The notes under the pieces were generated by a model. It searched no databases, was not told the DNA's origin, and saw nothing but the letters and a program-made list of their open reading frames with translations. A program made the translations under genes and the position numbers. Positions 1 to 64,000 of a stretch of 64,000 nucleotides of DNA are shown in pieces (positions within the stretch are counted from its first letter, which is position 1; each line of letters starts with the position of its first letter). Source of the DNA: Paraprevotella clara YIT 11840 (lineage in GTDB: Bacteria; Bacteroidota; Bacteroidia; Bacteroidales; Bacteroidaceae); NCBI RefSeq assembly GCF_000233955.1, contig NZ_JH376579.1, positions 1 to 64,000 on the forward strand. The letters are read 5' to 3'.

Positions 1-471
1 CTGCCGCGCATCGCCTCCTTCATCGCCACGTCCAACAGCCACGAACTGCTCTCCGACCCTTCGGGCAGCCGCCGTTTCCTCTGCGTGGAGGTGGAGCGTC
101 CCATCGACAGCACAAATATCGAACATGCTCAAATCTACGCCCAGCTGAAAGCCATGCTACTCGGTGGCGAACGTCATGGGTTCACGGCAGAAGAAGAGGC
201 GGAAATCCAGCGTGCCAACGTGGCCTTCTACCGTACTTGCCCAGCGGAAGAGGCTTTTGCCCGCCACTTCCGTGCCGCCCGTCCGGACGAAGAGGCCCTG
301 TCCGTCTCCCTTCCCGAACTCATCGCCCTGTTGCGCAAGCGTCAGCCGGGCACGCTCACGGGCATCGGCATGCAGGAGTTCAGCCGCGCCCTCGTGGCCG
401 CAGGCGTGGAACGGAAGCACACGGAAAAGGGTAACCGTTACCGGATCGTGCCGTTGGAGCGTAGACCATAA
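1..471 (+). CDS. VapE/DUF3874-family ATPase, C-terminal part (5' end outside window)
   Basis: The open frame runs in from the window edge and ends at 471, so only about 156 C-terminal residues are seen. The opening residues read FIATSNSHELLSDPSGSRRF, the typical late ATPase-core motif of virulence-associated-E (VapE)-like proteins. The rest, from about the FYRTCP motif to the end, resembles the DUF3874 tail found on such proteins in Bacteroidetes. The family is usually carried by integrated mobile elements and pairs with primase-like domains; its role is thought to be helicase-like. An internal ATG at 85 is not the true start because the family motif extends upstream of it. Family call good; function inferred. 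Confidence 0.8.
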   Translation: MPRIASFIATSNSHELLSDPSGSRRFLCVEVERPIDSTNIEHAQIYAQLKAMLLGGERHGFTAEEEAEIQRANVAFYRTCPAEEAFARHFRAARPDEEALSVSLPELIALLRKRQPGTLTGIGMQEFSRALVAAGVERKHTEKGNRYRIVPLERRP

Positions 472-553
472 GTCCGCAATCCTTTATGAATGAACGGAGA
501 AAAAGCCTTTCGATTTTTTCCAATAAAAAATAAGGATTCAAATGGTAAATTCG

Positions 554-561
554 TACCTTTG
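554..561 (+). promoter_or_regulatory. Orphan -7 promoter-like box TACCTTTG
   Basis: A perfect Bacteroidetes -7 box (TAnnTTTG) on the plus strand points into the 3' end of the convergent receptor gene. No plus-strand gene follows, so it may drive an antisense or small RNA, or be a leftover of a lost gene. No clear -33 TTTG is seen. Confidence 0.35.
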
Positions 562-599
562 CCGTAGCAACTGCAATAACGCTGTTTATGATTGACAAC

Positions 600-2981
600 C
601 TAAAACTCCACCGTCACCCCCAACGTAGGCAACAGTGTCCCGCTTATTTGTTCTATACGCCGCATCACATAACGCTGATCCTCCAAAGGAGTTTCGGGAT
701 TCGACACAACGCCGGTACTCATGAACACGTCCGGCTGACGTAGTTTGCTGACGGTCACATTCTGTAAGTCAAGATACAATCCCAGGCGCCAACGTTTGAA
801 AAAGAATTCTTTGTCCACCCGCACATCCAGTTGGGCATAACCCGGTAGCCGCTCTGCATTATAACGGCTGTAATCGTAGGCAGACTTCCCATTCGCATCC
901 CAATACGTCACATAGGACGAGGCTACCTCATCGTATGGCGTATAAGGAGAGCCGCCGATGCAACTCAACCGTAATCCTACGCTCCAACGGTGTGGGAAAT
1001 CATACGTACCGCTCATGTTCAGAATCACTCGATTGTCCCACGCCGAAGGAACATAAGCGGCATGACGGTCGGCACGGTATTCGCTGCGGTACCAGGTGAA
1101 AGAACTGGTCAGGTTCAGACGGTCGGGCAAAGTCCAACGCATCAAGGCTTCCACTCCGTAGGCACGGCCTTGTGCCGTAGACACCAATGCCTCGTTACCT
1201 ACCACACCATAATCCGTACCCTTACAAGTAAACGGAACCCCATCGGCCAACGAAAGCGGCACACGGTGATAAGACTTATAGAACCCTTCTACCGACACAG
1301 CCCAACGATCATTGGCTTTCCATTCACCGCCCCAAGCTGCCTGCGCTACATTCATATAACGTAAATCCCGGTTGACCAACCGGTCTGTCGCGTCTTTATA
1401 GCCCAACGCCGTGTAAGGCGGTAATTGGTGATACCAGCCTGCCGAAGCTGCCGTCGACCAATGGGGTGAGAAAACATAACGGAAAGAAGCGCGCGGAGAT
1501 AGCTGTTCCCACGGACGGGACATGTGCGATGAATAAGTATTGCCGTCTGCCCGCACCCCGACCGACGCACTCCATCGTTCTTCCGGAGCCGTATAAGCTG
1601 CAGAGAACGAAGCTCCATAGGCGACAAGCCCCAAATGGGTACGGTAGACAGACCAGTCCCCGACCGACAAAAGACGGCGTTCATGGTCGGTATAATCCAT
1701 GTAGTTCAATTCCGCACCCTCTTTCAACGTCCAACCACCCGACAATGTCGTCATATTCTCTGCACGAAACGTGGTCTTCTGCTCTGTGGAACGCAATCGA
1801 AGCGTGAGATTCTCCTCAGTACTCTCGTCATTATTCCGGTATTTCAGATTTTTGTCGTTCAGGTAATTGTGGCTCAACACGTACGTCTGCACATGTTTTC
1901 CGGCATAATGCCGGTAAGAAGCCCCTACCGTAAAAGTCTCTTGTTCTATCTTAGGCAGATAACTCAAAATATAATCCGAACCTTCGTCTTCTCCTGCCAA
2001 ATCCGTATTCAGCTCCATCCGGTCTACTCCGGCCAATGCCATCACCGTCAGTTCGTCGTACGGCGTCAAGCGGGTCTTTACCTTAAACTGCCCGTCGATA
2101 TAATTCGGAAGGAAAGGCAAACCTATCATTTTAAAAAGCAATTGCAAATAAGACTGGCGCAAGGAGAACAGGTAAGTCGTCTTTTCTCCGATATGGCCGC
2201 TCCCGCTCAAGGCGGCCTCGGAGGCTCCCAAAGTAGCCTTGAATGTCTGACGCTCCGAAGAGCCTTCGCGCAAACGGAAATCGAGCACGGAACTCATGGC
2301 TCCTGTACGGTCGGCCGGAAATGACCCCGTATAAAACTTAATCTCACGTACCAAATCGGCATTGACGATGCTCACCGGGCCTCCCGTAGCCCCCTGCGTG
2401 GCAAAATGGTTGATGTTCGGAATCTCTATACCGTCCATATAAAAACGGTTCTCCGACGGACCGCCGCCCCGCACTATCAAATCATTACGGTATCCCACCG
2501 GCGAAAAAGCCACACCCGGATAACCGCGCACGATACGCGAAATGTCCCGGTTGGCTCCGGGGCTTTTCTCTATCTCACGAAGTCCGATGACCTGCACGCT
2601 CACCGGAGCCTCAGCCGTCTTACCATACGACTTAGGACGTACGGTCAAAGTATGCAACGACTTGATGTCCTCCTCCAACTCGACGTTCACTTCGGGCGTG
2701 ACAGCCGAAACGATATAATCCGGCGTCTCCTGCGGCACATACCCGGCCGCCGTCACCCGGAATGAAAAGATACCGGGCGGCACGTGGGGCAATACGAACA
2801 CACCGGCCGTATCGGTCACCGCACGCACAGTGTCTATCGAAGCAGGAGACACGAAAGCCCCTACCACCGGTTGGCGGCTCGTCCGGTCTATTACTTTGCC
2901 CGTCACACGAAAAGAAGATTGTGCAACAGCCTGCACCACCAAGAGACTGCATAAAAGCCAGCCGCAGAAAAATTTCTTCAT
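600..2981 (-). CDS. TonB-dependent outer-membrane receptor
   Basis: A 793-residue outer-membrane receptor. The start at 2981 gives a clean signal peptide (MKKFFCGWLLCSLLVVQAVAQ, cut near residue 21); an upstream in-frame extension to 3068 would place about 29 residues before it and overlap the promoter. Residues about 25-105 form a carboxypeptidase-regulatory-like beta-sandwich. About 120-230 are the TonB plug, with VRGGGPSENRFYMDGIEIP. The remainder is a beta barrel ending in the C-terminal Phe typical of outer-membrane proteins. It lacks the SusC signature and has no SusD partner. It is divergent from the hybrid sensor/regulator, so it may serve the same glycan locus, but the substrate could equally be a metal chelate. 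Confidence 0.85.
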   Translation of the reverse strand: MKKFFCGWLLCSLLVVQAVAQSSFRVTGKVIDRTSRQPVVGAFVSPASIDTVRAVTDTAGVFVLPHVPPGIFSFRVTAAGYVPQETPDYIVSAVTPEVNVELEEDIKSLHTLTVRPKSYGKTAEAPVSVQVIGLREIEKSPGANRDISRIVRGYPGVAFSPVGYRNDLIVRGGGPSENRFYMDGIEIPNINHFATQGATGGPVSIVNADLVREIKFYTGSFPADRTGAMSSVLDFRLREGSSERQTFKATLGASEAALSGSGHIGEKTTYLFSLRQSYLQLLFKMIGLPFLPNYIDGQFKVKTRLTPYDELTVMALAGVDRMELNTDLAGEDEGSDYILSYLPKIEQETFTVGASYRHYAGKHVQTYVLSHNYLNDKNLKYRNNDESTEENLTLRLRSTEQKTTFRAENMTTLSGGWTLKEGAELNYMDYTDHERRLLSVGDWSVYRTHLGLVAYGASFSAAYTAPEERWSASVGVRADGNTYSSHMSRPWEQLSPRASFRYVFSPHWSTAASAGWYHQLPPYTALGYKDATDRLVNRDLRYMNVAQAAWGGEWKANDRWAVSVEGFYKSYHRVPLSLADGVPFTCKGTDYGVVGNEALVSTAQGRAYGVEALMRWTLPDRLNLTSSFTWYRSEYRADRHAAYVPSAWDNRVILNMSGTYDFPHRWSVGLRLSCIGGSPYTPYDEVASSYVTYWDANGKSAYDYSRYNAERLPGYAQLDVRVDKEFFFKRWRLGLYLDLQNVTVSKLRQPDVFMSTGVVSNPETPLEDQRYVMRRIEQISGTLLPTLGVTVEF

Positions 2982-3000
2982 CCTCATCATTTCCATACTG

Positions 3001-3032
3001 CAAAAATAACATCTTATTTTCTCGTAAGCAAA
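3001..3032 (-). promoter_or_regulatory. Promoter of the TonB-dependent receptor
   Basis: On the minus strand a -7 box TATTTTTG lies at 3001-3008 and a -33 TTTG at 3029-3032, 20 bp apart. This is the best complete Bacteroidetes promoter match in the window, about 20 bp upstream of the chosen ATG. Confidence 0.65.
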
Positions 3033-3068
3033 AATAACCAAAGGCGAAAGCAGAAACAAAATTTTCAC

Positions 3069-3076
3069 TACCTTTG
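3069..3076 (+). promoter_or_regulatory. -7 box for the hybrid two-component regulator
   Basis: TACCTTTG, a perfect TAnnTTTG match, sits 20 bp before the ATG at 3097. The -33 region has no TTTG. Confidence 0.5.
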
Positions 3077-3096
3077 TCCATCATAGTTCGGATGGG

Positions 3097-6000
3097 ATGC
3101 GAATGAAAAATACTTTCTACCTGTTGTTGTTCTGGTTGGGACTTTCCCTGAAAGTTCCGGCACAAGCCATTTGGTCGGCGGACTTCCCGTTCGCCGGAGA
3201 ACTCCCGTCCAACGAAATGACGGAACTCTATCAGGACGAAGACGGCTTTGTTTGGATAGGCACAACGAACGGGCTGTCGCGTTACGACGGTTATCGCCTG
3301 CAAACGTTCCAAACAGATTACCTTCACCCCAACCGGCTGACCCACAACCATATTACCTGCATTGCGGAAGACAGTGCATACCTTTGGATCGGGACGAGAA
3401 AAGGACTGAACCTCATCGACAAACGGACTTACCGGATTACCACACCGGGCGAAGCTCCGTTGCAGACAGCCCATATCCGCTCTCTTTGTTCCGACGGGAA
3501 AAGCCGTATATGGATAGCCTTGAACGACCGGCTATTGGAATCCCGTTTTCCATACCATGAATATACCTCCATCAACCTGCCTTCCCCAAACGGCAAACCG
3601 TCTTACATCAACTCTTTCTTTTATGAGAAAGGAAAAGAACGCCTGTGGATATGCACGTCGAATGGGATTTTCGTCTATACGGACAGTACACAAGACCTGC
3701 GCCACCTGCCGCCGGTGGGACAGACCAACTCTCCTTTCACGCTTTTCCAAGACAGGGACGGGCGGTACTGGCTCACCACATGGGGAGAAGGACTGTGGCA
3801 ACTCCTGACCGATGAAACCTTGAAACATGTGGAATATATCCGTCAGGACATACAGTCACCACGAGGAAAAGTGGCAGACCGTAAATTTTTCAGTACAGCC
3901 CAAGACGATACGTTCGGTTACATTTGGGCTTTGTCCTACAATAACCTGTACGCATTCCGGTATGACGACCGTGCCGGGAAGTTGATGCCCGTGGCTTTGC
4001 CCGGACACATAGACACCGGCAAAATGTACACCAAAATCCTAAAAGACCACGATGGCAACCTGTGGCTCAGTTCTTACGACCGTGGCACGTTGCTCACATT
4101 TCATACGGAAACCATACGGAACTATCCGTTGGACGACCTACGCAAGACCTTGGACTGGATGCCCAATCTGCTCACTTTGAACCGCGACACTCAGGGGCGC
4201 TTCTGGTTCGTCCAAGACCGCTTCGGCCTCTGCCTCCATGAGCCGCAACACGGAAAAACCGTTTTCGCTACCCCCGAAATCCAGAACCTGACGGTAGATG
4301 CCCGCGTCACGGCATCCAGTCCTGTCAGCGGTGGCTTATGGGTAGCAGCTCCCCACCGCAACCAAGTGTACCTGTTGACGTACGACCAAGGAACATTTAA
4401 GGTAAACCGCCGTATCCGGTTGTCCGACGCTTCCGGTGATTATGTTCCCGCCAACCAGATGGAAGAAACATCGGACGGCAAACTTTGGTTGCGTAGCGGA
4501 GGGCGTATGCTTTGTCAACCTGCCGACGGCACGTCCCTGCTCTCCACGCCCGACAGCCTGCACTTTACCGCCTTTGCCCATAGAGACGCTGTGTCCGTCT
4601 GGGCCTCCACTTCCCGACGTCTATATATAATAAAGGTGGAAGGGAAACGCATGTCATGTATTCCGCCCCCCCTTGCCTTTCAGAACCACGAGGACGAGGA
4701 GGTGCGCTTTCTCTGTCCCGATGACTCGGGCGGCTTTTGGGTAGCGACCAGTATGGGGCGCATCCTGTACGGTCAACCGGAGGATTCGGTTTTCCAGGAT
4801 TTCAGCGACCGTTTCGACACGCAAGGCATGACGATATTGAATCTGTTATGGCGGAACCACCACCTTTGGCTCGTCTCCCACAACCGTTTCATCCACTACG
4901 ACACACAGCGCCACAGCCTGCAACAATACACTTCCTCGGACGGCAATATGTCCACTCCTATCTTCCGCGACCAAGCTGCATTCCTTTCGGCCGACGGTAC
5001 ACTCTACGCCGGAGGACGCGGCGGTTTCGTATCAGTCACTCCCCCTCCTTCATCCGCCCCTAAGGCTCTTTCACGTGCGGTGATGCTGACCGACTTCAAA
5101 AGCGGTATGCGCAGTATGCTGTTCAATCCTTCCGGACGGTACGTGTCCGGACAGCCCGACCGGAACACGCTTACCTTGCAACCTGAAGCGGCCAACCTTT
5201 CCGTCAGCTTTTCTACTTTAGATTATGCTCGAAGCGGAAAAGTACGCTATGCTTACCGGTTGGAAGGCCTCGACACCGATTGGAACTACCTGCAAGAAGG
5301 GGAAAACACGGCTTACTACCAAAAACTGCCCAAGGGAAATTACCGGTTGGTCGTAAAAGCCACAGACCGTAACGGACAATGGCAGGCTCCCGTCACGCTG
5401 CTCAGCCTCACGCAACTGCCGGCTTGGTACGAAACCATTTGGGCTTACGCGGCCTACGTAACCGCAGCCTTGCTTCTCATTTACGTACTCCTTAGACTTT
5501 ACTTGCAACGATTGCGCAGCCGCAACCAGTTACAACTCCAAGAAGCCCTGACACAAGCCAAACTGGATTATTTCACCAACATCTCCCACGACTTGCTTAC
5601 ACCGCTCAGCGTGATATCCTGCGTAAGTGACTACTGGGAACGGCAATATCCGACTGAGGAACGCCAAACCACAGTGTTGCGCCACAACATTTACCGACTG
5701 AAACACCTGTTGCAACAAGTTCTGGATTTCCGCAAGACCGAGAACGGCAACATGGTACTTTGCCCCGAAGAAGGCGACATCTTCGCTTTCGCCCGTCAAC
5801 TGTGTACCCACCATTTCTTGCCTTTGGCTGAACAGAAAGGCGTACGGCTGAACCTCCGCATTCCGGAAGGCGAATGCCGAGGCACGCTGGATTTTGACAA
5901 AGTAGACAAGATACTCTACAACTTGCTTTCCAATGCCGTCAAATACACGCCAAGTGGAAAAAATGTCGATTTCATCGTGGAAATCCGGCAAAACGGAACA

Positions 6001-7128
6001 GAAAAAGACATGGTATTCACCGTGCAAGACGAGGGTGTCGGCATACCAGCCAAAGAACAAAAAAGGATATTCGACCGCTTCTACACCGGAAGCAACGGAC
6101 GTAGCGGACAATCGAACGGCATAGGACTGGCATTGGCCCGGGAGTTGACCGCCTTGCACCATGGTAGCCTCACGTTGGAAAGCGAACCGGGCAAAGGCAG
6201 CCATTTCACTGTAACCCTTCCGTGGGTAGCTCCGTCAGCCGCCCCCGTGCAGAACCGCCCCGAGGCACAGCCGGTGGATGCCGAAATATCAGTACCGGAC
6301 GTCACTGCCCCGGAAGCCTCCTCTCCTGTAGTGCAGGAACTGTCTTCCGAAGCCGGAGAGACCGAAAACGACCGCCCTTCCATCCTTCTCGTGGACGACA
6401 ACATGCAACTGTTGGAAATGATGGAGAAGATATTGGCCACGAAGTACCGGGTGCTCACGGCAGAAAACGGGTTGGAGGCTCTGAAACAACTCAAGGCACA
6501 CGCCGTAGACCTCATCGTATCGGACGTCATGATGCCGGGCATGGACGGATTCGCCCTGTGCAGGAAGCTCAAATCACAACTCGAAACCAGCCATATCCCC
6601 GTCATCATGCTGACAGCCAAACAGAGCGCGGACGACCGAGTAGATTGCTATGAAGCCGGAGCGGACGGTTATCTGGCCAAACCGTTCGAGTTGAAAGTAC
6701 TGGCCGCCCGGATAGACAACCTGCTCCGCACCTACCGGAACCGCCAACAGGCTTTCAGGATGGAAGACCACGTCCGTCTGGCCGAACTGGAATATTCTTC
6801 CGGCGACACCCGCTTCCTTCAGGACATGGCAGACTGTATCCACACCCATTTGGCCGAAGAAGGATTCGATTTGGAACAACTGTCCGGCCATTTGAATGTA
6901 TCCAAATCCACCCTCCACCGCAAAGTGAAGGCCATGACCGGACTTACGCCTTTGGAATTTATCCGGAACATCAAGCTGAAGTACGCCTGCGAGATGCTTT
7001 CACGCCGCGACCGTAACATCGCTGAAATAGCCTACGCCACGGGCTTCTCTTCACCTAAATATTTCACCAAGTGCTTTAAAGAAGAGTTCGGACTGACACC
7101 CCGCGAATACCAAGAGAAAGAAAAATAA
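3097..7128 (+). CDS. Hybrid two-component system sensor kinase/response regulator (HTCS)
   Basis: A 1343-residue one-piece regulator. Order: signal peptide (about 1-23); two seven-bladed-propeller sensor halves with repeats such as GFVWIGTTNGLSRYDGY and YLWIGTRKGLNLID; a Y_Y_Y domain (about 705-775); one membrane helix (about 785-807); HisKA with phospho-acceptor His831 (FTNISHDLLTPLS); HATPase (NLLSNAVKY, DEGVGIP, GIGLALA); a receiver domain from about 1095 with acceptor Asp1143 (VSDVMMPGMDG); and a C-terminal AraC helix-turn-helix (about 1245-1340). Such proteins sense a glycan fragment in the periplasm and activate the nearby glycan locus. Here the likely targets are the downstream GH2, GH78 and GH30-like genes and possibly the divergent receptor. 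ATG at 3097 or 3103 is possible. Confidence 0.95.
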   Translation: MRMKNTFYLLLFWLGLSLKVPAQAIWSADFPFAGELPSNEMTELYQDEDGFVWIGTTNGLSRYDGYRLQTFQTDYLHPNRLTHNHITCIAEDSAYLWIGTRKGLNLIDKRTYRITTPGEAPLQTAHIRSLCSDGKSRIWIALNDRLLESRFPYHEYTSINLPSPNGKPSYINSFFYEKGKERLWICTSNGIFVYTDSTQDLRHLPPVGQTNSPFTLFQDRDGRYWLTTWGEGLWQLLTDETLKHVEYIRQDIQSPRGKVADRKFFSTAQDDTFGYIWALSYNNLYAFRYDDRAGKLMPVALPGHIDTGKMYTKILKDHDGNLWLSSYDRGTLLTFHTETIRNYPLDDLRKTLDWMPNLLTLNRDTQGRFWFVQDRFGLCLHEPQHGKTVFATPEIQNLTVDARVTASSPVSGGLWVAAPHRNQVYLLTYDQGTFKVNRRIRLSDASGDYVPANQMEETSDGKLWLRSGGRMLCQPADGTSLLSTPDSLHFTAFAHRDAVSVWASTSRRLYIIKVEGKRMSCIPPPLAFQNHEDEEVRFLCPDDSGGFWVATSMGRILYGQPEDSVFQDFSDRFDTQGMTILNLLWRNHHLWLVSHNRFIHYDTQRHSLQQYTSSDGNMSTPIFRDQAAFLSADGTLYAGGRGGFVSVTPPPSSAPKALSRAVMLTDFKSGMRSMLFNPSGRYVSGQPDRNTLTLQPEAANLSVSFSTLDYARSGKVRYAYRLEGLDTDWNYLQEGENTAYYQKLPKGNYRLVVKATDRNGQWQAPVTLLSLTQLPAWYETIWAYAAYVTAALLLIYVLLRLYLQRLRSRNQLQLQEALTQAKLDYFTNISHDLLTPLSVISCVSDYWERQYPTEERQTTVLRHNIYRLKHLLQQVLDFRKTENGNMVLCPEEGDIFAFARQLCTHHFLPLAEQKGVRLNLRIPEGECRGTLDFDKVDKILYNLLSNAVKYTPSGKNVDFIVEIRQNGTEKDMVFTVQDEGVGIPAKEQKRIFDRFYTGSNGRSGQSNGIGLALARELTALHHGSLTLESEPGKGSHFTVTLPWVAPSAAPVQNRPEAQPVDAEISVPDVTAPEASSPVVQELSSEAGETENDRPSILLVDDNMQLLEMMEKILATKYRVLTAENGLEALKQLKAHAVDLIVSDVMMPGMDGFALCRKLKSQLETSHIPVIMLTAKQSADDRVDCYEAGADGYLAKPFELKVLAARIDNLLRTYRNRQQAFRMEDHVRLAELEYSSGDTRFLQDMADCIHTHLAEEGFDLEQLSGHLNVSKSTLHRKVKAMTGLTPLEFIRNIKLKYACEMLSRRDRNIAEIAYATGFSSPKYFTKCFKEEFGLTPREYQEKEK

Positions 7129-7158
7129 AACCGTAGCAGGCAGAGATCAATCACAAAA

Positions 7159-7218
7159 GAGGGATAAAAAACTGTCAGAATAGGATTTTACCCCCTTTCT
7201 GGCAGTTTTTTATCCCTC
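7159..7218. repeat. 21-bp inverted repeat between regulator and GH2 gene
   Basis: Arms 7159-7179 and 7198-7218 match at 20 of 21 positions around an 18-nt spacer. The left arm carries A6 and the right arm T6, so a transcript would form a long hairpin and could terminate the regulator mRNA. The right arm also ends 18 bp before the GH2 -7 box, where a regulator would bind, so it may be an operator. Confidence 0.6.
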
Positions 7219-7236
7219 CGTATTCTTCTTTTCATA

Positions 7237-7244
7237 TAGCTTTG
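7237..7244 (+). promoter_or_regulatory. -7 box for the GH2 gene
   Basis: TAGCTTTG matches TAnnTTTG and lies about 135 bp before the GH2 start, leaving a long 5' leader. The expected -33 position falls inside the right arm of the inverted repeat and is not TTTG, which suggests an activator-dependent promoter. Confidence 0.45.
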
Positions 7245-7378
7245 CAAGCGTTCGTTCGCATCTCCTTCATCTGACAGGCGAATGCGCGACGACACACCTA
7301 CCGGCTGCCGACAGTATGCCAACCGGCCTGAAACGACCACTGCAAAATCAATCAAAACACATAAAAATACAGATTCAA

Positions 7379-9847
7379 ATGAAAACGAACTTACGTACAC
7401 ATCGGAATATCCGGTTGAAGTGGATGGCCGCCCTCTTTTTCGCATTCGGAATCGGGAACGCCCTCCCGGCTGCCGCCCGCTACTCCCGTGCAGACGAGCT
7501 TGCCATTACGAACGGTGCACGTTCAAACCGGGAAGTGAACTTCAACGAAAACTGGAAATTCTTTTTAGGCGATACCGCCGCAGCCTCACGTCCGGACTTC
7601 GACGACAACCACTGGCGCACGCTGGACCTGCCCCATGACTGGAGCATTGAAGGCCGTCCTGAAAAGGCCAATCCGGCGGGGAACGACGGAGGGTATTATC
7701 CCACCGGCATCGGCTGGTACCGCAAGACATTCGATTTCGTACCGGACTCCCGACATCCCGAAACCACCCTCTATTTCGAAGGGGTTTACATGAATGCGGA
7801 AGTATTCGTCAACGGACATAATCTCGGCATACGTCCCTACGGTTATTCGTCTTTCTACCACGACATCACGCCTTACCTCAAAGCGGGCAAGAATGTCATT
7901 GCCGTGCGTGTGGACAACTCGGGACAGAAGAACTGCCGTTGGTACACCGGTTCCGGCATTTACCGCAACGTGAAACTTATCCGTACCCCCAAGGCACATT
8001 TTGAACCGTGGGGCATCGGCATCACCACCGAACAAGTGAACCGGAAAACGCAGGTGGAAGTGGAAGCCACGCTCGCCAACCGCGATAAAGACCTCCCGGC
8101 CACACTGCTTTGCACGGTTACCGACTTGGACGGTCACACCATTCTCACACAAAAAGAAACCGTCACCCTTGAAGCTAACCGGACAAGCAAAGTCAAACTG
8201 CAATTCCCTTTTGAAAACGCCAAGCTCTGGAGTCCTGAAACACCGAACCTCTACCGGATGGTATGTTGCCTCGTACCGGACAATGGAGAACCGGCCGACA
8301 CGGTCACCACTACGTTCGGGGTGCGCCACGTGGAATACAGTGCCGAAAAAGGCCTCGTCCTGAACGGTAAAGCCATAGAACTGAACGGCGGATGCGTGCA
8401 TCACGACAACGGTCCGCTCGGTGCCGCCTCCTACCGCGACGCGGAATGGCGTAAGGCACAACTGATGAAAGAGGCCGGATTCAACGCCGTACGCACCTCT
8501 CATAATCCTCCCGCCGAGGCATTCCTCGATGCGTGCGACCACTTGGGGCTTCTGGTCATCGACGAATCGTTCGACGGATGGCGGTCGGCCAAACTGCCGA
8601 AAGACTACTCCATTCTGTTCGACCGCTGGTGGACGAAAGACATCGAATCCATGGTACTGCGCGACCGCAACCATCCGTCTATCTTCTGTTGGAGCATCGG
8701 GAACGAAATTATCGAGCGTAAAACGCCCGAAGCAGTCCTTACGGCATACGCGTTAGCAGGCCATGTACGCCGCCTCGACCCCAGCCGCCCGGTGACATCC
8801 GCCCTTGCGGCATGGGACAAAGATTGGGAAATCTACGACCCGTTGGCTGCCGCGCATGACATCGTGGGTTACAACTACATGATGCACAAAGGTCCGTCGG
8901 ACCACGAACGCGTCCCTTCGCGCATCATGATGCAGACGGAATCTTACCCACGCGACGCATTCGCCAACTGGGCACGGGTCAACGACCATTCCTATATCAT
9001 CGGAGACTTCGTGTGGACGGCTATCGACTACCTCGGCGAATCGGGTATCGGACGCTTCTATTATAAAGGAGAGTCGGAGGGTGAACATTACCACCGCAAC
9101 CAGTTTCCGTGGCATGGTGCCTATTGCGGCGACATCGACCTGACCGGATTGCGCAAACCGATTTCCTACTACCGGGAAATGCTATTCAACCCAGAGAAGA
9201 AACTCTACATGGCCGTAAAGGAACCTACGGGTTATTACGGTGAAATCAAAGAAACCTTGTGGTCGGTATGGCCGACGTGGGAAAGTTGGAACTGGCCGGG
9301 ACATGAAGGAAAGGACATCGACGTGGAGGTCTACTCACACTATCCTTCCGTGCGCCTCTACCTGAACGACCGACTTATCGGTGAGAAGCCGACCACGAGA
9401 ACGCAGGAATTCAAAGCCATCTTCACCTTGCCCTACGCACCGGGTACCTTGCGCATCGTCGGTGTGGAAAACGGCCAGGAAACGGAATCACGTACTTTGG
9501 AAACAGCCGGAAAACCGGCACGCATCCGGTTGACAGCCGACCGCACGGAAATCTCGGCCGACGGCGAGTCCCTGGTTTATGTCATAGCTGAAATCACGGA
9601 CAAGCAAGGACGGGTAGTGCCTAATGCCGACAACCTGCTGACATTCGAACTCCAAGGTTCCGGCACACTGCTGGCTACATGCAGCGCCGATTTGAAAGAC
9701 TGCACGGCTTACACCGCTCCGGAACGCAAGGCTTGGAAAGGCCGTGCCATGGCGGTCGTGAAAAGCGGGAAAGAAAAAGGCCGGCTCACATTGACCGTTA
9801 AAGGCAAGGGAGTGAAAAAGGCTTCCGTCAGCCTTGACGTGAAGTAA
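7379..9847 (+). CDS. Glycoside hydrolase family 2 (beta-galactosidase/beta-glucuronidase type)
   Basis: An 822-residue secreted enzyme that should release a terminal beta-linked sugar. The ATG at 7379 begins a basic N-region and signal peptide (WMAALFFAFGIGNALPAAA); the longer frame from 7316 has no such feature. After it come a sugar-binding jelly roll (about 50-195, NFNENWKFFLGD), an immunoglobulin-like domain (about 200-300) and a TIM barrel. The acid/base Glu is E443 in WSIGNEI and the nucleophile Glu is E521 in MMQTESYP. C-terminal beta domains of the DUF4982 and invasin-like kind follow. It is the first gene after the regulator. Substrate within GH2 (galactoside, glucuronide, other) cannot be set from motifs. 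Confidence 0.9.
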   Translation: MKTNLRTHRNIRLKWMAALFFAFGIGNALPAAARYSRADELAITNGARSNREVNFNENWKFFLGDTAAASRPDFDDNHWRTLDLPHDWSIEGRPEKANPAGNDGGYYPTGIGWYRKTFDFVPDSRHPETTLYFEGVYMNAEVFVNGHNLGIRPYGYSSFYHDITPYLKAGKNVIAVRVDNSGQKNCRWYTGSGIYRNVKLIRTPKAHFEPWGIGITTEQVNRKTQVEVEATLANRDKDLPATLLCTVTDLDGHTILTQKETVTLEANRTSKVKLQFPFENAKLWSPETPNLYRMVCCLVPDNGEPADTVTTTFGVRHVEYSAEKGLVLNGKAIELNGGCVHHDNGPLGAASYRDAEWRKAQLMKEAGFNAVRTSHNPPAEAFLDACDHLGLLVIDESFDGWRSAKLPKDYSILFDRWWTKDIESMVLRDRNHPSIFCWSIGNEIIERKTPEAVLTAYALAGHVRRLDPSRPVTSALAAWDKDWEIYDPLAAAHDIVGYNYMMHKGPSDHERVPSRIMMQTESYPRDAFANWARVNDHSYIIGDFVWTAIDYLGESGIGRFYYKGESEGEHYHRNQFPWHGAYCGDIDLTGLRKPISYYREMLFNPEKKLYMAVKEPTGYYGEIKETLWSVWPTWESWNWPGHEGKDIDVEVYSHYPSVRLYLNDRLIGEKPTTRTQEFKAIFTLPYAPGTLRIVGVENGQETESRTLETAGKPARIRLTADRTEISADGESLVYVIAEITDKQGRVVPNADNLLTFELQGSGTLLATCSADLKDCTAYTAPERKAWKGRAMAVVKSGKEKGRLTLTVKGKGVKKASVSLDVK

Positions 9848-9901
9848 ATCTGAAAAGGACAAAACCATATAATTAACCTGATTGCCTATCTTTTTGAGAC
9901 C

Positions 9902-12076
9902 ATGAAACATCTGTCAAAACTCTCAAAATTCGTTTGCACTGTCCTGCTTCTGGCAGGACAGGCAAACTTATTCACCGGTTGCAACGATGACATGCCGGCG
10001 GAAAGCTATTACACCTTCACAGGTGAAATGATGAGTGATTTTCTAACCGAACATGAGAACTTCAGCCTGTTCAAACGCATTGCGGAACGAGCCGGAAAAA
10101 TGGACTTTCTGGGAAGCCGTGGCTCACGCACCTTCTTTCCAGCAACCAATACGGGCGTGGAAGCCTTTCTGAAAGAGAAAGGATATGCATCTGTGGAAGA
10201 CATTCCCGCCTCATTCTGCGATACGCTGTTGAGAGCCTGCATCATAGAAAGAATCATGTACACTTACGACTTGCCCGAAACGCAACAGGAAAACAACGAA
10301 CTGGACTTACCACTCATCCTCGAAAGCAAGGGGGATACGCTGGATGCCAATCAAATGGCCTTGACCATCGTCAACCGCCGAGCCGCCATCATCAACGAGC
10401 TGAAAAACGACTCCGTGGAAAACGGTGTGGTACATCCGGTCGACCGTGTCCTGGTGCCCAATACCAGCCTGGGGTCTACGCTGTTGGACGAATACCACGA
10501 GGATTTCCAGATTTATTATGAAGCCCTCCGGCGGACAGGACTGATAGACTCTTTGTACCGTTACCGCGACGAAGAATACGAACAGGAAAAAGGGAAGTAT
10601 GCCCCTTTCACCCAAAGCATGCGCATCGGAAATGAAGATTACGTAGCCAAACTCCCGGACCACCGCTACAGTGGGTTTACTCTTCTCATCGTACCGGACA
10701 AAAACCTGTACGAGAAATACCCCGACCGCTTCAACGAAAGCATGACCATGGACGAAAAGATTGATGCCCTTTACGAGTTGGCCGTGGAGAAATACAGTGG
10801 AGCGGACGCGGAAGCCATTTTCGGCCTGAACCAGACAGCTCCGGGTTCTGATAAAACATACAAACAACTCTATTGGAACAAAGGTTCACTGACCCACCCG
10901 TATAACCCGTTGAACATGTTCCTTTCTTACCATATCATCGACCGTTTGTTCAGCAGCACCGCCAAACTGGTAAACACCATCGGCATCCATACCGCATACG
11001 CCGACCCGACGGACTGGGTCAGCACGCTGCTCGACTTCTCTACCATCAAATTGGAAAAGGTGTACCGTCCGGTAGATCCGGCAGTCGAATATCCCTCCGA
11101 GTTTTATGTCAACCATTGCCATGCTTCCCAATACAACAATTACGAACGAATCCGGGGCGCCCATCTGACCGTTCCGGAACAAGAGAACTTCTCTTTGAAC
11201 GTAGCTTACTATTACATCGACGACGTGGTGGCATACGATCCTACGATGCGTAACACCATCATGAACACTCGGATGCGAATAGATTTCCAACTTCTGTGGC
11301 CGGAACTGACGAACAACAATATGCGGTTGTGCGGCAATCCCCTCAAAGAATACAATAGCGGTGACAACAGCGAGGACGGAACGGAAGGCGGAGGATTCAA
11401 CTATTACCTCCCTCCCGGCTATCTGAAAAACATAACCTTCAGCGAGAATACCATGTTCGTTGTGAAACGCCCGATAATCTATTGGTCCAACTATCAAGGA
11501 GATGACATCGCCGTGTTAGGCACGAGTTATGACGTGACATTCCGCCTGCCGAATGTTCCTCCCGGAGAGTACGAGCTCCGTCTCGGTTATTGCGCGTTGG
11601 ATAGTCGTGGTATCGGACAGGTCTACGTGGACGGAGTACCCCAAGGTCTTCCGATTGATATGCGTGACAAAGCCGACGCGCCTAACATCGGAGGTCTTTA
11701 CAACGGTTGGAACGGCCTAAGGTGTGAAGACGACGGTTCCGGAGGTATCTACACACGGGAAGAACTGGAAGAAAACGCCCGTGTAATGAAAAACAACGGC
11801 TATTACAGTGGCCCCAAAGGAGTATTCTTCTACTTAGGTAGCGGCAACGCCAGTACTCCCGCCTACGACCCATCGAAATGTATCATCTTTTACAATCAAA
11901 ACGATTTGTTGCGTCGGAAAATCTGCCAAGTGCAAGTACAGCCCAACAAACACCATACGATACGCTTACGTTCCGTACTGTCCAGTGCCACCAGCGGAGG
12001 CTTCTCTTTAGATTATATGGAACTCGTTCCCATAAGCATCTGCGGCCCCGGCGGTATCGGAGAAGATATCTATTAA
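9902..12076 (+). CDS. Fasciclin (FAS1)-domain surface lipoprotein
   Basis: A 724-residue lipoprotein with lipid-anchor Cys27 in the box LFTGCNDD. Residues about 35-180 look like one FAS1 domain (FSLFKRIAERAG, FFPATNTGVEAFL, HPVDRVLVP) and about 195-370 like a second, more divergent one. The C-terminal third is beta-rich, ends in a carbohydrate-binding-like region (PPGEYELRLGYCA, GQVYVDGVPQG) and contains a DUF5108-like stretch. Proteins of this type occur in Bacteroidetes glycan loci, often in place of or beside surface glycan-binding proteins. It starts 54 bp after the GH2 stop and is probably cotranscribed with it. Role in glycan capture is inferred. Confidence 0.75.
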   Translation: MKHLSKLSKFVCTVLLLAGQANLFTGCNDDMPAESYYTFTGEMMSDFLTEHENFSLFKRIAERAGKMDFLGSRGSRTFFPATNTGVEAFLKEKGYASVEDIPASFCDTLLRACIIERIMYTYDLPETQQENNELDLPLILESKGDTLDANQMALTIVNRRAAIINELKNDSVENGVVHPVDRVLVPNTSLGSTLLDEYHEDFQIYYEALRRTGLIDSLYRYRDEEYEQEKGKYAPFTQSMRIGNEDYVAKLPDHRYSGFTLLIVPDKNLYEKYPDRFNESMTMDEKIDALYELAVEKYSGADAEAIFGLNQTAPGSDKTYKQLYWNKGSLTHPYNPLNMFLSYHIIDRLFSSTAKLVNTIGIHTAYADPTDWVSTLLDFSTIKLEKVYRPVDPAVEYPSEFYVNHCHASQYNNYERIRGAHLTVPEQENFSLNVAYYYIDDVVAYDPTMRNTIMNTRMRIDFQLLWPELTNNNMRLCGNPLKEYNSGDNSEDGTEGGGFNYYLPPGYLKNITFSENTMFVVKRPIIYWSNYQGDDIAVLGTSYDVTFRLPNVPPGEYELRLGYCALDSRGIGQVYVDGVPQGLPIDMRDKADAPNIGGLYNGWNGLRCEDDGSGGIYTREELEENARVMKNNGYYSGPKGVFFYLGSGNASTPAYDPSKCIIFYNQNDLLRRKICQVQVQPNKHHTIRLRSVLSSATSGGFSLDYMELVPISICGPGGIGEDIY

Positions 12077-12087
12077 AATAGATGGAA

Positions 12088-12123
12088 AGTCTGGAGGAAA
12101 GGCCTCCGGACTCTTCCTTTTTT
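12088..12123 (+). terminator. Intrinsic terminator after the fasciclin lipoprotein gene
   Basis: Arms 12088-12097 and 12103-12112 pair over 10 bp with one G-U, with a 5-nt loop, followed by CTTCC and six T (12118-12123). It closes the GH2-lipoprotein transcript. Confidence 0.75.
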
Positions 12124-12125
12124 CG

Positions 12126-12133
12126 TAACTTTG
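12126..12133 (+). promoter_or_regulatory. -7 box for the GH78 gene
   Basis: TAACTTTG lies just after the terminator and 16 bp before the GH78 ATG, so the rhamnosidase has its own promoter. The -33 position would overlap the terminator stem and has no TTTG. Confidence 0.55.
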
Positions 12134-12149
12134 TATAAACTACAAAACC

Positions 12150-15100
12150 ATGAAACAAAACCTTATCCAACAAACTACCGTCCTGTTTTGCCGTACGCTC
12201 CTGACATGCGGTCTCGGCCTATGGGGACTGCAACCGCTTGTAGCCGCAGAAGTAGAACGGCTTAGAACGGAAGCCATAAAAAATCCCGTAGGCATCGACG
12301 TGAAACACCCTGCGTTCAGTTGGACGCTGGAGGCCGGAGACGAACGTGGTATTTCGCAAAAGGCATACGAAATCAACGTTTTCACCGATGCGGCACATAC
12401 CCGGAAAATATGGTCCTCCGGACGGATGACATCCGACCAGCAAATAGACATTCCATACAAAGGCGACGCCTTGGCTCCCTCCACGCGCTACTATTGGACC
12501 GTGACCGTGTGGGATAACAAAGGACGTAAGGCGACCTCGAAGGAAAACGCCTATTTCGAGACCGGACTGCTCGATACGGGGTGGAACGGTGCCCGATGGA
12601 TCAAAACGCCGACAACCGAGCCCCCTAAACCGACTGCATCCCACTACACGGTGGAAATGGACTTTGAAATCGAAAGGCAGGCTGCCGGCATCATCTTCTC
12701 GGCCTCCGATAAAAACAATCTGTTTTTATGGAGCATCGATGTCAGGGACAAGAAGACCCCATTCCTTCGCCGTCATATCAAAACGGACGGCAAATTCAGT
12801 TACACAGATACGGAACTCGGAACAACCTTTACCCACGAGGAGCTGACCGGCAAGCTCCACCACTTGAAACTTGACGTGAACGATTCCGTCGTACGTACTT
12901 ATATCGACGGAAAGCTCGTAGACACTTATGAAGACCATTCCGGCAGATTGCACAACGGCCTCATCGGTTTCCGCACGTTCCACAACACGACTATGGACGA
13001 AAAGGCTTGTTTTGACAATATCAAAGTAACCACTTTCGACGACGGACAGACTGGCGAACAGGGCACGGTGACCTTTACTGAAGATTTCGAGGGAAGCGGC
13101 CACGATTTCACCGACGGAGTAGTCATCCGCAAGGCCGGCAACCGGATGCTGTGTGTCTCCTCCACATACGAAGAGAACTGTACCATGCAAAATCCGCAGC
13201 AGCAAGGCATCCCTTTGTTCCGTAAGGCTTTCAGCGTAAAAGGAGCGATGAAATCGGCTAAAATCTATGCTTCGGCTTTGGGCGTGTTCGACTTGTTTAT
13301 GAACGGAAGCCGGGTGGGACAGACCGAAGCGGACGGAACGGTACGCTATGATGAACTGAAACCGGGATGGACGGACTACCGGAAAGAAATCAACTATATG
13401 ACATACGATGTGACTTCACTCGTACGCGAAGGCTCCAACGTAATCGGTGCGCAAGTGAGCAACGGATGGTGGGGCGGCGCCATCGCCCACGGAGTATATG
13501 GCACTCCTTCGCTCGGCTTCATCGCCAAACTGCGCATAGAATATGAAGACGGGAGGGTGGAAAACGTGGTGACCGGTACGGATTGGACCTGCTCCACTTC
13601 CGGCCCCGTCATTTACGGAGACATCTACAATGGCGAGACTTATGACGCACGCCGCGAAAGCAACTGGTCCGCACCGGAATACGATGCGTCGGCATGGATT
13701 CCTTGTATGGAAAACACCGATTTCAACGGTAAAATCACGGCTTTTACAGGGCAGCCCGTACGTATCCGCGAGTTCCTTCGACGCACGCCGCAAACGATTA
13801 CGGTGTATGAAGGTACCCAACCCGGCGGCACCACTTACGGTACAATCCACGTTGTCCGCAGCCTGGAAGGCACCGCACCGCTTTCGTTAAAGGCCGGTGA
13901 AACCGCCCTTTTTGACATGGGACAGAACATGGTGGGGTGGATACGTTTTACCGCCCGAGGGGCTTCCGGTACCAAACTGCGCGTCAAATTCGGAGAGATG
14001 CTCAACGACAACGGAGCCGCCGAACGGGCCAACGACGGACCGGGCGGAAGTTTGTACACCTACAATTTACGAACGGCCGGAGCCACATTAAATTACACGA
14101 TGAAAGGGGCGGAAAAAGGAGAAATATTCCAACCCTCCACGACTTTCTTCGGATTCCGCTATTGCGAAGTCACCACTTCGAGCGACGTGGAAATCACCGC
14201 ACTGACCGGTGAAGTGGTCGGGTCGGACATCGAAGAGAGCGCCACTTTCCTGACTAGCCACCGTGACGTAAACCAGTTGTACAGCAATATCTTATGGGGA
14301 CAACGTGGAAACTTCCTCAGCATCCCGACCGACTGTCCGCAACGTGACGAACGCCTCGGGTGGAGTGCCGACACACAAATATTCGCCCGTGCGGCCAGTT
14401 ACAATGCCGACACCCGTGCCTTTTACCACAAATGGATGCGTGACCTGCGCCTGAGTCAGCGCGAAGACGGAGCTTACCCCGACATGGCACCATTCTGTAA
14501 TTTCTGGGGGTACGGCAACGCAGCCTGGGGGGATGCGGGGGTCATCGTGCCTTGGACGGTCTATGTCATGTTCGGCGACCGGCGTATCCTCGCGGACAAT
14601 TATGCTTCCATGACACATTACATGGATTGGCTGGCTGCACAGGGCGACAAAGAATACCGCTACAACGGAGCCGGTACGGGGATGGGAGACTGGTTGGCGT
14701 ATGAAAAGACGGACGCACGCTATGTAAGCGTATGCTATTATGCCTACGTGGCCCGACTGATGGGCAAAATCGCATCGGCACTGAGTGAAGCCCCCACCGA
14801 CCGCTACGCCCTCGATGCCCAAAAGTACAACACCCTTTATGACGATATCAAGGCCGAATTCCAAAAACGTTATATCAACGACGAGGGACAACCCGCCGTC
14901 TCCACACAAACCTCTTATCTGTTGGCGCTCCAACTCAATCTGTTGCCGGAAAAATCCGTAGAAAAAGCCATCGGTATCCTTCGTGAAAAGATTGTCCGTA
15001 ACGGCTACCGTCTCAACACAGGCTTCGTAGGTACCGGCATCCTGAACCAGACGCTCAGCCAGGCAGGATTGGATGACCTCGCCTTCGATTTACTGCTGCA

Positions 15101-15686
15101 ACGCGAAAACCCGTCGTGGCTTTACAGCATAGACCAAGGGGCGACTACTGTATGGGAACGCTGGGACTCCTATACCAAAGAAGGAGGTTTCAACAAGCAT
15201 CCGTGGATCATGAACTCATTCAACCACTATTCCTACGGTGCCGTATCGGCATGGATGTTCGGGCGAATGGGCGGTATCGAACCGGACGAGCGACAACCGG
15301 GATTCAAACACGTCATTTTACAACCCACCCCCGATTTCCGTACGGAGTTCCCCGACGGACAGGAACGCATCACCCACGTACAAGCCTCGCACCGGAGCGG
15401 CTACGGCCTCATCCGCAGCGAATGGCAATACAAGACCGACGGACGAATCAGCTATACAGCCACAGTCCCGGCCAACTCGACCGCCACGCTGTATCTCCCC
15501 GTATGCCATCCCACAGACCGGATTACCGAAAGCGGGAAACGGCTGAAAAAGGCAAAGGGAGTGACATTCAGGGGCATGAAGGACGGGAAAGCCGTTATAG
15601 AGTTGCAATCGGGCACTTACAAGTTCGATACGGAGGCTGGCAAAACCGCTTCCGACGGTATGACGAAGACGGATAGACAGTTCTAA
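12150..15686 (+). CDS. Glycoside hydrolase family 78 alpha-L-rhamnosidase
   Basis: An 1178-residue secreted enzyme expected to release terminal alpha-L-rhamnose from pectic or other plant glycans and glycosides. A signal peptide (about 1-31) precedes the N-terminal beta-sandwich (NPVGIDVKHPAFSW). The Bac_rhamnosid domains and the (alpha/alpha)6 barrel follow. The conserved acidic motif DCPQRDERLGWSAD occupies residues 728-741 and the C-terminal beta domain ends the protein. Unusual is an insert at about 150-350 that reads like a laminin-G/DUF1080-type jelly roll (FEIERQAAGIIFSASDKNN, VRTYIDGKLVDTYED), which makes the protein longer than many GH78 enzymes. It is followed at 184 bp by the GH30-like gene. 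Confidence 0.93.
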   Translation: MKQNLIQQTTVLFCRTLLTCGLGLWGLQPLVAAEVERLRTEAIKNPVGIDVKHPAFSWTLEAGDERGISQKAYEINVFTDAAHTRKIWSSGRMTSDQQIDIPYKGDALAPSTRYYWTVTVWDNKGRKATSKENAYFETGLLDTGWNGARWIKTPTTEPPKPTASHYTVEMDFEIERQAAGIIFSASDKNNLFLWSIDVRDKKTPFLRRHIKTDGKFSYTDTELGTTFTHEELTGKLHHLKLDVNDSVVRTYIDGKLVDTYEDHSGRLHNGLIGFRTFHNTTMDEKACFDNIKVTTFDDGQTGEQGTVTFTEDFEGSGHDFTDGVVIRKAGNRMLCVSSTYEENCTMQNPQQQGIPLFRKAFSVKGAMKSAKIYASALGVFDLFMNGSRVGQTEADGTVRYDELKPGWTDYRKEINYMTYDVTSLVREGSNVIGAQVSNGWWGGAIAHGVYGTPSLGFIAKLRIEYEDGRVENVVTGTDWTCSTSGPVIYGDIYNGETYDARRESNWSAPEYDASAWIPCMENTDFNGKITAFTGQPVRIREFLRRTPQTITVYEGTQPGGTTYGTIHVVRSLEGTAPLSLKAGETALFDMGQNMVGWIRFTARGASGTKLRVKFGEMLNDNGAAERANDGPGGSLYTYNLRTAGATLNYTMKGAEKGEIFQPSTTFFGFRYCEVTTSSDVEITALTGEVVGSDIEESATFLTSHRDVNQLYSNILWGQRGNFLSIPTDCPQRDERLGWSADTQIFARAASYNADTRAFYHKWMRDLRLSQREDGAYPDMAPFCNFWGYGNAAWGDAGVIVPWTVYVMFGDRRILADNYASMTHYMDWLAAQGDKEYRYNGAGTGMGDWLAYEKTDARYVSVCYYAYVARLMGKIASALSEAPTDRYALDAQKYNTLYDDIKAEFQKRYINDEGQPAVSTQTSYLLALQLNLLPEKSVEKAIGILREKIVRNGYRLNTGFVGTGILNQTLSQAGLDDLAFDLLLQRENPSWLYSIDQGATTVWERWDSYTKEGGFNKHPWIMNSFNHYSYGAVSAWMFGRMGGIEPDERQPGFKHVILQPTPDFRTEFPDGQERITHVQASHRSGYGLIRSEWQYKTDGRISYTATVPANSTATLYLPVCHPTDRITESGKRLKKAKGVTFRGMKDGKAVIELQSGTYKFDTEAGKTASDGMTKTDRQF

Positions 15687-15870
15687 AAAAGCGGACAAAA
15701 GTAGTCGTTTTCACTAAATCCTAATTCTCTGATAATCAATCATTGGAGAATTGAGGGTCGGATTTTCCTTGACATGCTTCTCCTTTTAAGGATAATTATC
15801 TGTCCTGTTTCCTTGTTCAAATCATCTAAAATCCCTTTCTTTGCAAGACCAATAAAAACAATTTCAATAT

Positions 15871-18678
15871 ATGAAAAGCAAAACATTACGCCTGATTTCA
15901 ATCATGATGGTCGGCTGGAATACATTCCCGACCTTTGCACAGAATTTCAGTTCAAGCAGCAATCTGGAGCCTCAACCCACGGCAGACCGCGTCGTCCCGT
16001 TCCACCTGTCGGAAAAAGGACTTGTCCATGGAAAAGTGGAATGGGGAGCAGACATCGCCTGGTTCGACGAAAACAATCTGCGCCGTAGTGCGGCCTTCAT
16101 GGACAAAGAAAACCTTGAAGTGGTCAGGACTTCGTTCCAACCCACCTATGCCTTGACGGATGGAGACCTCCATCCATATCAGAAAGACACCATAGAAGCA
16201 CGTATCGCCATGTTGAAATGGGTCAAACCGGACGTCAAGCTCATGCTGAACTGCGACCATCCTCATGTTGACCCTTGGTATGAAACTAATGCCGAAGCTT
16301 GGGCCGAACTCATAGACGTGTCTACGAAGTACTATCAAGATGCGGGTTATGAAGTCGTCTCGGTGGCACCGTTCAACGAACCGGACTTCGGATGGAACCA
16401 ATGGATTCCGGGAAGCCAGGACGGTACGTTAAACACCGTCCAACGGAAAAACGGTTTCCGAAAAATAGCAGAAGAACTGCATAAAAATCCCCGTTTCGAC
16501 GGTATCCGCATCTGTGGCGGCAACACCCTGAACTGCGATGAAGCCCTGCCTTGGTACAATTCGCTCAAAGAACAATTAGACGAAGGCAACACTCACCAAT
16601 TGGCCGGAAGCTTCGACAGTTTCGCCCAATTTTTCACGACCGTGAAAGAAGATAGCAAGCATGCCACTGCCGACGAGATGCATAATGTGGCAGAAGCCAT
16701 GGTAGGGCTGGAATACGGCCTGCAAACCGGTATATGGTGGGGATCTGCCGAATATACACGTGGCGAGTTCTGCAAGGCCAGCCATGGTGAACGCCTTGCT
16801 TATGCGGAACACCGCCCCAACTGGACGGCCGCTTCGGTCTACCGCGCACCGGATGGCAAAGTACAAGCCTTCGGCGGAACATCCGAACGGCAGGCCGTCA
16901 CTACCACCTACCGTTTCCTCTCGAAAGAACGCGACGTGTTCTTCGACGGGCACGGCCCGCAGCGGGAATACGTTATGGAACTGCCGGGCGGAGCACCGGG
17001 AAGCTACCAGAACGGACAGACCAACGCGGAAACCGTGGTGAACATCACATGGGGAGACGACGTGCAACCCGTAGTGGAAGGTACTTACACATTATTCAAC
17101 AAGGGCAACCGGAAATTGCTGGACAATCATAATGGCTCGCTCACCACATCCACCTACTCCACCGGCAAGAAATCACTACAATGGTACGTGAATCCAGTTG
17201 ATGCACGCATAGGAGGAGCATTCAGTTACCACCAAATCCTCTCCGTAACCTCCAACCAAACACTTGACGTGCTTAATTGGTCCATGGACGAAGGGGCTGA
17301 AATCATCCTTTATCAGAACAATAAAGGTACCAACGAACAATGGTATCTGGAATATGCAGGAGACGGATGGTTCCGTATCCGTAGCCGCCACAGTTCACTG
17401 TGTCTCAAAGCATCAGGTAACAAAGTAATACAGGACAAGCTTGACGAAACTGCCGACTCGCAACTCTGGCGCTTCATCCAGACCGGTGTCAGACCTCGCG
17501 TACAAGACATAGACGCTCCGACCGGCGTGAAAGCCGAAAGCCATGCCTCTTCCGTCCTTCTGACCTGGGACAAAGCTGACGCCACAGACCCGACTTACAC
17601 CGTGCTGCGTTCGGAAAACCCAGAGGACGGTTACGAGATAATCGCACGCTACGTGGCCGATACGGCTTTCGTGGACAACAAGGCTGAAGAAGGAAAGACA
17701 TATTATTACACCGTCAAGACGGTAGACGCTTCGGTGAATACTTCCCCGGCATCCTCGACCGCAAGTGCGACCGTAGCCCCAACGGATGCCCTCGTCGCAC
17801 GCTATGAATTTGAAGAAAACGTCCACGACACGACGCTTAACATCCGCCATGGAGCCATGCCGGAAGACGGCGTATACACCGAAGGCAAATCCGGCCGGTA
17901 TGCCTTGTCTCTGGACGGTTCCGCCCAGTACGTACAACTGCCGACCAACGTGGCCGACCATGCGGAAACCACCATTTCAACGTGGATTTATTGGGAAGGC
18001 GGTAACAATTGGCAACGCGTCTTCGACTTCGGCAACGGGGAAGACGAATATATGTTCCTCACCGTGCGTTCGGACGACGGCCGGATACGGTTCGCCATCA
18101 GAAACGGAGGAGACGAACAGCAAATAGACGGCGAACGGATCACGGCTTACCGCAAGGAGTGGATACATCTGGCCGTCACGATGGGAGAAGAAGAAGTATG
18201 CCTCTATTTGAACGGGGAACTCATGGCTTCTTCAAAAGACATTACCTTGCGCCCCTCAGACTTCCACCCGTTGCTGAACTACATCGGACGCAGCCAGTTT
18301 GCTGCCGACCCGCTGTTCAATGGCTACATCGACGACTTCCGGATATACGATTATGCTTTGGATGCCGAAGACATCAAGAAGCTCGCAGACGGCACCACCC
18401 GTATCTGCAACACGCCGAAAGATGAGCCTGGCACATTCGACGTAGGCCCGTTGCCTGCCGACCGCCGCCTCGACGTGCGTTACTTGTTGGACAACGGTCC
18501 GAAAAGAGTGGACTTCCACATTTACGACCTGCAAGGCAACATGCAACTTACCCAAAGAGGCATGAACGGAGCCACGACTTCATTCGACGTTAGCGGACTC
18601 CCCGACGGCGTGTACATTCTGAAAGCCCGGTGCGGACAAGCAAACGACAGCCGGAAATTTACGGTACGGCATCCATAA
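15871..18678 (+). CDS. Multidomain clan-A (GH30-like) glycoside hydrolase with ricin, FN3, LamG and sorting-tail domains
   Basis: A 935-residue secreted protein with signal peptide (about 1-23). Residues about 35-400 form a TIM-barrel hydrolase with the clan-A acid/base motif APFNEPDFGW (Glu170). The nucleophile Glu was not assigned. About 404-540 is a ricin-type beta-trefoil with two QW-type motifs (EQWYLEYAGDGWFRI, SQLWRF). About 545-640 is a fibronectin type III domain, and about 645-850 a LamG/concanavalin-like jelly roll. The last 80 residues (LPDGVYILKARCG, SRKFTVRHP) look like a type IX secretion sorting tail. The family is closest by eye to GH30; GH39 or an unassigned clan-A family is possible. 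It likely acts with the rhamnosidase on the same glycan. Confidence 0.75.
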   Translation: MKSKTLRLISIMMVGWNTFPTFAQNFSSSSNLEPQPTADRVVPFHLSEKGLVHGKVEWGADIAWFDENNLRRSAAFMDKENLEVVRTSFQPTYALTDGDLHPYQKDTIEARIAMLKWVKPDVKLMLNCDHPHVDPWYETNAEAWAELIDVSTKYYQDAGYEVVSVAPFNEPDFGWNQWIPGSQDGTLNTVQRKNGFRKIAEELHKNPRFDGIRICGGNTLNCDEALPWYNSLKEQLDEGNTHQLAGSFDSFAQFFTTVKEDSKHATADEMHNVAEAMVGLEYGLQTGIWWGSAEYTRGEFCKASHGERLAYAEHRPNWTAASVYRAPDGKVQAFGGTSERQAVTTTYRFLSKERDVFFDGHGPQREYVMELPGGAPGSYQNGQTNAETVVNITWGDDVQPVVEGTYTLFNKGNRKLLDNHNGSLTTSTYSTGKKSLQWYVNPVDARIGGAFSYHQILSVTSNQTLDVLNWSMDEGAEIILYQNNKGTNEQWYLEYAGDGWFRIRSRHSSLCLKASGNKVIQDKLDETADSQLWRFIQTGVRPRVQDIDAPTGVKAESHASSVLLTWDKADATDPTYTVLRSENPEDGYEIIARYVADTAFVDNKAEEGKTYYYTVKTVDASVNTSPASSTASATVAPTDALVARYEFEENVHDTTLNIRHGAMPEDGVYTEGKSGRYALSLDGSAQYVQLPTNVADHAETTISTWIYWEGGNNWQRVFDFGNGEDEYMFLTVRSDDGRIRFAIRNGGDEQQIDGERITAYRKEWIHLAVTMGEEEVCLYLNGELMASSKDITLRPSDFHPLLNYIGRSQFAADPLFNGYIDDFRIYDYALDAEDIKKLADGTTRICNTPKDEPGTFDVGPLPADRRLDVRYLLDNGPKRVDFHIYDLQGNMQLTQRGMNGATTSFDVSGLPDGVYILKARCGQANDSRKFTVRHP

Positions 18679-18724
18679 ACCCGAAAGCTCCTACGATGGT
18701 TCCGAAACCATCCGGAATAACAAA

Positions 18725-18759
18725 AAGGGAAGGCATTCTCAAACGAAATGTCTTCCCTT
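18725..18759. terminator. Bidirectional terminator between the GH30-like gene and lrgB
   Basis: Arms 18725-18737 and 18747-18759 pair over 13 bp (one G-U) with a 9-nt loop. An A-run on the left serves as a T-run for the minus-strand lrgB transcript; a T-rich stretch follows on the right. It serves two convergent genes. Confidence 0.75.
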
Positions 18760-18779
18760 CATCTTTTCTGCAACAAGAC

Positions 18780-19475
18780 TCAAGCGATACCTAACAGATG
18801 CAACAACAAAGGCGTAAAAAGAGCCGTCAGCAACCCGTTCAGAATCAATCCTAAGCTGGCATACGCTCCATAAATACGCCCGTATTCCATGGCACGCGAC
18901 GTCCCGACGGCATGCGAAGCCGTGCCCATGCTCAGACTTTGGGCGATAGGGCTTTTCACCCTCCCTACCTGAAGAATCTTAAATCCGCATACCGCTCCGA
19001 ACAGTCCTACCAACACGACAATGGCAGCCGTCAGGGAAGGAATGCCGTTTAACGATTCCGTCACGGCCATCGCAATAGGAGTCGTGACCGACTTGGGCGC
19101 AAGGGAGATAATCACATCATCGGAGGCTCCCATCCATTTGGCGGTCAATACCACCGAAACAATGCCGACAAAACAACCGACCAACTGGGAAACCAACACC
19201 GGCATCAGTTGCCGCCGGATGCTCTTGAGTTGCAGATACAAAGGCACACCCAAAGCCACAATGGCCGGTTTGAGCCAGAAGTCGATGATGGAAGCGCTCC
19301 CGGCATACGTCTCGTACGAGATGCCCGTAACTTTCAGGAAGCCTATCAAGACCAATATGGCCAACAAAATGGGATTCAACACCACCCAGCCTGTGCGCGC
19401 CTGCAAACGTTTGGCCAGAAAATACACGCCGAACGTCAGCGCGATAAGGAAAAAATCACTTTCTAAATACTCCAT
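18780..19475 (-). CDS. lrgB: LrgB/CidB-family membrane protein
   Basis: A 231-residue inner-membrane protein with about six to seven hydrophobic segments. Motifs typical of LrgB are seen: LAPKSVTTPIAM, VTESLNGIPSLTA and GTASHAVGTSRAMEYG. LrgB works with the holin-like LrgA in control of murein hydrolase activity and cell lysis, and in plants and some bacteria the family exports glycolate or pyruvate-type acids. The gene overlaps the end of lrgA by 20 bp, so the two are translationally coupled. Family call is firm; transported molecule unknown. Confidence 0.9.
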   Translation of the reverse strand: MEYLESDFFLIALTFGVYFLAKRLQARTGWVVLNPILLAILVLIGFLKVTGISYETYAGSASIIDFWLKPAIVALGVPLYLQLKSIRRQLMPVLVSQLVGCFVGIVSVVLTAKWMGASDDVIISLAPKSVTTPIAMAVTESLNGIPSLTAAIVVLVGLFGAVCGFKILQVGRVKSPIAQSLSMGTASHAVGTSRAMEYGRIYGAYASLGLILNGLLTALFTPLLLHLLGIA

Positions 19476-19806
19476 GTCTTCTTACCCATTGATGCACGTG
19501 TCCCGTGACGACTAAAACCAATACCGTACTGACCACCGTAGCTGTGAAAATCGGCCAGAACTCAGCGGCAATCACATCGAAATAAAGCATCAGGGCCACT
19601 CCCGGCGGAACGAAAAAGAAGCCCATGTTGCTTACTAAAAAATCCGAGATACCCTTGACCCAACGCAACTTTACCCATCCCATCTGCAAGAAGGCGGTCA
19701 GGAGAAGCATACCGATAATGCTGCCCGGCAACTTTACTCCCGTGGCCCACACCACGAAGTCGCCCAAAGCCAGACAACCGAACAAAATCGTACATTGTTT
19801 TACCAT
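19456..19806 (-). CDS. lrgA: CidA/LrgA-family holin-like protein
   Basis: A 116-residue protein with four hydrophobic segments and the family motif LPGSIIGMLLL followed by FFVPPGVALM. It is the partner of LrgB just downstream and overlaps it by 20 bp. Family members form holin-like oligomers in the inner membrane or act with LrgB as a two-part transporter. The promoter probably lies at 19894-19901. Confidence 0.9.
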   Translation of the reverse strand: MVKQCTILFGCLALGDFVVWATGVKLPGSIIGMLLLTAFLQMGWVKLRWVKGISDFLVSNMGFFFVPPGVALMLYFDVIAAEFWPIFTATVVSTVLVLVVTGHVHQWVRRHGVFRK

Positions 19807-19893
19807 GCCTACAATCTTTATAACCTTATTACCTTATATAAATATCCCCGTCCGCCACAAAAATGCTTCCGGCAAACTTTCTGCCCCAACTCT

Positions 19894-19901
19894 CAAATAT
19901 A
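19894..19901 (-). promoter_or_regulatory. -7 box for lrgAB
   Basis: TATATTTG on the minus strand matches TAnnTTTG, 88 bp before the lrgA start. No TTTG is seen at the right -33 spacing. Confidence 0.35.
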
Positions 19902-20039
19902 ACATAATCTATGCAAAATTATGGTATAATGCAGACACGGGCAATAAACCTGTAATAAAAATGTTTAATGCCTGCCGTAAAAGGAACAACACGCCTCTTG
20001 GGCATGAAAAACCTTTTTGTCGCAGGTTTGACATACCCC

Positions 20040-20114
20040 TGCGGCTTCCCCTGCCGCACATCGGAAAATAATCCCAATTTATATGGGTATCAGACCGATT
20101 TTTCCGTAACTTTG
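20040..20114 (+). promoter_or_regulatory. Alkaline phosphatase promoter with nested inverted repeats
   Basis: The 337-bp divergent gap before the phosphatase holds a 6-bp hairpin (20040-20045 with 20053-20058). It then has an inverted pair CGGAAAA (20062-20068) / TTTTCCG (20100-20106) enclosing CCCA (20073-20076) / TGGG (20084-20087). The pair abuts a perfect -7 box TAACTTTG at 20107-20114, 29 bp before the ATG. The nested palindrome sits where -33 should be and is a candidate operator. Confidence 0.5.
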
Positions 20115-20143
20115 GCTCATCAACTATTAGCATTGACATCATC

Positions 20144-21559
20144 ATGAGAAGAAGACTACTATCACTTTGTGCCGTTTTTTGTATGGCACTGGTCGTAATG
20201 GCTGAGGGCAAAGCCAAGTATGTATTTTATTTTATCGGTGACGGAATGGGAGTCAACCAAGTAAACGGAACGGAGACCTATATGGCCGCCGTGGAAGGAC
20301 GTATCGGAACATCACCGCTCTGCTTTGCACAATTTCCATACGTGGGGCTTGTCACGACGTATTCCGGTACGAACGGGGTAACCGATTCTGCCGCCGGAGG
20401 CACGGCCCTTGCTACCGGAAACAAAACGAAAAACGGAGCATTGGGCGTCAAAGCCGACTTGACCACCCGTATCAATAGTATAGCCGCTTTGGCCAAATCA
20501 GAGGGGAAGGCCGTAGGCGTCACTACAAGCGTATCCGTGGATCATGCCACTCCCGCATCTTTCTATGCCCACGTAAAAGACCGGAACATGTATCATCAAA
20601 TCGGCAAAGACCTCATAGCAGCCGGTTTCGATTTCTATGCCGGTTCCGATTTCCTGCAACCGGAAAACAATGAACTGAGCGGAAATAAGGACTTGTACAC
20701 ACAATGCCGAGAGGCCGGTTATACCATCGCACGCGGATATGCCGACTACCGTAAAAAGGCAAAAAAAGCCGGTAAAATGCTCCTGTTGCAAACCGAAACG
20801 GCCAGCAAGGCAGACCGTACCAGTATCGCCTACGCCATAGACCGCCAAAAGAATGACCTTACCTTACAGGATATTACCCGGGCAGCCATCCATTTCCTCA
20901 GCCAAAAGGATACGGACGGTTTCTTCTTGATGGTGGAAGGCGGAAAAATCGACTGGGCTTGCCACAGCAACGATGCGGCAACAGCTTTTAAAGAGGTTAT
21001 AGACATGGACAATGCCATCAAAGTGGCATACGAGTTCTATGAACAGCATCCCGACGAAACGCTGATTATCATCACAGCCGACCACGAGACCGGAGGGATT
21101 GTTTTGGGAACAGGTAAGTACGAACTGCATACCGACCTGCTGAAATACCAAAAACAAAGTGCGGGAGCCTTCAGTAAAATGATAGCCGCACAACACCAGA
21201 AAGAGGGCAAAAAGTTCACGTGGGACTTCGTACGCAAGCAGTTACAGGATAACTTCGGATTTTGGTCTCAAATACCATTGGATGACCGGGAAGCGGAGCA
21301 ACTCAAAAAAGCATACGAGAATTTCTGTGAAGGAGTGGCCAAAGACACGAAGACTTTGTATGAAAGCGAAAACATCATTGCCTCTACAGCACGGCAACTC
21401 ATGGCTCGAAAAGCTATGGTAGGATGGCAAAGCGGAGGACATTCCAACGGCTATGTTCCGGTGTTTGCTATAGGAGCCGGCGCTGAAGAATTCACCGGAC
21501 GTATCGACAACACGGAAATCCCTAAAAAGATAGCTGAAATAGCGGGCTACAAGGAATAA
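20144..21559 (+). CDS. Alkaline phosphatase (PhoA-type phosphomonoesterase)
   Basis: A 471-residue secreted enzyme that releases inorganic phosphate from phosphomonoesters in the periplasm or at the surface. It has a signal peptide (about 1-21), the metal-binding opening FYFIGDGMG, and nucleophile Ser82 in VTDSAAGGTALATG. Further metal ligands lie in VDHATPASFYAH, VEGGKIDWACHSND and IITADHETGG, and the last metal His is probably in SGGHSNGYVPVFAIG. It opens a run of phosphate-ester genes (SusC, SusD, phosphoesterase, GDPD) but is separated from them by a terminator. It could work on the monoesters that those enzymes release. Confidence 0.93.
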   Translation: MRRRLLSLCAVFCMALVVMAEGKAKYVFYFIGDGMGVNQVNGTETYMAAVEGRIGTSPLCFAQFPYVGLVTTYSGTNGVTDSAAGGTALATGNKTKNGALGVKADLTTRINSIAALAKSEGKAVGVTTSVSVDHATPASFYAHVKDRNMYHQIGKDLIAAGFDFYAGSDFLQPENNELSGNKDLYTQCREAGYTIARGYADYRKKAKKAGKMLLLQTETASKADRTSIAYAIDRQKNDLTLQDITRAAIHFLSQKDTDGFFLMVEGGKIDWACHSNDAATAFKEVIDMDNAIKVAYEFYEQHPDETLIIITADHETGGIVLGTGKYELHTDLLKYQKQSAGAFSKMIAAQHQKEGKKFTWDFVRKQLQDNFGFWSQIPLDDREAEQLKKAYENFCEGVAKDTKTLYESENIIASTARQLMARKAMVGWQSGGHSNGYVPVFAIGAGAEEFTGRIDNTEIPKKIAEIAGYKE

Positions 21560-21590
21560 GGAAGACAAAACACACAACCTATAAATAGAA

Positions 21591-21630
21591 AGAGAAGTAC
21601 AGGAAGGAGTTCCTCGTACTTCTCTTTTTT
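21591..21630 (+). terminator. Intrinsic terminator after alkaline phosphatase
   Basis: Arms 21591-21600 and 21616-21625 pair perfectly over 10 bp with a further AGGA/TCCT pairing in the loop. Six T end the element at 21630. Confidence 0.8.
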
Positions 21631-21638
21631 CTTTTTCA

Positions 21639-21744
21639 AATGTCATATATACCTGATTTTATTTGTATTAACAGGAATGACATAGCATTGCAACCAACAT
21701 TTAAAACGAACGTTACAGTGTCTTAAAAAGACTTTAGTTCCTTT
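21639..21744 (+). promoter_or_regulatory. Upstream region of the phospho-locus SusC gene
   Basis: Between the terminator and susC the sequence holds TGTCATATATACCTGATT (about 21641-21658). By eye this resembles the proteobacterial Pho-box layout at about 11 of 18 positions. An inverted pair ATGTCAT/ATGACAT spans about 21640-21683. A near-match -7 box (TTCCTTTG, first base pair not TA) lies at about 21737-21744. Regulatory meaning is inferred. Confidence 0.25.
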
Positions 21745-21792
21745 GCAGTGTATTTAGAAAGCGACTCAAATACATATAGCAAATAGAAAAAA

Positions 21793-24700
21793 ATGGAAAC
21801 TAAAGTTTTAACGAAATTGAGCAAGAGTATGGCTATCCTGGCTATCAGCAGCCTGACGACCCATGCCATACAGGCTCAAAGCTTGGTGAGAGGTCAAGTG
21901 ACGGACACAAAGGGTGAACCGTTAATGGGCGCCACTATCAAGGTAAAGAACAGTCAAGAAGGAGCCATCACGGACTTGGACGGAAAGTTTTCGTTCGAAA
22001 GCAAACGGACGCTGACAGCCAAGGACCGCCTGGAGGTGAAATATGTAGGTTTCAAGACACAAGAAATCGAATATTCCAATAAAGCCCTCCAAGTTCATTT
22101 GGAGGAAGACGCGGAAGAAATCAATGAGGTAGTGGTAACCGCATTGGGCATCAAACGCGACGAGAAAGGCTTGGGATACGCCACGACGAAAGTGGAAGGC
22201 AGCCAAATCACCGGTACAATGCCGGCTAACTGGTCGTCGGCTCTGACAGGAAAAGTGGCCGGGTTGAGCATCATCTCTTCCGGAGGACCGCTAAGTACCA
22301 GTCGGATATCCGTGCGAGGAGATGTTTCACTGAATGCGAATGGCAATAATGCCTTGGTAGTCGTAGACGGTGTTCCCCTGAGCAGCCCGATGACCAACCC
22401 GGGAATGGCCTACGGAGCCGGCGATGCAGCCGAACTCTCGGTAGACTACGGCAATGGTTTCTCAGACTTGAATCCGGAAGACATCGAAAGTATCCAGGTA
22501 TTGAAAGGAGCCAGTGCCACAGCCTTGTACGGTTCGCGTGCAGCAAACGGCGTCATCATGGTAACCACCAAATCGGGAGCCAATGCCAAAAAGGGGCTTG
22601 GCGTTTCTTATAGCGCCCACGTCAGTATGGATAACGTCATGCGCTGGCCCGACTATCAATATGAATTCGGACAAGGACAAGCCAAAAACATCGGTGCGGA
22701 AGGTACGGCATACACCGGACAACATTACTATTCATACGGTGCCGGTCCGGACGGAACTCCCAGCACCAGTGGAACCAGCAGCGCGTTCGGTCCGCGTTTC
22801 GAAGGACAGATGTTCTATCAATACTCTCCGGAGAACCAAGGCCGTGCCGACGCTGCGACTCCTTGGGTGGCTTACAAAGACAACCGGAAAGACCTGTTTC
22901 AAACAGGTTATACCCTAACCAACTCCGTAGCGTTGACCGGAAAATCAGACCGGGGCAACCTGAGAGCCTCTATCACACATACCAAAAACGAATGGATATT
23001 GCCCAATACCGGCTTTCAACGCGTATCGGCCATGATATCGGCAGCCCAACAAATCTCGCGTGCTTTACGTGTCAACTTCAAAACGAGCTATACTTATCGT
23101 AAAATCAACAACACTCCCGCATTGGGATACAACAGCAATTCCATTGCTTACTTCCTCATCTTCCAGAATCCGAACGTGAACCTGGACTGGCTGCGCCCCA
23201 TGTGGAAAAAGGGCCAGGAAGGACTTGAACAGTTGCAACCTTACAGTAGCTACATCGGTAATCCCTTTGTCACGCTGTACGAAGCAGAGAATCCTTCGGA
23301 AAAACATAACGTCGTCTCTACCGTATCGGCCAACCTGAAGCTAAGCAGTAAGTTCGACTTCATGATACGTTCCGGCATACAACTCTCGGCCGACCAGCGC
23401 GAACAGCATCGCCCCATCAGCGACGTGGTATTCCGCAACGGGTTCTTTAAGAAAGAAAACGTTTTCGACTACGAATTGAATAGCGACGCCTTGTTGACCT
23501 ATCATGATTCATACGACGGAGGATTCCACCTCAATGCTTCCGTAGGAGGCAACATGATGCAACAACGTTATGACCTACTGTCGGCTTCCGTCAACGGACT
23601 TATTACCCCCGGTGTGTACAAGCTGTCTAACGGAATCTCTAATCCGAATGTCGTGAATACCATCCGACGGAAAGCTTTGAACAGCCTTTATTTCACCGCC
23701 AACCTGTCCTGGCAGTCCAAACTGTTCCTCGATGTGACAGGACGCAACGACTGGTCGTCTACCCTTCCCCGTAACCACCGTTCTTTCTTCTATCCTTCGG
23801 TCAGCGCCAGTGCCGTCATGAATGAATTATTTGCTCTGCCCGACCCCATCAGTTTCTTTAAGCTCAGGGCTTCTTTCGCCCAAGTCGGTAACGACACCGA
23901 CCCTTATAAGACCTCCGCTTACTACGACAACAGCAATTTTCCGGGGTCGGCCGAAGTGGCTTCCACTTTATACAATCAAGACTTTAAACCTGAAATCTCG
24001 ACGAACTACGAGGCCGGCTTCGACTTCCGTATGTTCGACAATCGAATAGGTGTAGACTTCTCGTTTTACTATAATCGTACTAAAAACCAAATTCTGGATG
24101 CTCCTCTCGACCCGACCACAGGATACAGCCGCGGCACAATCAATTCCGGCTGTGTCCGTAACAGGGGATATGAATTGGAAATCACGGCCACGCCGGTCCT
24201 GACACGCGACTTCCGATGGAACACGACGCTCACATGGTCGAAGAATGACAATAAAATACTCTCACTGGCTGAAGGAGCAGACGAAAACCAGGTCATCAGC
24301 ACTGTGGGAACCGCATCTATCATCGGACGTGTAGGAGGTACCACAGGAGATTTATGGGGCTACAAACTGGTACGCGACCCCGAGGGCAACGTGGTTATCG
24401 GAGACAACGGTCTACCCGAACAAGCCGACGAAATCGAATATGTAGGTACGGCCTATGCCGACTGGAAAGCCGGATGGTATAATGAGTTCTCTTATAAAGG
24501 CTTTAAATTAGGTATTCTGCTTGACGGACAAGTAGGCGGTACAATCTACAGCATGTCATTCCACAAAATGATGGAACAAGGCAAACTTACACAATCTCTG
24601 AACGGGCGCCTTCTGGGTACGGAGTATTATATGGATGCCAGCGACCCGCGCATTGCCGCCGCCGGCTACACGCCTCAAAGCGGAATGTACATGATAGCAC

Positions 24701-25062
24701 CGGGCGTGGTACGGAATGACGACGGAACGTTCTCACCCAACACGAAAGTGGTAACTATCGAAAGTTTTTATAAGGAGTATTATCGGAGAGCCAATGTAGA
24801 AACCAACTCGTTCGATGCCTCTTTCTTGAAAATCAGAGAAATCCGATTGGAATACGAACTCCCTAAGAAAGTCTTGGAAAAATCTCCATTCTCAAAAGCC
24901 TCGATAGCCGTATACGGACGCAATCTGTGGTGTTTCACCGACTATCCTCTCTTCGACCCGGAATCCGTAGCCCTGGACGGCAGTTCCATGGTATCCGGTA
25001 TAGAAACAGGCTCACTGCCTACTACAAGAACTTTCGGCTTCAACCTCAATCTTACTTTCTAA
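21793..25062 (+). CDS. SusC/RagA-family TonB-dependent transporter
   Basis: A 1089-residue outer-membrane importer. The signal peptide ends near ATHAIQAQ-type residues (about 1-29) and a carboxypeptidase-regulatory-like domain follows ([19 protein letters not shown], about 30-110). The SusC signature [18 protein letters not shown] and the plug ([37 protein letters not shown]) lead into a barrel ending NLNLTF. It starts a four- or five-gene operon with SusD, a small secreted protein, a phosphoesterase and a GDPD. The cargo is therefore more likely a phosphate ester or phospholipid head group than a glycan, which is an inference from neighbours only. Confidence 0.93.
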
Positions 25063-25074
25063 AGAACAAAAACA

Positions 25075-26538
25075 ATGAAAAGAACGAATCTTTTAAGAAA
25101 TATCACACTCGGAATGGTATTAAGCGGCTTTGCCTGCTCGTCATGTACCGATTTCGATGAGCTGAATACAGACCCCACACGTATGGAAAAGGTGAATCCC
25201 GGCACTCTGCTCGACCCGATTCTTTACGACATGGGCACTTATAACTGGAACCGCTATTACGACTACACATTTCCTTTGATGCAATGCCTCGTAAGCAATA
25301 ACGGCACAAGCGGAGTAGGATGGTGGAACATGACAGACTCCCGAGGCGACGGGACGTGGAACACCTACTACAAATGGATCAACAATGCCAAAGAAATCCA
25401 ACGGCTCAATGCCCGACTGGCTTCCCCCGAACCGAACTACGAAGCCGTATCCCTCACCTTGCAAAGCTGGATGTACGGCATATTGGCCGACGCTTTCGGT
25501 GACATTCCCATGTCGGAAGCCTGTTCGGCCGACCAAGGTATTCTTGCTCCCCGGTTCGACCGGCAAGAACAAGTCTACCGGCAAATCCTCGACAATCTGA
25601 AAACGGCCAACAGTTTGTTTGATACAGAAAGCGGACTCGTGTACAACACTTCCGGAGACATGCTTTACAGCACTACCGACGGAGAGGGCATCAAGAAATG
25701 GCAGAAATTCTGTAATTCGCTCCGCATGCGTACCTTGACCCGGCTCTTGGATGCAGAAGGTTTTAACGCACAAGCCGAACTACAGGAAATGTACGACAAC
25801 CCGGCTACGTATCCCGTATTCGAATCTAATGACGATGCTGCCATGTTGGGCATATCGGGGGTATTCCCTGAAGAGGCACCCATGGCACGCCCTCAAGATT
25901 TCACTTCATACGTCAACTTATCTGAATTCTTCATCGACCTACTCAACTCCTGGAATGACCCGCGCCTGCCGGTATTTGCCACCCAAGTGGAACAGGAAGA
26001 CGGTACCAAAGCCTACGTGGGACTTCCCAGTGGTTATCTGACTCTACCGGCCATAACAGCTTCCCTCCCCAACCAAAGTATGGCAAAGGCTCCGATGGAC
26101 CTTACCTTGATGTCGTACGCAGAAGTGGAATTCATCAAGGCAGAATTGTTCCAAAAAGGAATCCTCCCCGGCGGCGCCACAGAAGCTGAAACCGCCTACA
26201 AGAAAGGCGTACAGGCTTCTGTGGAACAGTGGAACGCCACACTCCCCGCCGATTATTTCGATAATCCTCAAGCCCGATACGACGGTTCCTTGGAGCGTAT
26301 CATGAATCAAAAGTTCGTGGCCTTGTATTTCTGCGACTATCAACAATGGTTCGAATACAACCGTACGGGGTATCCGGTTCTTCCCGTAGGAGAAGGCATA
26401 CAAATCAGCCACAACCAAATGCCTCGAAGGTTTAAATATCCGGCCGCCGTGCAACGTACCAATATGGCAAACTATCAGGAAGCCAAGAAAAACATGGGTG
26501 GCGATGAGTTTTCCATCAAGTTGATTTGGCAGAAGTAA
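25075..26538 (+). CDS. SusD/RagB-family nutrient-binding lipoprotein (SusD-like_2 type)
   Basis: A 487-residue surface lipoprotein with the anchor region CSSCTDFDELNTDP; the lipid Cys is probably Cys24. TPR-like helices and the motifs NPGTLLDPILYDMGTYNW and YADWQQ-like segments place it in the SusD-like_2 branch rather than classic SusD. It begins 12 bp after susC and would cap the transporter and bind its cargo. Like its partner, it is set among phosphate-ester hydrolases. Confidence 0.88.
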   Translation: MKRTNLLRNITLGMVLSGFACSSCTDFDELNTDPTRMEKVNPGTLLDPILYDMGTYNWNRYYDYTFPLMQCLVSNNGTSGVGWWNMTDSRGDGTWNTYYKWINNAKEIQRLNARLASPEPNYEAVSLTLQSWMYGILADAFGDIPMSEACSADQGILAPRFDRQEQVYRQILDNLKTANSLFDTESGLVYNTSGDMLYSTTDGEGIKKWQKFCNSLRMRTLTRLLDAEGFNAQAELQEMYDNPATYPVFESNDDAAMLGISGVFPEEAPMARPQDFTSYVNLSEFFIDLLNSWNDPRLPVFATQVEQEDGTKAYVGLPSGYLTLPAITASLPNQSMAKAPMDLTLMSYAEVEFIKAELFQKGILPGGATEAETAYKKGVQASVEQWNATLPADYFDNPQARYDGSLERIMNQKFVALYFCDYQQWFEYNRTGYPVLPVGEGIQISHNQMPRRFKYPAAVQRTNMANYQEAKKNMGGDEFSIKLIWQK

Positions 26539-26556
26539 AACAAAACATAGAAGAAT

Positions 26557-27105
26557 ATGAAAAAAATTATTGTAGCAATGGCTGTTTGCTGCTGCGCAGG
26601 AACAGTCCCCGTAGAAGCCTGTCCGGAGAACCATACGGAAACAACCGTCTCCACGTCCCATCCGGAAAAAAGAAACACCGAGAGTAAAGAAGCGTTAGGC
26701 ACGGAGTTTGTATTCGATGTATATGGCGACATTCCCGTAGCAAAAGTAGTTTTCGAATCCGACCACTTCCTCGGAGAGGGCATCGCTAAAAAGTGGGACA
26801 CTTTCGTCCATAACTATACTCACGAATACGACATGTCCGTCGGTTTCTCCGACACATCGGTAGAAATAGTCAAACCGGCGGTATATAAAGCCGTCAACAA
26901 GGTGAATAAATATTATAAGAAAGCCGTCAACAAACATCAGGTCAGCCGTGATACCGCCATCACCAGCATGGCTCATATCCTGGACTGCGCCAACGTAATC
27001 TGCTTCGAACAAGACACCCAAACCTTAGAGCAAGCTTTGCGCTCGGCCGACCGACCGGAAGCCATCATCGCCCTATTCGATAAAGTAAAACTCAGAAAAC
27101 ATTAA
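26557..27105 (+). CDS. Small secreted protein of unknown function in the phospho-ester operon
   Basis: A 182-residue protein with a signal peptide (MKKIIVAMAVCCCAGTVPVEA). No family recognised. Residues about 85-115 (EYDMSVGFSDTSVEIVKPAVYKAVN) and about 120-180 are predicted helical, with Lys-rich patches (NKYYKKAVNKHQ). It lies 18 bp after susD and 6 bp before the phosphoesterase, so it is almost certainly part of the operon. Could be a periplasmic accessory or inhibitor; not known. Confidence 0.7.
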   Translation: MKKIIVAMAVCCCAGTVPVEACPENHTETTVSTSHPEKRNTESKEALGTEFVFDVYGDIPVAKVVFESDHFLGEGIAKKWDTFVHNYTHEYDMSVGFSDTSVEIVKPAVYKAVNKVNKYYKKAVNKHQVSRDTAITSMAHILDCANVICFEQDTQTLEQALRSADRPEAIIALFDKVKLRKH

Positions 27106-27111
27106 AAAGCT

Positions 27112-28545
27112 ATGAAACGTAACTATAAACATATCCTATTTCCGTTTGTTTTATGTGGACTGATGGCTGCCCAGACCTCGGCAGCCCCGGGAATCGTCAA
27201 AGGCCGTATCACCGACACCCAAGGAAAACCTGTAGCTCAAGTAGTCGTGACGGACGGACGTAATTTCACTACGACCGATGCCATGGGACATTACCGTATG
27301 GAAAGCGATGCAGAACGCCAGCCGTTAGTTTACATCTCAACCCCATCTGCCTACAAGTTACCGGAAACCGACGGAATTGCTGACAAGTTCTACCAATTCC
27401 AAAAAGCCGATTCACAAGAAAACATCTGTAATTTCATGCTTGAACCACGGGAAACCCCTACCCGCGGGTTTGTATACATTGCCATTTCCGACCCTCAAGT
27501 GAAAACCGACGCTCATCTCGACCGTTTCCGGCAAGAAACCGTTCCCGACCTGAAACGCACAGTGGATTCTTTCAAAGGAAAAGAAGTGGTAGGCATGGCC
27601 GTGGGAGATTTGGTCTGGGATGCCATGAACCTGATGGAACCATACAAAGAAAGTGTTTCCCACTTGGGGCTGACAATGTTCCAAGTCATCGGAAATCACG
27701 ATTTCAACCTTAAGTATGCCGATATGGAACGCACGGAAGTTCCGGAATCGGGTTATGGAGAAGCCGATTACCACAAAGCATTCGGTCCGACCGATTACTC
27801 TTTCAACATCGGCCAAGTACATGTCGTAACCATGAAAGACATAGACTACCAAGGCGGAAAGAAATACAAAGAAGCTTTTACTCCGGCCCAACTGGCATGG
27901 TTGAAAAAGGATTTGAGCTATGTGCCCAAAGGCAGTCTCGTGTTCCTCAACCTGCATGCACCTACTTCCAATACAACGGCAGAGGGCAGTGGAAACACAA
28001 GTAATACATCGGAGCTGTTGGACATTCTCAAAGATTACCAGGTACATATATTTGCCGGCCATACCCATTTCTACGAAAACGCGCAACCTGCGGCTAACAT
28101 CTACGAGCACAACATAGGAGCCGCCTGCGGAGCGTGGTGGGCCGGACACGTGAACCGTTGCGGGGCTCCCAACGGATACCTTATAGTAGAGGTAGACGAC
28201 AAAAACGTGAAATGGCACTACAAAGCTACCGGGAAACCCTCTGACTACCAATTCCGCATCTACAAACCTGGAGAATTCAAAAGCCAACCGAAACAAGTCG
28301 TGGCCAACATCTGGGACTGGGATCCGGATTGGAAAGTAAAATGGTTCGAAGACGGAAAACCGAAAGGCCCGATGCAGCCATTCGAAGATGAAGATCAGGA
28401 CTTCATCACAATGAAAAACGGAAAAGCCGAAGGCTACCACACCCGCCATCTTTTCCGTGCCCAACCTTCTACGTCGGCCCGAACCGTCACGGTCAAAGCG
28501 ACTAACCGTTTTCATGAAAGCTACACACAACAAATCGAACTATAA
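27112..28545 (+). CDS. Secreted calcineurin-like phosphoesterase with N-terminal beta domain
   Basis: A 477-residue exported hydrolase. The signal peptide (about 1-25) is followed by a small beta-sandwich (GIVKGRITDTQGKPVAQ, about 28-105). The metallophosphatase core has metal motifs ISDPQVK (Asp127), GDLVWD, GNHDF (194-198), NLHAP and AGHTHFYE. The C-terminal 150 residues form a further domain (MetallophosC-like) ending NRFHESYTQQIEL. It should cleave phosphomonoesters or diesters outside the cytoplasm. It sits 11 bp upstream of the GDPD, consistent with a joint attack on glycerophosphodiesters or similar head groups. Exact substrate open. Confidence 0.88.
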   Translation: MKRNYKHILFPFVLCGLMAAQTSAAPGIVKGRITDTQGKPVAQVVVTDGRNFTTTDAMGHYRMESDAERQPLVYISTPSAYKLPETDGIADKFYQFQKADSQENICNFMLEPRETPTRGFVYIAISDPQVKTDAHLDRFRQETVPDLKRTVDSFKGKEVVGMAVGDLVWDAMNLMEPYKESVSHLGLTMFQVIGNHDFNLKYADMERTEVPESGYGEADYHKAFGPTDYSFNIGQVHVVTMKDIDYQGGKKYKEAFTPAQLAWLKKDLSYVPKGSLVFLNLHAPTSNTTAEGSGNTSNTSELLDILKDYQVHIFAGHTHFYENAQPAANIYEHNIGAACGAWWAGHVNRCGAPNGYLIVEVDDKNVKWHYKATGKPSDYQFRIYKPGEFKSQPKQVVANIWDWDPDWKVKWFEDGKPKGPMQPFEDEDQDFITMKNGKAEGYHTRHLFRAQPSTSARTVTVKATNRFHESYTQQIEL

Positions 28546-28556
28546 GCCTGATAAAA

Positions 28557-29330
28557 ATGAACATCTATCAAAAAACCATTGCTACAGCCTGTCTTTGCCT
28601 CGCCGCACTAAGCATCCAGGCACAGACACAAGTCATCGCCCATCGAGGTTATTGGAAAGCCGAAGGTTCGGCACAAAACTCATTGGCCTCTTTAAGAAAA
28701 GCGGCCGAAGCGAAAGTCTACGGGGCAGAATTCGACGTACAAATGACTGCCGACGGCATTGTAGTTGTCAATCATGACAATACCATCGGTTCGACAGCCA
28801 TATCCCGGGCTACTTACGAGCAAATCAAAGACAGCAAACTCAAAAACGGAGAGACGTTGCCTACTTTGCAAGCTTATTTAGAGGAAGGACGCAAACTGAA
28901 AGACCTGCAACTTATTCTTGAAATCAAGAAGAACAAAAACAAAGAACATGAAGACCAAGCCGTGAAAACCATCGTAAAAATGGTAAAAGACATGGGAATG
29001 GAAAAACAAACGGAATACATCTCTTTCAGTCTGAACGTATGCGAACAGTTAGTCAAAGCCACCAGCGGAGCCTCCGAGATATTCTACATCAACGGAGACC
29101 TCTCGCCCCAGGAAGCCAAAGCCAAAGGTTTCACCGGCATAGACTATAATTTCAAGGTGTTCGACCAACATCCCGAATGGGTAGAAGAAGCGCATCGCTG
29201 CGGTCTGAAAGTAAATGCCTGGACGACGAACAAAGAAGAAGACCTGAAAAGAATGCGCGACCTGGGAGTAGATTTTGTCACGACCGACCACCCCGTAGAG
29301 GCCATACGACTCATGAAAGAAAAATCATAG
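28557..29330 (+). CDS. Secreted glycerophosphodiester phosphodiesterase
   Basis: A 257-residue enzyme with signal peptide (MNIYQKTIATACLCLAALSIQAQ). The catalytic GDPD signature is complete: IAHRGYW, EFDVQMTADG and VVNHDNTIG, with the later LILEIKKN and VNAWTTNKEED strands. It hydrolyses glycerophosphodiesters to glycerol-3-phosphate and an alcohol. The phosphomonoester can then be split by alkaline phosphatase or the neighbouring phosphoesterase. It is the last gene of the operon and converges on the helix-hairpin-helix gene with only 8 bp between stops and no visible terminator. Confidence 0.92.
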   Translation: MNIYQKTIATACLCLAALSIQAQTQVIAHRGYWKAEGSAQNSLASLRKAAEAKVYGAEFDVQMTADGIVVVNHDNTIGSTAISRATYEQIKDSKLKNGETLPTLQAYLEEGRKLKDLQLILEIKKNKNKEHEDQAVKTIVKMVKDMGMEKQTEYISFSLNVCEQLVKATSGASEIFYINGDLSPQEAKAKGFTGIDYNFKVFDQHPEWVEEAHRCGLKVNAWTTNKEEDLKRMRDLGVDFVTTDHPVEAIRLMKEKS

Positions 29331-29338
29331 CGGACGAG

Positions 29339-30271
29339 TCATTCCTCAAAACTCACATAAGGCTGCAGGCGTTCCAAGTCGGAAGGGGTAAACTCCTCGT
29401 ACAACGACAACGCTTGCAGCTTTTTTATCGGCCCATATTTACGGCGATGCTCCACTATCACCCGGCTCTGATAGAAATTCAAATAGGGATGACGGCGCAA
29501 GCCCTCTACCGACATCCGGTTGACCAGCAACGGACGATGTACGGCCGGGGATACCGTAAACCATCTTCCGATGCTTTCAGGCAACTCCCCCATCTCCTTC
29601 AATTGAGCCACAGACACAAAGCCGCCCAAACGGTTGCGGTAGTCCACAATCCTCCTCGCATAATAAGAACCGATACCGGGAATCTTCTTCAATGTAGCCG
29701 TATCGGCCGTGTTCAGTTCCACCCGTATGCCTTCCGGGAATTTCTCTTGCCGGGGAGGGAGTTCCACGGTGTCTATTCCCGGCAGACCGTGAGGATACAA
29801 GTCCGACATCAACTTATACTTATCAGCAATACGGATATAAGGCAACAGCCTTTCGTAGTCTCCTTTTGTCAGTCCGTAAAGTTTGGAAAAATCTTCCGGA
29901 CGGTGGTAACGTCCGCCACGTGCCCGGTATTTATAAATATTGCGCACTTGCCATGGCGACAAGCCCAAACGGAGCAAAGCGGTGGAATCAGCCGTATTGG
30001 GGTCGAAAAAGAACGTAGCCGGTTTCGCCTTAACGGGTTGTCCGTAGGTTGGCCCGCTACGTACGACTACCACGGTATCCGGTTTCAATCCGGCAAAAAA
30101 GCGTTCATAAACCAACGAGTCTCCGCTGTCTTCTTTCGCCGGTGTCCGACGGTCGAACCACAAGAAAAAAGAAGTGGATAACACAATCCCCATCAATACG
30201 CCCGCCAACAGTAAGATCGCCCTTCTGTCCGCTTTCGAAAAATAGAAGAGATTACGCCACGTCCGCCTCAT
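29339..30271 (-). CDS. Membrane-anchored helix-hairpin-helix protein (ComEA-like)
   Basis: A 310-residue protein with an N-terminal cytoplasmic stretch and one membrane helix (about 16-36). At least three helix-hairpin-helix modules follow: FDPNTADSTALLRLGL, VELNTADTATLKKIPGIG and a third near residues 240-300 (YLNFYQSRVIVEHRRKYG). Such HhH repeats bind DNA backbone; ComEA-type proteins take part in DNA uptake, but Bacteroidetes members are mostly untested. It follows the Na+ transporter by 7 bp, so the two are cotranscribed. Confidence 0.8.
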   Translation of the reverse strand: MRRTWRNLFYFSKADRRAILLLAGVLMGIVLSTSFFLWFDRRTPAKEDSGDSLVYERFFAGLKPDTVVVVRSGPTYGQPVKAKPATFFFDPNTADSTALLRLGLSPWQVRNIYKYRARGGRYHRPEDFSKLYGLTKGDYERLLPYIRIADKYKLMSDLYPHGLPGIDTVELPPRQEKFPEGIRVELNTADTATLKKIPGIGSYYARRIVDYRNRLGGFVSVAQLKEMGELPESIGRWFTVSPAVHRPLLVNRMSVEGLRRHPYLNFYQSRVIVEHRRKYGPIKKLQALSLYEEFTPSDLERLQPYVSFEE

Positions 30272-30278
30272 TTTCCGG

Positions 30279-31637
30279 TCATTTGAATAGTTCGTTTACA
30301 AAAATGGAAGCAATGGCCACCGGAGCCACAAATTTCAACAGAAAGATATAGAAACCGAAAAACGGTATCCGGAGTTTCCCCCAATCCGTCACTTCCTCTC
30401 GCACGATCCTGCGGTCAAGATACCAACCTGTAAAAATAGAAATAAACATCCCGCCCAAAGGCAGCATCAACTTGGCTGTGACAAAATCGAAAAGATCAAA
30501 AATAGTCATTCCTCCAAGACGGATTCCGTTCAACAGCCCGAAAGACAAAGCGCAAAATACCCCCAAAGTCATACAAACCAAGGTCACCACGGTGGCAGCT
30601 TTCTTACGGGAAAGTTTAAAACGCTCGTGCAGATAGGCCGTAGCCACTTCATGCAAAGAAATGGTGGAAGTCAGCGCTGCCAACACCAGCAATACGTAAA
30701 ACATGAGCGAGAAGATATAGCCCACCCACGGTACACTCTTGAAAGCCAACTGGAACACATTGGGCAAAGTGACAAACACCAATCCCGGACCGGCATCGGG
30801 CGACAGCCCCGGAACGGAATAGACTGCCGGAAAAATGATGAAACCGGCCAGCACGGCCACGAACGTGTCTATCAACGCCACACTTCCGGCTGTCTTTACC
30901 AGATTGGCATCGCGCGTAAAATAGGAAGCATACGTACAAAGACATCCCATGCCGACACTCATGGAAAAGAAAGCCTGCCCCATGGCATCGAGCACCACCT
31001 TACCGTCTACCTTACTGAAATCGGGACGCAACAGGAAAGCCAACCCCTCGGACGAACCGGGCATGGAGAAGGAACAAACCACCAAGACACAAATAATCAG
31101 CAGCAGCAATGGCATCATAACTTTGGAGAACTTCTCTATACCGTCTTTCACACCCCGAACGATAACGACATGCGTAAGCAGGATGAAAGCCGCCATATAG
31201 AGTACAGGTTTCCAAGGACTACCGACAAAATCATTGAAGAAAAGCGTATAGTCCTTACTCTCCGAAAGGCTCCCCGTAGCCGAAGCGACCATATACTCCA
31301 ACGTCCACCCGGCCACTACGCCATAATATCCCAAGATAAGAAAAGCAGCCGTCACTCCCATCATACCGACCCATTTCCACTGTGTGCCCGGTGCCAACAC
31401 TTCGTATGCTCCTCCCGTATTGGCCCGCGAACGGCGACCGATAAGAAACTCAGAAACCATTACCGGTATGCCCAGAAACATCACACACAGGATATAAACC
31501 AAAATAAAAGCAGCCCCACCGTTCTCGCCCACTTCGCAAGGAAAACGCCAAATGTTTCCCAGTCCGACAGCCGACCCGGCCGAAGCCAATATAATCCCGA
31601 TCTTACTTCCAAAATTCACTCTTTCATTCGCCGACAT
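30279..31637 (-). CDS. Sodium-dependent transporter, NSS/SNF family
   Basis: A 452-residue inner-membrane symporter of the LeuT fold with about eleven to twelve helices. The family opening is seen as FGSKIGIILASAGSAVGLGNIWRFP, broken here at the Na1/Na2 and substrate-site residues of helix 1 (ASAGSAVGLGN). Helix 6 residues are FFSMSVGMGCLCTYASY. It should import an amino acid or related amine with Na+; the substrate is not readable. It is divergent from the VanZ-like gene and heads an operon with the HhH gene. Confidence 0.92.
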   Translation of the reverse strand: MSANERVNFGSKIGIILASAGSAVGLGNIWRFPCEVGENGGAAFILVYILCVMFLGIPVMVSEFLIGRRSRANTGGAYEVLAPGTQWKWVGMMGVTAAFLILGYYGVVAGWTLEYMVASATGSLSESKDYTLFFNDFVGSPWKPVLYMAAFILLTHVVIVRGVKDGIEKFSKVMMPLLLLIICVLVVCSFSMPGSSEGLAFLLRPDFSKVDGKVVLDAMGQAFFSMSVGMGCLCTYASYFTRDANLVKTAGSVALIDTFVAVLAGFIIFPAVYSVPGLSPDAGPGLVFVTLPNVFQLAFKSVPWVGYIFSLMFYVLLVLAALTSTISLHEVATAYLHERFKLSRKKAATVVTLVCMTLGVFCALSFGLLNGIRLGGMTIFDLFDFVTAKLMLPLGGMFISIFTGWYLDRRIVREEVTDWGKLRIPFFGFYIFLLKFVAPVAIASIFVNELFK

Positions 31638-31672
31638 AAGCCCTTTCTTAAATATTAGACCCGTAATGCCGA

Positions 31673-31700
31673 CAAAAATACGAAAAAAGAATTATTTTTG
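31673..31700. promoter_or_regulatory. Back-to-back -7 boxes for the NSS transporter and VanZ genes
   Basis: A minus-strand TATTTTTG (31673-31680) lies 36 bp before the transporter start and a plus-strand TATTTTTG (31693-31700) 20 bp before the VanZ ATG. The boxes are 12 bp apart, so the two promoters probably compete. Confidence 0.5.
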
Positions 31701-31719
31701 CAGATAAAATGTTATTTAT

Positions 31720-32121
31720 ATGACGCACGAACTGACAAAATGGATAAAAAGCCATCCGATAACCGTTATCCTTATTCTCGTAATTTGGTATCTCTCGCTA
31801 TTCACTCCACCCAAGATAGAATTAGCCAACGTACGCTTTATCGACAAGTGGGCACACCTACTGATGTACGGTTCCTTAGCGTTCATCTTGTGGACGGAGG
31901 ACTGGCGTACTCGGAAGACTTTCACCTCCATGCCACGTGCCCTTGCCCTTTACATAGGCCCGGTAGCCATGAGTGGCCTCATCGAATTGGCACAAGCCTA
32001 TTGCACCACCAACCGGAGCGGCGATTGGCTCGACTTGGCCGCCAATGCCATAGGTGCATTGTCCGGTATTGTCCTCGGATGTTTCGTCACCCGCACACTC
32101 CGGAAAAAAGGCCATCGGTAA
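31720..32121 (+). CDS. VanZ-family membrane protein
   Basis: A 133-residue protein with four hydrophobic helices. The VanZ-like motif is DKWAHLLMYGSLAFILW with the later ELAQAY and GDWLDLAANAIGALSG. VanZ gives low teicoplanin resistance in enterococci, but the wide family is uncharacterised and this is no evidence of resistance. The stop codon lies inside a 9-bp hairpin. Confidence 0.85.
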   Translation: MTHELTKWIKSHPITVILILVIWYLSLFTPPKIELANVRFIDKWAHLLMYGSLAFILWTEDWRTRKTFTSMPRALALYIGPVAMSGLIELAQAYCTTNRSGDWLDLAANAIGALSGIVLGCFVTRTLRKKGHR

Positions 32122-32137
32122 AAAGAAACCGATGGCC
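32110..32137. terminator. Hairpin between convergent VanZ and GH43-like genes
   Basis: GGCCATCGG (32110-32118) pairs perfectly with CCGATGGCC (32129-32137) over an A-rich loop that holds the VanZ stop. No T-run follows, so it may act as a weak bidirectional terminator or mRNA end-protecting stem. Confidence 0.5.
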
Positions 32138-32164
32138 GTAACCATATAACCCGTACCCAAAGGT

Positions 32165-33352
32165 TCAACGCCCGGATTTGCGCTTGGACACTTTCCATTT
32201 CACGCTGAATACGTAAGGTTCGGACACTTTTCCTCCATTTACATTCACGTCTGCCACCCCGTATAAATATGCGGGTTTGCCTTTCTTCAGCAATACGGCA
32301 GGACGCTCCAGCTTTCCCGACGCACAACGGACGAAAAGGCCGGGTGTCTTCATCAGTTCTTCACGGTCGGCCGGGGTTTTCCAATAGTCGAAAACCGTCC
32401 CCATAGCTATTTGGGCATCAGCCCGCCGGAAGCTTTTCCCGTCTTCGGATTCCCAAAGGATGAGATAGCCCCAGCCTCCGGAGTTTCCTCCCAGATTATC
32501 GGTCGTCAGCAGATAATACTTTCCGTCCACACTGAACGCCTGGGCATCCTCCAAATAAGACACATTGTCCGTAATGGGCGCGTCGCACATCTCGTACGGC
32601 CCCTCCAACTTGTCCGACACGGCATACCCGTACTTGGCTTTCATGTGTTCCGGCGTACCGCATTTATAATAAATGTAGTACTTACCTTCTATCTTCAGAA
32701 AAGCAGGGTTGTCAGCCCCGATGGCTGCCTGATACGTCCAATGCCCGGGGGCGTCCGAGGCTTCCACCATGATACCGCCGCGGTCGCCGGCGAAACGCCA
32801 CAGCCCCTCCAAGTTATCGGCCACCATCATCCCCACACGTTGCTTCGTCCCTTCTTTCGAAGGATTCTGGCAGATGTAAAGTAAAACGTATTTCCCGTCC
32901 ACATATTCCAACCGGGGATTGTGCGGCGCAGACATGGTAGCCGGATCGGGAAACATGGAGGTCTTCATGACCGTAGCCACATAACGGAACGGCCCTTCCG
33001 GCCTGTCGGCCACGTAATGTGCGATTTCCGCATTTGCGCCCGTCCATCCTTCCATTCCCTCTGCGGCAGGCCACCGGCTACAGAAGGCATGCACTTTTCC
33101 GTCCTTTCCCCAAATCGGCGAGAAGCACCAGATATACCAATCTTTATCCGACACGGCCGGACCGATAAACCGAGCCGACAAAGCCATATCCGAATAGGGC
33201 ATGGTCAAACTCACTCCCCGGGACGACCGCAAAGAATCCTGCCATACTTCCTGGGCTAAAGCAGGACTTACCCCCACCATGCCGCACAACAAACCACAAC
33301 CAACGACTGCCTTGCAGGCATGATGCACCTCACGTTTAAAAAGCTTCCACAT
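32165..33352 (-). CDS. Secreted five-bladed-propeller glycoside hydrolase (GH43/GH117-like)
   Basis: A 395-residue exported protein; the N-terminal basic stretch and hydrophobic segment end near VSPALAQ (about residue 34). Repeated blade motifs are clear: DKDWYIWCFSPIWGKDGK, HNPRLEYVDGKYVLLYIC, DNPAFLKIEGKYYIYYK, LEDAQAFSVDGKYYLLTTD and ERPAVLLKKGKPAYLYG. The layout fits the five-bladed beta-propeller hydrolases (GH43, GH117, GH32 relatives). Catalytic carboxylates are plausible in the DNP and ED motifs, but the exact family and sugar cannot be fixed. It stands alone, away from the larger glycan locus. Confidence 0.75.
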   Translation of the reverse strand: MWKLFKREVHHACKAVVGCGLLCGMVGVSPALAQEVWQDSLRSSRGVSLTMPYSDMALSARFIGPAVSDKDWYIWCFSPIWGKDGKVHAFCSRWPAAEGMEGWTGANAEIAHYVADRPEGPFRYVATVMKTSMFPDPATMSAPHNPRLEYVDGKYVLLYICQNPSKEGTKQRVGMMVADNLEGLWRFAGDRGGIMVEASDAPGHWTYQAAIGADNPAFLKIEGKYYIYYKCGTPEHMKAKYGYAVSDKLEGPYEMCDAPITDNVSYLEDAQAFSVDGKYYLLTTDNLGGNSGGWGYLILWESEDGKSFRRADAQIAMGTVFDYWKTPADREELMKTPGLFVRCASGKLERPAVLLKKGKPAYLYGVADVNVNGGKVSEPYVFSVKWKVSKRKSGR

Positions 33353-33374
33353 ATTCGTTTGTTTTATACAAACG

Positions 33375-33431
33375 CAAAATTACTAAATCCAAATCCGGCG
33401 AAATGGTATTAATCCGCCTAAGATTTGGATT
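33375..33431 (-). promoter_or_regulatory. GH43-like gene promoter with 10-bp inverted repeat
   Basis: A -7 box TAATTTTG (33375-33382) lies 23 bp before the start codon. Just upstream are perfect 10-bp inverted arms AATCCAAATC (33386-33395) and GATTTGGATT (33422-33431), a possible operator. No -33 TTTG is visible. Confidence 0.4.
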
Positions 33432-33457
33432 ATATCGACATCCTTTCTTCTGTGCCC

Positions 33458-33934
33458 CTATTCTTCCCGCCAAAGTTTATACGGATAGGTACGAAGGTGG
33501 GAATTGTAGTAACGACGGTCACCTGTTACTTCCCGTCCGATGAAATCGGGCTTTTCAAAAGCTTCTTGTTCTTCGGAAAGTTCCACCTCGGCCATAATCA
33601 GCCCTTCGTTGTCGCCATAGAACTCGTCGACCTCGAACACGTGCCGCCCCGACCGCACAAGATAACGCGTCTTGTCTATTACCCCCGGTTCGCACAACCT
33701 CATCAGGTCTTCCGCGTCCTGCAAGGGTACTTCCGTCTCGAATTCATAACGCGAGATACCCGCTTCATTCGAACGGCCTTTTATCGTGAGATACCCCTTG
33801 TCGTCGCGAATACGGACACGCACCGTAGCCTTCCCCACCGTAGAAATATAGCCCTGCCGGATACGACTGCTACTGTATGCCTGCGACTTGAAGTCGCCCG
33901 TAACCAGAAACTTACGTTCTATTTCAAAACTCAT
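33458..33934 (-). CDS. CYTH-domain protein (triphosphate tunnel metalloenzyme)
   Basis: A 158-residue protein. The start at 33934 gives the ExExK signature at once (MSFEIERKFLV); the frame extends to 33970 but upstream residues belong to the overlapping small gene. Basic and acidic strands typical of the CYTH tunnel follow: VRVRIRDDKGYLTIKG, YEFETEVPL and IDKTRYLVRSGRHVFEVDEF. Members hydrolyse triphosphate or, rarely, make cAMP; bacterial ones are mostly inorganic tripolyphosphatases. It overlaps the preceding small gene by 11 bp, so translation is coupled. Confidence 0.88.
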   Translation of the reverse strand: MSFEIERKFLVTGDFKSQAYSSSRIRQGYISTVGKATVRVRIRDDKGYLTIKGRSNEAGISRYEFETEVPLQDAEDLMRLCEPGVIDKTRYLVRSGRHVFEVDEFYGDNEGLIMAEVELSEEQEAFEKPDFIGREVTGDRRYYNSHLRTYPYKLWREE

Positions 33935-34073
33935 TCCCCATGATGGCAAAAGCAATGATACCCAATACAATCAGTACCGCCAAGGCACCGATCAAAGCTC
34001 CCATTGCGCGTTTCTGCTTCTTCTCTTCACGGGCGGCACGAGCGGCACGTCTCATTTGTTTTTTCACACTCAT
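33924..34073 (-). CDS. 49-residue single-helix membrane peptide
   Basis: A short frame of 49 codons plus TGA, too short for usual ORF calling. It starts MSVKKQMRRAARAAREEKKQ, a strongly basic cytoplasmic stretch with several Ala/Arg/Lys repeats, and continues into one hydrophobic helix (about 25-45, GALIGALAVLIVLGIIAFAI). Its last codons overlap the CYTH start by 11 bp (…AATGAGTTTTGA). It lies 25 bp after the prfB stop. Positive-inside layout suggests N-in/C-out. Function unknown; could help anchor or regulate the CYTH enzyme. Confidence 0.65.
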   Translation of the reverse strand: MSVKKQMRRAARAAREEKKQKRAMGALIGALAVLIVLGIIAFAIMGNEF

Positions 34074-34098
34074 AGTCGTATCGTTTTAAAGGTAAAAC

Positions 34099-35211
34099 TC
34101 ATTCCCCTCCGGCAAACTCCATCAGATAAGACTTGATGAAGCCATCCAATTTCCCATCCATCACTCCGTTCACGTCCGATGTCTGGTAATTCGTACGGTG
34201 GTCCTTCACACGGCGGTCGTCGAACACATAACTGCGAATCTGGCTTCCCCACTCGATTTTCTTCTTTCCGGCCTCGATTTCAGCCTGTTTGGCCTTACGT
34301 TTCTGCAAGGCACGGTCGTAGAGTTGCGACTTCAAAAGGCGCATGGCATTCTCGCGGTTCTCCAACTGCTTGCGGCTTTCCGTGTTTTCGATGAGGATTT
34401 CTTCTTCCTCGCCCGTATCGGGATCTTTATATTGGTAGCGCAAGCGCACGCCGGTCTCCACCTTGTTGACGTTCTGTCCGCCGGCACCTCCGGAACGGAA
34501 CAAGTCCCATGACACACGGGACGGATCCACATACACTTCGATGGAATCGTCCACCAAAGGCGTCACGAACACCGATGCAAACGAAGTCATACGCTTGCCC
34601 TGCGCATTGTAAGGCGACACACGCACCAAACGATGCACGCCATTCTCCGATTTCAGATAGCCGTAGGCAAACTCGCCCTCGATTTGCATGGTCACCGTCT
34701 TGATACCGGCCTCATCGCCGTCCTGATAATTGCTGACGGTGCATTTATAACCATGGGATTCCGCCCAACGCATGTACATGCGCATCAGCATCGACGCCCA
34801 ATCCTGACTTTCCGTACCTCCCGCACCGGAATTGATTTTCAGCACCGCATCCATCGGGTCTTCCTCCTGCCGCAACATATTGCGCAGTTCAAGGTCTTCA
34901 AGGGCATCCACCGTACGGCCGTACAATCCGTCCACCTCTTCTTCGGTAACCATCTCTTCCTTGTAGAAATCAAAAGCAAGTTCCAATTCATCGCAAAGCG
35001 TCTTGACCTCCTTATACCCGTCAATCCACTTCTGCAATCCCTTTACTTTTTTCATCTGCTCTTCCGCAGCCTTGGCATCGTCCCAAAATCCTGGTGCCTG
35101 TGTGCGGAGTTGCTCTTCCTCCACTTGGATTTTCTTGTTTTCAATATCCAGATAGCGGTAAAGCGCCTCAGTACGCGTTTTTACATCTTTCAGTTGCTCA
35201 ATGGTTATCAT
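34099..35211 (-). CDS. prfB: Peptide chain release factor 2
   Basis: A 370-residue RF2 that ends translation at UGA and UAA. The start at 35211 gives MITIEQLKDVKTRTEALYRY; the upstream eight codons belong to the leader. The GGQ peptidyl-hydrolysis motif is at residues 244-246 (GGAGGQNVNK). At the stop-reading loop the sequence is SPY (VRVSPYNAQGKR), where the E. coli protein has SPF. At the site where many bacteria carry a +1 frameshift (CUU UGA C) the codons are TAT CTG GAT, so there is no programmed frameshift. A -7 box lies just upstream, so it need not depend on the exporter operon that precedes it. Confidence 0.96.
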   Translation of the reverse strand: MITIEQLKDVKTRTEALYRYLDIENKKIQVEEEQLRTQAPGFWDDAKAAEEQMKKVKGLQKWIDGYKEVKTLCDELELAFDFYKEEMVTEEEVDGLYGRTVDALEDLELRNMLRQEEDPMDAVLKINSGAGGTESQDWASMLMRMYMRWAESHGYKCTVSNYQDGDEAGIKTVTMQIEGEFAYGYLKSENGVHRLVRVSPYNAQGKRMTSFASVFVTPLVDDSIEVYVDPSRVSWDLFRSGGAGGQNVNKVETGVRLRYQYKDPDTGEEEEILIENTESRKQLENRENAMRLLKSQLYDRALQKRKAKQAEIEAGKKKIEWGSQIRSYVFDDRRVKDHRTNYQTSDVNGVMDGKLDGFIKSYLMEFAGGE

Positions 35212-35232
35212 ACGAATGAATATTTCAAGTTG

Positions 35233-35264
35233 CAAAATTAGATAAAAAAACGGTAAGCGACAAT
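35233..35264 (-). promoter_or_regulatory. prfB promoter
   Basis: Minus-strand -7 TAATTTTG (35233-35240) with a near-match -33 ATTG (35261-35264) 20 bp away. It lies between the adaptor-gene stop and prfB, which otherwise has no visible terminator separating it from the large operon. Confidence 0.5.
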
Positions 35265-35269
35265 GTTTC

Positions 35270-36517
35270 TTATCTGATTTTCAACTTGTCCTTTGTCTTA
35301 AATTCATTCATATTCGAGATAACAACGGTTTCCCCGGGACGGATTCCATCAACCACTTCCACATATAATGAACTGCTCTCACCCAAAAGGACAGTACGTT
35401 TTTCAGCCTGGCCGCCGTCCACTATCCAAAGCTGATATTCTCCGGGGCCGGAGTAATAAGCCCTGTTCGGTATCATTATGACATTTTCTTTTATGGAAGT
35501 CACCACATATACATCAGCCCTAAGCCCCGGACGCAGGGATTTGTTCGACGCATCATCCAAAACCACGGTAAAACTTATTTTCCCGTTGGAAACCGAAGGA
35601 ACAATGTTTGCTATGCCACCGGAAAGAGATACGCTACCTATTTTCACCTCCACACGACTCCCGACATTGAACTGCCCCGCGTAACTGTCTGAAATTTCCG
35701 CCTTGACCTTGAACCTGCCCAAATCCGACAATACGGCCAACTGCTCCCCTTGGGCCACTCCGGAACCGACGGCCTCGTTTACCCACGACAATGTGGCATC
35801 AAAAGGCGCAAGCACGCGTGCATCGCCGAATTCTTTTCGTTTGAGAGACAGCTTCCGCTCGGCAATGCCGAATTCAAGTTCATTGACTTTCAGGGTGGAC
35901 TCCACAATCTTCTTCTTGTTCTCATAGTTCAACTTCAACTGCTCGAATTGGAGTTCCGCCACTTCATAATCCAGTTCCCGCTGCCGTACCATATCCTCGG
36001 TACTGGCACCTATGCTGTCGAGATAATGTTCGTTAGCCATCAGTACTTTCATCCTTTTCAGGCGCATGCCATCTATGGCCACCTGCTTTTCCAAATCACT
36101 GATTTCGCTCACGGCTTGGGTACGGAACTGCTCCAACTTATACTTTTGGATTTCGACGGCATCGGTTTCCTCCTGTAGGCTGATGTTGGCCGAAGACAAA
36201 TCTAATCTGAGAATCGTATCGCCTTTGTGTACCTGCTCGCCTGATTTTTTATAAACCTCCAATATCTTCGTGGAAATAGGCGACGTGATGCTCTCTTCAT
36301 AAAAAGGTGTAACGGTGCCTGTGGCCCCAACCGAAACTTCCAATGTCCCTTTTGAAGCTTGCGCCACATCTGCGGATTCCAAATCCAGACCCGGTTGCAC
36401 AAAATTCGCTATCACAATCGAAATAACGACGAGGGCACATACCACAGCCCCAATCCGCACATATCTCGCTATTTTTTTCCTACGTATGTCCTTATCAGAC
36501 AATTTTCTGTCCATCAT
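35270..36517 (-). CDS. HlyD/MacA-type periplasmic adaptor of the RiPP exporter
   Basis: A 415-residue membrane-fusion protein, last gene of the eleven-gene operon. The chosen start at 36517 lies 4 bp after the TolC-type stop; an upstream frame to 36550 would overlap that gene more. A single N-terminal helix (about 18-38) is followed by the biotinyl-lipoyl half-motifs (YEESITSPISTKILEVYKKS, VLAPFDATLSWVNEAVGSGV). A long coiled-coil hairpin lies between them (about 110-210), and beta-barrel and membrane-proximal domains end the protein. It should link the FtsX-type permeases to the outer-membrane channel. Confidence 0.9.
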   Translation of the reverse strand: MMDRKLSDKDIRRKKIARYVRIGAVVCALVVISIVIANFVQPGLDLESADVAQASKGTLEVSVGATGTVTPFYEESITSPISTKILEVYKKSGEQVHKGDTILRLDLSSANISLQEETDAVEIQKYKLEQFRTQAVSEISDLEKQVAIDGMRLKRMKVLMANEHYLDSIGASTEDMVRQRELDYEVAELQFEQLKLNYENKKKIVESTLKVNELEFGIAERKLSLKRKEFGDARVLAPFDATLSWVNEAVGSGVAQGEQLAVLSDLGRFKVKAEISDSYAGQFNVGSRVEVKIGSVSLSGGIANIVPSVSNGKISFTVVLDDASNKSLRPGLRADVYVVTSIKENVIMIPNRAYYSGPGEYQLWIVDGGQAEKRTVLLGESSSLYVEVVDGIRPGETVVISNMNEFKTKDKLKIR

Positions 36518-36521
36518 GGCA

Positions 36522-37994
36522 TTATCTTTTATATTCGTAATCGTAAACAATGTTTGTCCCCTTCTCGAAATCGAAAAGGGTAATATATCTCAGGTTGTAA
36601 TAATAGTACCAAGACAAATACAACTGGTATATATAGTTCCGCCGGGCATTGTCTTTTTCCTGCTCGGCATAGTTGAGGTCAGTGACGCTGATATCCCCTA
36701 CGGCAAATCTGTTCAGGGCGATATTGTAACGTTCTTGTGCCACCGATTCGGCTTCCCTATAAATTTTTGCAAGTTCCTGTTGATCCAGAAAGTTTTCCGC
36801 CAATATCCGGACTTTCTCGTTGAACTCGCGTTCCTCTCTTTCCGTCTTGTTCACGGTCAAATCATAATCAGCTTTGGCCTGGATATAGTTTCCCTTTCTT
36901 TTTCCCCAGTCGAGGATGGGAACACTGACACCGATTTGGGCAATTTGCCGGTTGCCTAAATGGGTATACGCTCCGGCAAATGTCGGATGACTGCCAGTCG
37001 TTCCCACAGACAGGTTCAGGTTCACATCCGGCAACCGTTTCCGCTTCTCCTTGACCACGTTGGCTTCGGCTTCAATCAACCTGATTTTGAAATTATCATA
37101 TATCGGATTGTTTTCATACGCTTTCTGCCTGATATCCTCTATGCTGATTGAAGGAATCATTTTTGCATCCGGAATCACCGGCGTTATTTCGATGTGCTCA
37201 TCCAACCCGAGATAATTTTTAAGCGCATTCATTTTCTCAAGATAGTCATTCTCAGCCGTAAGGACATTGGCATTGGCATTCAGTAACCCTACTCTCAGTT
37301 GCATCAGGTCGCTGCCGGAGATGGTTCCGATTTTCTCCCTTGCACAAGCAGACTTATACAACTCTGAAGCATTCCGTTGGTTCTGGCGGGCACTTTCGAG
37401 ATTGGACATGGAAGTCAACAGGTCGAAATAAGAAGAAACCGTCGAGATATTCACATTTTCGAGATTGGCCACATACTCCGATTGGCTCGCCTTGAATCTC
37501 AAAGGCTCTACTTTTTTCTGCCATTTGTATGGATTATAAGCAAACAACGGTTGCGACAGGGTGACCGTAAACGGGACTGTCAGGAAACTTCCATCCCCAT
37601 CAGCACCGAGTTGGTCCATCCGTTCAAGATTGGATTCGAGATAGATCTCACCCCCGGTAAACGGTATAATTTGTTTGACGGTAAAACCTAAATATTCGCT
37701 TAAATAATTATTGGGTACGAACTTGTACGACCCGTCTTCCTGTTGGTATGAATTCAGTTGCTTGTTCAGCGAGGGAAGCGTTCCGGACAACGAGATACCC
37801 GGCAACCTGTCTGTCTTATAATTCCGGAATCTCCAATACGATTTCAGCGCATTGTTCCGGTTTTCCATTGATGCCACCGACTTGGCCTGCCCGAGCACCA
37901 TGGCCTCCTCAAGGGTCAGACGCTGCTTATTTTCCTGCGCCGACAACGGGAGGGCCAAGGTACTCAAACACAATATGCTCCACAACCCTTTCAT
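36522..37994 (-). CDS. TolC-family outer-membrane channel of the RiPP exporter
   Basis: A 490-residue outer-membrane efflux protein with signal peptide (MKGLWSILCLSTLALPLSA). A strong Shine-Dalgarno AAAGGAGG lies 7 nt before the ATG at 37994, which favours it over the ATG at 38000; such ribosome sites are uncommon in Bacteroidetes. Two long helical repeats typical of TolC are seen (SYFDLLTSMSNLESARQNQ, ILAENFLDQQELAKIYREA). The gene overlaps or abuts the permease stop. With the adaptor and ABC parts it completes a cell-envelope-spanning exporter. Confidence 0.92.
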   Translation of the reverse strand: MKGLWSILCLSTLALPLSAQENKQRLTLEEAMVLGQAKSVASMENRNNALKSYWRFRNYKTDRLPGISLSGTLPSLNKQLNSYQQEDGSYKFVPNNYLSEYLGFTVKQIIPFTGGEIYLESNLERMDQLGADGDGSFLTVPFTVTLSQPLFAYNPYKWQKKVEPLRFKASQSEYVANLENVNISTVSSYFDLLTSMSNLESARQNQRNASELYKSACAREKIGTISGSDLMQLRVGLLNANANVLTAENDYLEKMNALKNYLGLDEHIEITPVIPDAKMIPSISIEDIRQKAYENNPIYDNFKIRLIEAEANVVKEKRKRLPDVNLNLSVGTTGSHPTFAGAYTHLGNRQIAQIGVSVPILDWGKRKGNYIQAKADYDLTVNKTEREEREFNEKVRILAENFLDQQELAKIYREAESVAQERYNIALNRFAVGDISVTDLNYAEQEKDNARRNYIYQLYLSWYYYYNLRYITLFDFEKGTNIVYDYEYKR

Positions 37995-37996
37995 AT

Positions 37997-39184
37997 TCAT
38001 TCCTCCTTTAGCAATTCCACCGGTTTCATGCTGAATATTTTAAAGGCCGGATACAATGCACACAGAACGGACAGCATCAGAGTCAGCACGACAGTAAACC
38101 CGACAACAGGCAATGAAGTCTCCCACGGGAAGCTGAGCAAAATGACTATGATACCGGGAATGGAGGATATTCCAGTAATGACGGCGTTCTGCGCAATAAT
38201 CATATTCATGATGCTTTTCTTTGACGCACCGCAAGCGACACGCAAAGCCAGTTCGCGCTTTCGTTTTTCCACATCGATTAAGTTGATGCCGACTGTACCG
38301 ATAAGTGTGAATAAGAGGAGGAACAATGCAGGAATAACGACTGAAACTGTTTTAATAACGGATTTCTCCATACCGGCTCTCTTTCCTTGAGACAACAAAC
38401 CTAAACAAGGCTCTACCTGTCCATTAGATTTCCATGCACGGTTCCATTCAAGGTAGAAATCATTGGCAAAATCATCTTCATACCCCGGTTTAATTCGTGC
38501 AGCCAATTCTTCGTAATTCCCAGTTGATCCTGTGGGCAACAATACCGAGACAGGAACAACTATACTAGGAAAAGACTCCTCCAAGACCGCTTCTTTTATC
38601 CCTGATACAATGCCTACTATCGAATAGGTTCGCCCATTCAAAAACACAATTTTTCCTATCGGGTTCTCAATTTCAGATGCCACAGCCAATTGTTCTGTTA
38701 TCACTGCCGGATATAGTCCATTCACCCGTTCACCATTACGAAACCACCGTCCTCGTATAATATCAGGTTTAAATACAACTTCAGCAGCTTCATCAGTTCC
38801 CTTAAAATGAGCAAAAACCTTTTTTCCTGAAACAAAAGATACTGAGTCGCCCCAATAGTATTGTGCCGGTCTCAGATAAGGTATAAACTGCAGACACTCA
38901 CTTATACTTTCTACATAAGTTTTTTTCTCAAGCCTCTCCTTTACTACGTCCATTGCCTCTACTGCCATTCCGGAAAGCTGTGAATCCTGATTTCTACCGA
39001 TAAGGTAACCGAAATATACTACGTTATCCACATCTAACTTTCCCGGTGACTGATAGCTTCTGAACGTATCCAATGCCACCGTCAAAGAAACGGATAACGC
39101 TATAAACACCAAAGCTTGTTCGAATATTACTGCTGTAAACTTTTTCTTCTGGTTATACAGCATGATTAATATATGCTTTATCAT
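37997..39184 (-). CDS. ABC transporter permease, MacB/FtsX type (second)
   Basis: A 395-residue permease with one N-terminal helix (about 17-38), a large periplasmic MacB-like domain (about 45-260) and three C-terminal helices (FtsX fold, about 275-390) that include the ERKRELALRVACGASKKS coupling stretch. It overlaps the preceding permease gene by four bases (ATGA) and lies upstream of the channel gene. Unlike MacB itself, the ATPase is on a separate protein. Together with the first permease it forms a heterodimer. Confidence 0.88.
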   Translation of the reverse strand: MIKHILIMLYNQKKKFTAVIFEQALVFIALSVSLTVALDTFRSYQSPGKLDVDNVVYFGYLIGRNQDSQLSGMAVEAMDVVKERLEKKTYVESISECLQFIPYLRPAQYYWGDSVSFVSGKKVFAHFKGTDEAAEVVFKPDIIRGRWFRNGERVNGLYPAVITEQLAVASEIENPIGKIVFLNGRTYSIVGIVSGIKEAVLEESFPSIVVPVSVLLPTGSTGNYEELAARIKPGYEDDFANDFYLEWNRAWKSNGQVEPCLGLLSQGKRAGMEKSVIKTVSVVIPALFLLLFTLIGTVGINLIDVEKRKRELALRVACGASKKSIMNMIIAQNAVITGISSIPGIIVILLSFPWETSLPVVGFTVVLTLMLSVLCALYPAFKIFSMKPVELLKEE

Positions 39185-40395
39185 AAGTCCCTACCTTTTA
39201 ATTCTACAGCAATGTTTCTAACCACAGTATGATACGCCGGAATTCCACCGGAAATCAGGGCAAACAACAAGGCCATTACCAGAGTAAGTGCCAACACGGT
39301 AATGTCCAGACTGAAACCGGACAACACCGAAATGGTATTACCGCTTGTGGACAACATCCCGTCAATCAGTGCCATCACAGGTTTTACAAGAATGACAGCA
39401 AAGATGAAGCCTACAAGCGAAAGCAAGATATTTTCCGAAATAATTTGCCCAAAAGCCTGCTGTTTGGTAGCACCAAGTGCCCTTTTTATCGCTATTTCCG
39501 TAGCCATGGCATATACTTTGGCCGAACTAAGGGTCATGATGTTCAATGCCGGAATCAGGATGAGCAACAACAGAATGGCGACAGCACCGTAATTGAAGGT
39601 ACTTCCCCCTACATATTTGTACTTGGCTTCCTGTAACGTCAACACATTATCTTTCTTGATGTTGGCATCTATGCCTTTGATCCGATAATATTGTGTCAAG
39701 GCGTGTATTAGATTTTCCTGCATATCATGGGGCAGCATATTCTGATCAAAAAGGATATTTATCGAATAGCATTCTTCGTATGAAGGCAGGAACTGATTAT
39801 ATTTATCCGACACCCATATAACTGCTTTCTCAAAAGGATTCTGAAGAGAAGAAAAATCTCGAACAACCCCGACAATGGTATATTCCTGCTTTTGAATAGT
39901 TATTTTCTCTCCAAGGGGATTACCGGGAAAACTCCTGTCGGCAAAACTTTTCGCAATGACAGCCTGAGGCACGGCATTCTCCGTAAACGGTCTGCCCGAA
40001 ATAAAATCAAATTCGTTGATTTCAAAATGGGAATCTCTCACGAAGCCTACGTTTGCCACTCTCACCTTTCCATTGGCAAACACCAATATTTCTTCAGTAT
40101 TGCTGATGCTGTAACCGGTTGTCCCCGGCAAAGCAGACACAAACCGTTCTATGTCTTGTGTCTCTATACCTCCTATCTCGTTCCCGTTCTTATCCGTAAA
40201 CCAAGTCTCTAATCGAATCATATTTTCAGCGTTGACAAACGGTTGGGCATCGCTTCTTACCAATCTAACAGCCGTAAATAAGAGAATAATCAGCATAAAC
40301 GCCACCGCCATACCGAGAATGTAAAATGTCGAATACAGCTTATCATCCCATGCACTGCGTGCTGCATTTCTTATATAAATCAAAATCATCTTCAT
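39181..40395 (-). CDS. ABC transporter permease, MacB/FtsX type (first)
   Basis: A 404-residue permease built like its neighbour: N-terminal helix (about 19-40), periplasmic domain with IVGVVRDFSSLQNPFEKAV, and C-terminal FtsX helices with the MATEIAIKRALGATKQQ coupling stretch. It begins 14 bp after the ATPase stop. The two permeases are only distantly alike, so a heterodimer is expected. Confidence 0.88.
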   Translation of the reverse strand: MKMILIYIRNAARSAWDDKLYSTFYILGMAVAFMLIILLFTAVRLVRSDAQPFVNAENMIRLETWFTDKNGNEIGGIETQDIERFVSALPGTTGYSISNTEEILVFANGKVRVANVGFVRDSHFEINEFDFISGRPFTENAVPQAVIAKSFADRSFPGNPLGEKITIQKQEYTIVGVVRDFSSLQNPFEKAVIWVSDKYNQFLPSYEECYSINILFDQNMLPHDMQENLIHALTQYYRIKGIDANIKKDNVLTLQEAKYKYVGGSTFNYGAVAILLLLILIPALNIMTLSSAKVYAMATEIAIKRALGATKQQAFGQIISENILLSLVGFIFAVILVKPVMALIDGMLSTSGNTISVLSGFSLDITVLALTLVMALLFALISGGIPAYHTVVRNIAVELKGRDL

Positions 40396-40409
40396 CTCTT
40401 GTTGCCATT

Positions 40410-41099
40410 TTATTGTTTTGTCCCATTAATTACATCCGTTATTTCTCCATCGTTCATCATCACCCTAACGGAAGCTTCAGCAGCCAGTTTGGCATCATGC
40501 GTCACCATGACTACCGTCATTCCCTCTGCATTGAGCTCCAACAGCAGATCCATGATTTCGTGCCCCATGCGGCTGTCCAGGTTTCCTGTCGGCTCATCAG
40601 CCAGAAGCACATGGGGGTGTGCCATCATGGCCCGGGCTATCGCCGCCCGTTGGCACTGACCACCCGAAAGTTGGGACGGAAAATGTTTCATACGGGATAC
40701 CAATCCCACTTTCTCTATGATAGAGACGGCACGCTCCCTCACCTCTTTCGATGACAAGTTTTCGCGGCTGTAAAGCATCGGCAACTCTACATTCTGCAAG
40801 ATATTCAGGCTCGGAATCAGATGGAAGCTTTGGAAGATGAAACCGAATTTCTCATTTCTTAACCGGGAAAGTTCCTTGTCAGTCATATTGCCCGTATCTG
40901 TCCCCTCTATGCGTATGGTTCCCTTCGTTGGGTTGTCCAAATGTCCGATAATATTCAGCAGCGTGGATTTGCCGCAACCGGACGCTCCCATGATGGACAT
41001 AAAATCCCCTTTCTTCACATTCAGACTGACCCCATTGAGGGCAAAGGTCTCGATTTCATCAGTCGAAAAGACCTTGTAGATGTTTTCAAGTTCTATCAT
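40410..41099 (-). CDS. ABC transporter ATP-binding protein, LolD/MacB type
   Basis: A 229-residue ATPase with Walker A GASGCGKST, signature LSGGQCQRAAIARAM, Walker B VLLADEPTGNLDS and switch His in MVTHDAK. It belongs to the MacB/LolD/FtsE subgroup, whose transporters extrude peptides or lipoproteins from the outer leaflet rather than importing. It overlaps the upstream O-antigen-ligase-like gene by 14 bp. In this operon it should power export of the modified peptide, probably from the periplasm. Confidence 0.95.
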   Translation of the reverse strand: MIELENIYKVFSTDEIETFALNGVSLNVKKGDFMSIMGASGCGKSTLLNIIGHLDNPTKGTIRIEGTDTGNMTDKELSRLRNEKFGFIFQSFHLIPSLNILQNVELPMLYSRENLSSKEVRERAVSIIEKVGLVSRMKHFPSQLSGGQCQRAAIARAMMAHPHVLLADEPTGNLDSRMGHEIMDLLLELNAEGMTVVMVTHDAKLAAEASVRVMMNDGEITDVINGTKQ

Positions 41100-43266
41100 A
41101 ATAAATGGATTTTATATCAGTATCTTTACCCTCAAATACAACTTTTCCGGATGACTGCGGACAGCATATCCGAAAGCCTATACTCCGATGCAACGGATAA
41201 AGATACCAATGCATTGATTTTACATTATAATTCGAATAATCATTATTATCTTCCGAAGATGACGTATCATTCCAAATGGCAAGGTGCCGTAAAAGCTCGG
41301 GCGAGGCGTTAGCACCTGCAATCTTGGCCAAATACACCCAAGGTGTTTTCAGGTTCGGAAGCATGGCTGCGGCCTCAGACAGATATTCTTTCGCCACAGT
41401 GGAATCTCCCAACAAATACAGCAATTTACCATACCTTGAAAGCCGCAGCGGATCATCAGGCTTATTGGCCGTTTCAAGTTTGATGGCATCCATTATATCA
41501 TCCGCTACAATTCTATCATTTCCGACAAATTCTTTCCATGATTTACTTTCCAAAATAGATGGAGAAGCAATAACGGCTTTGGTAAAATGTGGTATGGATT
41601 CTTTTCTCTTTCCAACACCATACAACATATCTGCCAACAGCAACCTATAAAAAGTGTTCTCAGGAAACTTTGCAACTAAACTTTTAGCTTCACCAAGAGC
41701 CTTCTCTTTCTTATTCCTATACTGCACTACGGCTCTGCATCCTAACAAATAAGCATCGTTCGGACTGAAAGTTACCGCACGGTCTATATGCTTTTGCGCC
41801 AGACTCAAATATCGCCCGTCTTGATGTTCATTATAGATAGCCATGCATGCGGACGATGCCAACACATTGGATGCCACATTGTCCCGAGCTTGATTGACTT
41901 TCTCATAAGCTGAGACATAATCTTTTTCAGAGGCAAATATCGAATAGTCTTGATAGCACTTTTGGTCGTGCCAAAAGATGAAATGATATACACTCAGCCC
42001 ACTAAAACCAATGATTATCATAATCATACAAACGGTTTTAGGAAATGCAACTCCCCCATTTTCCTCTTTTGAAATATTGCACTGCGACAAGGCAAGCCAT
42101 ATCGCCAACGCCGCCAAAAGCCGCTTGTCCGTAAGTATCGCTGCAAAACTCATCTCCCGTGCGAATATGACCAAAAGGAACAAAAAGAGAAATACCTGCC
42201 CCCTCCTGTTCACAAAACTACACTTAGACAACATGATACATTCAATGAGGAACACAAGTCCCCAAAGCACTGTTCCTACAACACCCTTTTCCAACAGCAA
42301 CTGCGAAAAGACATTCGGTGCCATATTCGTAAACGAATCCCCGTTGTGTTCGAAAGTGTATTCATTCACCGCCAAAGAATAATTTCCTGTTCCGCAACCC
42401 ATCCACGGATTATTCTTTAATGCCTGCCATGTATAGTCTAAGGCGTTTACCCGGGCCTGCAAACTCCGTTGCTGGGACTCTGTTTCCACCAACCTCATTG
42501 TCCGCAAAGCATCATTCTTGAACACGAACACCATGCCGATAAGCACTACCGCCAGCGAAATCAACTTAATAAGCTTTATATGAGTCTTGTCATTGGAGGT
42601 TAGGATATAATAGGATATTAACAACATACTCAATGCCAGACATATATAGATACCTCTTGAAAAAGAACAGACCAGACACACCAACAGGAGACAGAAAGGA
42701 ATGATTCCGAATATCACCTCCTTTCCTTTTTGGGCATACGTAAGCAACGGGATTGCTGCAATCCCCAAAAGCATCAGCATCAAGGTGCCCCAAACATTGT
42801 TGAGGCTTCCGAAAGGTCTATACAGATACTTGAAATCATAAAGGCTTTCGAATCCGGCATCATATACCAGACCTGCAAAAAGGCCGAATGAAACCAATGA
42901 TATGACGGATATCATGAATATAAACACCAACAAAATCCGCATGAATGGCTTGACCGTGGAAACATCCCTTAGCCCTAACCGGAGAATAAAATAATAGGTA
43001 ATGAACAAGTATTGCCCCGTAAGATAGGATATACAATTATTCTGTCCTTCGGTAAACATTCCGATAATAAATTCCCATACCCACAGAGCCAGTACAAGCC
43101 CATCCAAAAGATTAAACCTTATCGTCCCTTTCTTGTATACGACCCCAAACAGGACGCAAGTATATATCCCTGCCATGGCGAACGCCCTTGATTGCGCAAA
43201 ACACAAGGCAAACAGAATAACGCCAAGGGTTGGCATAAAATTATATGAAGCGATCGGTTTAGTCAT
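41086..43266 (-). CDS. O-antigen-ligase-like (Wzy_C) membrane protein with TPR domain
   Basis: A 726-residue protein; the ATG at 43266 overlaps the protease stop by 8 bp, while the TTG at 43272 is less likely. About ten to twelve membrane helices fill residues 10-430, and TPR-like helical repeats (about 440-680) form the C-terminus. The Wzy_C motif is clear: NPWMGCGTGNYS near residue 285 and APNVFSQLLLEKGVVG near 315. In active O-antigen ligases the second motif begins with a His (HN); here Pro stands at that place (APN), although EHNGDS lies a few residues earlier. Relatives include protein O-glycosyl ligases, so peptide glycosylation, lipid linkage or immunity are options. Function unproved. 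Confidence 0.75.
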   Translation of the reverse strand: MTKPIASYNFMPTLGVILFALCFAQSRAFAMAGIYTCVLFGVVYKKGTIRFNLLDGLVLALWVWEFIIGMFTEGQNNCISYLTGQYLFITYYFILRLGLRDVSTVKPFMRILLVFIFMISVISLVSFGLFAGLVYDAGFESLYDFKYLYRPFGSLNNVWGTLMLMLLGIAAIPLLTYAQKGKEVIFGIIPFCLLLVCLVCSFSRGIYICLALSMLLISYYILTSNDKTHIKLIKLISLAVVLIGMVFVFKNDALRTMRLVETESQQRSLQARVNALDYTWQALKNNPWMGCGTGNYSLAVNEYTFEHNGDSFTNMAPNVFSQLLLEKGVVGTVLWGLVFLIECIMLSKCSFVNRRGQVFLFLFLLVIFAREMSFAAILTDKRLLAALAIWLALSQCNISKEENGGVAFPKTVCMIMIIIGFSGLSVYHFIFWHDQKCYQDYSIFASEKDYVSAYEKVNQARDNVASNVLASSACMAIYNEHQDGRYLSLAQKHIDRAVTFSPNDAYLLGCRAVVQYRNKKEKALGEAKSLVAKFPENTFYRLLLADMLYGVGKRKESIPHFTKAVIASPSILESKSWKEFVGNDRIVADDIMDAIKLETANKPDDPLRLSRYGKLLYLLGDSTVAKEYLSEAAAMLPNLKTPWVYLAKIAGANASPELLRHLAIWNDTSSSEDNNDYSNYNVKSMHWYLYPLHRSIGFRICCPQSSGKVVFEGKDTDIKSIYYDRT

Positions 43267-44425
43267 GGACAAAAAGACGTCGTATGAGTTTATAAAAGAA
43301 ATAAAACGTCAGCAAGAGTATGAACAACTTAGCTGTAACAGACGAAATCAGACTGAACGTTATGCTGTTTCCCACGGCAATATCTACAACCAATCTCTTG
43401 ACCTGTCCGGGCAATTCCAAATAACAGGATTTCAACAAGCTTGGTATCACAAAGAACAGATAATAGGCAAAGAACAGATTGGTGCTTACCGTGTAGATAA
43501 CCAACAGCACCTGTTCTTTTATTCTAATTTGCCTCCAGAAGCCACTACTGTCCGACTTACGCAGGATTTTGTTTTTTAAAGCCAGTACAATCCAATTAGA
43601 CTTCCCCCTAAGATTGGGGATTCCTATCAAATCCGACATAATCCAATAACCGTCGAATCTGAAAAACGGATTCAGAATGAAGATAAAATTTAAATTTATG
43701 GTATAAATCAGATATTTCACGATTTGATTACCGGTCAGCAAATAAATGGCAATGCACGGAATGAGAAATATAAGTTGGAAGTATGTTCCCGCAAAGTTTA
43801 CCACCATGCGTTTCCCTCTCGACAGTTTCCATATATCAGAAACATCGGTGTAGAACACCGGAAAGTTCAGATAGAGACCTAAGCCTATGCTTTTAGCCTT
43901 TTCTCCAAAATAACAGCAAGCCGAGGCATGGCCAATCTCATGAAACAGGGAGGACAGCAACATGGTTATCACCAAAATCATGATTGCAAGCAAATCTATT
44001 TCACCTATCGACACCTTATTCCCCTGCATAAAAAACACAGTTTCCAAGGCAACCGACAGCAATAAAATGGCAATAATGATGGCAGGACGAAACAAAACTT
44101 TGAAAATGTCCTGCAATACATCAACCTGCCCCCGTGACAGGATATCTTTTGACCAAAGAAAAGTTTTTTTCTTGGGCGGTTCTGTATTAAGCACATTTAA
44201 AACATAAGTCTCATATATCGTCCTGACATCATCCGCAGTATATGCCTCTCCCTTCCATACAGACCATGCAGAAGCGGCCTCCTCAAAAGTTTGGGATTGT
44301 TTGAGGGTTTCTAAGAACTTTGCGAGTGTCTCGGATACCACAAAATGTCTCTCACCCGACGATACAAGGTACTTAGTGTCCACGTACGCCGAATCTAACG
44401 GTACTATATTTATGGAATTTAACAT
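43259..44425 (-). CDS. PqqD-like/M50 zinc membrane protease (RiPP maturation)
   Basis: A 388-residue protein with an N-terminal about 85-residue PqqD-like region (PLDSAYVDTKYLVSSGERHFVVSETLAKFLETL) expected to bind a leader peptide. Several membrane helices follow, with an HEXXH site at His162-Glu163-His166 (FHEIGHASACCYFG) and the second M50 ligand Asp258 in NPFFRFDGYW. M50 proteases such as YydH act in rSAM peptide clusters. The ATG at 44425 is preferred; a TTG directly after the precursor stop (44455) would add ten residues. It follows the two precursor genes directly, so leader removal within the membrane is the likely task. Confidence 0.85.
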   Translation of the reverse strand: MLNSINIVPLDSAYVDTKYLVSSGERHFVVSETLAKFLETLKQSQTFEEAASAWSVWKGEAYTADDVRTIYETYVLNVLNTEPPKKKTFLWSKDILSRGQVDVLQDIFKVLFRPAIIIAILLLSVALETVFFMQGNKVSIGEIDLLAIMILVITMLLSSLFHEIGHASACCYFGEKAKSIGLGLYLNFPVFYTDVSDIWKLSRGKRMVVNFAGTYFQLIFLIPCIAIYLLTGNQIVKYLIYTINLNFIFILNPFFRFDGYWIMSDLIGIPNLRGKSNWIVLALKNKILRKSDSSGFWRQIRIKEQVLLVIYTVSTNLFFAYYLFFVIPSLLKSCYLELPGQVKRLVVDIAVGNSITFSLISSVTAKLFILLLTFYFFYKLIRRLFVHD

Positions 44426-44455
44426 ATCAGAACTAAAAACTTGATTTCCTATCAA

Positions 44456-44701
44456 TCATTTAAACTCAGGACACGAATCAACCAAGCACGTAAGATTTGG
44501 ACAGTCAGAAAGTTTTCTGCAATCACAAGAGAGAGGCATAGAATCATCTGAATGACCTATCACAGCATTGCCGAAAACTTGAGTGAACATCAAAGGATCA
44601 GTCTCAAGACGTGCTTCCAATTCTTCAATACTAAAGTCCTCAAACAAGGGCTTATTAAGTGACGTCATTTCACTGCCAATCATAATAGAATTCGTTTTCA
44701 T
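44456..44701 (-). CDS. Cys-rich RiPP precursor peptide 2
   Basis: An 81-residue peptide. The leader holds FSIEELEARLETDPLM (23-38) followed by FTQVFG, almost the same as in precursor 1. The C-terminal core has five Cys: 59, 61, 67, 72 and 77, in the frame CxCRKLxxCPxLxC then a later C. No Gly-Gly cut site ends the leader. It starts 10 bp after precursor 1 and ends against the protease gene. Sequence resembles no family I can name; the arrangement with an rSAM/SPASM enzyme suggests thioether-type or other radical crosslinks. Confidence 0.8.
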   Translation of the reverse strand: MKTNSIMIGSEMTSLNKPLFEDFSIEELEARLETDPLMFTQVFGNAVIGHSDDSMPLSCDCRKLSDCPNLTCLVDSCPEFK

Positions 44702-44711
44702 GAGACAATTA

Positions 44712-45002
44712 TTATTTCAGTGAAAATTCACAAATAGGACTGCATGGCGAAGACTTTCCCCCCCGACATATACATTCAAGCACCGGACATTTTTCCAGTT
44801 TACGACATCCACATAATGGCTCTATTGAGTCATTATCGCCATTCACCGTAATCCCAAAAATCTGCGAAAGCATTAATGGATCCGTCTCCAGTCTCGCCTC
44901 CAACTCTTCAATACTGAACTCACTAAGGAGATGGCTGTTCAAGGACGTCATTTCTTCACTTGGGGTATCCGCAGATACCACTGAATTAATTTTCCGTTTC
45001 AT
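44712..45002 (-). CDS. Cys-rich RiPP precursor peptide 1
   Basis: A 96-residue peptide. Residues 29-50 hold the leader block FSIEELEARLETDPLMLSQI then FG, shared with precursor 2. The core has seven Cys: 64, 66, 72, 77, 79, 87 and 91. CGCRKLEKCPVLEC aligns with the second peptide, after which this one has its own tail (ICRGG, PCSPIC). No Gly-Gly site is seen. It lies 68 bp after the maturase, and that gap carries a small hairpin and an A-rich stretch before the ATG, which may raise its translation. Leader kept, core changed, is the usual sign of precursor paralogs. Confidence 0.82.
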   Translation of the reverse strand: MKRKINSVVSADTPSEEMTSLNSHLLSEFSIEELEARLETDPLMLSQIFGITVNGDNDSIEPLCGCRKLEKCPVLECICRGGKSSPCSPICEFSLK

Positions 45003-45043
45003 TTTTAGTTTTTTTGATTAAACATCAGTTGTTATACATATTA

Positions 45044-45059
45044 AGCCATCATCTTGGCT
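45044..45059 (-). promoter_or_regulatory. Hairpin between maturase and precursor genes
   Basis: AGCCA (45044-45048) pairs with TGGCT (45055-45059), 5 bp with a 6-nt loop, in the 68-bp gap after the rSAM stop. Such stems can end or stabilise mRNA and set a higher level for precursor genes. A run of seven A precedes the precursor ATG on the minus strand. Confidence 0.35.
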
Positions 45060-45070
45060 CATATATATTC

Positions 45071-46468
45071 TTATATCATAAAGATTTTATCTTTCACTGC
45101 ATTATTGTATGCCTTGTTTACAGCAAAATTGACAATATCGTCATATCCATCGCAATAACTCGCATTAAAATTTCCGCCATACTTCAAAGCTTTGGCCATG
45201 CAACCACCGCCACACAACAAGGCATATTTACAGCAACTGCATTTTGGAGTATTGGCTATATTTCTCCCCTGCCAATTCGCCACGCGGTCATTAAACTCTA
45301 CTGCTGGGGCATATCTGCCCAATACATATTCCGGTTTACCTACTGTATCCCAACATGTATATATGTCACCATACGGATCCAAAATATAAGACCCAGATTG
45401 TACACCGCAGAAAATAGAACGGAATCTTATACAGGTTTTGTTCTTCAAAGCTGTAATAACCTTATCATAGACCCCATAGTCTTGATGAGGTACGGTCAAC
45501 CCACTCTCTGCATACATCTGATTGAATTTTTCCCGAGAAAAGTAATCGATATCCGTATCTTTTGTATCGGAGTTTTCTTTACTCAACATCGCAGTATTAA
45601 ACGAAAACAGCTTCGAATCAGAAAATCCGGTTTCTGCAAATATATCTTGCAGCTTCTTGATTTCACCGAAATTGTTTGCATCGGCATTAAACCTGACCCC
45701 GACCATAATTCCATTGTCCAAAGCCAACTTGATATTGCTTAGAATCTTATCAAACGATTTGTGCGTCTGATAATGGAAACGCCGGGAGTCGTGCATATCT
45801 TTCATCCCATCGAGCGTAATCTGGACATGACGCATTGCACCGGAAGATAGAACCTCTGTATAACAATCGAGGTCGTGCCCATTGGTAATGGCATCGAAGA
45901 CATATCCCAACTCTTGCCCTTTCTTTACGATGTAGGTTACTATATCCACATTTTCCTTCAAAAATGGCTCTCCTCCATACAAAGTTATGATGCTATTTTT
46001 CTTTTCATTGTCCGGTGCGATTTCCGACATAGCCTGATAAGCCCTGTCTACCAACTCTTTGGTAAATGTTCTTTTCGTCCAATGCCTTCCATTTCCGGAA
46101 ATACCGGCTTCATAACAATACGGGCATCTGAAATTGCAGTCATACGTAACCATAAAAACAAAACTTTTTGCATGCCTTTTGGCATCTTTATGCAATAACC
46201 CGGCAAGTCTTCCCGTCAGTTCCCTCTCCTGAACTGCCGTTTTGTCCGTAATATAGCCCCGTTTTACCATAAGGTCAAATGTTTTTTCGGAAAAGCCTAC
46301 ATCTGTTTTCTCAAAGACCCTAAGATTATGTAATGCGTCTGCAACTTTTGCATCCACAATGTCTATCGCTCCGGTATAACCATGTATGAAGAAATGCAAC
46401 TTTCCTTCAGATGCTTTCAAAGGGGTATCTATCAAATAGGAAGAAACTCTGTATTTCATAACTCTCAT
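45071..46468 (-). CDS. Radical SAM/SPASM peptide maturase
   Basis: A 465-residue enzyme. The CX3CX2C cluster motif is at Cys111, Cys115 and Cys118 (CNFRCPYCYE), followed by LYGGEP and a TIM-barrel core. The C-terminal SPASM region has Cys for two auxiliary clusters, including FCGVQSGSYILDPYGDIYTCWD and CSCCKYALLCGGGC. The N-terminal 90 residues (YLIDTPLKASEGKLHFFIHG) look like a leader-binding or PqqD-like region. SPASM enzymes of this kind build sactipeptide, ranthipeptide or other crosslinks in RiPPs. It sits directly upstream of two Cys-rich peptides, so it is their probable modifier. Confidence 0.93.
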   Translation of the reverse strand: MRVMKYRVSSYLIDTPLKASEGKLHFFIHGYTGAIDIVDAKVADALHNLRVFEKTDVGFSEKTFDLMVKRGYITDKTAVQERELTGRLAGLLHKDAKRHAKSFVFMVTYDCNFRCPYCYEAGISGNGRHWTKRTFTKELVDRAYQAMSEIAPDNEKKNSIITLYGGEPFLKENVDIVTYIVKKGQELGYVFDAITNGHDLDCYTEVLSSGAMRHVQITLDGMKDMHDSRRFHYQTHKSFDKILSNIKLALDNGIMVGVRFNADANNFGEIKKLQDIFAETGFSDSKLFSFNTAMLSKENSDTKDTDIDYFSREKFNQMYAESGLTVPHQDYGVYDKVITALKNKTCIRFRSIFCGVQSGSYILDPYGDIYTCWDTVGKPEYVLGRYAPAVEFNDRVANWQGRNIANTPKCSCCKYALLCGGGCMAKALKYGGNFNASYCDGYDDIVNFAVNKAYNNAVKDKIFMI

Positions 46469-46504
46469 AATTTTATTAAATTTTATTTTTGAATGAATAA
46501 TAAA

Positions 46505-48475
46505 TTACCACCATACTTGCCTGTCATTTTCGTATGTGAAAATACGCTCTTCAATACCTTTGGTACGGTTATGCAATACAAAAAGAGCATTGGACGGGCA
46601 ATCGTCGTATTCGAGGAAAATATCATCGGCAATTTTCTTCCCGAGAGACACCCAATCCCCATCTTTCCAATAGCACAATTCGTATTCGTTCCCTATTTCG
46701 ATTTCATTTCCATCGCCTCGCATGATGCAAGTCACACGTGCGATATCCACAGGATGCCCGAAATCCATTCCCACCCACGAATCAGAAGGTGTAGGAGCAT
46801 CGAAATATGTCAGGATGTCTCCATCGAACGCAGCTTCTTTCCGGTATTCCGGTTCCGGCCTGTATGCTCCCGAAGTACCGATAATTTCACCTTTAGTAGA
46901 ATGCAGGGAATCCCGTTCGAAAAACGCAAGTTCCGCCACATTCACAAAACCATAATCTCCGGAAAAATATCTCCAATACCGATATTCGTATCCGCAGGAG
47001 TCCGGTATGGATATATCGTTTTCTATTGTATGATAAGTATGGACGGTCACAGCATCTTTGAACTCCGGATCGTTAGATGCCTGGATTTTCGCTTTTCTCA
47101 TACGATATGCTTCCCCGTATGTATGCGGAAGATACGGATGCTTCTTGTAAAGCCGGAGCTTACAACGGTTCTTCTCATTCGGTGCCAACACCCTGACATT
47201 CCCGTTTACGTCAAGAATGAATGGGTCATGAACCGCTTTAGCACAGGTATCTTCCCAAACTACGGGAAGGTACACTGCATCCTTACCCACCTTGTCAAAA
47301 ACCATTTCATTACGGGACAATACCCCAAGCGCAACCGGTTGCCATTTAAAATTATCGAAAAGGGCAAGATACGCGTATTTATGTTCTGTCCGTACATCCG
47401 GTTTCAGATTCAAGCCTACGGTTTCCATATATTCATCCGTTACATCCTTAATAAAGGGAGTGGTGAATATTTCCGGAACAGATTTTTCCTTTTTCAACAA
47501 ATCTTCAATCACCTTATTGATAGAGTAAGTCCTTCTGTAGACTTTTGCCATCTTATGGTCTTTCTTATGTGGCATGCCCACCGGTTGACCTACTCCTTCA
47601 AATACGGCCATGTGCCCCATCCTTTCCTTTAACACATTCCACGTGTGCCCTTGGCTCCGGAAAGGCCATTGGGGAGTGAAATCTATGGCACAAGGAATAC
47701 CTTTCGCCATCATGACAGCCTGAGCCATAAACGAATAGTCTATACAAGTTCCCCAACCGATATGAGCCAAAGTACGTATGCGCCGAACGGGCAATACTTT
47801 TTTCCCATTGATGGCAGGATTCATCGCTTTACGCAGATTCTCATTTACAAGATTACAGGCTATATAAGGATTGTTCATAAAAACCGCACACCTGTCACGG
47901 TCGGCCAATGACTCTTCATATCGTTCATAACAAAACTTCCTCCAATCGTCAAGAGTTTGTCCGTCACCTACTTTATACGGCAATATCAACTCACAGAAAT
48001 CATCAAAATCCACGTGTTCGGACCACGTATTTTTACCCCATACGGCAAAAGCTTCATCTATGTTTTTAATCAAATAGTCCGCATCCAGAATCATGATGTC
48101 CAGAACTGTAGCCAGATTGTATTTGGCGTACTTTTGCGTTACACTGTCATACAAGCTGTCGATGATTTCATTTGATTTTCCTTTAGCCAATGCCATCACC
48201 GAATCAACCTCATCATAATATTGATTTAAAAGGATTGTATCTGCATACGAGTAATGATACGGCATGTTCTCTATCAGGAAACAGGCTGCCCGATATTTCA
48301 GGCTGTCGGCAGGATTTTCGGAATAATGCCCAAGTACGCGTTCCAATTCACCCCGATTAGAACCGGCTGACATAAGAGCCGACTCAAGATAAAAATAATC
48401 ACTTGTACAGCTCCCGAACATCAATAATATATTGATAAATATTGCGGCTTGAAATAAGGCAAATATTTTTTTCAT
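46505..48475 (-). CDS. Transglutaminase-fold lipoprotein with C-terminal F5/8-like domain, first gene of the RiPP operon
   Basis: A 656-residue lipoprotein; Cys23 lies in the box LLMFGSC. The middle holds a transglutaminase-core motif, GWGTCIDYSFMAQAVMMAKG with the later GHTWNV, so Cys and His of the triad are present. Residues about 485-640 read like an F5/8 (discoidin) galactose-binding-like domain (DILTYFDAPTPSDSWVGMDF, VDIARVTCIMRGDG). The rSAM gene begins 36 bp after its stop. Such bacterial proteins are usually hydrolytic or transferring cysteine enzymes rather than true crosslinkers. It may trim, attach or bind the mature peptide at the cell surface; unproved. Confidence 0.82.
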   Translation of the reverse strand: MKKIFALFQAAIFINILLMFGSCTSDYFYLESALMSAGSNRGELERVLGHYSENPADSLKYRAACFLIENMPYHYSYADTILLNQYYDEVDSVMALAKGKSNEIIDSLYDSVTQKYAKYNLATVLDIMILDADYLIKNIDEAFAVWGKNTWSEHVDFDDFCELILPYKVGDGQTLDDWRKFCYERYEESLADRDRCAVFMNNPYIACNLVNENLRKAMNPAINGKKVLPVRRIRTLAHIGWGTCIDYSFMAQAVMMAKGIPCAIDFTPQWPFRSQGHTWNVLKERMGHMAVFEGVGQPVGMPHKKDHKMAKVYRRTYSINKVIEDLLKKEKSVPEIFTTPFIKDVTDEYMETVGLNLKPDVRTEHKYAYLALFDNFKWQPVALGVLSRNEMVFDKVGKDAVYLPVVWEDTCAKAVHDPFILDVNGNVRVLAPNEKNRCKLRLYKKHPYLPHTYGEAYRMRKAKIQASNDPEFKDAVTVHTYHTIENDISIPDSCGYEYRYWRYFSGDYGFVNVAELAFFERDSLHSTKGEIIGTSGAYRPEPEYRKEAAFDGDILTYFDAPTPSDSWVGMDFGHPVDIARVTCIMRGDGNEIEIGNEYELCYWKDGDWVSLGKKIADDIFLEYDDCPSNALFVLHNRTKGIEERIFTYENDRQVWW

Positions 48476-48519
48476 GGTAAAAACATCAATAACATTTAAT
48501 TAATTCAGATTGCTGAACA

Positions 48520-48527
48520 CAAAATTA
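48520..48527 (-). promoter_or_regulatory. -7 box of the RiPP operon
   Basis: TAATTTTG on the minus strand matches TAnnTTTG, about 45 bp before the transglutaminase-fold gene. The next 20-bp window upstream has no TTTG, so it may need an activator. Confidence 0.45.
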
Positions 48528-48773
48528 GAGGAGAAAGCCTACAGGGAAATATAAATCTTGAATAAAAAAATAGCATTTTTGAATGATTCATTCTCGCAGA
48601 TAAGAAAATACCAAATTCGGACGAACCTATAATATACAATCAAGAATAGCAGATAACCAATGAAGAATATTGCAACCCTTCCATTAGGACACATCCCCCT
48701 ACACCAGAGTTTTACAAAAAGATCCTTCATCCTTCAGGATACATATTAAGTCACTCATAATGTTAACGTTACA

Positions 48774-48804
48774 GGCTGAAAGATGTTTCAGACATCTTTC
48801 AGCC
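48774..48804. repeat. Perfect 13-bp hairpin inside the structured element
   Basis: GGCTGAAAGATGT (48774-48786) pairs fully with ACATCTTTCAGCC (48792-48804) around a 5-nt loop. It could terminate or stabilise an RNA. Confidence 0.7.
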
Positions 48805-48815
48805 AAGCTTCATTT

Positions 48816-48903
48816 CGTTTGGTGCAGAACCAAAAATCATTCGGCTGAGAATGAAAAATCGCTTGGCTGAGATTGATAAATCATTTGGCGCAGAACTTTT
48901 TAC
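48816..48903. repeat. Four 22-bp degenerate tandem repeats
   Basis: Units at 48816-48837, 48838-48859, 48860-48881 and 48882-48903 share the pattern TTGG(C/T)(G/T)(C/G)AGA followed by an A/T-rich half. The second and third units are closest. There are no spacers, so it is not a CRISPR array. Confidence 0.7.
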
Positions 48904-48924
48904 CGTCTCCTGCAATGAAAGAAA

Positions 48925-48953
48925 GATGAAAGATGACATTTTCATCTTTCATC
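48925..48953. repeat. 12-bp hairpin inside the structured element
   Basis: GATGAAAGATGA (48925-48936) pairs with TCATCTTTCATC (48942-48953) around a 5-nt loop, echoing the GAAAGATG motif of the first hairpin. Confidence 0.65.
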
Positions 48954-49083
48954 CCGTATCACATTATATGACAGTAGTTTATCGCATAGTCTGAAGGATG
49001 AAGGGGCTTTTTGTAAAATCCATGGAGAGAGTGTGGGGAATCCATGGTATTCCGACAAGAACATCAGAATCCCCACCTGATTC

Positions 49084-50973
49084 CTATTGCCCCACAATCA
49101 TCCCGTCCCCTTTCTGCTCCAACGACGGTGGAAGGGTACACAACTTATCCACTTCCGGCGGCGTATCCTCCACGTACATGGCTTCTATCTCGGCCGCATA
49201 GTTACGATTCACCACCGGACGCTTCACCTTCAACGTATTGGTCAGCTCTCCTTTTTCCATGCTGAACGGCTCGGGCAGCAACGTGATGCGCTTCACCTGT
49301 TCATAATGGGCAAACTCTTGCTGCAAGGTATTGATACGGAAAAGCAACATCTTGTTGATGTCGGCATTCCGGCACAAATCCGCCGTATCGGTAAAACGGA
49401 TATGATGGCGTTCGGCAAAATCTTTCAACAGATTGTATTCGGGAACGATAAGCGCCGATACGAATTTACGCTGGTCGGCAATCACTACAATCTGGTCGAT
49501 GTAACGGTCTACCACCAGTTTCGACTCTATCATCTGCGGAGCAATGTACTTCCCGTTAGAGGTCTTGAACAAATCTTTAATCCGATCGGTGAGGAACAAC
49601 TCACCGTTCTTGAGATAACCGGCATCGCCGGTATGGAACCATCCGTCCTCGTCGATGGCCGCACGGGTCGCCTCATCCTTCCGGTAATATCCTTTGGTTA
49701 TGGACGTTCCGCGCAGCAGTATCTCATTGTCTTCGCCGAACTTCAACTGCAATCCGCCGATGAGCCGCCCTACGGACCCTATCGTCTTGGGTTGCCCGTT
49801 CCGGTCGCAAGAAACCGTGGCTGTGGACTCCGTCAATCCATAACCGGCCACCATATTGATGCCGGCCGAATGGACGAACTCTTCCACTACCGGTGGAATG
49901 GCAGCTCCGGCAGTAGGGAAAAAGTTAGCGTTCTCAAACCCCAAAGTCCGTTTTAAAAGAGCGATTACGGTTTTCTCGAAAAACGCATACCGCAACCTCA
50001 GTGAAACGGGAGGAATCAGACCGCGCATCTTGTAATGCACATTATACGCCTTGCCTACCTGAAGTGCTTCATGCAGCAATTTACGCTGCACGGGATTGCT
50101 TTGCCTTATCTTCTCCTGCACGCCGGCATATACTTTCTCCCAAAAACGGGGTACGGCACACATACACGTCGGATGCACTTCCTGCAACGACTGCAACACG
50201 TCGGCAGGCCGCAAATTGACGGCCAACTGCGCACCTTCGGACAAGCAGAGGTAAGACCACGCCCGCTCAAACACATGGGTGAAAGGAAGGAAGTTCAACA
50301 CGACATCCTTTTCCCCAAGCGTCAGGACCGCGTCATTGGCGATAATCGCATCGTGATACATCCTATGGCTCAACATCACCCCCTTGCTGGCCCCCGTGGT
50401 TCCCGAGGTATAAAGTATATTGGCCAAGTCGTCCATCCGAAGTTCGGCCGCACGCCGCTTCAACTCCTCGTTCTCTTCATGTCCGGCACCGGCTTGCAAA
50501 AACTCCTCAAAATAAACCGACACCGTGTCCTGCGGGTTCTTTACCACGGAAGAATCGAAAATAATCAGTTTCTGAAGCGTCGGACAATGAGGCATGCTGC
50601 GGAAAGCGATATCGTATTGGTATTGTTCGCCGACAAACACATAACGAATTTCGGCATCGTTCACCATGTAAACCACCTGGCTCTCCGAACTGGTAGCATA
50701 AAACGGTATCGTGACGGCCCGCACACCGTAAGCCCCGAAATCCACGTACAAGCATTCGGGCATGTTCTGCGAAAAAACAGCCAGATTCTCCTGCACATCC
50801 ACCCCCAAAGCCAACAGGGATGCAGATACTTTCCGTACGACTTCCGAAAACCGATTCCAGGAAACCGGAACCCACACATTCTTTTCATAATCGCGATAGC
50901 TCATGGCCGTTTTGTCGCCATAACGTTTGGCCTGTTCATGGACGAGCACTGAGAAAAGACTTGTATTTAGCAT
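49084..50973 (-). CDS. Long-chain acyl-CoA ligase (AMP-forming)
   Basis: A 629-residue adenylate-forming enzyme that activates a fatty acid with ATP and CoA. The AMP-binding P-loop is LYTSGTTGASKGVMLSH, followed by VAGYGLTESTATVSC and the TGDAGYLKNGELFLTDRIKD hinge. Length and the KTSNGKYIAPQMIESKL stretch fit the eukaryote-like long-chain (FadD15/FAA-type) branch common in Bacteroidetes. It is a single gene divergent from the M20 gene. Confidence 0.93.
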   Translation of the reverse strand: MLNTSLFSVLVHEQAKRYGDKTAMSYRDYEKNVWVPVSWNRFSEVVRKVSASLLALGVDVQENLAVFSQNMPECLYVDFGAYGVRAVTIPFYATSSESQVVYMVNDAEIRYVFVGEQYQYDIAFRSMPHCPTLQKLIIFDSSVVKNPQDTVSVYFEEFLQAGAGHEENEELKRRAAELRMDDLANILYTSGTTGASKGVMLSHRMYHDAIIANDAVLTLGEKDVVLNFLPFTHVFERAWSYLCLSEGAQLAVNLRPADVLQSLQEVHPTCMCAVPRFWEKVYAGVQEKIRQSNPVQRKLLHEALQVGKAYNVHYKMRGLIPPVSLRLRYAFFEKTVIALLKRTLGFENANFFPTAGAAIPPVVEEFVHSAGINMVAGYGLTESTATVSCDRNGQPKTIGSVGRLIGGLQLKFGEDNEILLRGTSITKGYYRKDEATRAAIDEDGWFHTGDAGYLKNGELFLTDRIKDLFKTSNGKYIAPQMIESKLVVDRYIDQIVVIADQRKFVSALIVPEYNLLKDFAERHHIRFTDTADLCRNADINKMLLFRINTLQQEFAHYEQVKRITLLPEPFSMEKGELTNTLKVKRPVVNRNYAAEIEAMYVEDTPPEVDKLCTLPPSLEQKGDGMIVGQ

Positions 50974-50995
50974 AGTTTTGACTTTTTAATCTATA

Positions 50996-51074
50996 CAAAG
51001 ATATGGTTTTAAATGAAACGATGCACAAGAAAACCTCAAAATATTTAATTTTTCTCCAAAATACCTTAACTTTG
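50996..51074. promoter_or_regulatory. Divergent -7 boxes for acyl-CoA ligase and M20 genes
   Basis: Minus-strand TATCTTTG (50996-51003) lies 22 bp before the ligase ATG. Plus-strand TAACTTTG (51067-51074) lies 18 bp before the M20 ATG, with a near-match -33 TTTA at 51044-51047 (19-bp spacing). Confidence 0.55.
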
Positions 51075-51092
51075 CCTCAAAGAAACGCAATT

Positions 51093-52154
51093 ATGGACAT
51101 TGAAGCATTGACACAGGAAGCCGTCGGCCTGCTCGAACGAATGGTAAGCCTTCCCTCCGTAAGCAGAGAAGAAAAGGAAGTGGCCGACTTATTGGAAAAT
51201 TTCATGAAAGAACGGGGCAAAACGCCTCACCGTACAGGACATAACCTTTGGTGCATCTCGCCGTTTTACCGGACCGGGCGCCCCACCCTGCTGTTGAACG
51301 CTCATATCGACACCGTGAAACCGGCTGCAAGTTGGACGCGAGACCCGTTCCGCCCCACAAGGGAAGGCGAACGTATTTACGGATTAGGCACAAACGACGA
51401 CGGAGCCAGCGTGGTCGCCTTGTGGCAGGCTTTCTGCACGTTATCCGGCAAGGAACAACCCTATAACCTCATCTTCCTGGCCTCGTGCGAAGAAGAAGTT
51501 TCGGGAAAGAACGGTATAGAATCGGCACTCCCCTTGTTGCCGCACATCGACTTGGCCTTAGTAGGCGAACCTACCGGCATGGAACCGGCCATTGCCGAAA
51601 AAGGGCTGATGGTACTGGACGTCACTGCCTACGGCAAGTCGGGGCATGCGGCACGCAACGAAGGGGAAAACGCCATTTACAAAGCCATGAAGGACATGGA
51701 GTGGTTCAGAACGTACCGGTTTCCGAAGACCTCCCCGCTCTTGGGAGACGTGAAAATGAGTGTAACGGTCATCCATGCCGGCACGCAACACAACGTCGTG
51801 CCGGACCAATGCGTTTTCACCGTAGACGTACGCAGCAATGAAAACTACTCCAACGAAGAAATCTACCGGACGGCCTGCGCCCATACGGACGGTGAAGTGA
51901 AAGCCCGCTCTTTCCGCCTGAATTCTTCGCGCATAGACGAGAACCATCCCATTGTGGCCAAAGCCAAAGCCTTGGGACGCACACCTTTCGGCTCGCCTAC
52001 GCTCTCCGACCAGGCGCTGATGCACTTCCCGTCTTTGAAAATGGGGCCGGGCGAATCCTCACGTTCCCACACGGCGGACGAATACATCACCGTAACGGAA
52101 ATCCGGGAGGCCATAGCCTTATACATCGAGCTGTTAGACGGCCTACAGATATAA
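51093..52154 (+). CDS. M20-family deacylase (ArgE-type; possibly N-succinylcitrulline desuccinylase)
   Basis: A 353-residue zinc amidohydrolase. The ATG at 51093 follows a promoter; the longer frame from 51003 crosses the -7 box and is rejected. Metal and catalytic motifs are seen: LLLNAHIDTVK, GLGTNDDGASVV, ASCEEEVSGKNG and the C-terminal His in SHTADEYI. Annotated homologs are called acetylornithine deacetylase. Bacteroidetes make arginine through N-succinyl intermediates, so removal of succinyl from N-succinylcitrulline is the more likely reaction; this is inferred, as no other arg gene is in the window. Confidence 0.88.
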   Translation: MDIEALTQEAVGLLERMVSLPSVSREEKEVADLLENFMKERGKTPHRTGHNLWCISPFYRTGRPTLLLNAHIDTVKPAASWTRDPFRPTREGERIYGLGTNDDGASVVALWQAFCTLSGKEQPYNLIFLASCEEEVSGKNGIESALPLLPHIDLALVGEPTGMEPAIAEKGLMVLDVTAYGKSGHAARNEGENAIYKAMKDMEWFRTYRFPKTSPLLGDVKMSVTVIHAGTQHNVVPDQCVFTVDVRSNENYSNEEIYRTACAHTDGEVKARSFRLNSSRIDENHPIVAKAKALGRTPFGSPTLSDQALMHFPSLKMGPGESSRSHTADEYITVTEIREAIALYIELLDGLQI

Positions 52155-52185
52155 AGAAAGATTTGCGGCTCCGGCTGAAAGCCTC

Positions 52186-53511
52186 TCAACGCCCTATCCA
52201 GACTTCGGGGTTCAGTTTCTGAGTCTCCTTTCGCAGTTGGAAGTGCAGCACGCAATTACCCGTACCGTCGTTTTCCACCGTACCCAGAATATCACGCGCC
52301 TTGACTTTCTGTCCCTTGCTTACCCGTACGGAAGACAAGTTACAGTAAACAGAAATATAACTGCCATGGCGTACCAATACATTCTTGGTATCTCCAAACT
52401 GGAAGACGGCTGAGACTTCGCCATCGAAAATGGAACGTGCCATAGCTCCGGGACGCCCTACGTAATTGGTTCCCTTATTATCCAAACGTACATTCTTCAA
52501 GCCCGGCACATTATAGGTTCCGAAATGGCTGCCTACCATGTAACTCCCCGTAATAGGTACCGGCAGCCTCCCCTTGTTCCGGACGAAATTGCCATTCAAA
52601 GCCTGGTCCTGGGGCGTAATCCATTTATACTCCGGAGGGATGGAAGAAGATTTTTTCTCTTCTTTCTTTCCCGAAGCGGCTTGATTACGGCCCTGCTTCC
52701 GCTGCTTCTCCGCTTTCCGGCGTGCCTCGGCTTCGGCTTTCTTACGGGCAGCCTCGGCTCTCTTGCGTGCCTGCTCCACCTCGTAGGCTATCATCTGGTC
52801 TATTTTCTTGTCCAAAGCGGAAAGCTGCTGTTGCTGTTGTTCCACCTCTTTTTTCAGGTGTTTCTGCTTCTGCCGCAAGCCGGCTACGTTCTTTTGCTCT
52901 TCGTCATGCTGCTTTTGCAACAAAGCCTTTTGCTGCTCACATTCGGCAATCAAACGGTTTTTCTCCGCTTTCACCCCCAATAATTCATTCTTCTGTGCCA
53001 GCAAATCATCCTGCTTACGTACAATTTGCTCTGCCAACGTACGCTGATAATTGGCATATTCCCGGGCATAACGCGAACGACGGTACATCTGAGTCACAGA
53101 ACGGGTGGAAAGCACGAAAAGCAAAGGACTTCCCACCGACTTGCAAGCCCGTGCATAACGCAAGGCTCTGGCATAATCGGCCTTCTTTGTTTCCAATTCG
53201 GCTGCCGTACGCTCCACTTTCCGTTCCAGTGTATTTACCTGGTCGCTGACCTTTTTCAACTGCACCTCCATCGTGTCGATATAACGTTGGCGTGCCTCCA
53301 GCCGGTTGGCTATCATGCTGATGTCACGTAGCTTGGTGGCTACGGTCTTCTCTGTCGTTTTCAGTTCTTTCCGGGAACGGGTCAAGCCCTTCTGTATTTC
53401 TTTCTTCTGAGTCTGCAGTGCCTTGATCTTACGATTGGTCTGCGCCTCCAGCGTTCCTCCGCCGGACACGAGCATCCACACCGTAAAAAACATGACTAAC
53501 CTACATTTCAT
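52186..53511 (-). CDS. EnvC-like murein hydrolase activator (degenerate M23/LytM)
   Basis: A 441-residue exported protein; the start at 53511 gives a signal peptide (MKCRLVMFFTVWMLVSGG…) and a four-base overlap with DUF4292. Long coiled coils fill about 30-270 and a Lys/Glu-rich linker follows. The C-terminal LytM domain (about 330-440) has lost metal ligands: HFGTY has no Asp at the usual HxxxD position, and the HxH motif reads VLH in CVLHFQL. It is therefore an activator of septal amidases rather than an enzyme, like E. coli EnvC. It ends the dut-TPR-DUF4292 operon. Confidence 0.85.
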   Translation of the reverse strand: MKCRLVMFFTVWMLVSGGGTLEAQTNRKIKALQTQKKEIQKGLTRSRKELKTTEKTVATKLRDISMIANRLEARQRYIDTMEVQLKKVSDQVNTLERKVERTAAELETKKADYARALRYARACKSVGSPLLFVLSTRSVTQMYRRSRYAREYANYQRTLAEQIVRKQDDLLAQKNELLGVKAEKNRLIAECEQQKALLQKQHDEEQKNVAGLRQKQKHLKKEVEQQQQQLSALDKKIDQMIAYEVEQARKRAEAARKKAEAEARRKAEKQRKQGRNQAASGKKEEKKSSSIPPEYKWITPQDQALNGNFVRNKGRLPVPITGSYMVGSHFGTYNVPGLKNVRLDNKGTNYVGRPGAMARSIFDGEVSAVFQFGDTKNVLVRHGSYISVYCNLSSVRVSKGQKVKARDILGTVENDGTGNCVLHFQLRKETQKLNPEVWIGR

Positions 53512-54344
53512 TTTATCAGTTGTTTTAAAATCAGGTCGGGACTGACCCTCTTGTATTTTCCACCCGGTTCCGGAGTCAACTCGATGCTTTTCGCATTCCA
53601 TTTCAAATTACTCAGCGAAAAGACAGCCGTCAGGTCTTTCCCCGCTCCCGTGACAGACAACTGCATCTTATCGGGAAAACTTTTTTGCTCCACATTTGCA
53701 AAATGCTGATAAGTCCAGTTCAGACGGGGCACGGAACCTTGACCTGTAGCGACAATAGACGTATTGCGAATCAACCCGGTCAGCAAGTCGACCACGAACT
53801 GACATTGCAACAACGAACCGGCCTTAGAAGTCAGAATCGTACTTTCCTGATTCTTCGAGATGGTAAAGTCCTGCTCTTGCCACCGGCCTTCCTGTCCCGG
53901 CACAAACACATCGCTCCAGAAAAGAGCCTGCAACGTATAAAAATCCACACCGGCCTGCTGCAAATAAGGCACGTCTGCGTAGTCCACCTTTACGTATTCC
54001 CTTCCCATCCGGTTGACCATCATCATATATTGGGGCGTAAATTCCAGACGTCCTACTTCCATAAAACCCATGGCCACAAGCGAAAGCTGGATCACCTCAT
54101 TCCGTTTCAAGTTACAGCTTCCACCCACCGACAAAGATTTCCCGCCCAAATTCAAATCAAGGTTCATCTTTGAAGTGACAGTCCCCTCCTTCAAACCGGA
54201 CAACGCCATCTTATCTACCCATTCTACGGCACTTCCTTCACCTTGCGGCTCCGTCTGCGTTATGTTTTTAGTGGAACGGCAAGCTGAGAGCAACAATACA
54301 AAAGCGGCAATCAGGACGCCCCATACGAAATTCATTCTCTTCAT
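53508..54344 (-). CDS. DUF4292 lipoprotein
   Basis: A 278-residue lipoprotein; Cys22 lies in LLLSACRST. The rest is beta-rich (SKMNLDLNLGGKSLSVGGSCNLKRN, LEFTPQYMMMVNR), as in DUF4292 members, which look like LolB/LolA-type lipid-carrying folds. Its stop overlaps the EnvC-like start and its start overlaps the TPR stop by four bases each. Role in envelope assembly is inferred from fold and neighbours. Confidence 0.8.
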   Translation of the reverse strand: MKRMNFVWGVLIAAFVLLLSACRSTKNITQTEPQGEGSAVEWVDKMALSGLKEGTVTSKMNLDLNLGGKSLSVGGSCNLKRNEVIQLSLVAMGFMEVGRLEFTPQYMMMVNRMGREYVKVDYADVPYLQQAGVDFYTLQALFWSDVFVPGQEGRWQEQDFTISKNQESTILTSKAGSLLQCQFVVDLLTGLIRNTSIVATGQGSVPRLNWTYQHFANVEQKSFPDKMQLSVTGAGKDLTAVFSLSNLKWNAKSIELTPEPGGKYKRVSPDLILKQLIK

Positions 54345-56086
54345 TCTTCAATATACTTTTTCAATTGAATCTTCTTTTTCAAAAGCTGGGAAACATCTCC
54401 CCCCTTTTCCTGCGCCATCTTCCAATACTTCAAGGCGCCCTCCATGTCACCGCATTGTGCATAAATATCCCCGGCATGCTCCAGGACCCCGCCGGACACT
54501 TCTTCGTCTTTCTCGATATCCCCTACAAGGACACGGTCCATATAAAGCTTGGCTTCGGCATACTTTCCCTTGATAAAAAGAATCCAGGCATAAGTGTCGA
54601 TATAGGTTTTGTTTCCCGGTTCCGCCACAATCGTGCGGTGGCTCATTTCTTCAGCCTTGTCCAAATCCTTTTTTTCCAATGAGAGATAATAAGCGTAATT
54701 ATTCAGGCAACCGACATTCTCCGGGTTGTACACCAGACAGGAGTCGTATGCAATGAAAGCCGAATCTTTCAGTCCGTTGCTGTAGTACAAGTCGCCCATG
54801 ATGGAATACATATCGGCCACAATGCCGTGGTCCGTATCCGGTTTAATCTGCCGCACGCCTTTGCGGAACACATCCAAAGCCTTGTCCTGACGTTCAAGCT
54901 GATAATAAGAGAAACCTAAATAGAAATAATAGGGTAATTGTTCCGGATAGTGCATGATGGCACGCGTACAAATGTCCGCCACCTTCGGATAGTCATTGGC
55001 ATGGACAGCCAGTTGCACCAACTGGTACAAAGCTACCTGATTGTCCGGCTCAAGCTTCAGAATACGTTCCAAAGCCGGTTCGAGCTGGTCATTTATATGT
55101 TTCATTTGCAGATAAGAGGCATAAAGCGTCAGCATATCCACCGTCTCAGGGACAGAATCGAAGATGCGGTCGAAAACGGCTAATACCAAAGTGCTGTCGG
55201 CATGCGCATTCTCTTGGTCTACGATATAGTTACGCATGAGCATAACCCTGGCCCGTTCGTCAGTCTCTTTTCCATATAAGATTGCATCCAACTGGGTTTG
55301 ATAAAGCGAATCTTGGCCCGTCTGCTTATAATAATCGAGCATGGACATGCGTAAAGCTTGGTTTCCCGGCTCTTTTTTCCGGACTTCCTCATAAACGGCA
55401 AAAGCTTTATCCGGCTGTTGCAGCAACAGATATTGATCGCCGATTAATACGCGATAAGCCAAATCATTAGGATTCTCCCGCGCCAGACTTTCCAATTCGG
55501 CAAAGGCTTGATCGTCTTCCTTCAATTCACGATAAAGACGAAACTTTTCCATACTGATGGACAGATTCTTGCCTTCAAGCGTCTCTATGCGGTCGAGTGC
55601 GCTGATTGCCTCGCGGTATTGCTCACGATCCATGTACATGTTTACCAACTGCGCCAATACATCCGAACGGGTCGGATTGCACCGCACCATATCTTCGAGT
55701 ACAGGCACGGCCTTCACATCATCCCGGTTGCGCAAATAAAAAGACGCAAGGGCTTCCTTATAATATATATTGTCCGGCTCCAAATCCACCGCACGGGACA
55801 GATGCGACGCGCATCGGGCAGAGTCGTCCATCCCCAGATAATACAATCCGAGATTGTATAACGCCTCGGCCGCATCGGGCTTGATGTCCAAACAATGTTT
55901 ATACAACTCGAAAGAATCATCGTAACGCCCGGCCAACTTGCTCTTCACGGCCTCGGCATAATAATAATCGAAGCGGCGTTGTGCCTCGGCCGATATACCT
56001 TGCGTCTTCTCTCCCGTCGCACAAGACGTGAAACAGGCAGACCACATGGCCCAGACTCCGCATATCAAAACTGTAATCTTCTTCAC
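54341..56086 (-). CDS. TPR-repeat lipoprotein
   Basis: A 581-residue lipoprotein; Cys22 lies in FTSCATGEK. It is made almost wholly of tetratricopeptide repeats from about residue 30 to 570, such as AEALYNLGLYYLGMDDSARCASH and GCLNNYAYYLSLEKKDLDKAEEMS. It starts 5 bp after dut and overlaps the DUF4292 start. It is probably a scaffold for the envelope proteins encoded next to it. Confidence 0.88.
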   Translation of the reverse strand: MKKITVLICGVWAMWSACFTSCATGEKTQGISAEAQRRFDYYYAEAVKSKLAGRYDDSFELYKHCLDIKPDAAEALYNLGLYYLGMDDSARCASHLSRAVDLEPDNIYYKEALASFYLRNRDDVKAVPVLEDMVRCNPTRSDVLAQLVNMYMDREQYREAISALDRIETLEGKNLSISMEKFRLYRELKEDDQAFAELESLARENPNDLAYRVLIGDQYLLLQQPDKAFAVYEEVRKKEPGNQALRMSMLDYYKQTGQDSLYQTQLDAILYGKETDERARVMLMRNYIVDQENAHADSTLVLAVFDRIFDSVPETVDMLTLYASYLQMKHINDQLEPALERILKLEPDNQVALYQLVQLAVHANDYPKVADICTRAIMHYPEQLPYYFYLGFSYYQLERQDKALDVFRKGVRQIKPDTDHGIVADMYSIMGDLYYSNGLKDSAFIAYDSCLVYNPENVGCLNNYAYYLSLEKKDLDKAEEMSHRTIVAEPGNKTYIDTYAWILFIKGKYAEAKLYMDRVLVGDIEKDEEVSGGVLEHAGDIYAQCGDMEGALKYWKMAQEKGGDVSQLLKKKIQLKKYIEE

Positions 56087-56091
56087 TGACT

Positions 56092-56526
56092 TTATTTTTC
56101 TCCCGAATGGCCGAAACCACCCGCACCTCTTTCCGTCTCATCCAAACTCTCCACAGGCTTCCATCCGGCCTGCTCATAACTTGCCACGACCATCTGCGCA
56201 ATCCGCTCTCCGTCCCGTATCTCGAACGGCTCGGACGACAAATTGACCAGAATGATACAAATCTCCCCCCGGTAGTCCGCATCAATCGTCCCCGGTGAGT
56301 TCAACACGGTAATCCCTTTTTTCAAGGCCAGTCCGCTCCTCGGCCGGATTTGTGCCTCCGTCCCGTGCGGCAAAGCGATATAGAGTCCCGTCGGCACCAG
56401 GCAACGCTCCAGAGGTTTCAACACGATGGGGCTGTCCAGATTGGCACGAAGATCCATTCCTGCCGAGTCCGAAGTGGCATATTGAGGTAACGGATGATGG
56501 GATTTATTAATAACACGTACTTCCAT
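56092..56526 (-). CDS. dut: dUTPase (deoxyuridine triphosphatase)
   Basis: A 144-residue enzyme that hydrolyses dUTP to dUMP and keeps uracil out of DNA. The ATG at 56526 gives the normal length; a longer frame to 56586 crosses the promoter. All five trimeric-dUTPase motifs are present: [37 protein letters not shown] and the C-terminal [10 protein letters not shown] arm. It leads the dut-TPR-DUF4292-EnvC operon. Confidence 0.96.
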
Positions 56527-56555
56527 TATATGTAGAAATGATTGTTTTTGAGGTA

Positions 56556-56634
56556 CAAAAATAACCAATTCTCTGAACACAGCCATTGATTTTTAGCTAA
56601 AAAGAGCGAATGTCAACCTTTTTAATTACTTTTG
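56556..56634. promoter_or_regulatory. Divergent -7 boxes for dut and dgt
   Basis: Minus-strand TATTTTTG (56556-56563) lies 29 bp before the dut ATG. Plus-strand TACTTTTG (56627-56634) lies 16 bp before dgt. Two nucleotide-pool genes share this short gap. Confidence 0.55.
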
Positions 56635-56650
56635 TGAAGAATCTACAGGA

Positions 56651-58012
56651 ATGAATATGAATTGGCAGCAACTGATATCCAACAAACGACTGGGATTGGA
56701 AAAATATCACCAGGTCCGGAAAGACGACCGCACGGAATTCCAACGCGATTATGACCGTCTTATATTCTCTGCACCGTTCAGACGTTTGCAGAACAAAACG
56801 CAGGTGTTCCCGCTCCCGGGAAGCGTATTCGTCCACAACCGGCTGACCCACAGTCTGGAGGTGTCCAGCGTAGGACGTTCCTTGGGCAACGATATCTCTC
56901 GGGCACTCCTGCAAAAGCATCCGGAGCTGTCCGGAAGCCACCTGAGCGAAGCCGGTGCCATCGTGTCGGCCGCCTGCCTGGCACATGATTTAGGAAATCC
57001 GCCCTTCGGACATTCGGGCGAGAGAGCCATCGGGACGTTCTTCAGCGAAGGCAAAGGCAACTGGCTGAGGACCTACTGCGACCCCACGAACGGGGACCGG
57101 CTCAGCGAACGGGAATGGAACGACCTGATTCATTTCGAAGGAAACGCCAACGCATTCAGGTTGCTGACCCACCACTTCAAAGGCCGGCGCAACGGAGGGT
57201 TTGTCATGACTTACACCACCTTGGCTTCCATCGTCAAATACCCTTTTTCGTCCAATCTGGCTGGCGGACATGCCAAATTCGGTTTCTTTCAAAGCGAAAT
57301 CCCCGTCTACCAACGGATAGCTGAAGAACTGGGCATTCCTCGCCAGGCCAGCGTAGAAGGCAGCCTGCGATATGTGCGCCATCCCTTCGTATATTTGGTA
57401 GAAGCGGCCGATGACATTTGTTATGAGATTATGGACATCGAGGATGCGCATAAACTGAAAATCCTCAGTACGGACGAGACTCAAAGCTTATTGCTGGGCT
57501 TCTTCGAGGAAGAACGCCAAAAAAGTATCCGAAAAAACCTGCAATACGTCAGCGACATCAACGAACAAATCGTCTACCTGCGTTCCTGTGTCATCGGTTG
57601 CCTGGAAAGTGAATGCGTAAAGGTCTTTTTGGACAATGAAGAAGAAATCCTGGCCGGTACCTTTGAGGGGTGCCTCATCGACCACATTTCCGAAACGCCG
57701 CGAAGGGCTTACAAAGCTTGCGAAAGCATGGCATACGCCAAGATTTACCGGAGCAAGGATGTCGTGGATATCGAACTGGCCGGTTTTCAGGTTATCACCA
57801 CACTGTTGGAACTCATGACAGAAGCGGTATGCCACCCAGAAAAAGCGTATTCGCAGTTACTCATCAACCGCGTGTCGCAACAGTACGACATCGGTGCCGA
57901 ACGGCTCTACGACCGCATCATGGCCGTATTGGATTACATCTCCGGCATGACGGACGTATATGCGTTGGATTTATATCGTAAAATCAATGGCATGAGCCTG
58001 CCTTTCGTATAA
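56651..58012 (+). CDS. dgt: Deoxyguanosinetriphosphate triphosphohydrolase-like dNTPase
   Basis: A 453-residue HD-domain enzyme that splits dNTPs into nucleoside and triphosphate. Metal ligands are in HNRLTHSLEVSSVGR and ACLAHDLGNPPFGHSGE; later helices (YLVEAADDICYEIMDIEDAH) carry the last Asp. The length fits the dGTPase type. ATG at 56651 or 56657. It is divergent from dut, so two dNTP-pool enzymes share a regulatory region. Confidence 0.94.
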   Translation: MNMNWQQLISNKRLGLEKYHQVRKDDRTEFQRDYDRLIFSAPFRRLQNKTQVFPLPGSVFVHNRLTHSLEVSSVGRSLGNDISRALLQKHPELSGSHLSEAGAIVSAACLAHDLGNPPFGHSGERAIGTFFSEGKGNWLRTYCDPTNGDRLSEREWNDLIHFEGNANAFRLLTHHFKGRRNGGFVMTYTTLASIVKYPFSSNLAGGHAKFGFFQSEIPVYQRIAEELGIPRQASVEGSLRYVRHPFVYLVEAADDICYEIMDIEDAHKLKILSTDETQSLLLGFFEEERQKSIRKNLQYVSDINEQIVYLRSCVIGCLESECVKVFLDNEEEILAGTFEGCLIDHISETPRRAYKACESMAYAKIYRSKDVVDIELAGFQVITTLLELMTEAVCHPEKAYSQLLINRVSQQYDIGAERLYDRIMAVLDYISGMTDVYALDLYRKINGMSLPFV

Positions 58013-58039
58013 CCGAGAGGATCAGGCCGCCCTCTTCCG

Positions 58040-58972
58040 TTATCCGCGTCCGGAGAAGGTTTCAATGTGCCGCCTGCGCTTTTCCTCCCGAATCTCGTCC
58101 ACAGCAATCAGGATGCCGGTCTCCTCCACGTCGCCGAATTCGTCGTTGATAGCCGTGCCGAACATCTTCATCGTGGGCGACAACCCCATGTAAGCGTTCA
58201 CCAAAGGCGGGATATTATAACCCAGCTTGCGAACTTCCGAATTCAATATCTTATAGTCTTCCTTGAAATCCTCGTAAACGAACAATTTACGCAATTCTTC
58301 CGTATCGGCTTCCAGTTGCAAGGGATGAATCGGCACTATCAGCCTGTCCTTATCCTCGAAATGCTTTTTCAGAAAATACAGAATCATATCACGCCCATAA
58401 CGGTTATAAGACGGATACATGGTCATCTTGCCGAAATAATAGCGTACGTCAGGCACTAAAACCGTCAATGCCCCCAGACCGTCCCACAAGTTGTCCAAAG
58501 TGAACAGGCCTTTTGAACCTTGGCGCGTACTCTGGTATTCCAACGTCACGAACGAACGTCCGAGTTCTATCGTATAAGGCATATAGTTTCTCATAAAGTT
58601 TTCCGAGAAGTGGAACATGTGGGAAGTGGCCAAAATGGGTTGCCCGTCCTCCCTCAGCTTCACCTTTGCCCCCAACAGGTAACGATAACCGCCTAAAATG
58701 GCTTCTACATCGGGGTCCCACACGATCAACTGCTTATAGGGTTCTTCCATCATGTCGAAGTCGTCCAAATCGAGCGACATCCCCGTACCTCCACCGGCAG
58801 CCCGGAAAGCGATTTCACGCAAACGGCCGATTTCACGAAGCACATTCGGTGAATCCTGCCACGTCACCACGTATATCTCATTGTGGCTTTTGTTCGTATA
58901 ACGCAACCTCTTATCCGCGGTCAGTTCTGCCTTCAGCAGTTCTTTACTCACCGGAGCTATGATTTCTTCCAT
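58040..58972 (-). CDS. glsB: GNAT-type N-acyltransferase for glycine lipids
   Basis: A 310-residue acyltransferase of the OlsB/hemolysin-like GNAT branch (FRAAGGGTGMSLDLDDFD, YTIELGRSFVTLEYQ, DNLWDGLGALTVLVPDVRYYFGKM). In Bacteroides thetaiotaomicron the glsB-glsA pair makes glycine and serine-glycine lipids; GlsB adds the N-acyl group. The gene follows the PlsC-like gene by 23 bp, matching that pair. The symbol is a family-level inference. Confidence 0.82.
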   Translation of the reverse strand: MEEIIAPVSKELLKAELTADKRLRYTNKSHNEIYVVTWQDSPNVLREIGRLREIAFRAAGGGTGMSLDLDDFDMMEEPYKQLIVWDPDVEAILGGYRYLLGAKVKLREDGQPILATSHMFHFSENFMRNYMPYTIELGRSFVTLEYQSTRQGSKGLFTLDNLWDGLGALTVLVPDVRYYFGKMTMYPSYNRYGRDMILYFLKKHFEDKDRLIVPIHPLQLEADTEELRKLFVYEDFKEDYKILNSEVRKLGYNIPPLVNAYMGLSPTMKMFGTAINDEFGDVEETGILIAVDEIREEKRRRHIETFSGRG

Positions 58973-58995
58973 ATCATCAATCTGTTTTCTTCTCT

Positions 58996-59835
58996 TTATA
59001 ACTTATACACTTGTTCCTTCACTTCCTGCGCCCACTGTTGGGGGCTTTTGGATTTGTCGAACGTGCTCCATGGTATCGGTTTCCCGATTACGACCCGATA
59101 CTCGCCATGCCTGCTGCGGTACATCTCATCGGGTAAAAACAGCATGGCCAGGTTAAACTTGAGATGCAACCGTTTGCACCATTCCGCGATGGAATAAAAG
59201 CGGTCGGAATTCTGCCCTATAAAATGTATAGGCACCACATCCCGCCGGGTAGCCACACTTTTCACGATAAACGTCTTGTTCCATGCCAAGTCCCTTATGC
59301 TGCCGTCTTTCATACGCCGCGAACAAATGCCGGCCGGAAACATGATGACCTGGTCGTCGGAACGAAAAGTATTTTCTACCATTTGAGGGAAGTTACGCGC
59401 CTGTTTCCCCAACTTATTGATAGGTATACATAGGGGAGCCAATCCTTTCAGGTTCATCAGAAGATCATTCACCAAATACTTAATCTTCCCGTCGTAATGA
59501 CGGCCGAGCACCATTCCCAAAGTCACCCCGTCTATGGCTCCCAACGGATGGTTGGACACAAAAGTATATTTTCGGGATAAATCGGAAATGTTTTCCAAAC
59601 CGTCCACTTTTACCTTCACATCCAAATAAGCCAGTGTGTGTTCACAAAAGTCAACACCGACATAACCTTGACGCAGATACTCATTAATGAAATCCTGATG
59701 AATGAGACGTTTGAGCCCGTTAATCAGAAAACCGGGAATATATTTGGCTTTCTTTCCGGCACGCGTCCGTATGATGTCATCAAGATCGATTAATGTCACA
59801 GCTTTATCCGGCATGATTCTTTCCTTTGTCTCCAT
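58996..59835 (-). CDS. glsA: PlsC-like O-acyltransferase for glycine lipids
   Basis: A 279-residue membrane-associated acyltransferase. The catalytic block is VSNHPLGAIDG, with five residues between His and Asp rather than the four of PlsC, as in hemolysin/OlsA-related proteins. A second block FPAGICSRR matches the acceptor site. It should add the O-acyl chain to the N-acyl glycine made by the GNAT-like neighbour. The start could be Met1 or Met8. Confidence 0.82.
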   Translation of the reverse strand: METKERIMPDKAVTLIDLDDIIRTRAGKKAKYIPGFLINGLKRLIHQDFINEYLRQGYVGVDFCEHTLAYLDVKVKVDGLENISDLSRKYTFVSNHPLGAIDGVTLGMVLGRHYDGKIKYLVNDLLMNLKGLAPLCIPINKLGKQARNFPQMVENTFRSDDQVIMFPAGICSRRMKDGSIRDLAWNKTFIVKSVATRRDVVPIHFIGQNSDRFYSIAEWCKRLHLKFNLAMLFLPDEMYRSRHGEYRVVIGKPIPWSTFDKSKSPQQWAQEVKEQVYKL

Positions 59836-59888
59836 TGCAACAGCAACCCTCCATCTTTAACTTAATCTCCCCTATTCGTAAAGATGTC

Positions 59889-60254
59889 TCACGATACCGT
59901 CACTTTAGAGTTGTTAATGATATAAGTACCCTTCGGCAATCCACTAATCCAGTTTGTCCCTTTGTTCAGTCGGAACAACCCGTAAAATACACCATTGCCC
60001 TTATACACCGGAAGCATCTGGGAATGTTGGCTCGTAACCAACAACGAACCTCCCTTCATCTTAATCTTAATCGGATAAGTCGAAGAGACCCTTTTCGTTC
60101 TGTAAATATGAGTATATTCGGAAAAAGACACATCACGTCCTACCGAATCGGCTTTGGCCCGGATGGACACGCGGTCTACAGCCGAAGCGCTTACGGTACT
60201 AAAGAACGTCAATAGTGCCCACAAACTAACCTTTTTCCAACTATACCTACACAT
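59889..60254 (-). CDS. Small secreted protein of unknown function
   Basis: A 121-residue protein with a signal peptide (MCRYSWKKVSLWALLTFFSTVSASA). The second half is beta-rich: GGSLLVTSQHSQMLPVYKGN and LFRLNKGTNWISGLPKGTYI. Similar C-terminal motifs occur in short exported Bacteroidales proteins (DUF3244-like), but I cannot name the family firmly. It is a single gene with its own -7 box. Confidence 0.65.
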   Translation of the reverse strand: MCRYSWKKVSLWALLTFFSTVSASAVDRVSIRAKADSVGRDVSFSEYTHIYRTKRVSSTYPIKIKMKGGSLLVTSQHSQMLPVYKGNGVFYGLFRLNKGTNWISGLPKGTYIINNSKVTVS

Positions 60255-60280
60255 TACGTTTAAAATTAACTTCTATTTTG

Positions 60281-60288
60281 CAAAAATA
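60281..60288 (-). promoter_or_regulatory. -7 box of the small secreted protein
   Basis: Minus-strand TATTTTTG, 26 bp before the ATG at 60254. The rest of this 237-bp gap holds only the hairpin at 60425-60467. Confidence 0.45.
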
Positions 60289-60424
60289 GAATGAAACTAT
60301 CAGTATCCAAGGTGAAGGCCGAATATTTTAAGAAATATTAGACATATAAGGTTTGAAATCCCCGCTCCGCTCTCATTTCCGTTTCAATATCCCGCCCTTC
60401 AAAACCGGATAAGAACCAACAAAA

Positions 60425-60467
60425 GCCGGATGTTACCCTACTTTCATTCCGTATCGTTACATCCGGC
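60425..60467 (-). terminator. Hairpin after the YqeY-like gene
   Basis: GCCGGATGT (60425-60433) and ACATCCGGC (60459-60467) pair perfectly over 9 bp with a 25-nt loop. On the minus strand the stem is followed by TTTTG. It probably closes the ftsZ-yqeY transcript. Confidence 0.5.
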
Positions 60468-60491
60468 CTCCGTTAATTTTATTCCCAACCG

Positions 60492-60941
60492 TCAGGCCAA
60501 TAATTGCTTTACTAAGGCACTGATAGCCTTACCGTCAGCTTTGCCCGCCAACTGTTTCGTGGCCGTACCCATCACTTTGCCCATATCCTTGGCACTCGTA
60601 GCGCCCACGGCAGCTATGATGGCTTTGATTTCCTGTTCCAGTTCTTCTGCCGAGAGCTGTTTGGGCAGGTAACGGCTGATGACTTCCACCTGGGCCAGCT
60701 CTTCATCGGCCAAGTCCTGGCGTCCCTGCTCCACGTATAAAGCCGCAGTGTCCTTACCCTGCTTGGCCAGTTTAGCTAAAATCTTCATAGCCGCATCATC
60801 CGTCAACTCATCGTTTGCCCCCGGAGCGGTTTTGGCTTCCAGGAAGAACTTCTTGATGTTCCGCAACGCTTCCAACGCGACTTTATCCTTGGCCTTCATG
60901 GCCACTACGATATCCTTGCTGATTTGTTCAAAAAGTGCCAT
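60492..60941 (-). CDS. GatB/YqeY-domain protein
   Basis: A 149-residue helical protein: N-terminal half MALFEQISKDIVVAMKAKDKVALEALR and C-terminal tRNA-amidotransferase-like domain (AIIAAVGATSAKDMGKVMG). The family is related to the tail of GatB, but its own job is uncertain. It lies 22 bp after ftsZ, probably in the same transcript. Confidence 0.9.
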   Translation of the reverse strand: MALFEQISKDIVVAMKAKDKVALEALRNIKKFFLEAKTAPGANDELTDDAAMKILAKLAKQGKDTAALYVEQGRQDLADEELAQVEVISRYLPKQLSAEELEQEIKAIIAAVGATSAKDMGKVMGTATKQLAGKADGKAISALVKQLLA

Positions 60942-60963
60942 ATCTTATTCCTTTTATCATATA

Positions 60964-62283
60964 CTAAAAAACTATCATCGACTTTTCCTCTCCATTAGTT
61001 CCTGCCGCCATGCTATCGGCCGCGTTATCCATCCCGGCCGTCTTGCTCTTGATGCTGGCCAGCACTTCCTTGCTACGCTTGTAGGTAGGCGTATCTTCCA
61101 CCATGGAAATCACATCGTCATTATCCAAATCGTCTTCTCCGAAAATATAAAGATGATGCGGACGCTTGATTTCTCTTTGATTCATGTCATGCGTGTAAAA
61201 CTCACGCCGACGTTCGGCCTTCTTTACGGCTATTTCCTCTTTCTGAGCCCGCGCCTCTTCGTCTTCAATGCCATGCTTGGCCATCACATTATCCATACCC
61301 GGCACGTTCTTCAGACCGAATCCGGTAGCCAGCACTGTGATCTTCACCTTCTTCTCCAACGTGGCATCCGTGGCCAATCCGAACTTCGTCTCCACATCAT
61401 CACCGAACTTACTCATAAATTCATGCACTTCGTTCATCTCTTCCATGGTCAACTGGTCGCTCTCTTCCTGATCACAGAACGAAATGCTCAGCAACACCTT
61501 CTTGGAGTTGAATATGTCGTTGTTATTGAGCAACGGAGAATGAAGCGCACTTTCGATAGCTTGGCGCACACGTCCTTCACCCTCTCCGAATCCAGTACTC
61601 ATGATGGCCACACCACCGTCTTTCAACACCGTGGTCACATCCTGGAAGTCGAGGTTTACAATACCATGTACCGTAATAATTTCGGCTATGCTCTTGGCGG
61701 CCACGGACAACGTATCGTCTGCCTTGGCAAAGGCATTCAGCACCGTAAGCTCCGGATAAATCTCGCGCAAGCGTTCATTATTGATAACCAACAGCGCATC
61801 GACATGCTTGGATATTTCCTCCACCCCGTCCAATGCCTGGTCTATTTTCTTCAACCCCTCAAAACGGAACGGTATAGTCACGATACCGACCGTCAGGATA
61901 CCCATTTCCTTGGCACATTGCGCTATCACGGGAGCTGCACCGGTTCCGGTACCGCCTCCCATTCCGGCCGTAATGAAAACCATACGGGTTCCGTCGTTCA
62001 GCATTTCTTTTATACCGTCCAGACTCTCCATGGCCGCCTGCCGCGCACGCTCGGGGCGGTTTCCGGCTCCCAAGCCTTCTGTCCCCAATTGCAGACGTGT
62101 CGGGATAGGAGAGTCGCTCAAAGCCTGATTGTCGGTATTACACAGCACAAAACTCACATCATGAATACCTTCCTTATACATGTGATTGACGGCGTTACCT
62201 CCGCCACCTCCCACTCCGATCACCTTAATGATGCTCGGGCTGTTCGTTTTGAAGTTAAACCGAATATCTGTTTCTTCTTGCAT
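60964..62283 (-). CDS. ftsZ: Cell division GTPase FtsZ
   Basis: A 439-residue tubulin-like protein that forms the division ring. The GTP-binding signature is GGGTGTGAAPVIA and the T7 catalytic loop is NLDFQD. A C-terminal conserved-peptide-like stretch (VEDTPTYKRS) is followed by about 30 further residues ending SMIVF, an unusually long tail beyond that peptide. It lies 21 bp after ftsA. Confidence 0.98.
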   Translation of the reverse strand: MQEETDIRFNFKTNSPSIIKVIGVGGGGGNAVNHMYKEGIHDVSFVLCNTDNQALSDSPIPTRLQLGTEGLGAGNRPERARQAAMESLDGIKEMLNDGTRMVFITAGMGGGTGTGAAPVIAQCAKEMGILTVGIVTIPFRFEGLKKIDQALDGVEEISKHVDALLVINNERLREIYPELTVLNAFAKADDTLSVAAKSIAEIITVHGIVNLDFQDVTTVLKDGGVAIMSTGFGEGEGRVRQAIESALHSPLLNNNDIFNSKKVLLSISFCDQEESDQLTMEEMNEVHEFMSKFGDDVETKFGLATDATLEKKVKITVLATGFGLKNVPGMDNVMAKHGIEDEEARAQKEEIAVKKAERRREFYTHDMNQREIKRPHHLYIFGEDDLDNDDVISMVEDTPTYKRSKEVLASIKSKTAGMDNAADSMAAGTNGEEKSMIVF

Positions 62284-62304
62284 AATCTATTTTGTTTTTC
62301 TATG

Positions 62305-63657
62305 TTATTCTTCAGTTACCGTTTTAGTCAAATCCACAAGCTTCTCCTTAAACTTCTTCCAAATTCCCCCTTTATTCTTCGGTTCCTCTCTTTCGTAGAC
62401 TTCCTTATGCGTTTCCTCTACCGGAACAAAATTGGGAGCAGTCTGCGGTATTTCCTTTTCTTCTACAACCTCCTCGGGCACTTCCTCCTTCACTACGACC
62501 TTGGGTTCCACACAATTCTGGTTTCCTTCGTTCATCAACGCCAACAAAGTATTTAAAGAACCGTCCTTCACCACCTGCTCGGCATGAACAGCTTGTAACG
62601 CAAAAGGTACGATACGTGCAAAACGCGTTTTATCCGGATGAAGACGGACTGAAGCCGCTTTATCGAGATTCTTCACATTGGATGCCGCACCCGAAATGAC
62701 AATTCCGGCCAACAACTTATCCTGATAGCCGCTATTACGGATCTGCGCTGCCACATTGCTCAAGATTTCTTCCTCACGAGCCTCTACAATGTCCACCAAC
62801 AAACGCTCCTCAATCGTACGACCGTTGTTCACCAAAAGATTCTTGGCCAGTTCTTCACTGCTCAGATCGGAATAAGCCGAACCGTATTTCATTTTCAGCC
62901 CTTCCGCTTCATCCTCATCAATTTGCAGGCTGCAAAGATCCTGAGTGATATTATTTCCTCCTAACGGTATCACTGCCAGATGACGCAACAAGTTGCCTTT
63001 ATATACTGCGACAGTAGTCGTTCCGTAACCGAAATCCACAAGAGCACAGCCCGAACGCTTCTCCGTATCCGTCAGCACGCAGCCGGCTAAAGCCATCGGT
63101 GCCACAAACATGCCGGCCACGTCAAGCCCGACCGCCTCCACACATTTCAGAATATATTCTTTGATTTCCGTTTTAGCGATGATATTCAGATAGGTTCCGT
63201 CTATCTGGCTGCTCAAGACCCCGACCGGGTCTACCGTAGTATCCAAACCCACATGATATTCCTGCGGAACCACTTCCAGTATTTCATAGCCGGCATATAC
63301 CGTATTCCTGTTGGTTTTGAGCAAAGAATCCACCAACTCTTGCGAAACCACGGTTTTTGTGGCAAACTGACGTGACACCGTGTTCTTCTTTGCCCGTAAC
63401 GACTGGCCTCCTATTCCGACAAAGACCTTACGCACACGCATATCCAGTGCATTCTCCATCTTGTCGACAATGTGTTTCAAACACATCACGGTCTTGTCTA
63501 TATTATAAACCACACCCTTTCGGATACAGTGCCGTGCATCTACCTGTTCGATATCCAGCACCTGCACACTGCCGTCTATATTCTTGCACCCGGCCACACC
63601 TCGTATCTTCGAGGAGCCGAATTCTACCGCTACAATGATTTCTTTCTCTACAGCCAT
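62305..63657 (-). CDS. ftsA: Cell division protein FtsA
   Basis: A 450-residue actin-like protein that ties FtsZ to the membrane. The opening phosphate loop is VEFGSSKIRGVAG and the later DFGYGTTTVAVYKGN is the second nucleotide motif. The C-terminal GGIWKKFKEKLVDLTKTV is the amphipathic membrane-targeting helix. A Glu/Val-rich linker (about 385-425) precedes it. It starts 1 bp after ftsQ. Confidence 0.97.
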   Translation of the reverse strand: MAVEKEIIVAVEFGSSKIRGVAGCKNIDGSVQVLDIEQVDARHCIRKGVVYNIDKTVMCLKHIVDKMENALDMRVRKVFVGIGGQSLRAKKNTVSRQFATKTVVSQELVDSLLKTNRNTVYAGYEILEVVPQEYHVGLDTTVDPVGVLSSQIDGTYLNIIAKTEIKEYILKCVEAVGLDVAGMFVAPMALAGCVLTDTEKRSGCALVDFGYGTTTVAVYKGNLLRHLAVIPLGGNNITQDLCSLQIDEDEAEGLKMKYGSAYSDLSSEELAKNLLVNNGRTIEERLLVDIVEAREEEILSNVAAQIRNSGYQDKLLAGIVISGAASNVKNLDKAASVRLHPDKTRFARIVPFALQAVHAEQVVKDGSLNTLLALMNEGNQNCVEPKVVVKEEVPEEVVEEKEIPQTAPNFVPVEETHKEVYEREEPKNKGGIWKKFKEKLVDLTKTVTEE

Positions 63658-63658
63658 A

Positions 63659-64000
63659 TCATTTCTTATTTTTCTTGCAAATAATTTGATTGTTATACTT
63701 CAGGCTGATCTGGGAGTACTTATTCCACCCCACCTTGTTCAGTCCTTCCGTATAAAACTCTTTCATCCTGCCCAGTTTGTCTTCCACATTTGTGGGACGC
63801 CCCAAAAGGATCGTATGTTCCCCTACTCGGGGCACTAATTCCACCTCGCCATTCTCCAGCACATGAATCTGCTGGATTTGGTGGTTCCAGAACGGGTTAT
63901 CTTGTATCAGCCTCCCCAGACGAGTCAGATTCTGCCGGGCATACTGCGGTGTGATATCTCCGGTCGCCACGACCAAGTCGGCGTAATAGGACGATTTCGG
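63659..64000 (-). CDS. ftsQ: Cell division protein FtsQ, C-terminal part (5' end outside window)
   Basis: The frame is open to the window edge and gives the last 113 residues. They match the FtsQ beta domain by position and content: YYADLVVATGDITPQYARQNLTRL, HVLENGEVELVPRVGEHTILLG and the C-terminal LKYNNQIICKKNKK. Its place directly before ftsA and ftsZ supports the call. It belongs to the division (dcw) cluster. Confidence 0.88.
   Translation of the reverse strand, partial: PKSSYYADLVVATGDITPQYARQNLTRLGRLIQDNPFWNHQIQQIHVLENGEVELVPRVGEHTILLGRPTNVEDKLGRMKEFYTEGLNKVGWNKYSQISLKYNNQIICKKNKK

Follow-up and report, generated by a model that had tools for sequence, protein, structure and literature searches.

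A candidate radical SAM peptide operon with its own exporter genes in Paraprevotella clara, and a lipoprotein and Wzy_C pair that recurs outside it

Gene content and organisation of the locus

The window analysed here is a stretch of 64,000 nucleotides from Paraprevotella clara YIT 11840 (contig NZ_JH376579.1). Between positions 35270 and 48475 its minus strand carries eleven open reading frames, all of which an ORF check placed where the original prediction had them (Table 1). In the order of transcription the junctions measure 36, 68, 10, 0, -14, -14, 14, -4, -4 and -29 bp, the last of these depending on a TTG start and being smaller with an internal ATG; nine of the ten are 36 bp or less, which agrees with the expectation of eleven minus-strand genes joined mostly by overlaps or gaps under 40 bp. 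The operon is more AT-rich than its surroundings, with GC3 values of 0.34-0.58 for its own genes and of 0.62-0.63 for three genes nearby, and this is consistent with acquisition by transfer. No tRNA was detected in the window by ARAGORN. The surroundings of the operon had no match to a Bacteroidetes-type promoter pattern, and a sigma-70 and terminator scan remained close to its shuffled background.

Table 1. Predicted genes of the operon, in the order of transcription, with the evidence for each assignment
Feature	Position	Strand	Evidence
Transglutaminase-like lipoprotein, 656 aa, with C-terminal discoidin/galactose-binding-like region	46505-48475	-	F5/8C over cut-off; Transglut_core in 14/20 relatives; 2yb7 match
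Radical SAM/SPASM enzyme, predicted peptide maturase, 465 aa	45071-46468	-	PF04055 and TIGR04085 over cut-off
Putative precursor peptide A, 96 aa, Cys-rich core	44712-45002	-	leader in common with relatives
Putative precursor peptide B, 81 aa, Cys-rich core	44456-44701	-	leader in common with relatives
M50 membrane metalloprotease, 398 aa, N-terminal domain maybe PqqD/RRE-like	43259-44455	-	HExGH and NPxxxxDG; NF041824; model
Wzy_C membrane protein, 728 aa, TPR-like C-terminus	41086-43272	-	PF04932 over cut-off; TPR below; WaaL 7tpg alignment
ABC ATPase, MacB/LolD type	40410-41099	-	ABC_tran over cut-off; 59% identity to G346
MacB-type permease 1	39181-40395	-	MacB_PCD and FtsX over cut-off; 36% to G346
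MacB-type permease 2	37997-39184	-	MacB_PCD and FtsX over cut-off; 29% to G346
TolC-type outer membrane channel	36522-38000	-	OEP over cut-off; 41% to G346
HlyD/MacA-type periplasmic adaptor	35270-36550	-	TIGR01730 over cut-off; 47% to G346

Putative precursor peptides and their common leader

Peptides A and B have in common FSIEELEARLETDPLM, after which they diverge into Cys-rich cores with eight and five cysteines. An ELExRLETDP block is invariant in seven of seven precursors from three places, namely the window (two), a second cluster of the same genome (L012, one) and a Rikenellaceae MAG (L021, four), and their cores differ, one of the L021 peptides having seven core cysteines. The locus thus presents short peptides with a conserved leader and a variable core adjoining a maturase gene, the arrangement by which RiPP precursors are recognised. 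Neither window peptide matched Pfam or NCBIfam at E 0.1, the seven precursors together gave a single, chance-level NCBIfam match (E 0.15), and the string RLETDP was absent from the open-access literature searched.

A profile of the leader detected four of 393 genomes of the order (the source genome and G346, with G206 and G450 weakly, G450 being the weakest match with an E of 0.002 and one TGA) and three of 395 genomes of the phylum (the source genome, G569 and G772). Homologues of the radical SAM enzyme and of the M50 protease adjoin the leader in L012, L021, G346, G569 and G772. The precursors of G569 and G772 have one or two core cysteines and that of G206 has none, so that thioethers are not necessarily the common product of peptides with this leader. 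Cys-poor cores with a KPW motif follow the same leader at L071:4858-9247, L072:5612-9999 and L031:111-2680; in the first two the KPW precursor adjoins genes for a radical SAM enzyme, an M50 protease and a squalene-hopene-cyclase-like protein, and in the third, a 4 kb contig, a Cys-free precursor is found with a CarboxypepD_reg-like protein. At L021:12620-12836 a degenerate fifth precursor-like stretch was recognised by eye amid the four intact ones.

Related clusters in other genomes

Searches covered the 393 genomes of the order and the 395 genomes of the phylum. Genome mining, a check proposed with the original prediction, recovered the whole gene set, in the same gene order and with one precursor, in G346, a one-contig genome from another family of the order. 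In addition to the exporter identities of Table 1, its lipoprotein is 39%, its radical SAM enzyme 45% and its Wzy_C protein 29% identical to those of the window, and an M50 protein is present. One in-frame TGA interrupts its radical SAM gene (L029:13978-13980) and another its Wzy gene (L030:2392-2394), likely through gene decay. In G120 there remain the lipoprotein, relics of the radical SAM gene, the ABC gene, permease 1 in two pieces, permease 2, TolC and HlyD.

The second cluster of the source genome (L012, on contig C48) encodes a lipoprotein (42%) on the divergent strand, a radical SAM enzyme (35%), one precursor, an M50 protein (36%), a Wzy_C protein (25%) and a 762-aa CarboxypepD_reg protein, and the exporter is absent from it. 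A VapE-like/DUF3874 gene adjoins this cluster (L012:4815-6233), pointing to a region that is mobile or variable. The L021 cluster has a radical SAM enzyme of 51% identity, the four precursors and the remnant mentioned above, and an M50 gene at the contig end; no lipoprotein was found in the 10 kb before the radical SAM gene, and the profile of radical SAM-linked Wzy proteins had no match in that genome, where an adjacent lipoprotein and Wzy_C pair does lie on another contig (L083). Elsewhere in the phylum, G569 and G772 combine a radical SAM enzyme, a precursor with two or fewer core cysteines, an M50 protein and a squalene-hopene-cyclase-like protein, to which G569 adds a CarboxypepD_reg protein; neither genome has any lipoprotein match.

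The system is rare and patchy in its distribution, the radical SAM profile reaching E 1e-60 or better in two of the 393 genomes of the order. Beyond the two copies of the source genome nine further matches were rejected, eight being enzymes of 27-31% identity and one the G120 relic; L022, at 25% identity, was set aside. A scan of the neighbours of three of the eight (L013, L014 and L018) showed a different system with thioredoxin reductase. In these, radical SAM/SPASM genes 28-30% identical to that of the window adjoin a gene for thioredoxin fused to thioredoxin reductase; two of the three also have a methyltransferase gene close by and the remaining one a thioredoxin gene, which is another conserved system. 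Because a conserved leader precedes divergent cores and the gene set is conserved elsewhere, the reading of the locus as a radical SAM RiPP operon, put forward in the original prediction, is well supported by sequence comparison.

The radical SAM enzyme and the M50 protease

The CxxxCxxC motif and seven SPASM cysteines are invariant in five of five radical SAM sequences compared. Among the best 25 of 70 matched NCBIfam models the highest scores were obtained with CefB (140 bits), TIGR04463 (139) and PapB (129), which as models are annotated maturases of Cys-rich peptides. Even the best of these lies below its cut-off (CefB, 140 of 600 bits), none of the named maturase cut-offs is reached within the same 25, and membership in a named equivalog is ruled out among the models listed. 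The closest solved relative is 5wgg (E 4e-19), which we take to be the thioether enzyme CteB. The enzyme accordingly resembles the ranthipeptide, SCIFF and other maturases of Cys-rich peptides in its radical SAM/SPASM architecture, in the Cys-rich nature of the putative substrates and in its best scores, but the operon differs from these systems in falling below all cut-offs, in its leader family and in its Gram-negative export set.

We infer that the enzyme recognises the common leader and most likely links core cysteines to nearby residues as thioethers. The same operon could also work with an enzyme that forms C-C or C-O links or epimerises residues, the core cysteines then serving in disulfides or metal binding. 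The Cys-poor KPW cores behind the same leader, and scores below the cut-off of each thioether-maturase model listed, speak for such chemistry; the eight and five core cysteines of the window peptides, the seven of an L021 peptide and the identity of the top-scoring models speak against it, and we regard it as unlikely. Under the preferred reading, in which the cores would be cross-linked through their cysteines, the modified peptides would be passed to the protease.

The M50 protein scores 20.9 bits in Pfam, below the cut-off of 26, but three of three sequences keep the motifs HExGH and NPxxxxDG. Its score is 107 of 300 bits with the daptide M50 model NF041824 and 57.1 of 225 with the epipeptide YydH/LiaK model, so that the likeness to the daptide and Yyd/Epe clusters lies in the presence of an M50 membrane protease and the difference in these low scores. 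The PqqD-like domain that had been ascribed to it gave no Pfam match. In a two-sequence model of the first 115 residues, of moderate confidence (pLDDT 73.7), three strands and three helices follow the order seen in PqqD-like domains. Of the 50 PDB matches listed, SkfB 6efn (0.75) and TigE 8vpo (0.63) were the most probable, and none reached E 0.001. SkfB is a RiPP radical SAM enzyme, as TigE presumably is too. The order of strands and helices thus fits the earlier assignment and the database matches do not secure it, leaving a PqqD/RRE-like N-terminal domain as suggestive only. The protease would cut off the leader at the inner membrane, a role in keeping with M50 proteases that serve epipeptides, as described in the accessible part of PMC10885120. 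The comparison with Yyd that had been drawn for the whole locus therefore extends to its radical SAM, M50 and ABC genes, but not to the score of the protease on the epipeptide model, nor to the radical SAM enzyme, whose best scores are on maturases of Cys-rich peptides.

The exporter and known systems

The five exporter genes all exceed the cut-offs of their families (Table 1), and the ATPase scores best on LolD, with 241 of 308 bits. In the proposed pathway the ATPase, the two permeases, the adaptor and the TolC channel would carry the product across both membranes. An exporter devoted to other cargo (a lipid, a toxic compound or lipoproteins) that merely neighbours the peptide genes would explain the LolD score and the lack of exporter genes beside the peptide genes of the second cluster; in G346, however, the exporter genes follow the peptide genes with the order and packing of the window, and in G120 they adjoin the radical SAM relic, which makes foreign cargo very unlikely.

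Export of the modified peptide is the reading that we prefer. According to the accessible text of PMC9055067, darobactin comes from a Gram-negative radical SAM RiPP cluster with an ABC transporter and a membrane fusion protein (HlyD), and its exporter is dispensable for production in E. coli. Gram-negative radical SAM RiPPs with ABC/HlyD exporters are hence already known, and the original prediction is supported as to the type of system but not as to the novelty of that type. The likeness to the darobactin/daropeptide system (DarA, DarE, DarBCD) extends to the ATPase, with 234 of 375 bits on DarD; none of the DarBCD cut-offs is reached (DarC 75 of 450, DarB 11 of 700), the dynobactin maturase model gives 92 of 450, and the window operon differs in its split permeases, its own TolC, the M50 protease, the lipoprotein, the Wzy_C protein and the Cys-rich cores. 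Radical SAM-based RiPP clusters of Bacteroidales, the same order, are described in PMC10352776; they differ in the reported association of GG-leader precursors with peptidase-containing ABC transporters, and the main text of that paper contains none of the terms M50, MacB, O-antigen and transglutaminase. The open-access literature, surveyed mostly by title and the start of the abstract and with subscription papers outside its scope, held no evident description of the gene set.

The lipoprotein and the Wzy_C protein

The window lipoprotein matches F5/8C over cut-off, a domain that all 20 family members examined also match, and has no Transglut_core match of its own; the family match Transglut_core at E 0.1 or better in 14 of 20 members (best 5.3e-7), the window protein lying outside the 14. 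The transglutaminase fold that had been proposed for it is suggested by its relatives and was not detected in the protein itself. Cys244 and His277 are invariant in 20 of 20 members, and in the alignment, read by eye, no Asp follows the His where one would usually be expected. Two pieces of the C-terminal region match the carbohydrate-binding module 2yb7, in swapped order, reflecting either two half-matched tandem domains or one permuted domain. A single-sequence model (pLDDT 32.7) was useless and was discarded. Members of the family occur in 59 of the 393 genomes of the order.

The Wzy_C protein scores 65.3 bits on PF04932 (cut-off 31.7) and its TPR matches fall below cut-off, so that of the earlier label Wzy_C-TPR only the first half is secured. 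The roles of the WaaL residues, His313 being the proposed catalytic one, are taken from PMC12800693 and, reportedly, the structure paper on WaaL. When the family was aligned with WaaL (7tpg) through relatives, the equivalents of Arg191 and Arg265 were kept in 11 of 11 members, and none of the 11 had a His at the position of His313, which lies opposite Pro319 in the window protein; the family has Pro, Phe, Tyr or Leu there. Lipid-pyrophosphate binding remains plausible, and ligation by the WaaL mechanism is doubtful here. Twenty further Wzy_C proteins, read by eye with a profile that matched 12 of them, comprised seven with a His at this position, nine of the same kind without it and four of another kind; one of the nine (L105) has a lipoprotein gene some 1.6 kb away and is no independent control. 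The idea that the missing His is a peculiarity of the pair was rejected, since nine of these 20 proteins, of the same kind, also lack it, and the feature is one of a broader subfamily. A considerable number of the Wzy_C proteins in these genomes carry Phe, Tyr, Leu or Pro at the position of the proposed catalytic His of WaaL.

Chance adjacency of the two genes to the RiPP genes was likewise rejected, as both clusters of the source genome and G346 have the lipoprotein together with a Wzy_C protein. Most likely the pair, of a sugar-binding transglutaminase-like lipoprotein and a Wzy_C protein with TPR-like C-terminus, would work on the peptide in the envelope after its export. A variant in which the pair attaches the product to an envelope sugar or lipid, so that no free peptide is secreted, is quite improbable: the galactose-binding-type region and conserved Cys-His pair of the lipoprotein, with both WaaL arginines kept in the Wzy_C protein, would suit attachment, but Pro, Phe, Tyr or Leu replaces the proposed catalytic His and the TolC channel suggests release outside.

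Proposed pathway

Taken as a whole, we consider it probable that peptides A and B are RiPP precursors, that the radical SAM enzyme modifies them, that the M50 protease trims them, that the product is exported over two membranes and that the pair acts in the envelope. The sequences themselves establish the gene set and its conservation, the common leader, the catalytic motifs and the recurrence of the pair; the chemistry, the cleavage, the exporter cargo and the function of the pair are inferred. Several observations weigh against this account. All radical SAM, M50 and DarBCD equivalog models listed score far below cut-off, the relatives in G569, G772 and G206 have few or no core cysteines, the second cluster lacks an adjoining exporter, the G346 radical SAM and Wzy genes carry a TGA, the G120 radical SAM gene is a relic, and a lipoprotein is missing near the L021 cluster and from G569 and G772. 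If the account is correct, the operon represents a rare Gram-negative radical SAM peptide system in which one operon encodes everything from modification through export over two membranes, and the leader motif may be used to find more such systems.

Recurrence of the pair and NVEALA loci

The original prediction presented the combination with the lipoprotein and the Wzy_C protein as an unfamiliar one; these two proteins are not special to the system. Twenty stretches were taken, 18 around high-scoring lipoprotein genes and two from the phylum; the 18 are a non-random set, some on short contigs, from which a second G454 copy outscoring two of them was left out, and one is the G120 relic, so that the counts below refer to the other 17. 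Nine of these 17 loci outside radical SAM clusters contain a Pfam-confirmed Wzy_C gene (L054, L057, L058, L061, L062, L064, L065, L067 and L068), and the other eight gave no match to the Wzy profile used. The background, estimated from 43 Wzy_C matches in ten genomes of about 38.5 Mb, paired ones included, is about 0.02 per 20 kb. Peptides of the NVEALA family (PF14055) exceed the cut-off of Pfam in L054, L060 and L061, and a candidate in L062 stays below it (21 of 27 bits). RND-type proteins occur in nine of the 17 loci, by a profile built from one of them, and Pfam confirmed S26 signal peptidases in L055, L062 and L063 and DUF1573 proteins in L055, L061 and L064.

The two families therefore co-occur in loci without a radical SAM profile match, several of them near NVEALA and RND genes. 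The NVEALA loci resemble the window operon in their homologous lipoprotein and Wzy_C protein and differ in lacking a radical SAM profile match, in their peptide family and, in some, in the presence of S26 and RND pump genes. The pair would then be an accessory one, employed by these bacteria with further kinds of small exported peptide as well. A broader proposal, which we advance tentatively, is that the lipoprotein and a Wzy_C-TPR protein lacking the ligase histidine make up an envelope module of general use in Bacteroidales. This module would complete or anchor small peptides that are exported and would serve at least two unrelated makers, namely radical SAM RiPPs with MacB-type pumps and, near RND pumps, NVEALA peptides. 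The more surprising of these results is that NVEALA loci have the pair too, and it offers a testable lead to the function of the little-studied NVEALA peptides and their neighbours; the word NVEALA was absent from the open-access literature searched. In L054, L060, L061 and other stretches the lipoprotein homologues lie near genes for NVEALA, 6-bladed propeller, DUF1573, S26, RND and Wzy_C proteins, which together form a recurrent small-peptide locus.
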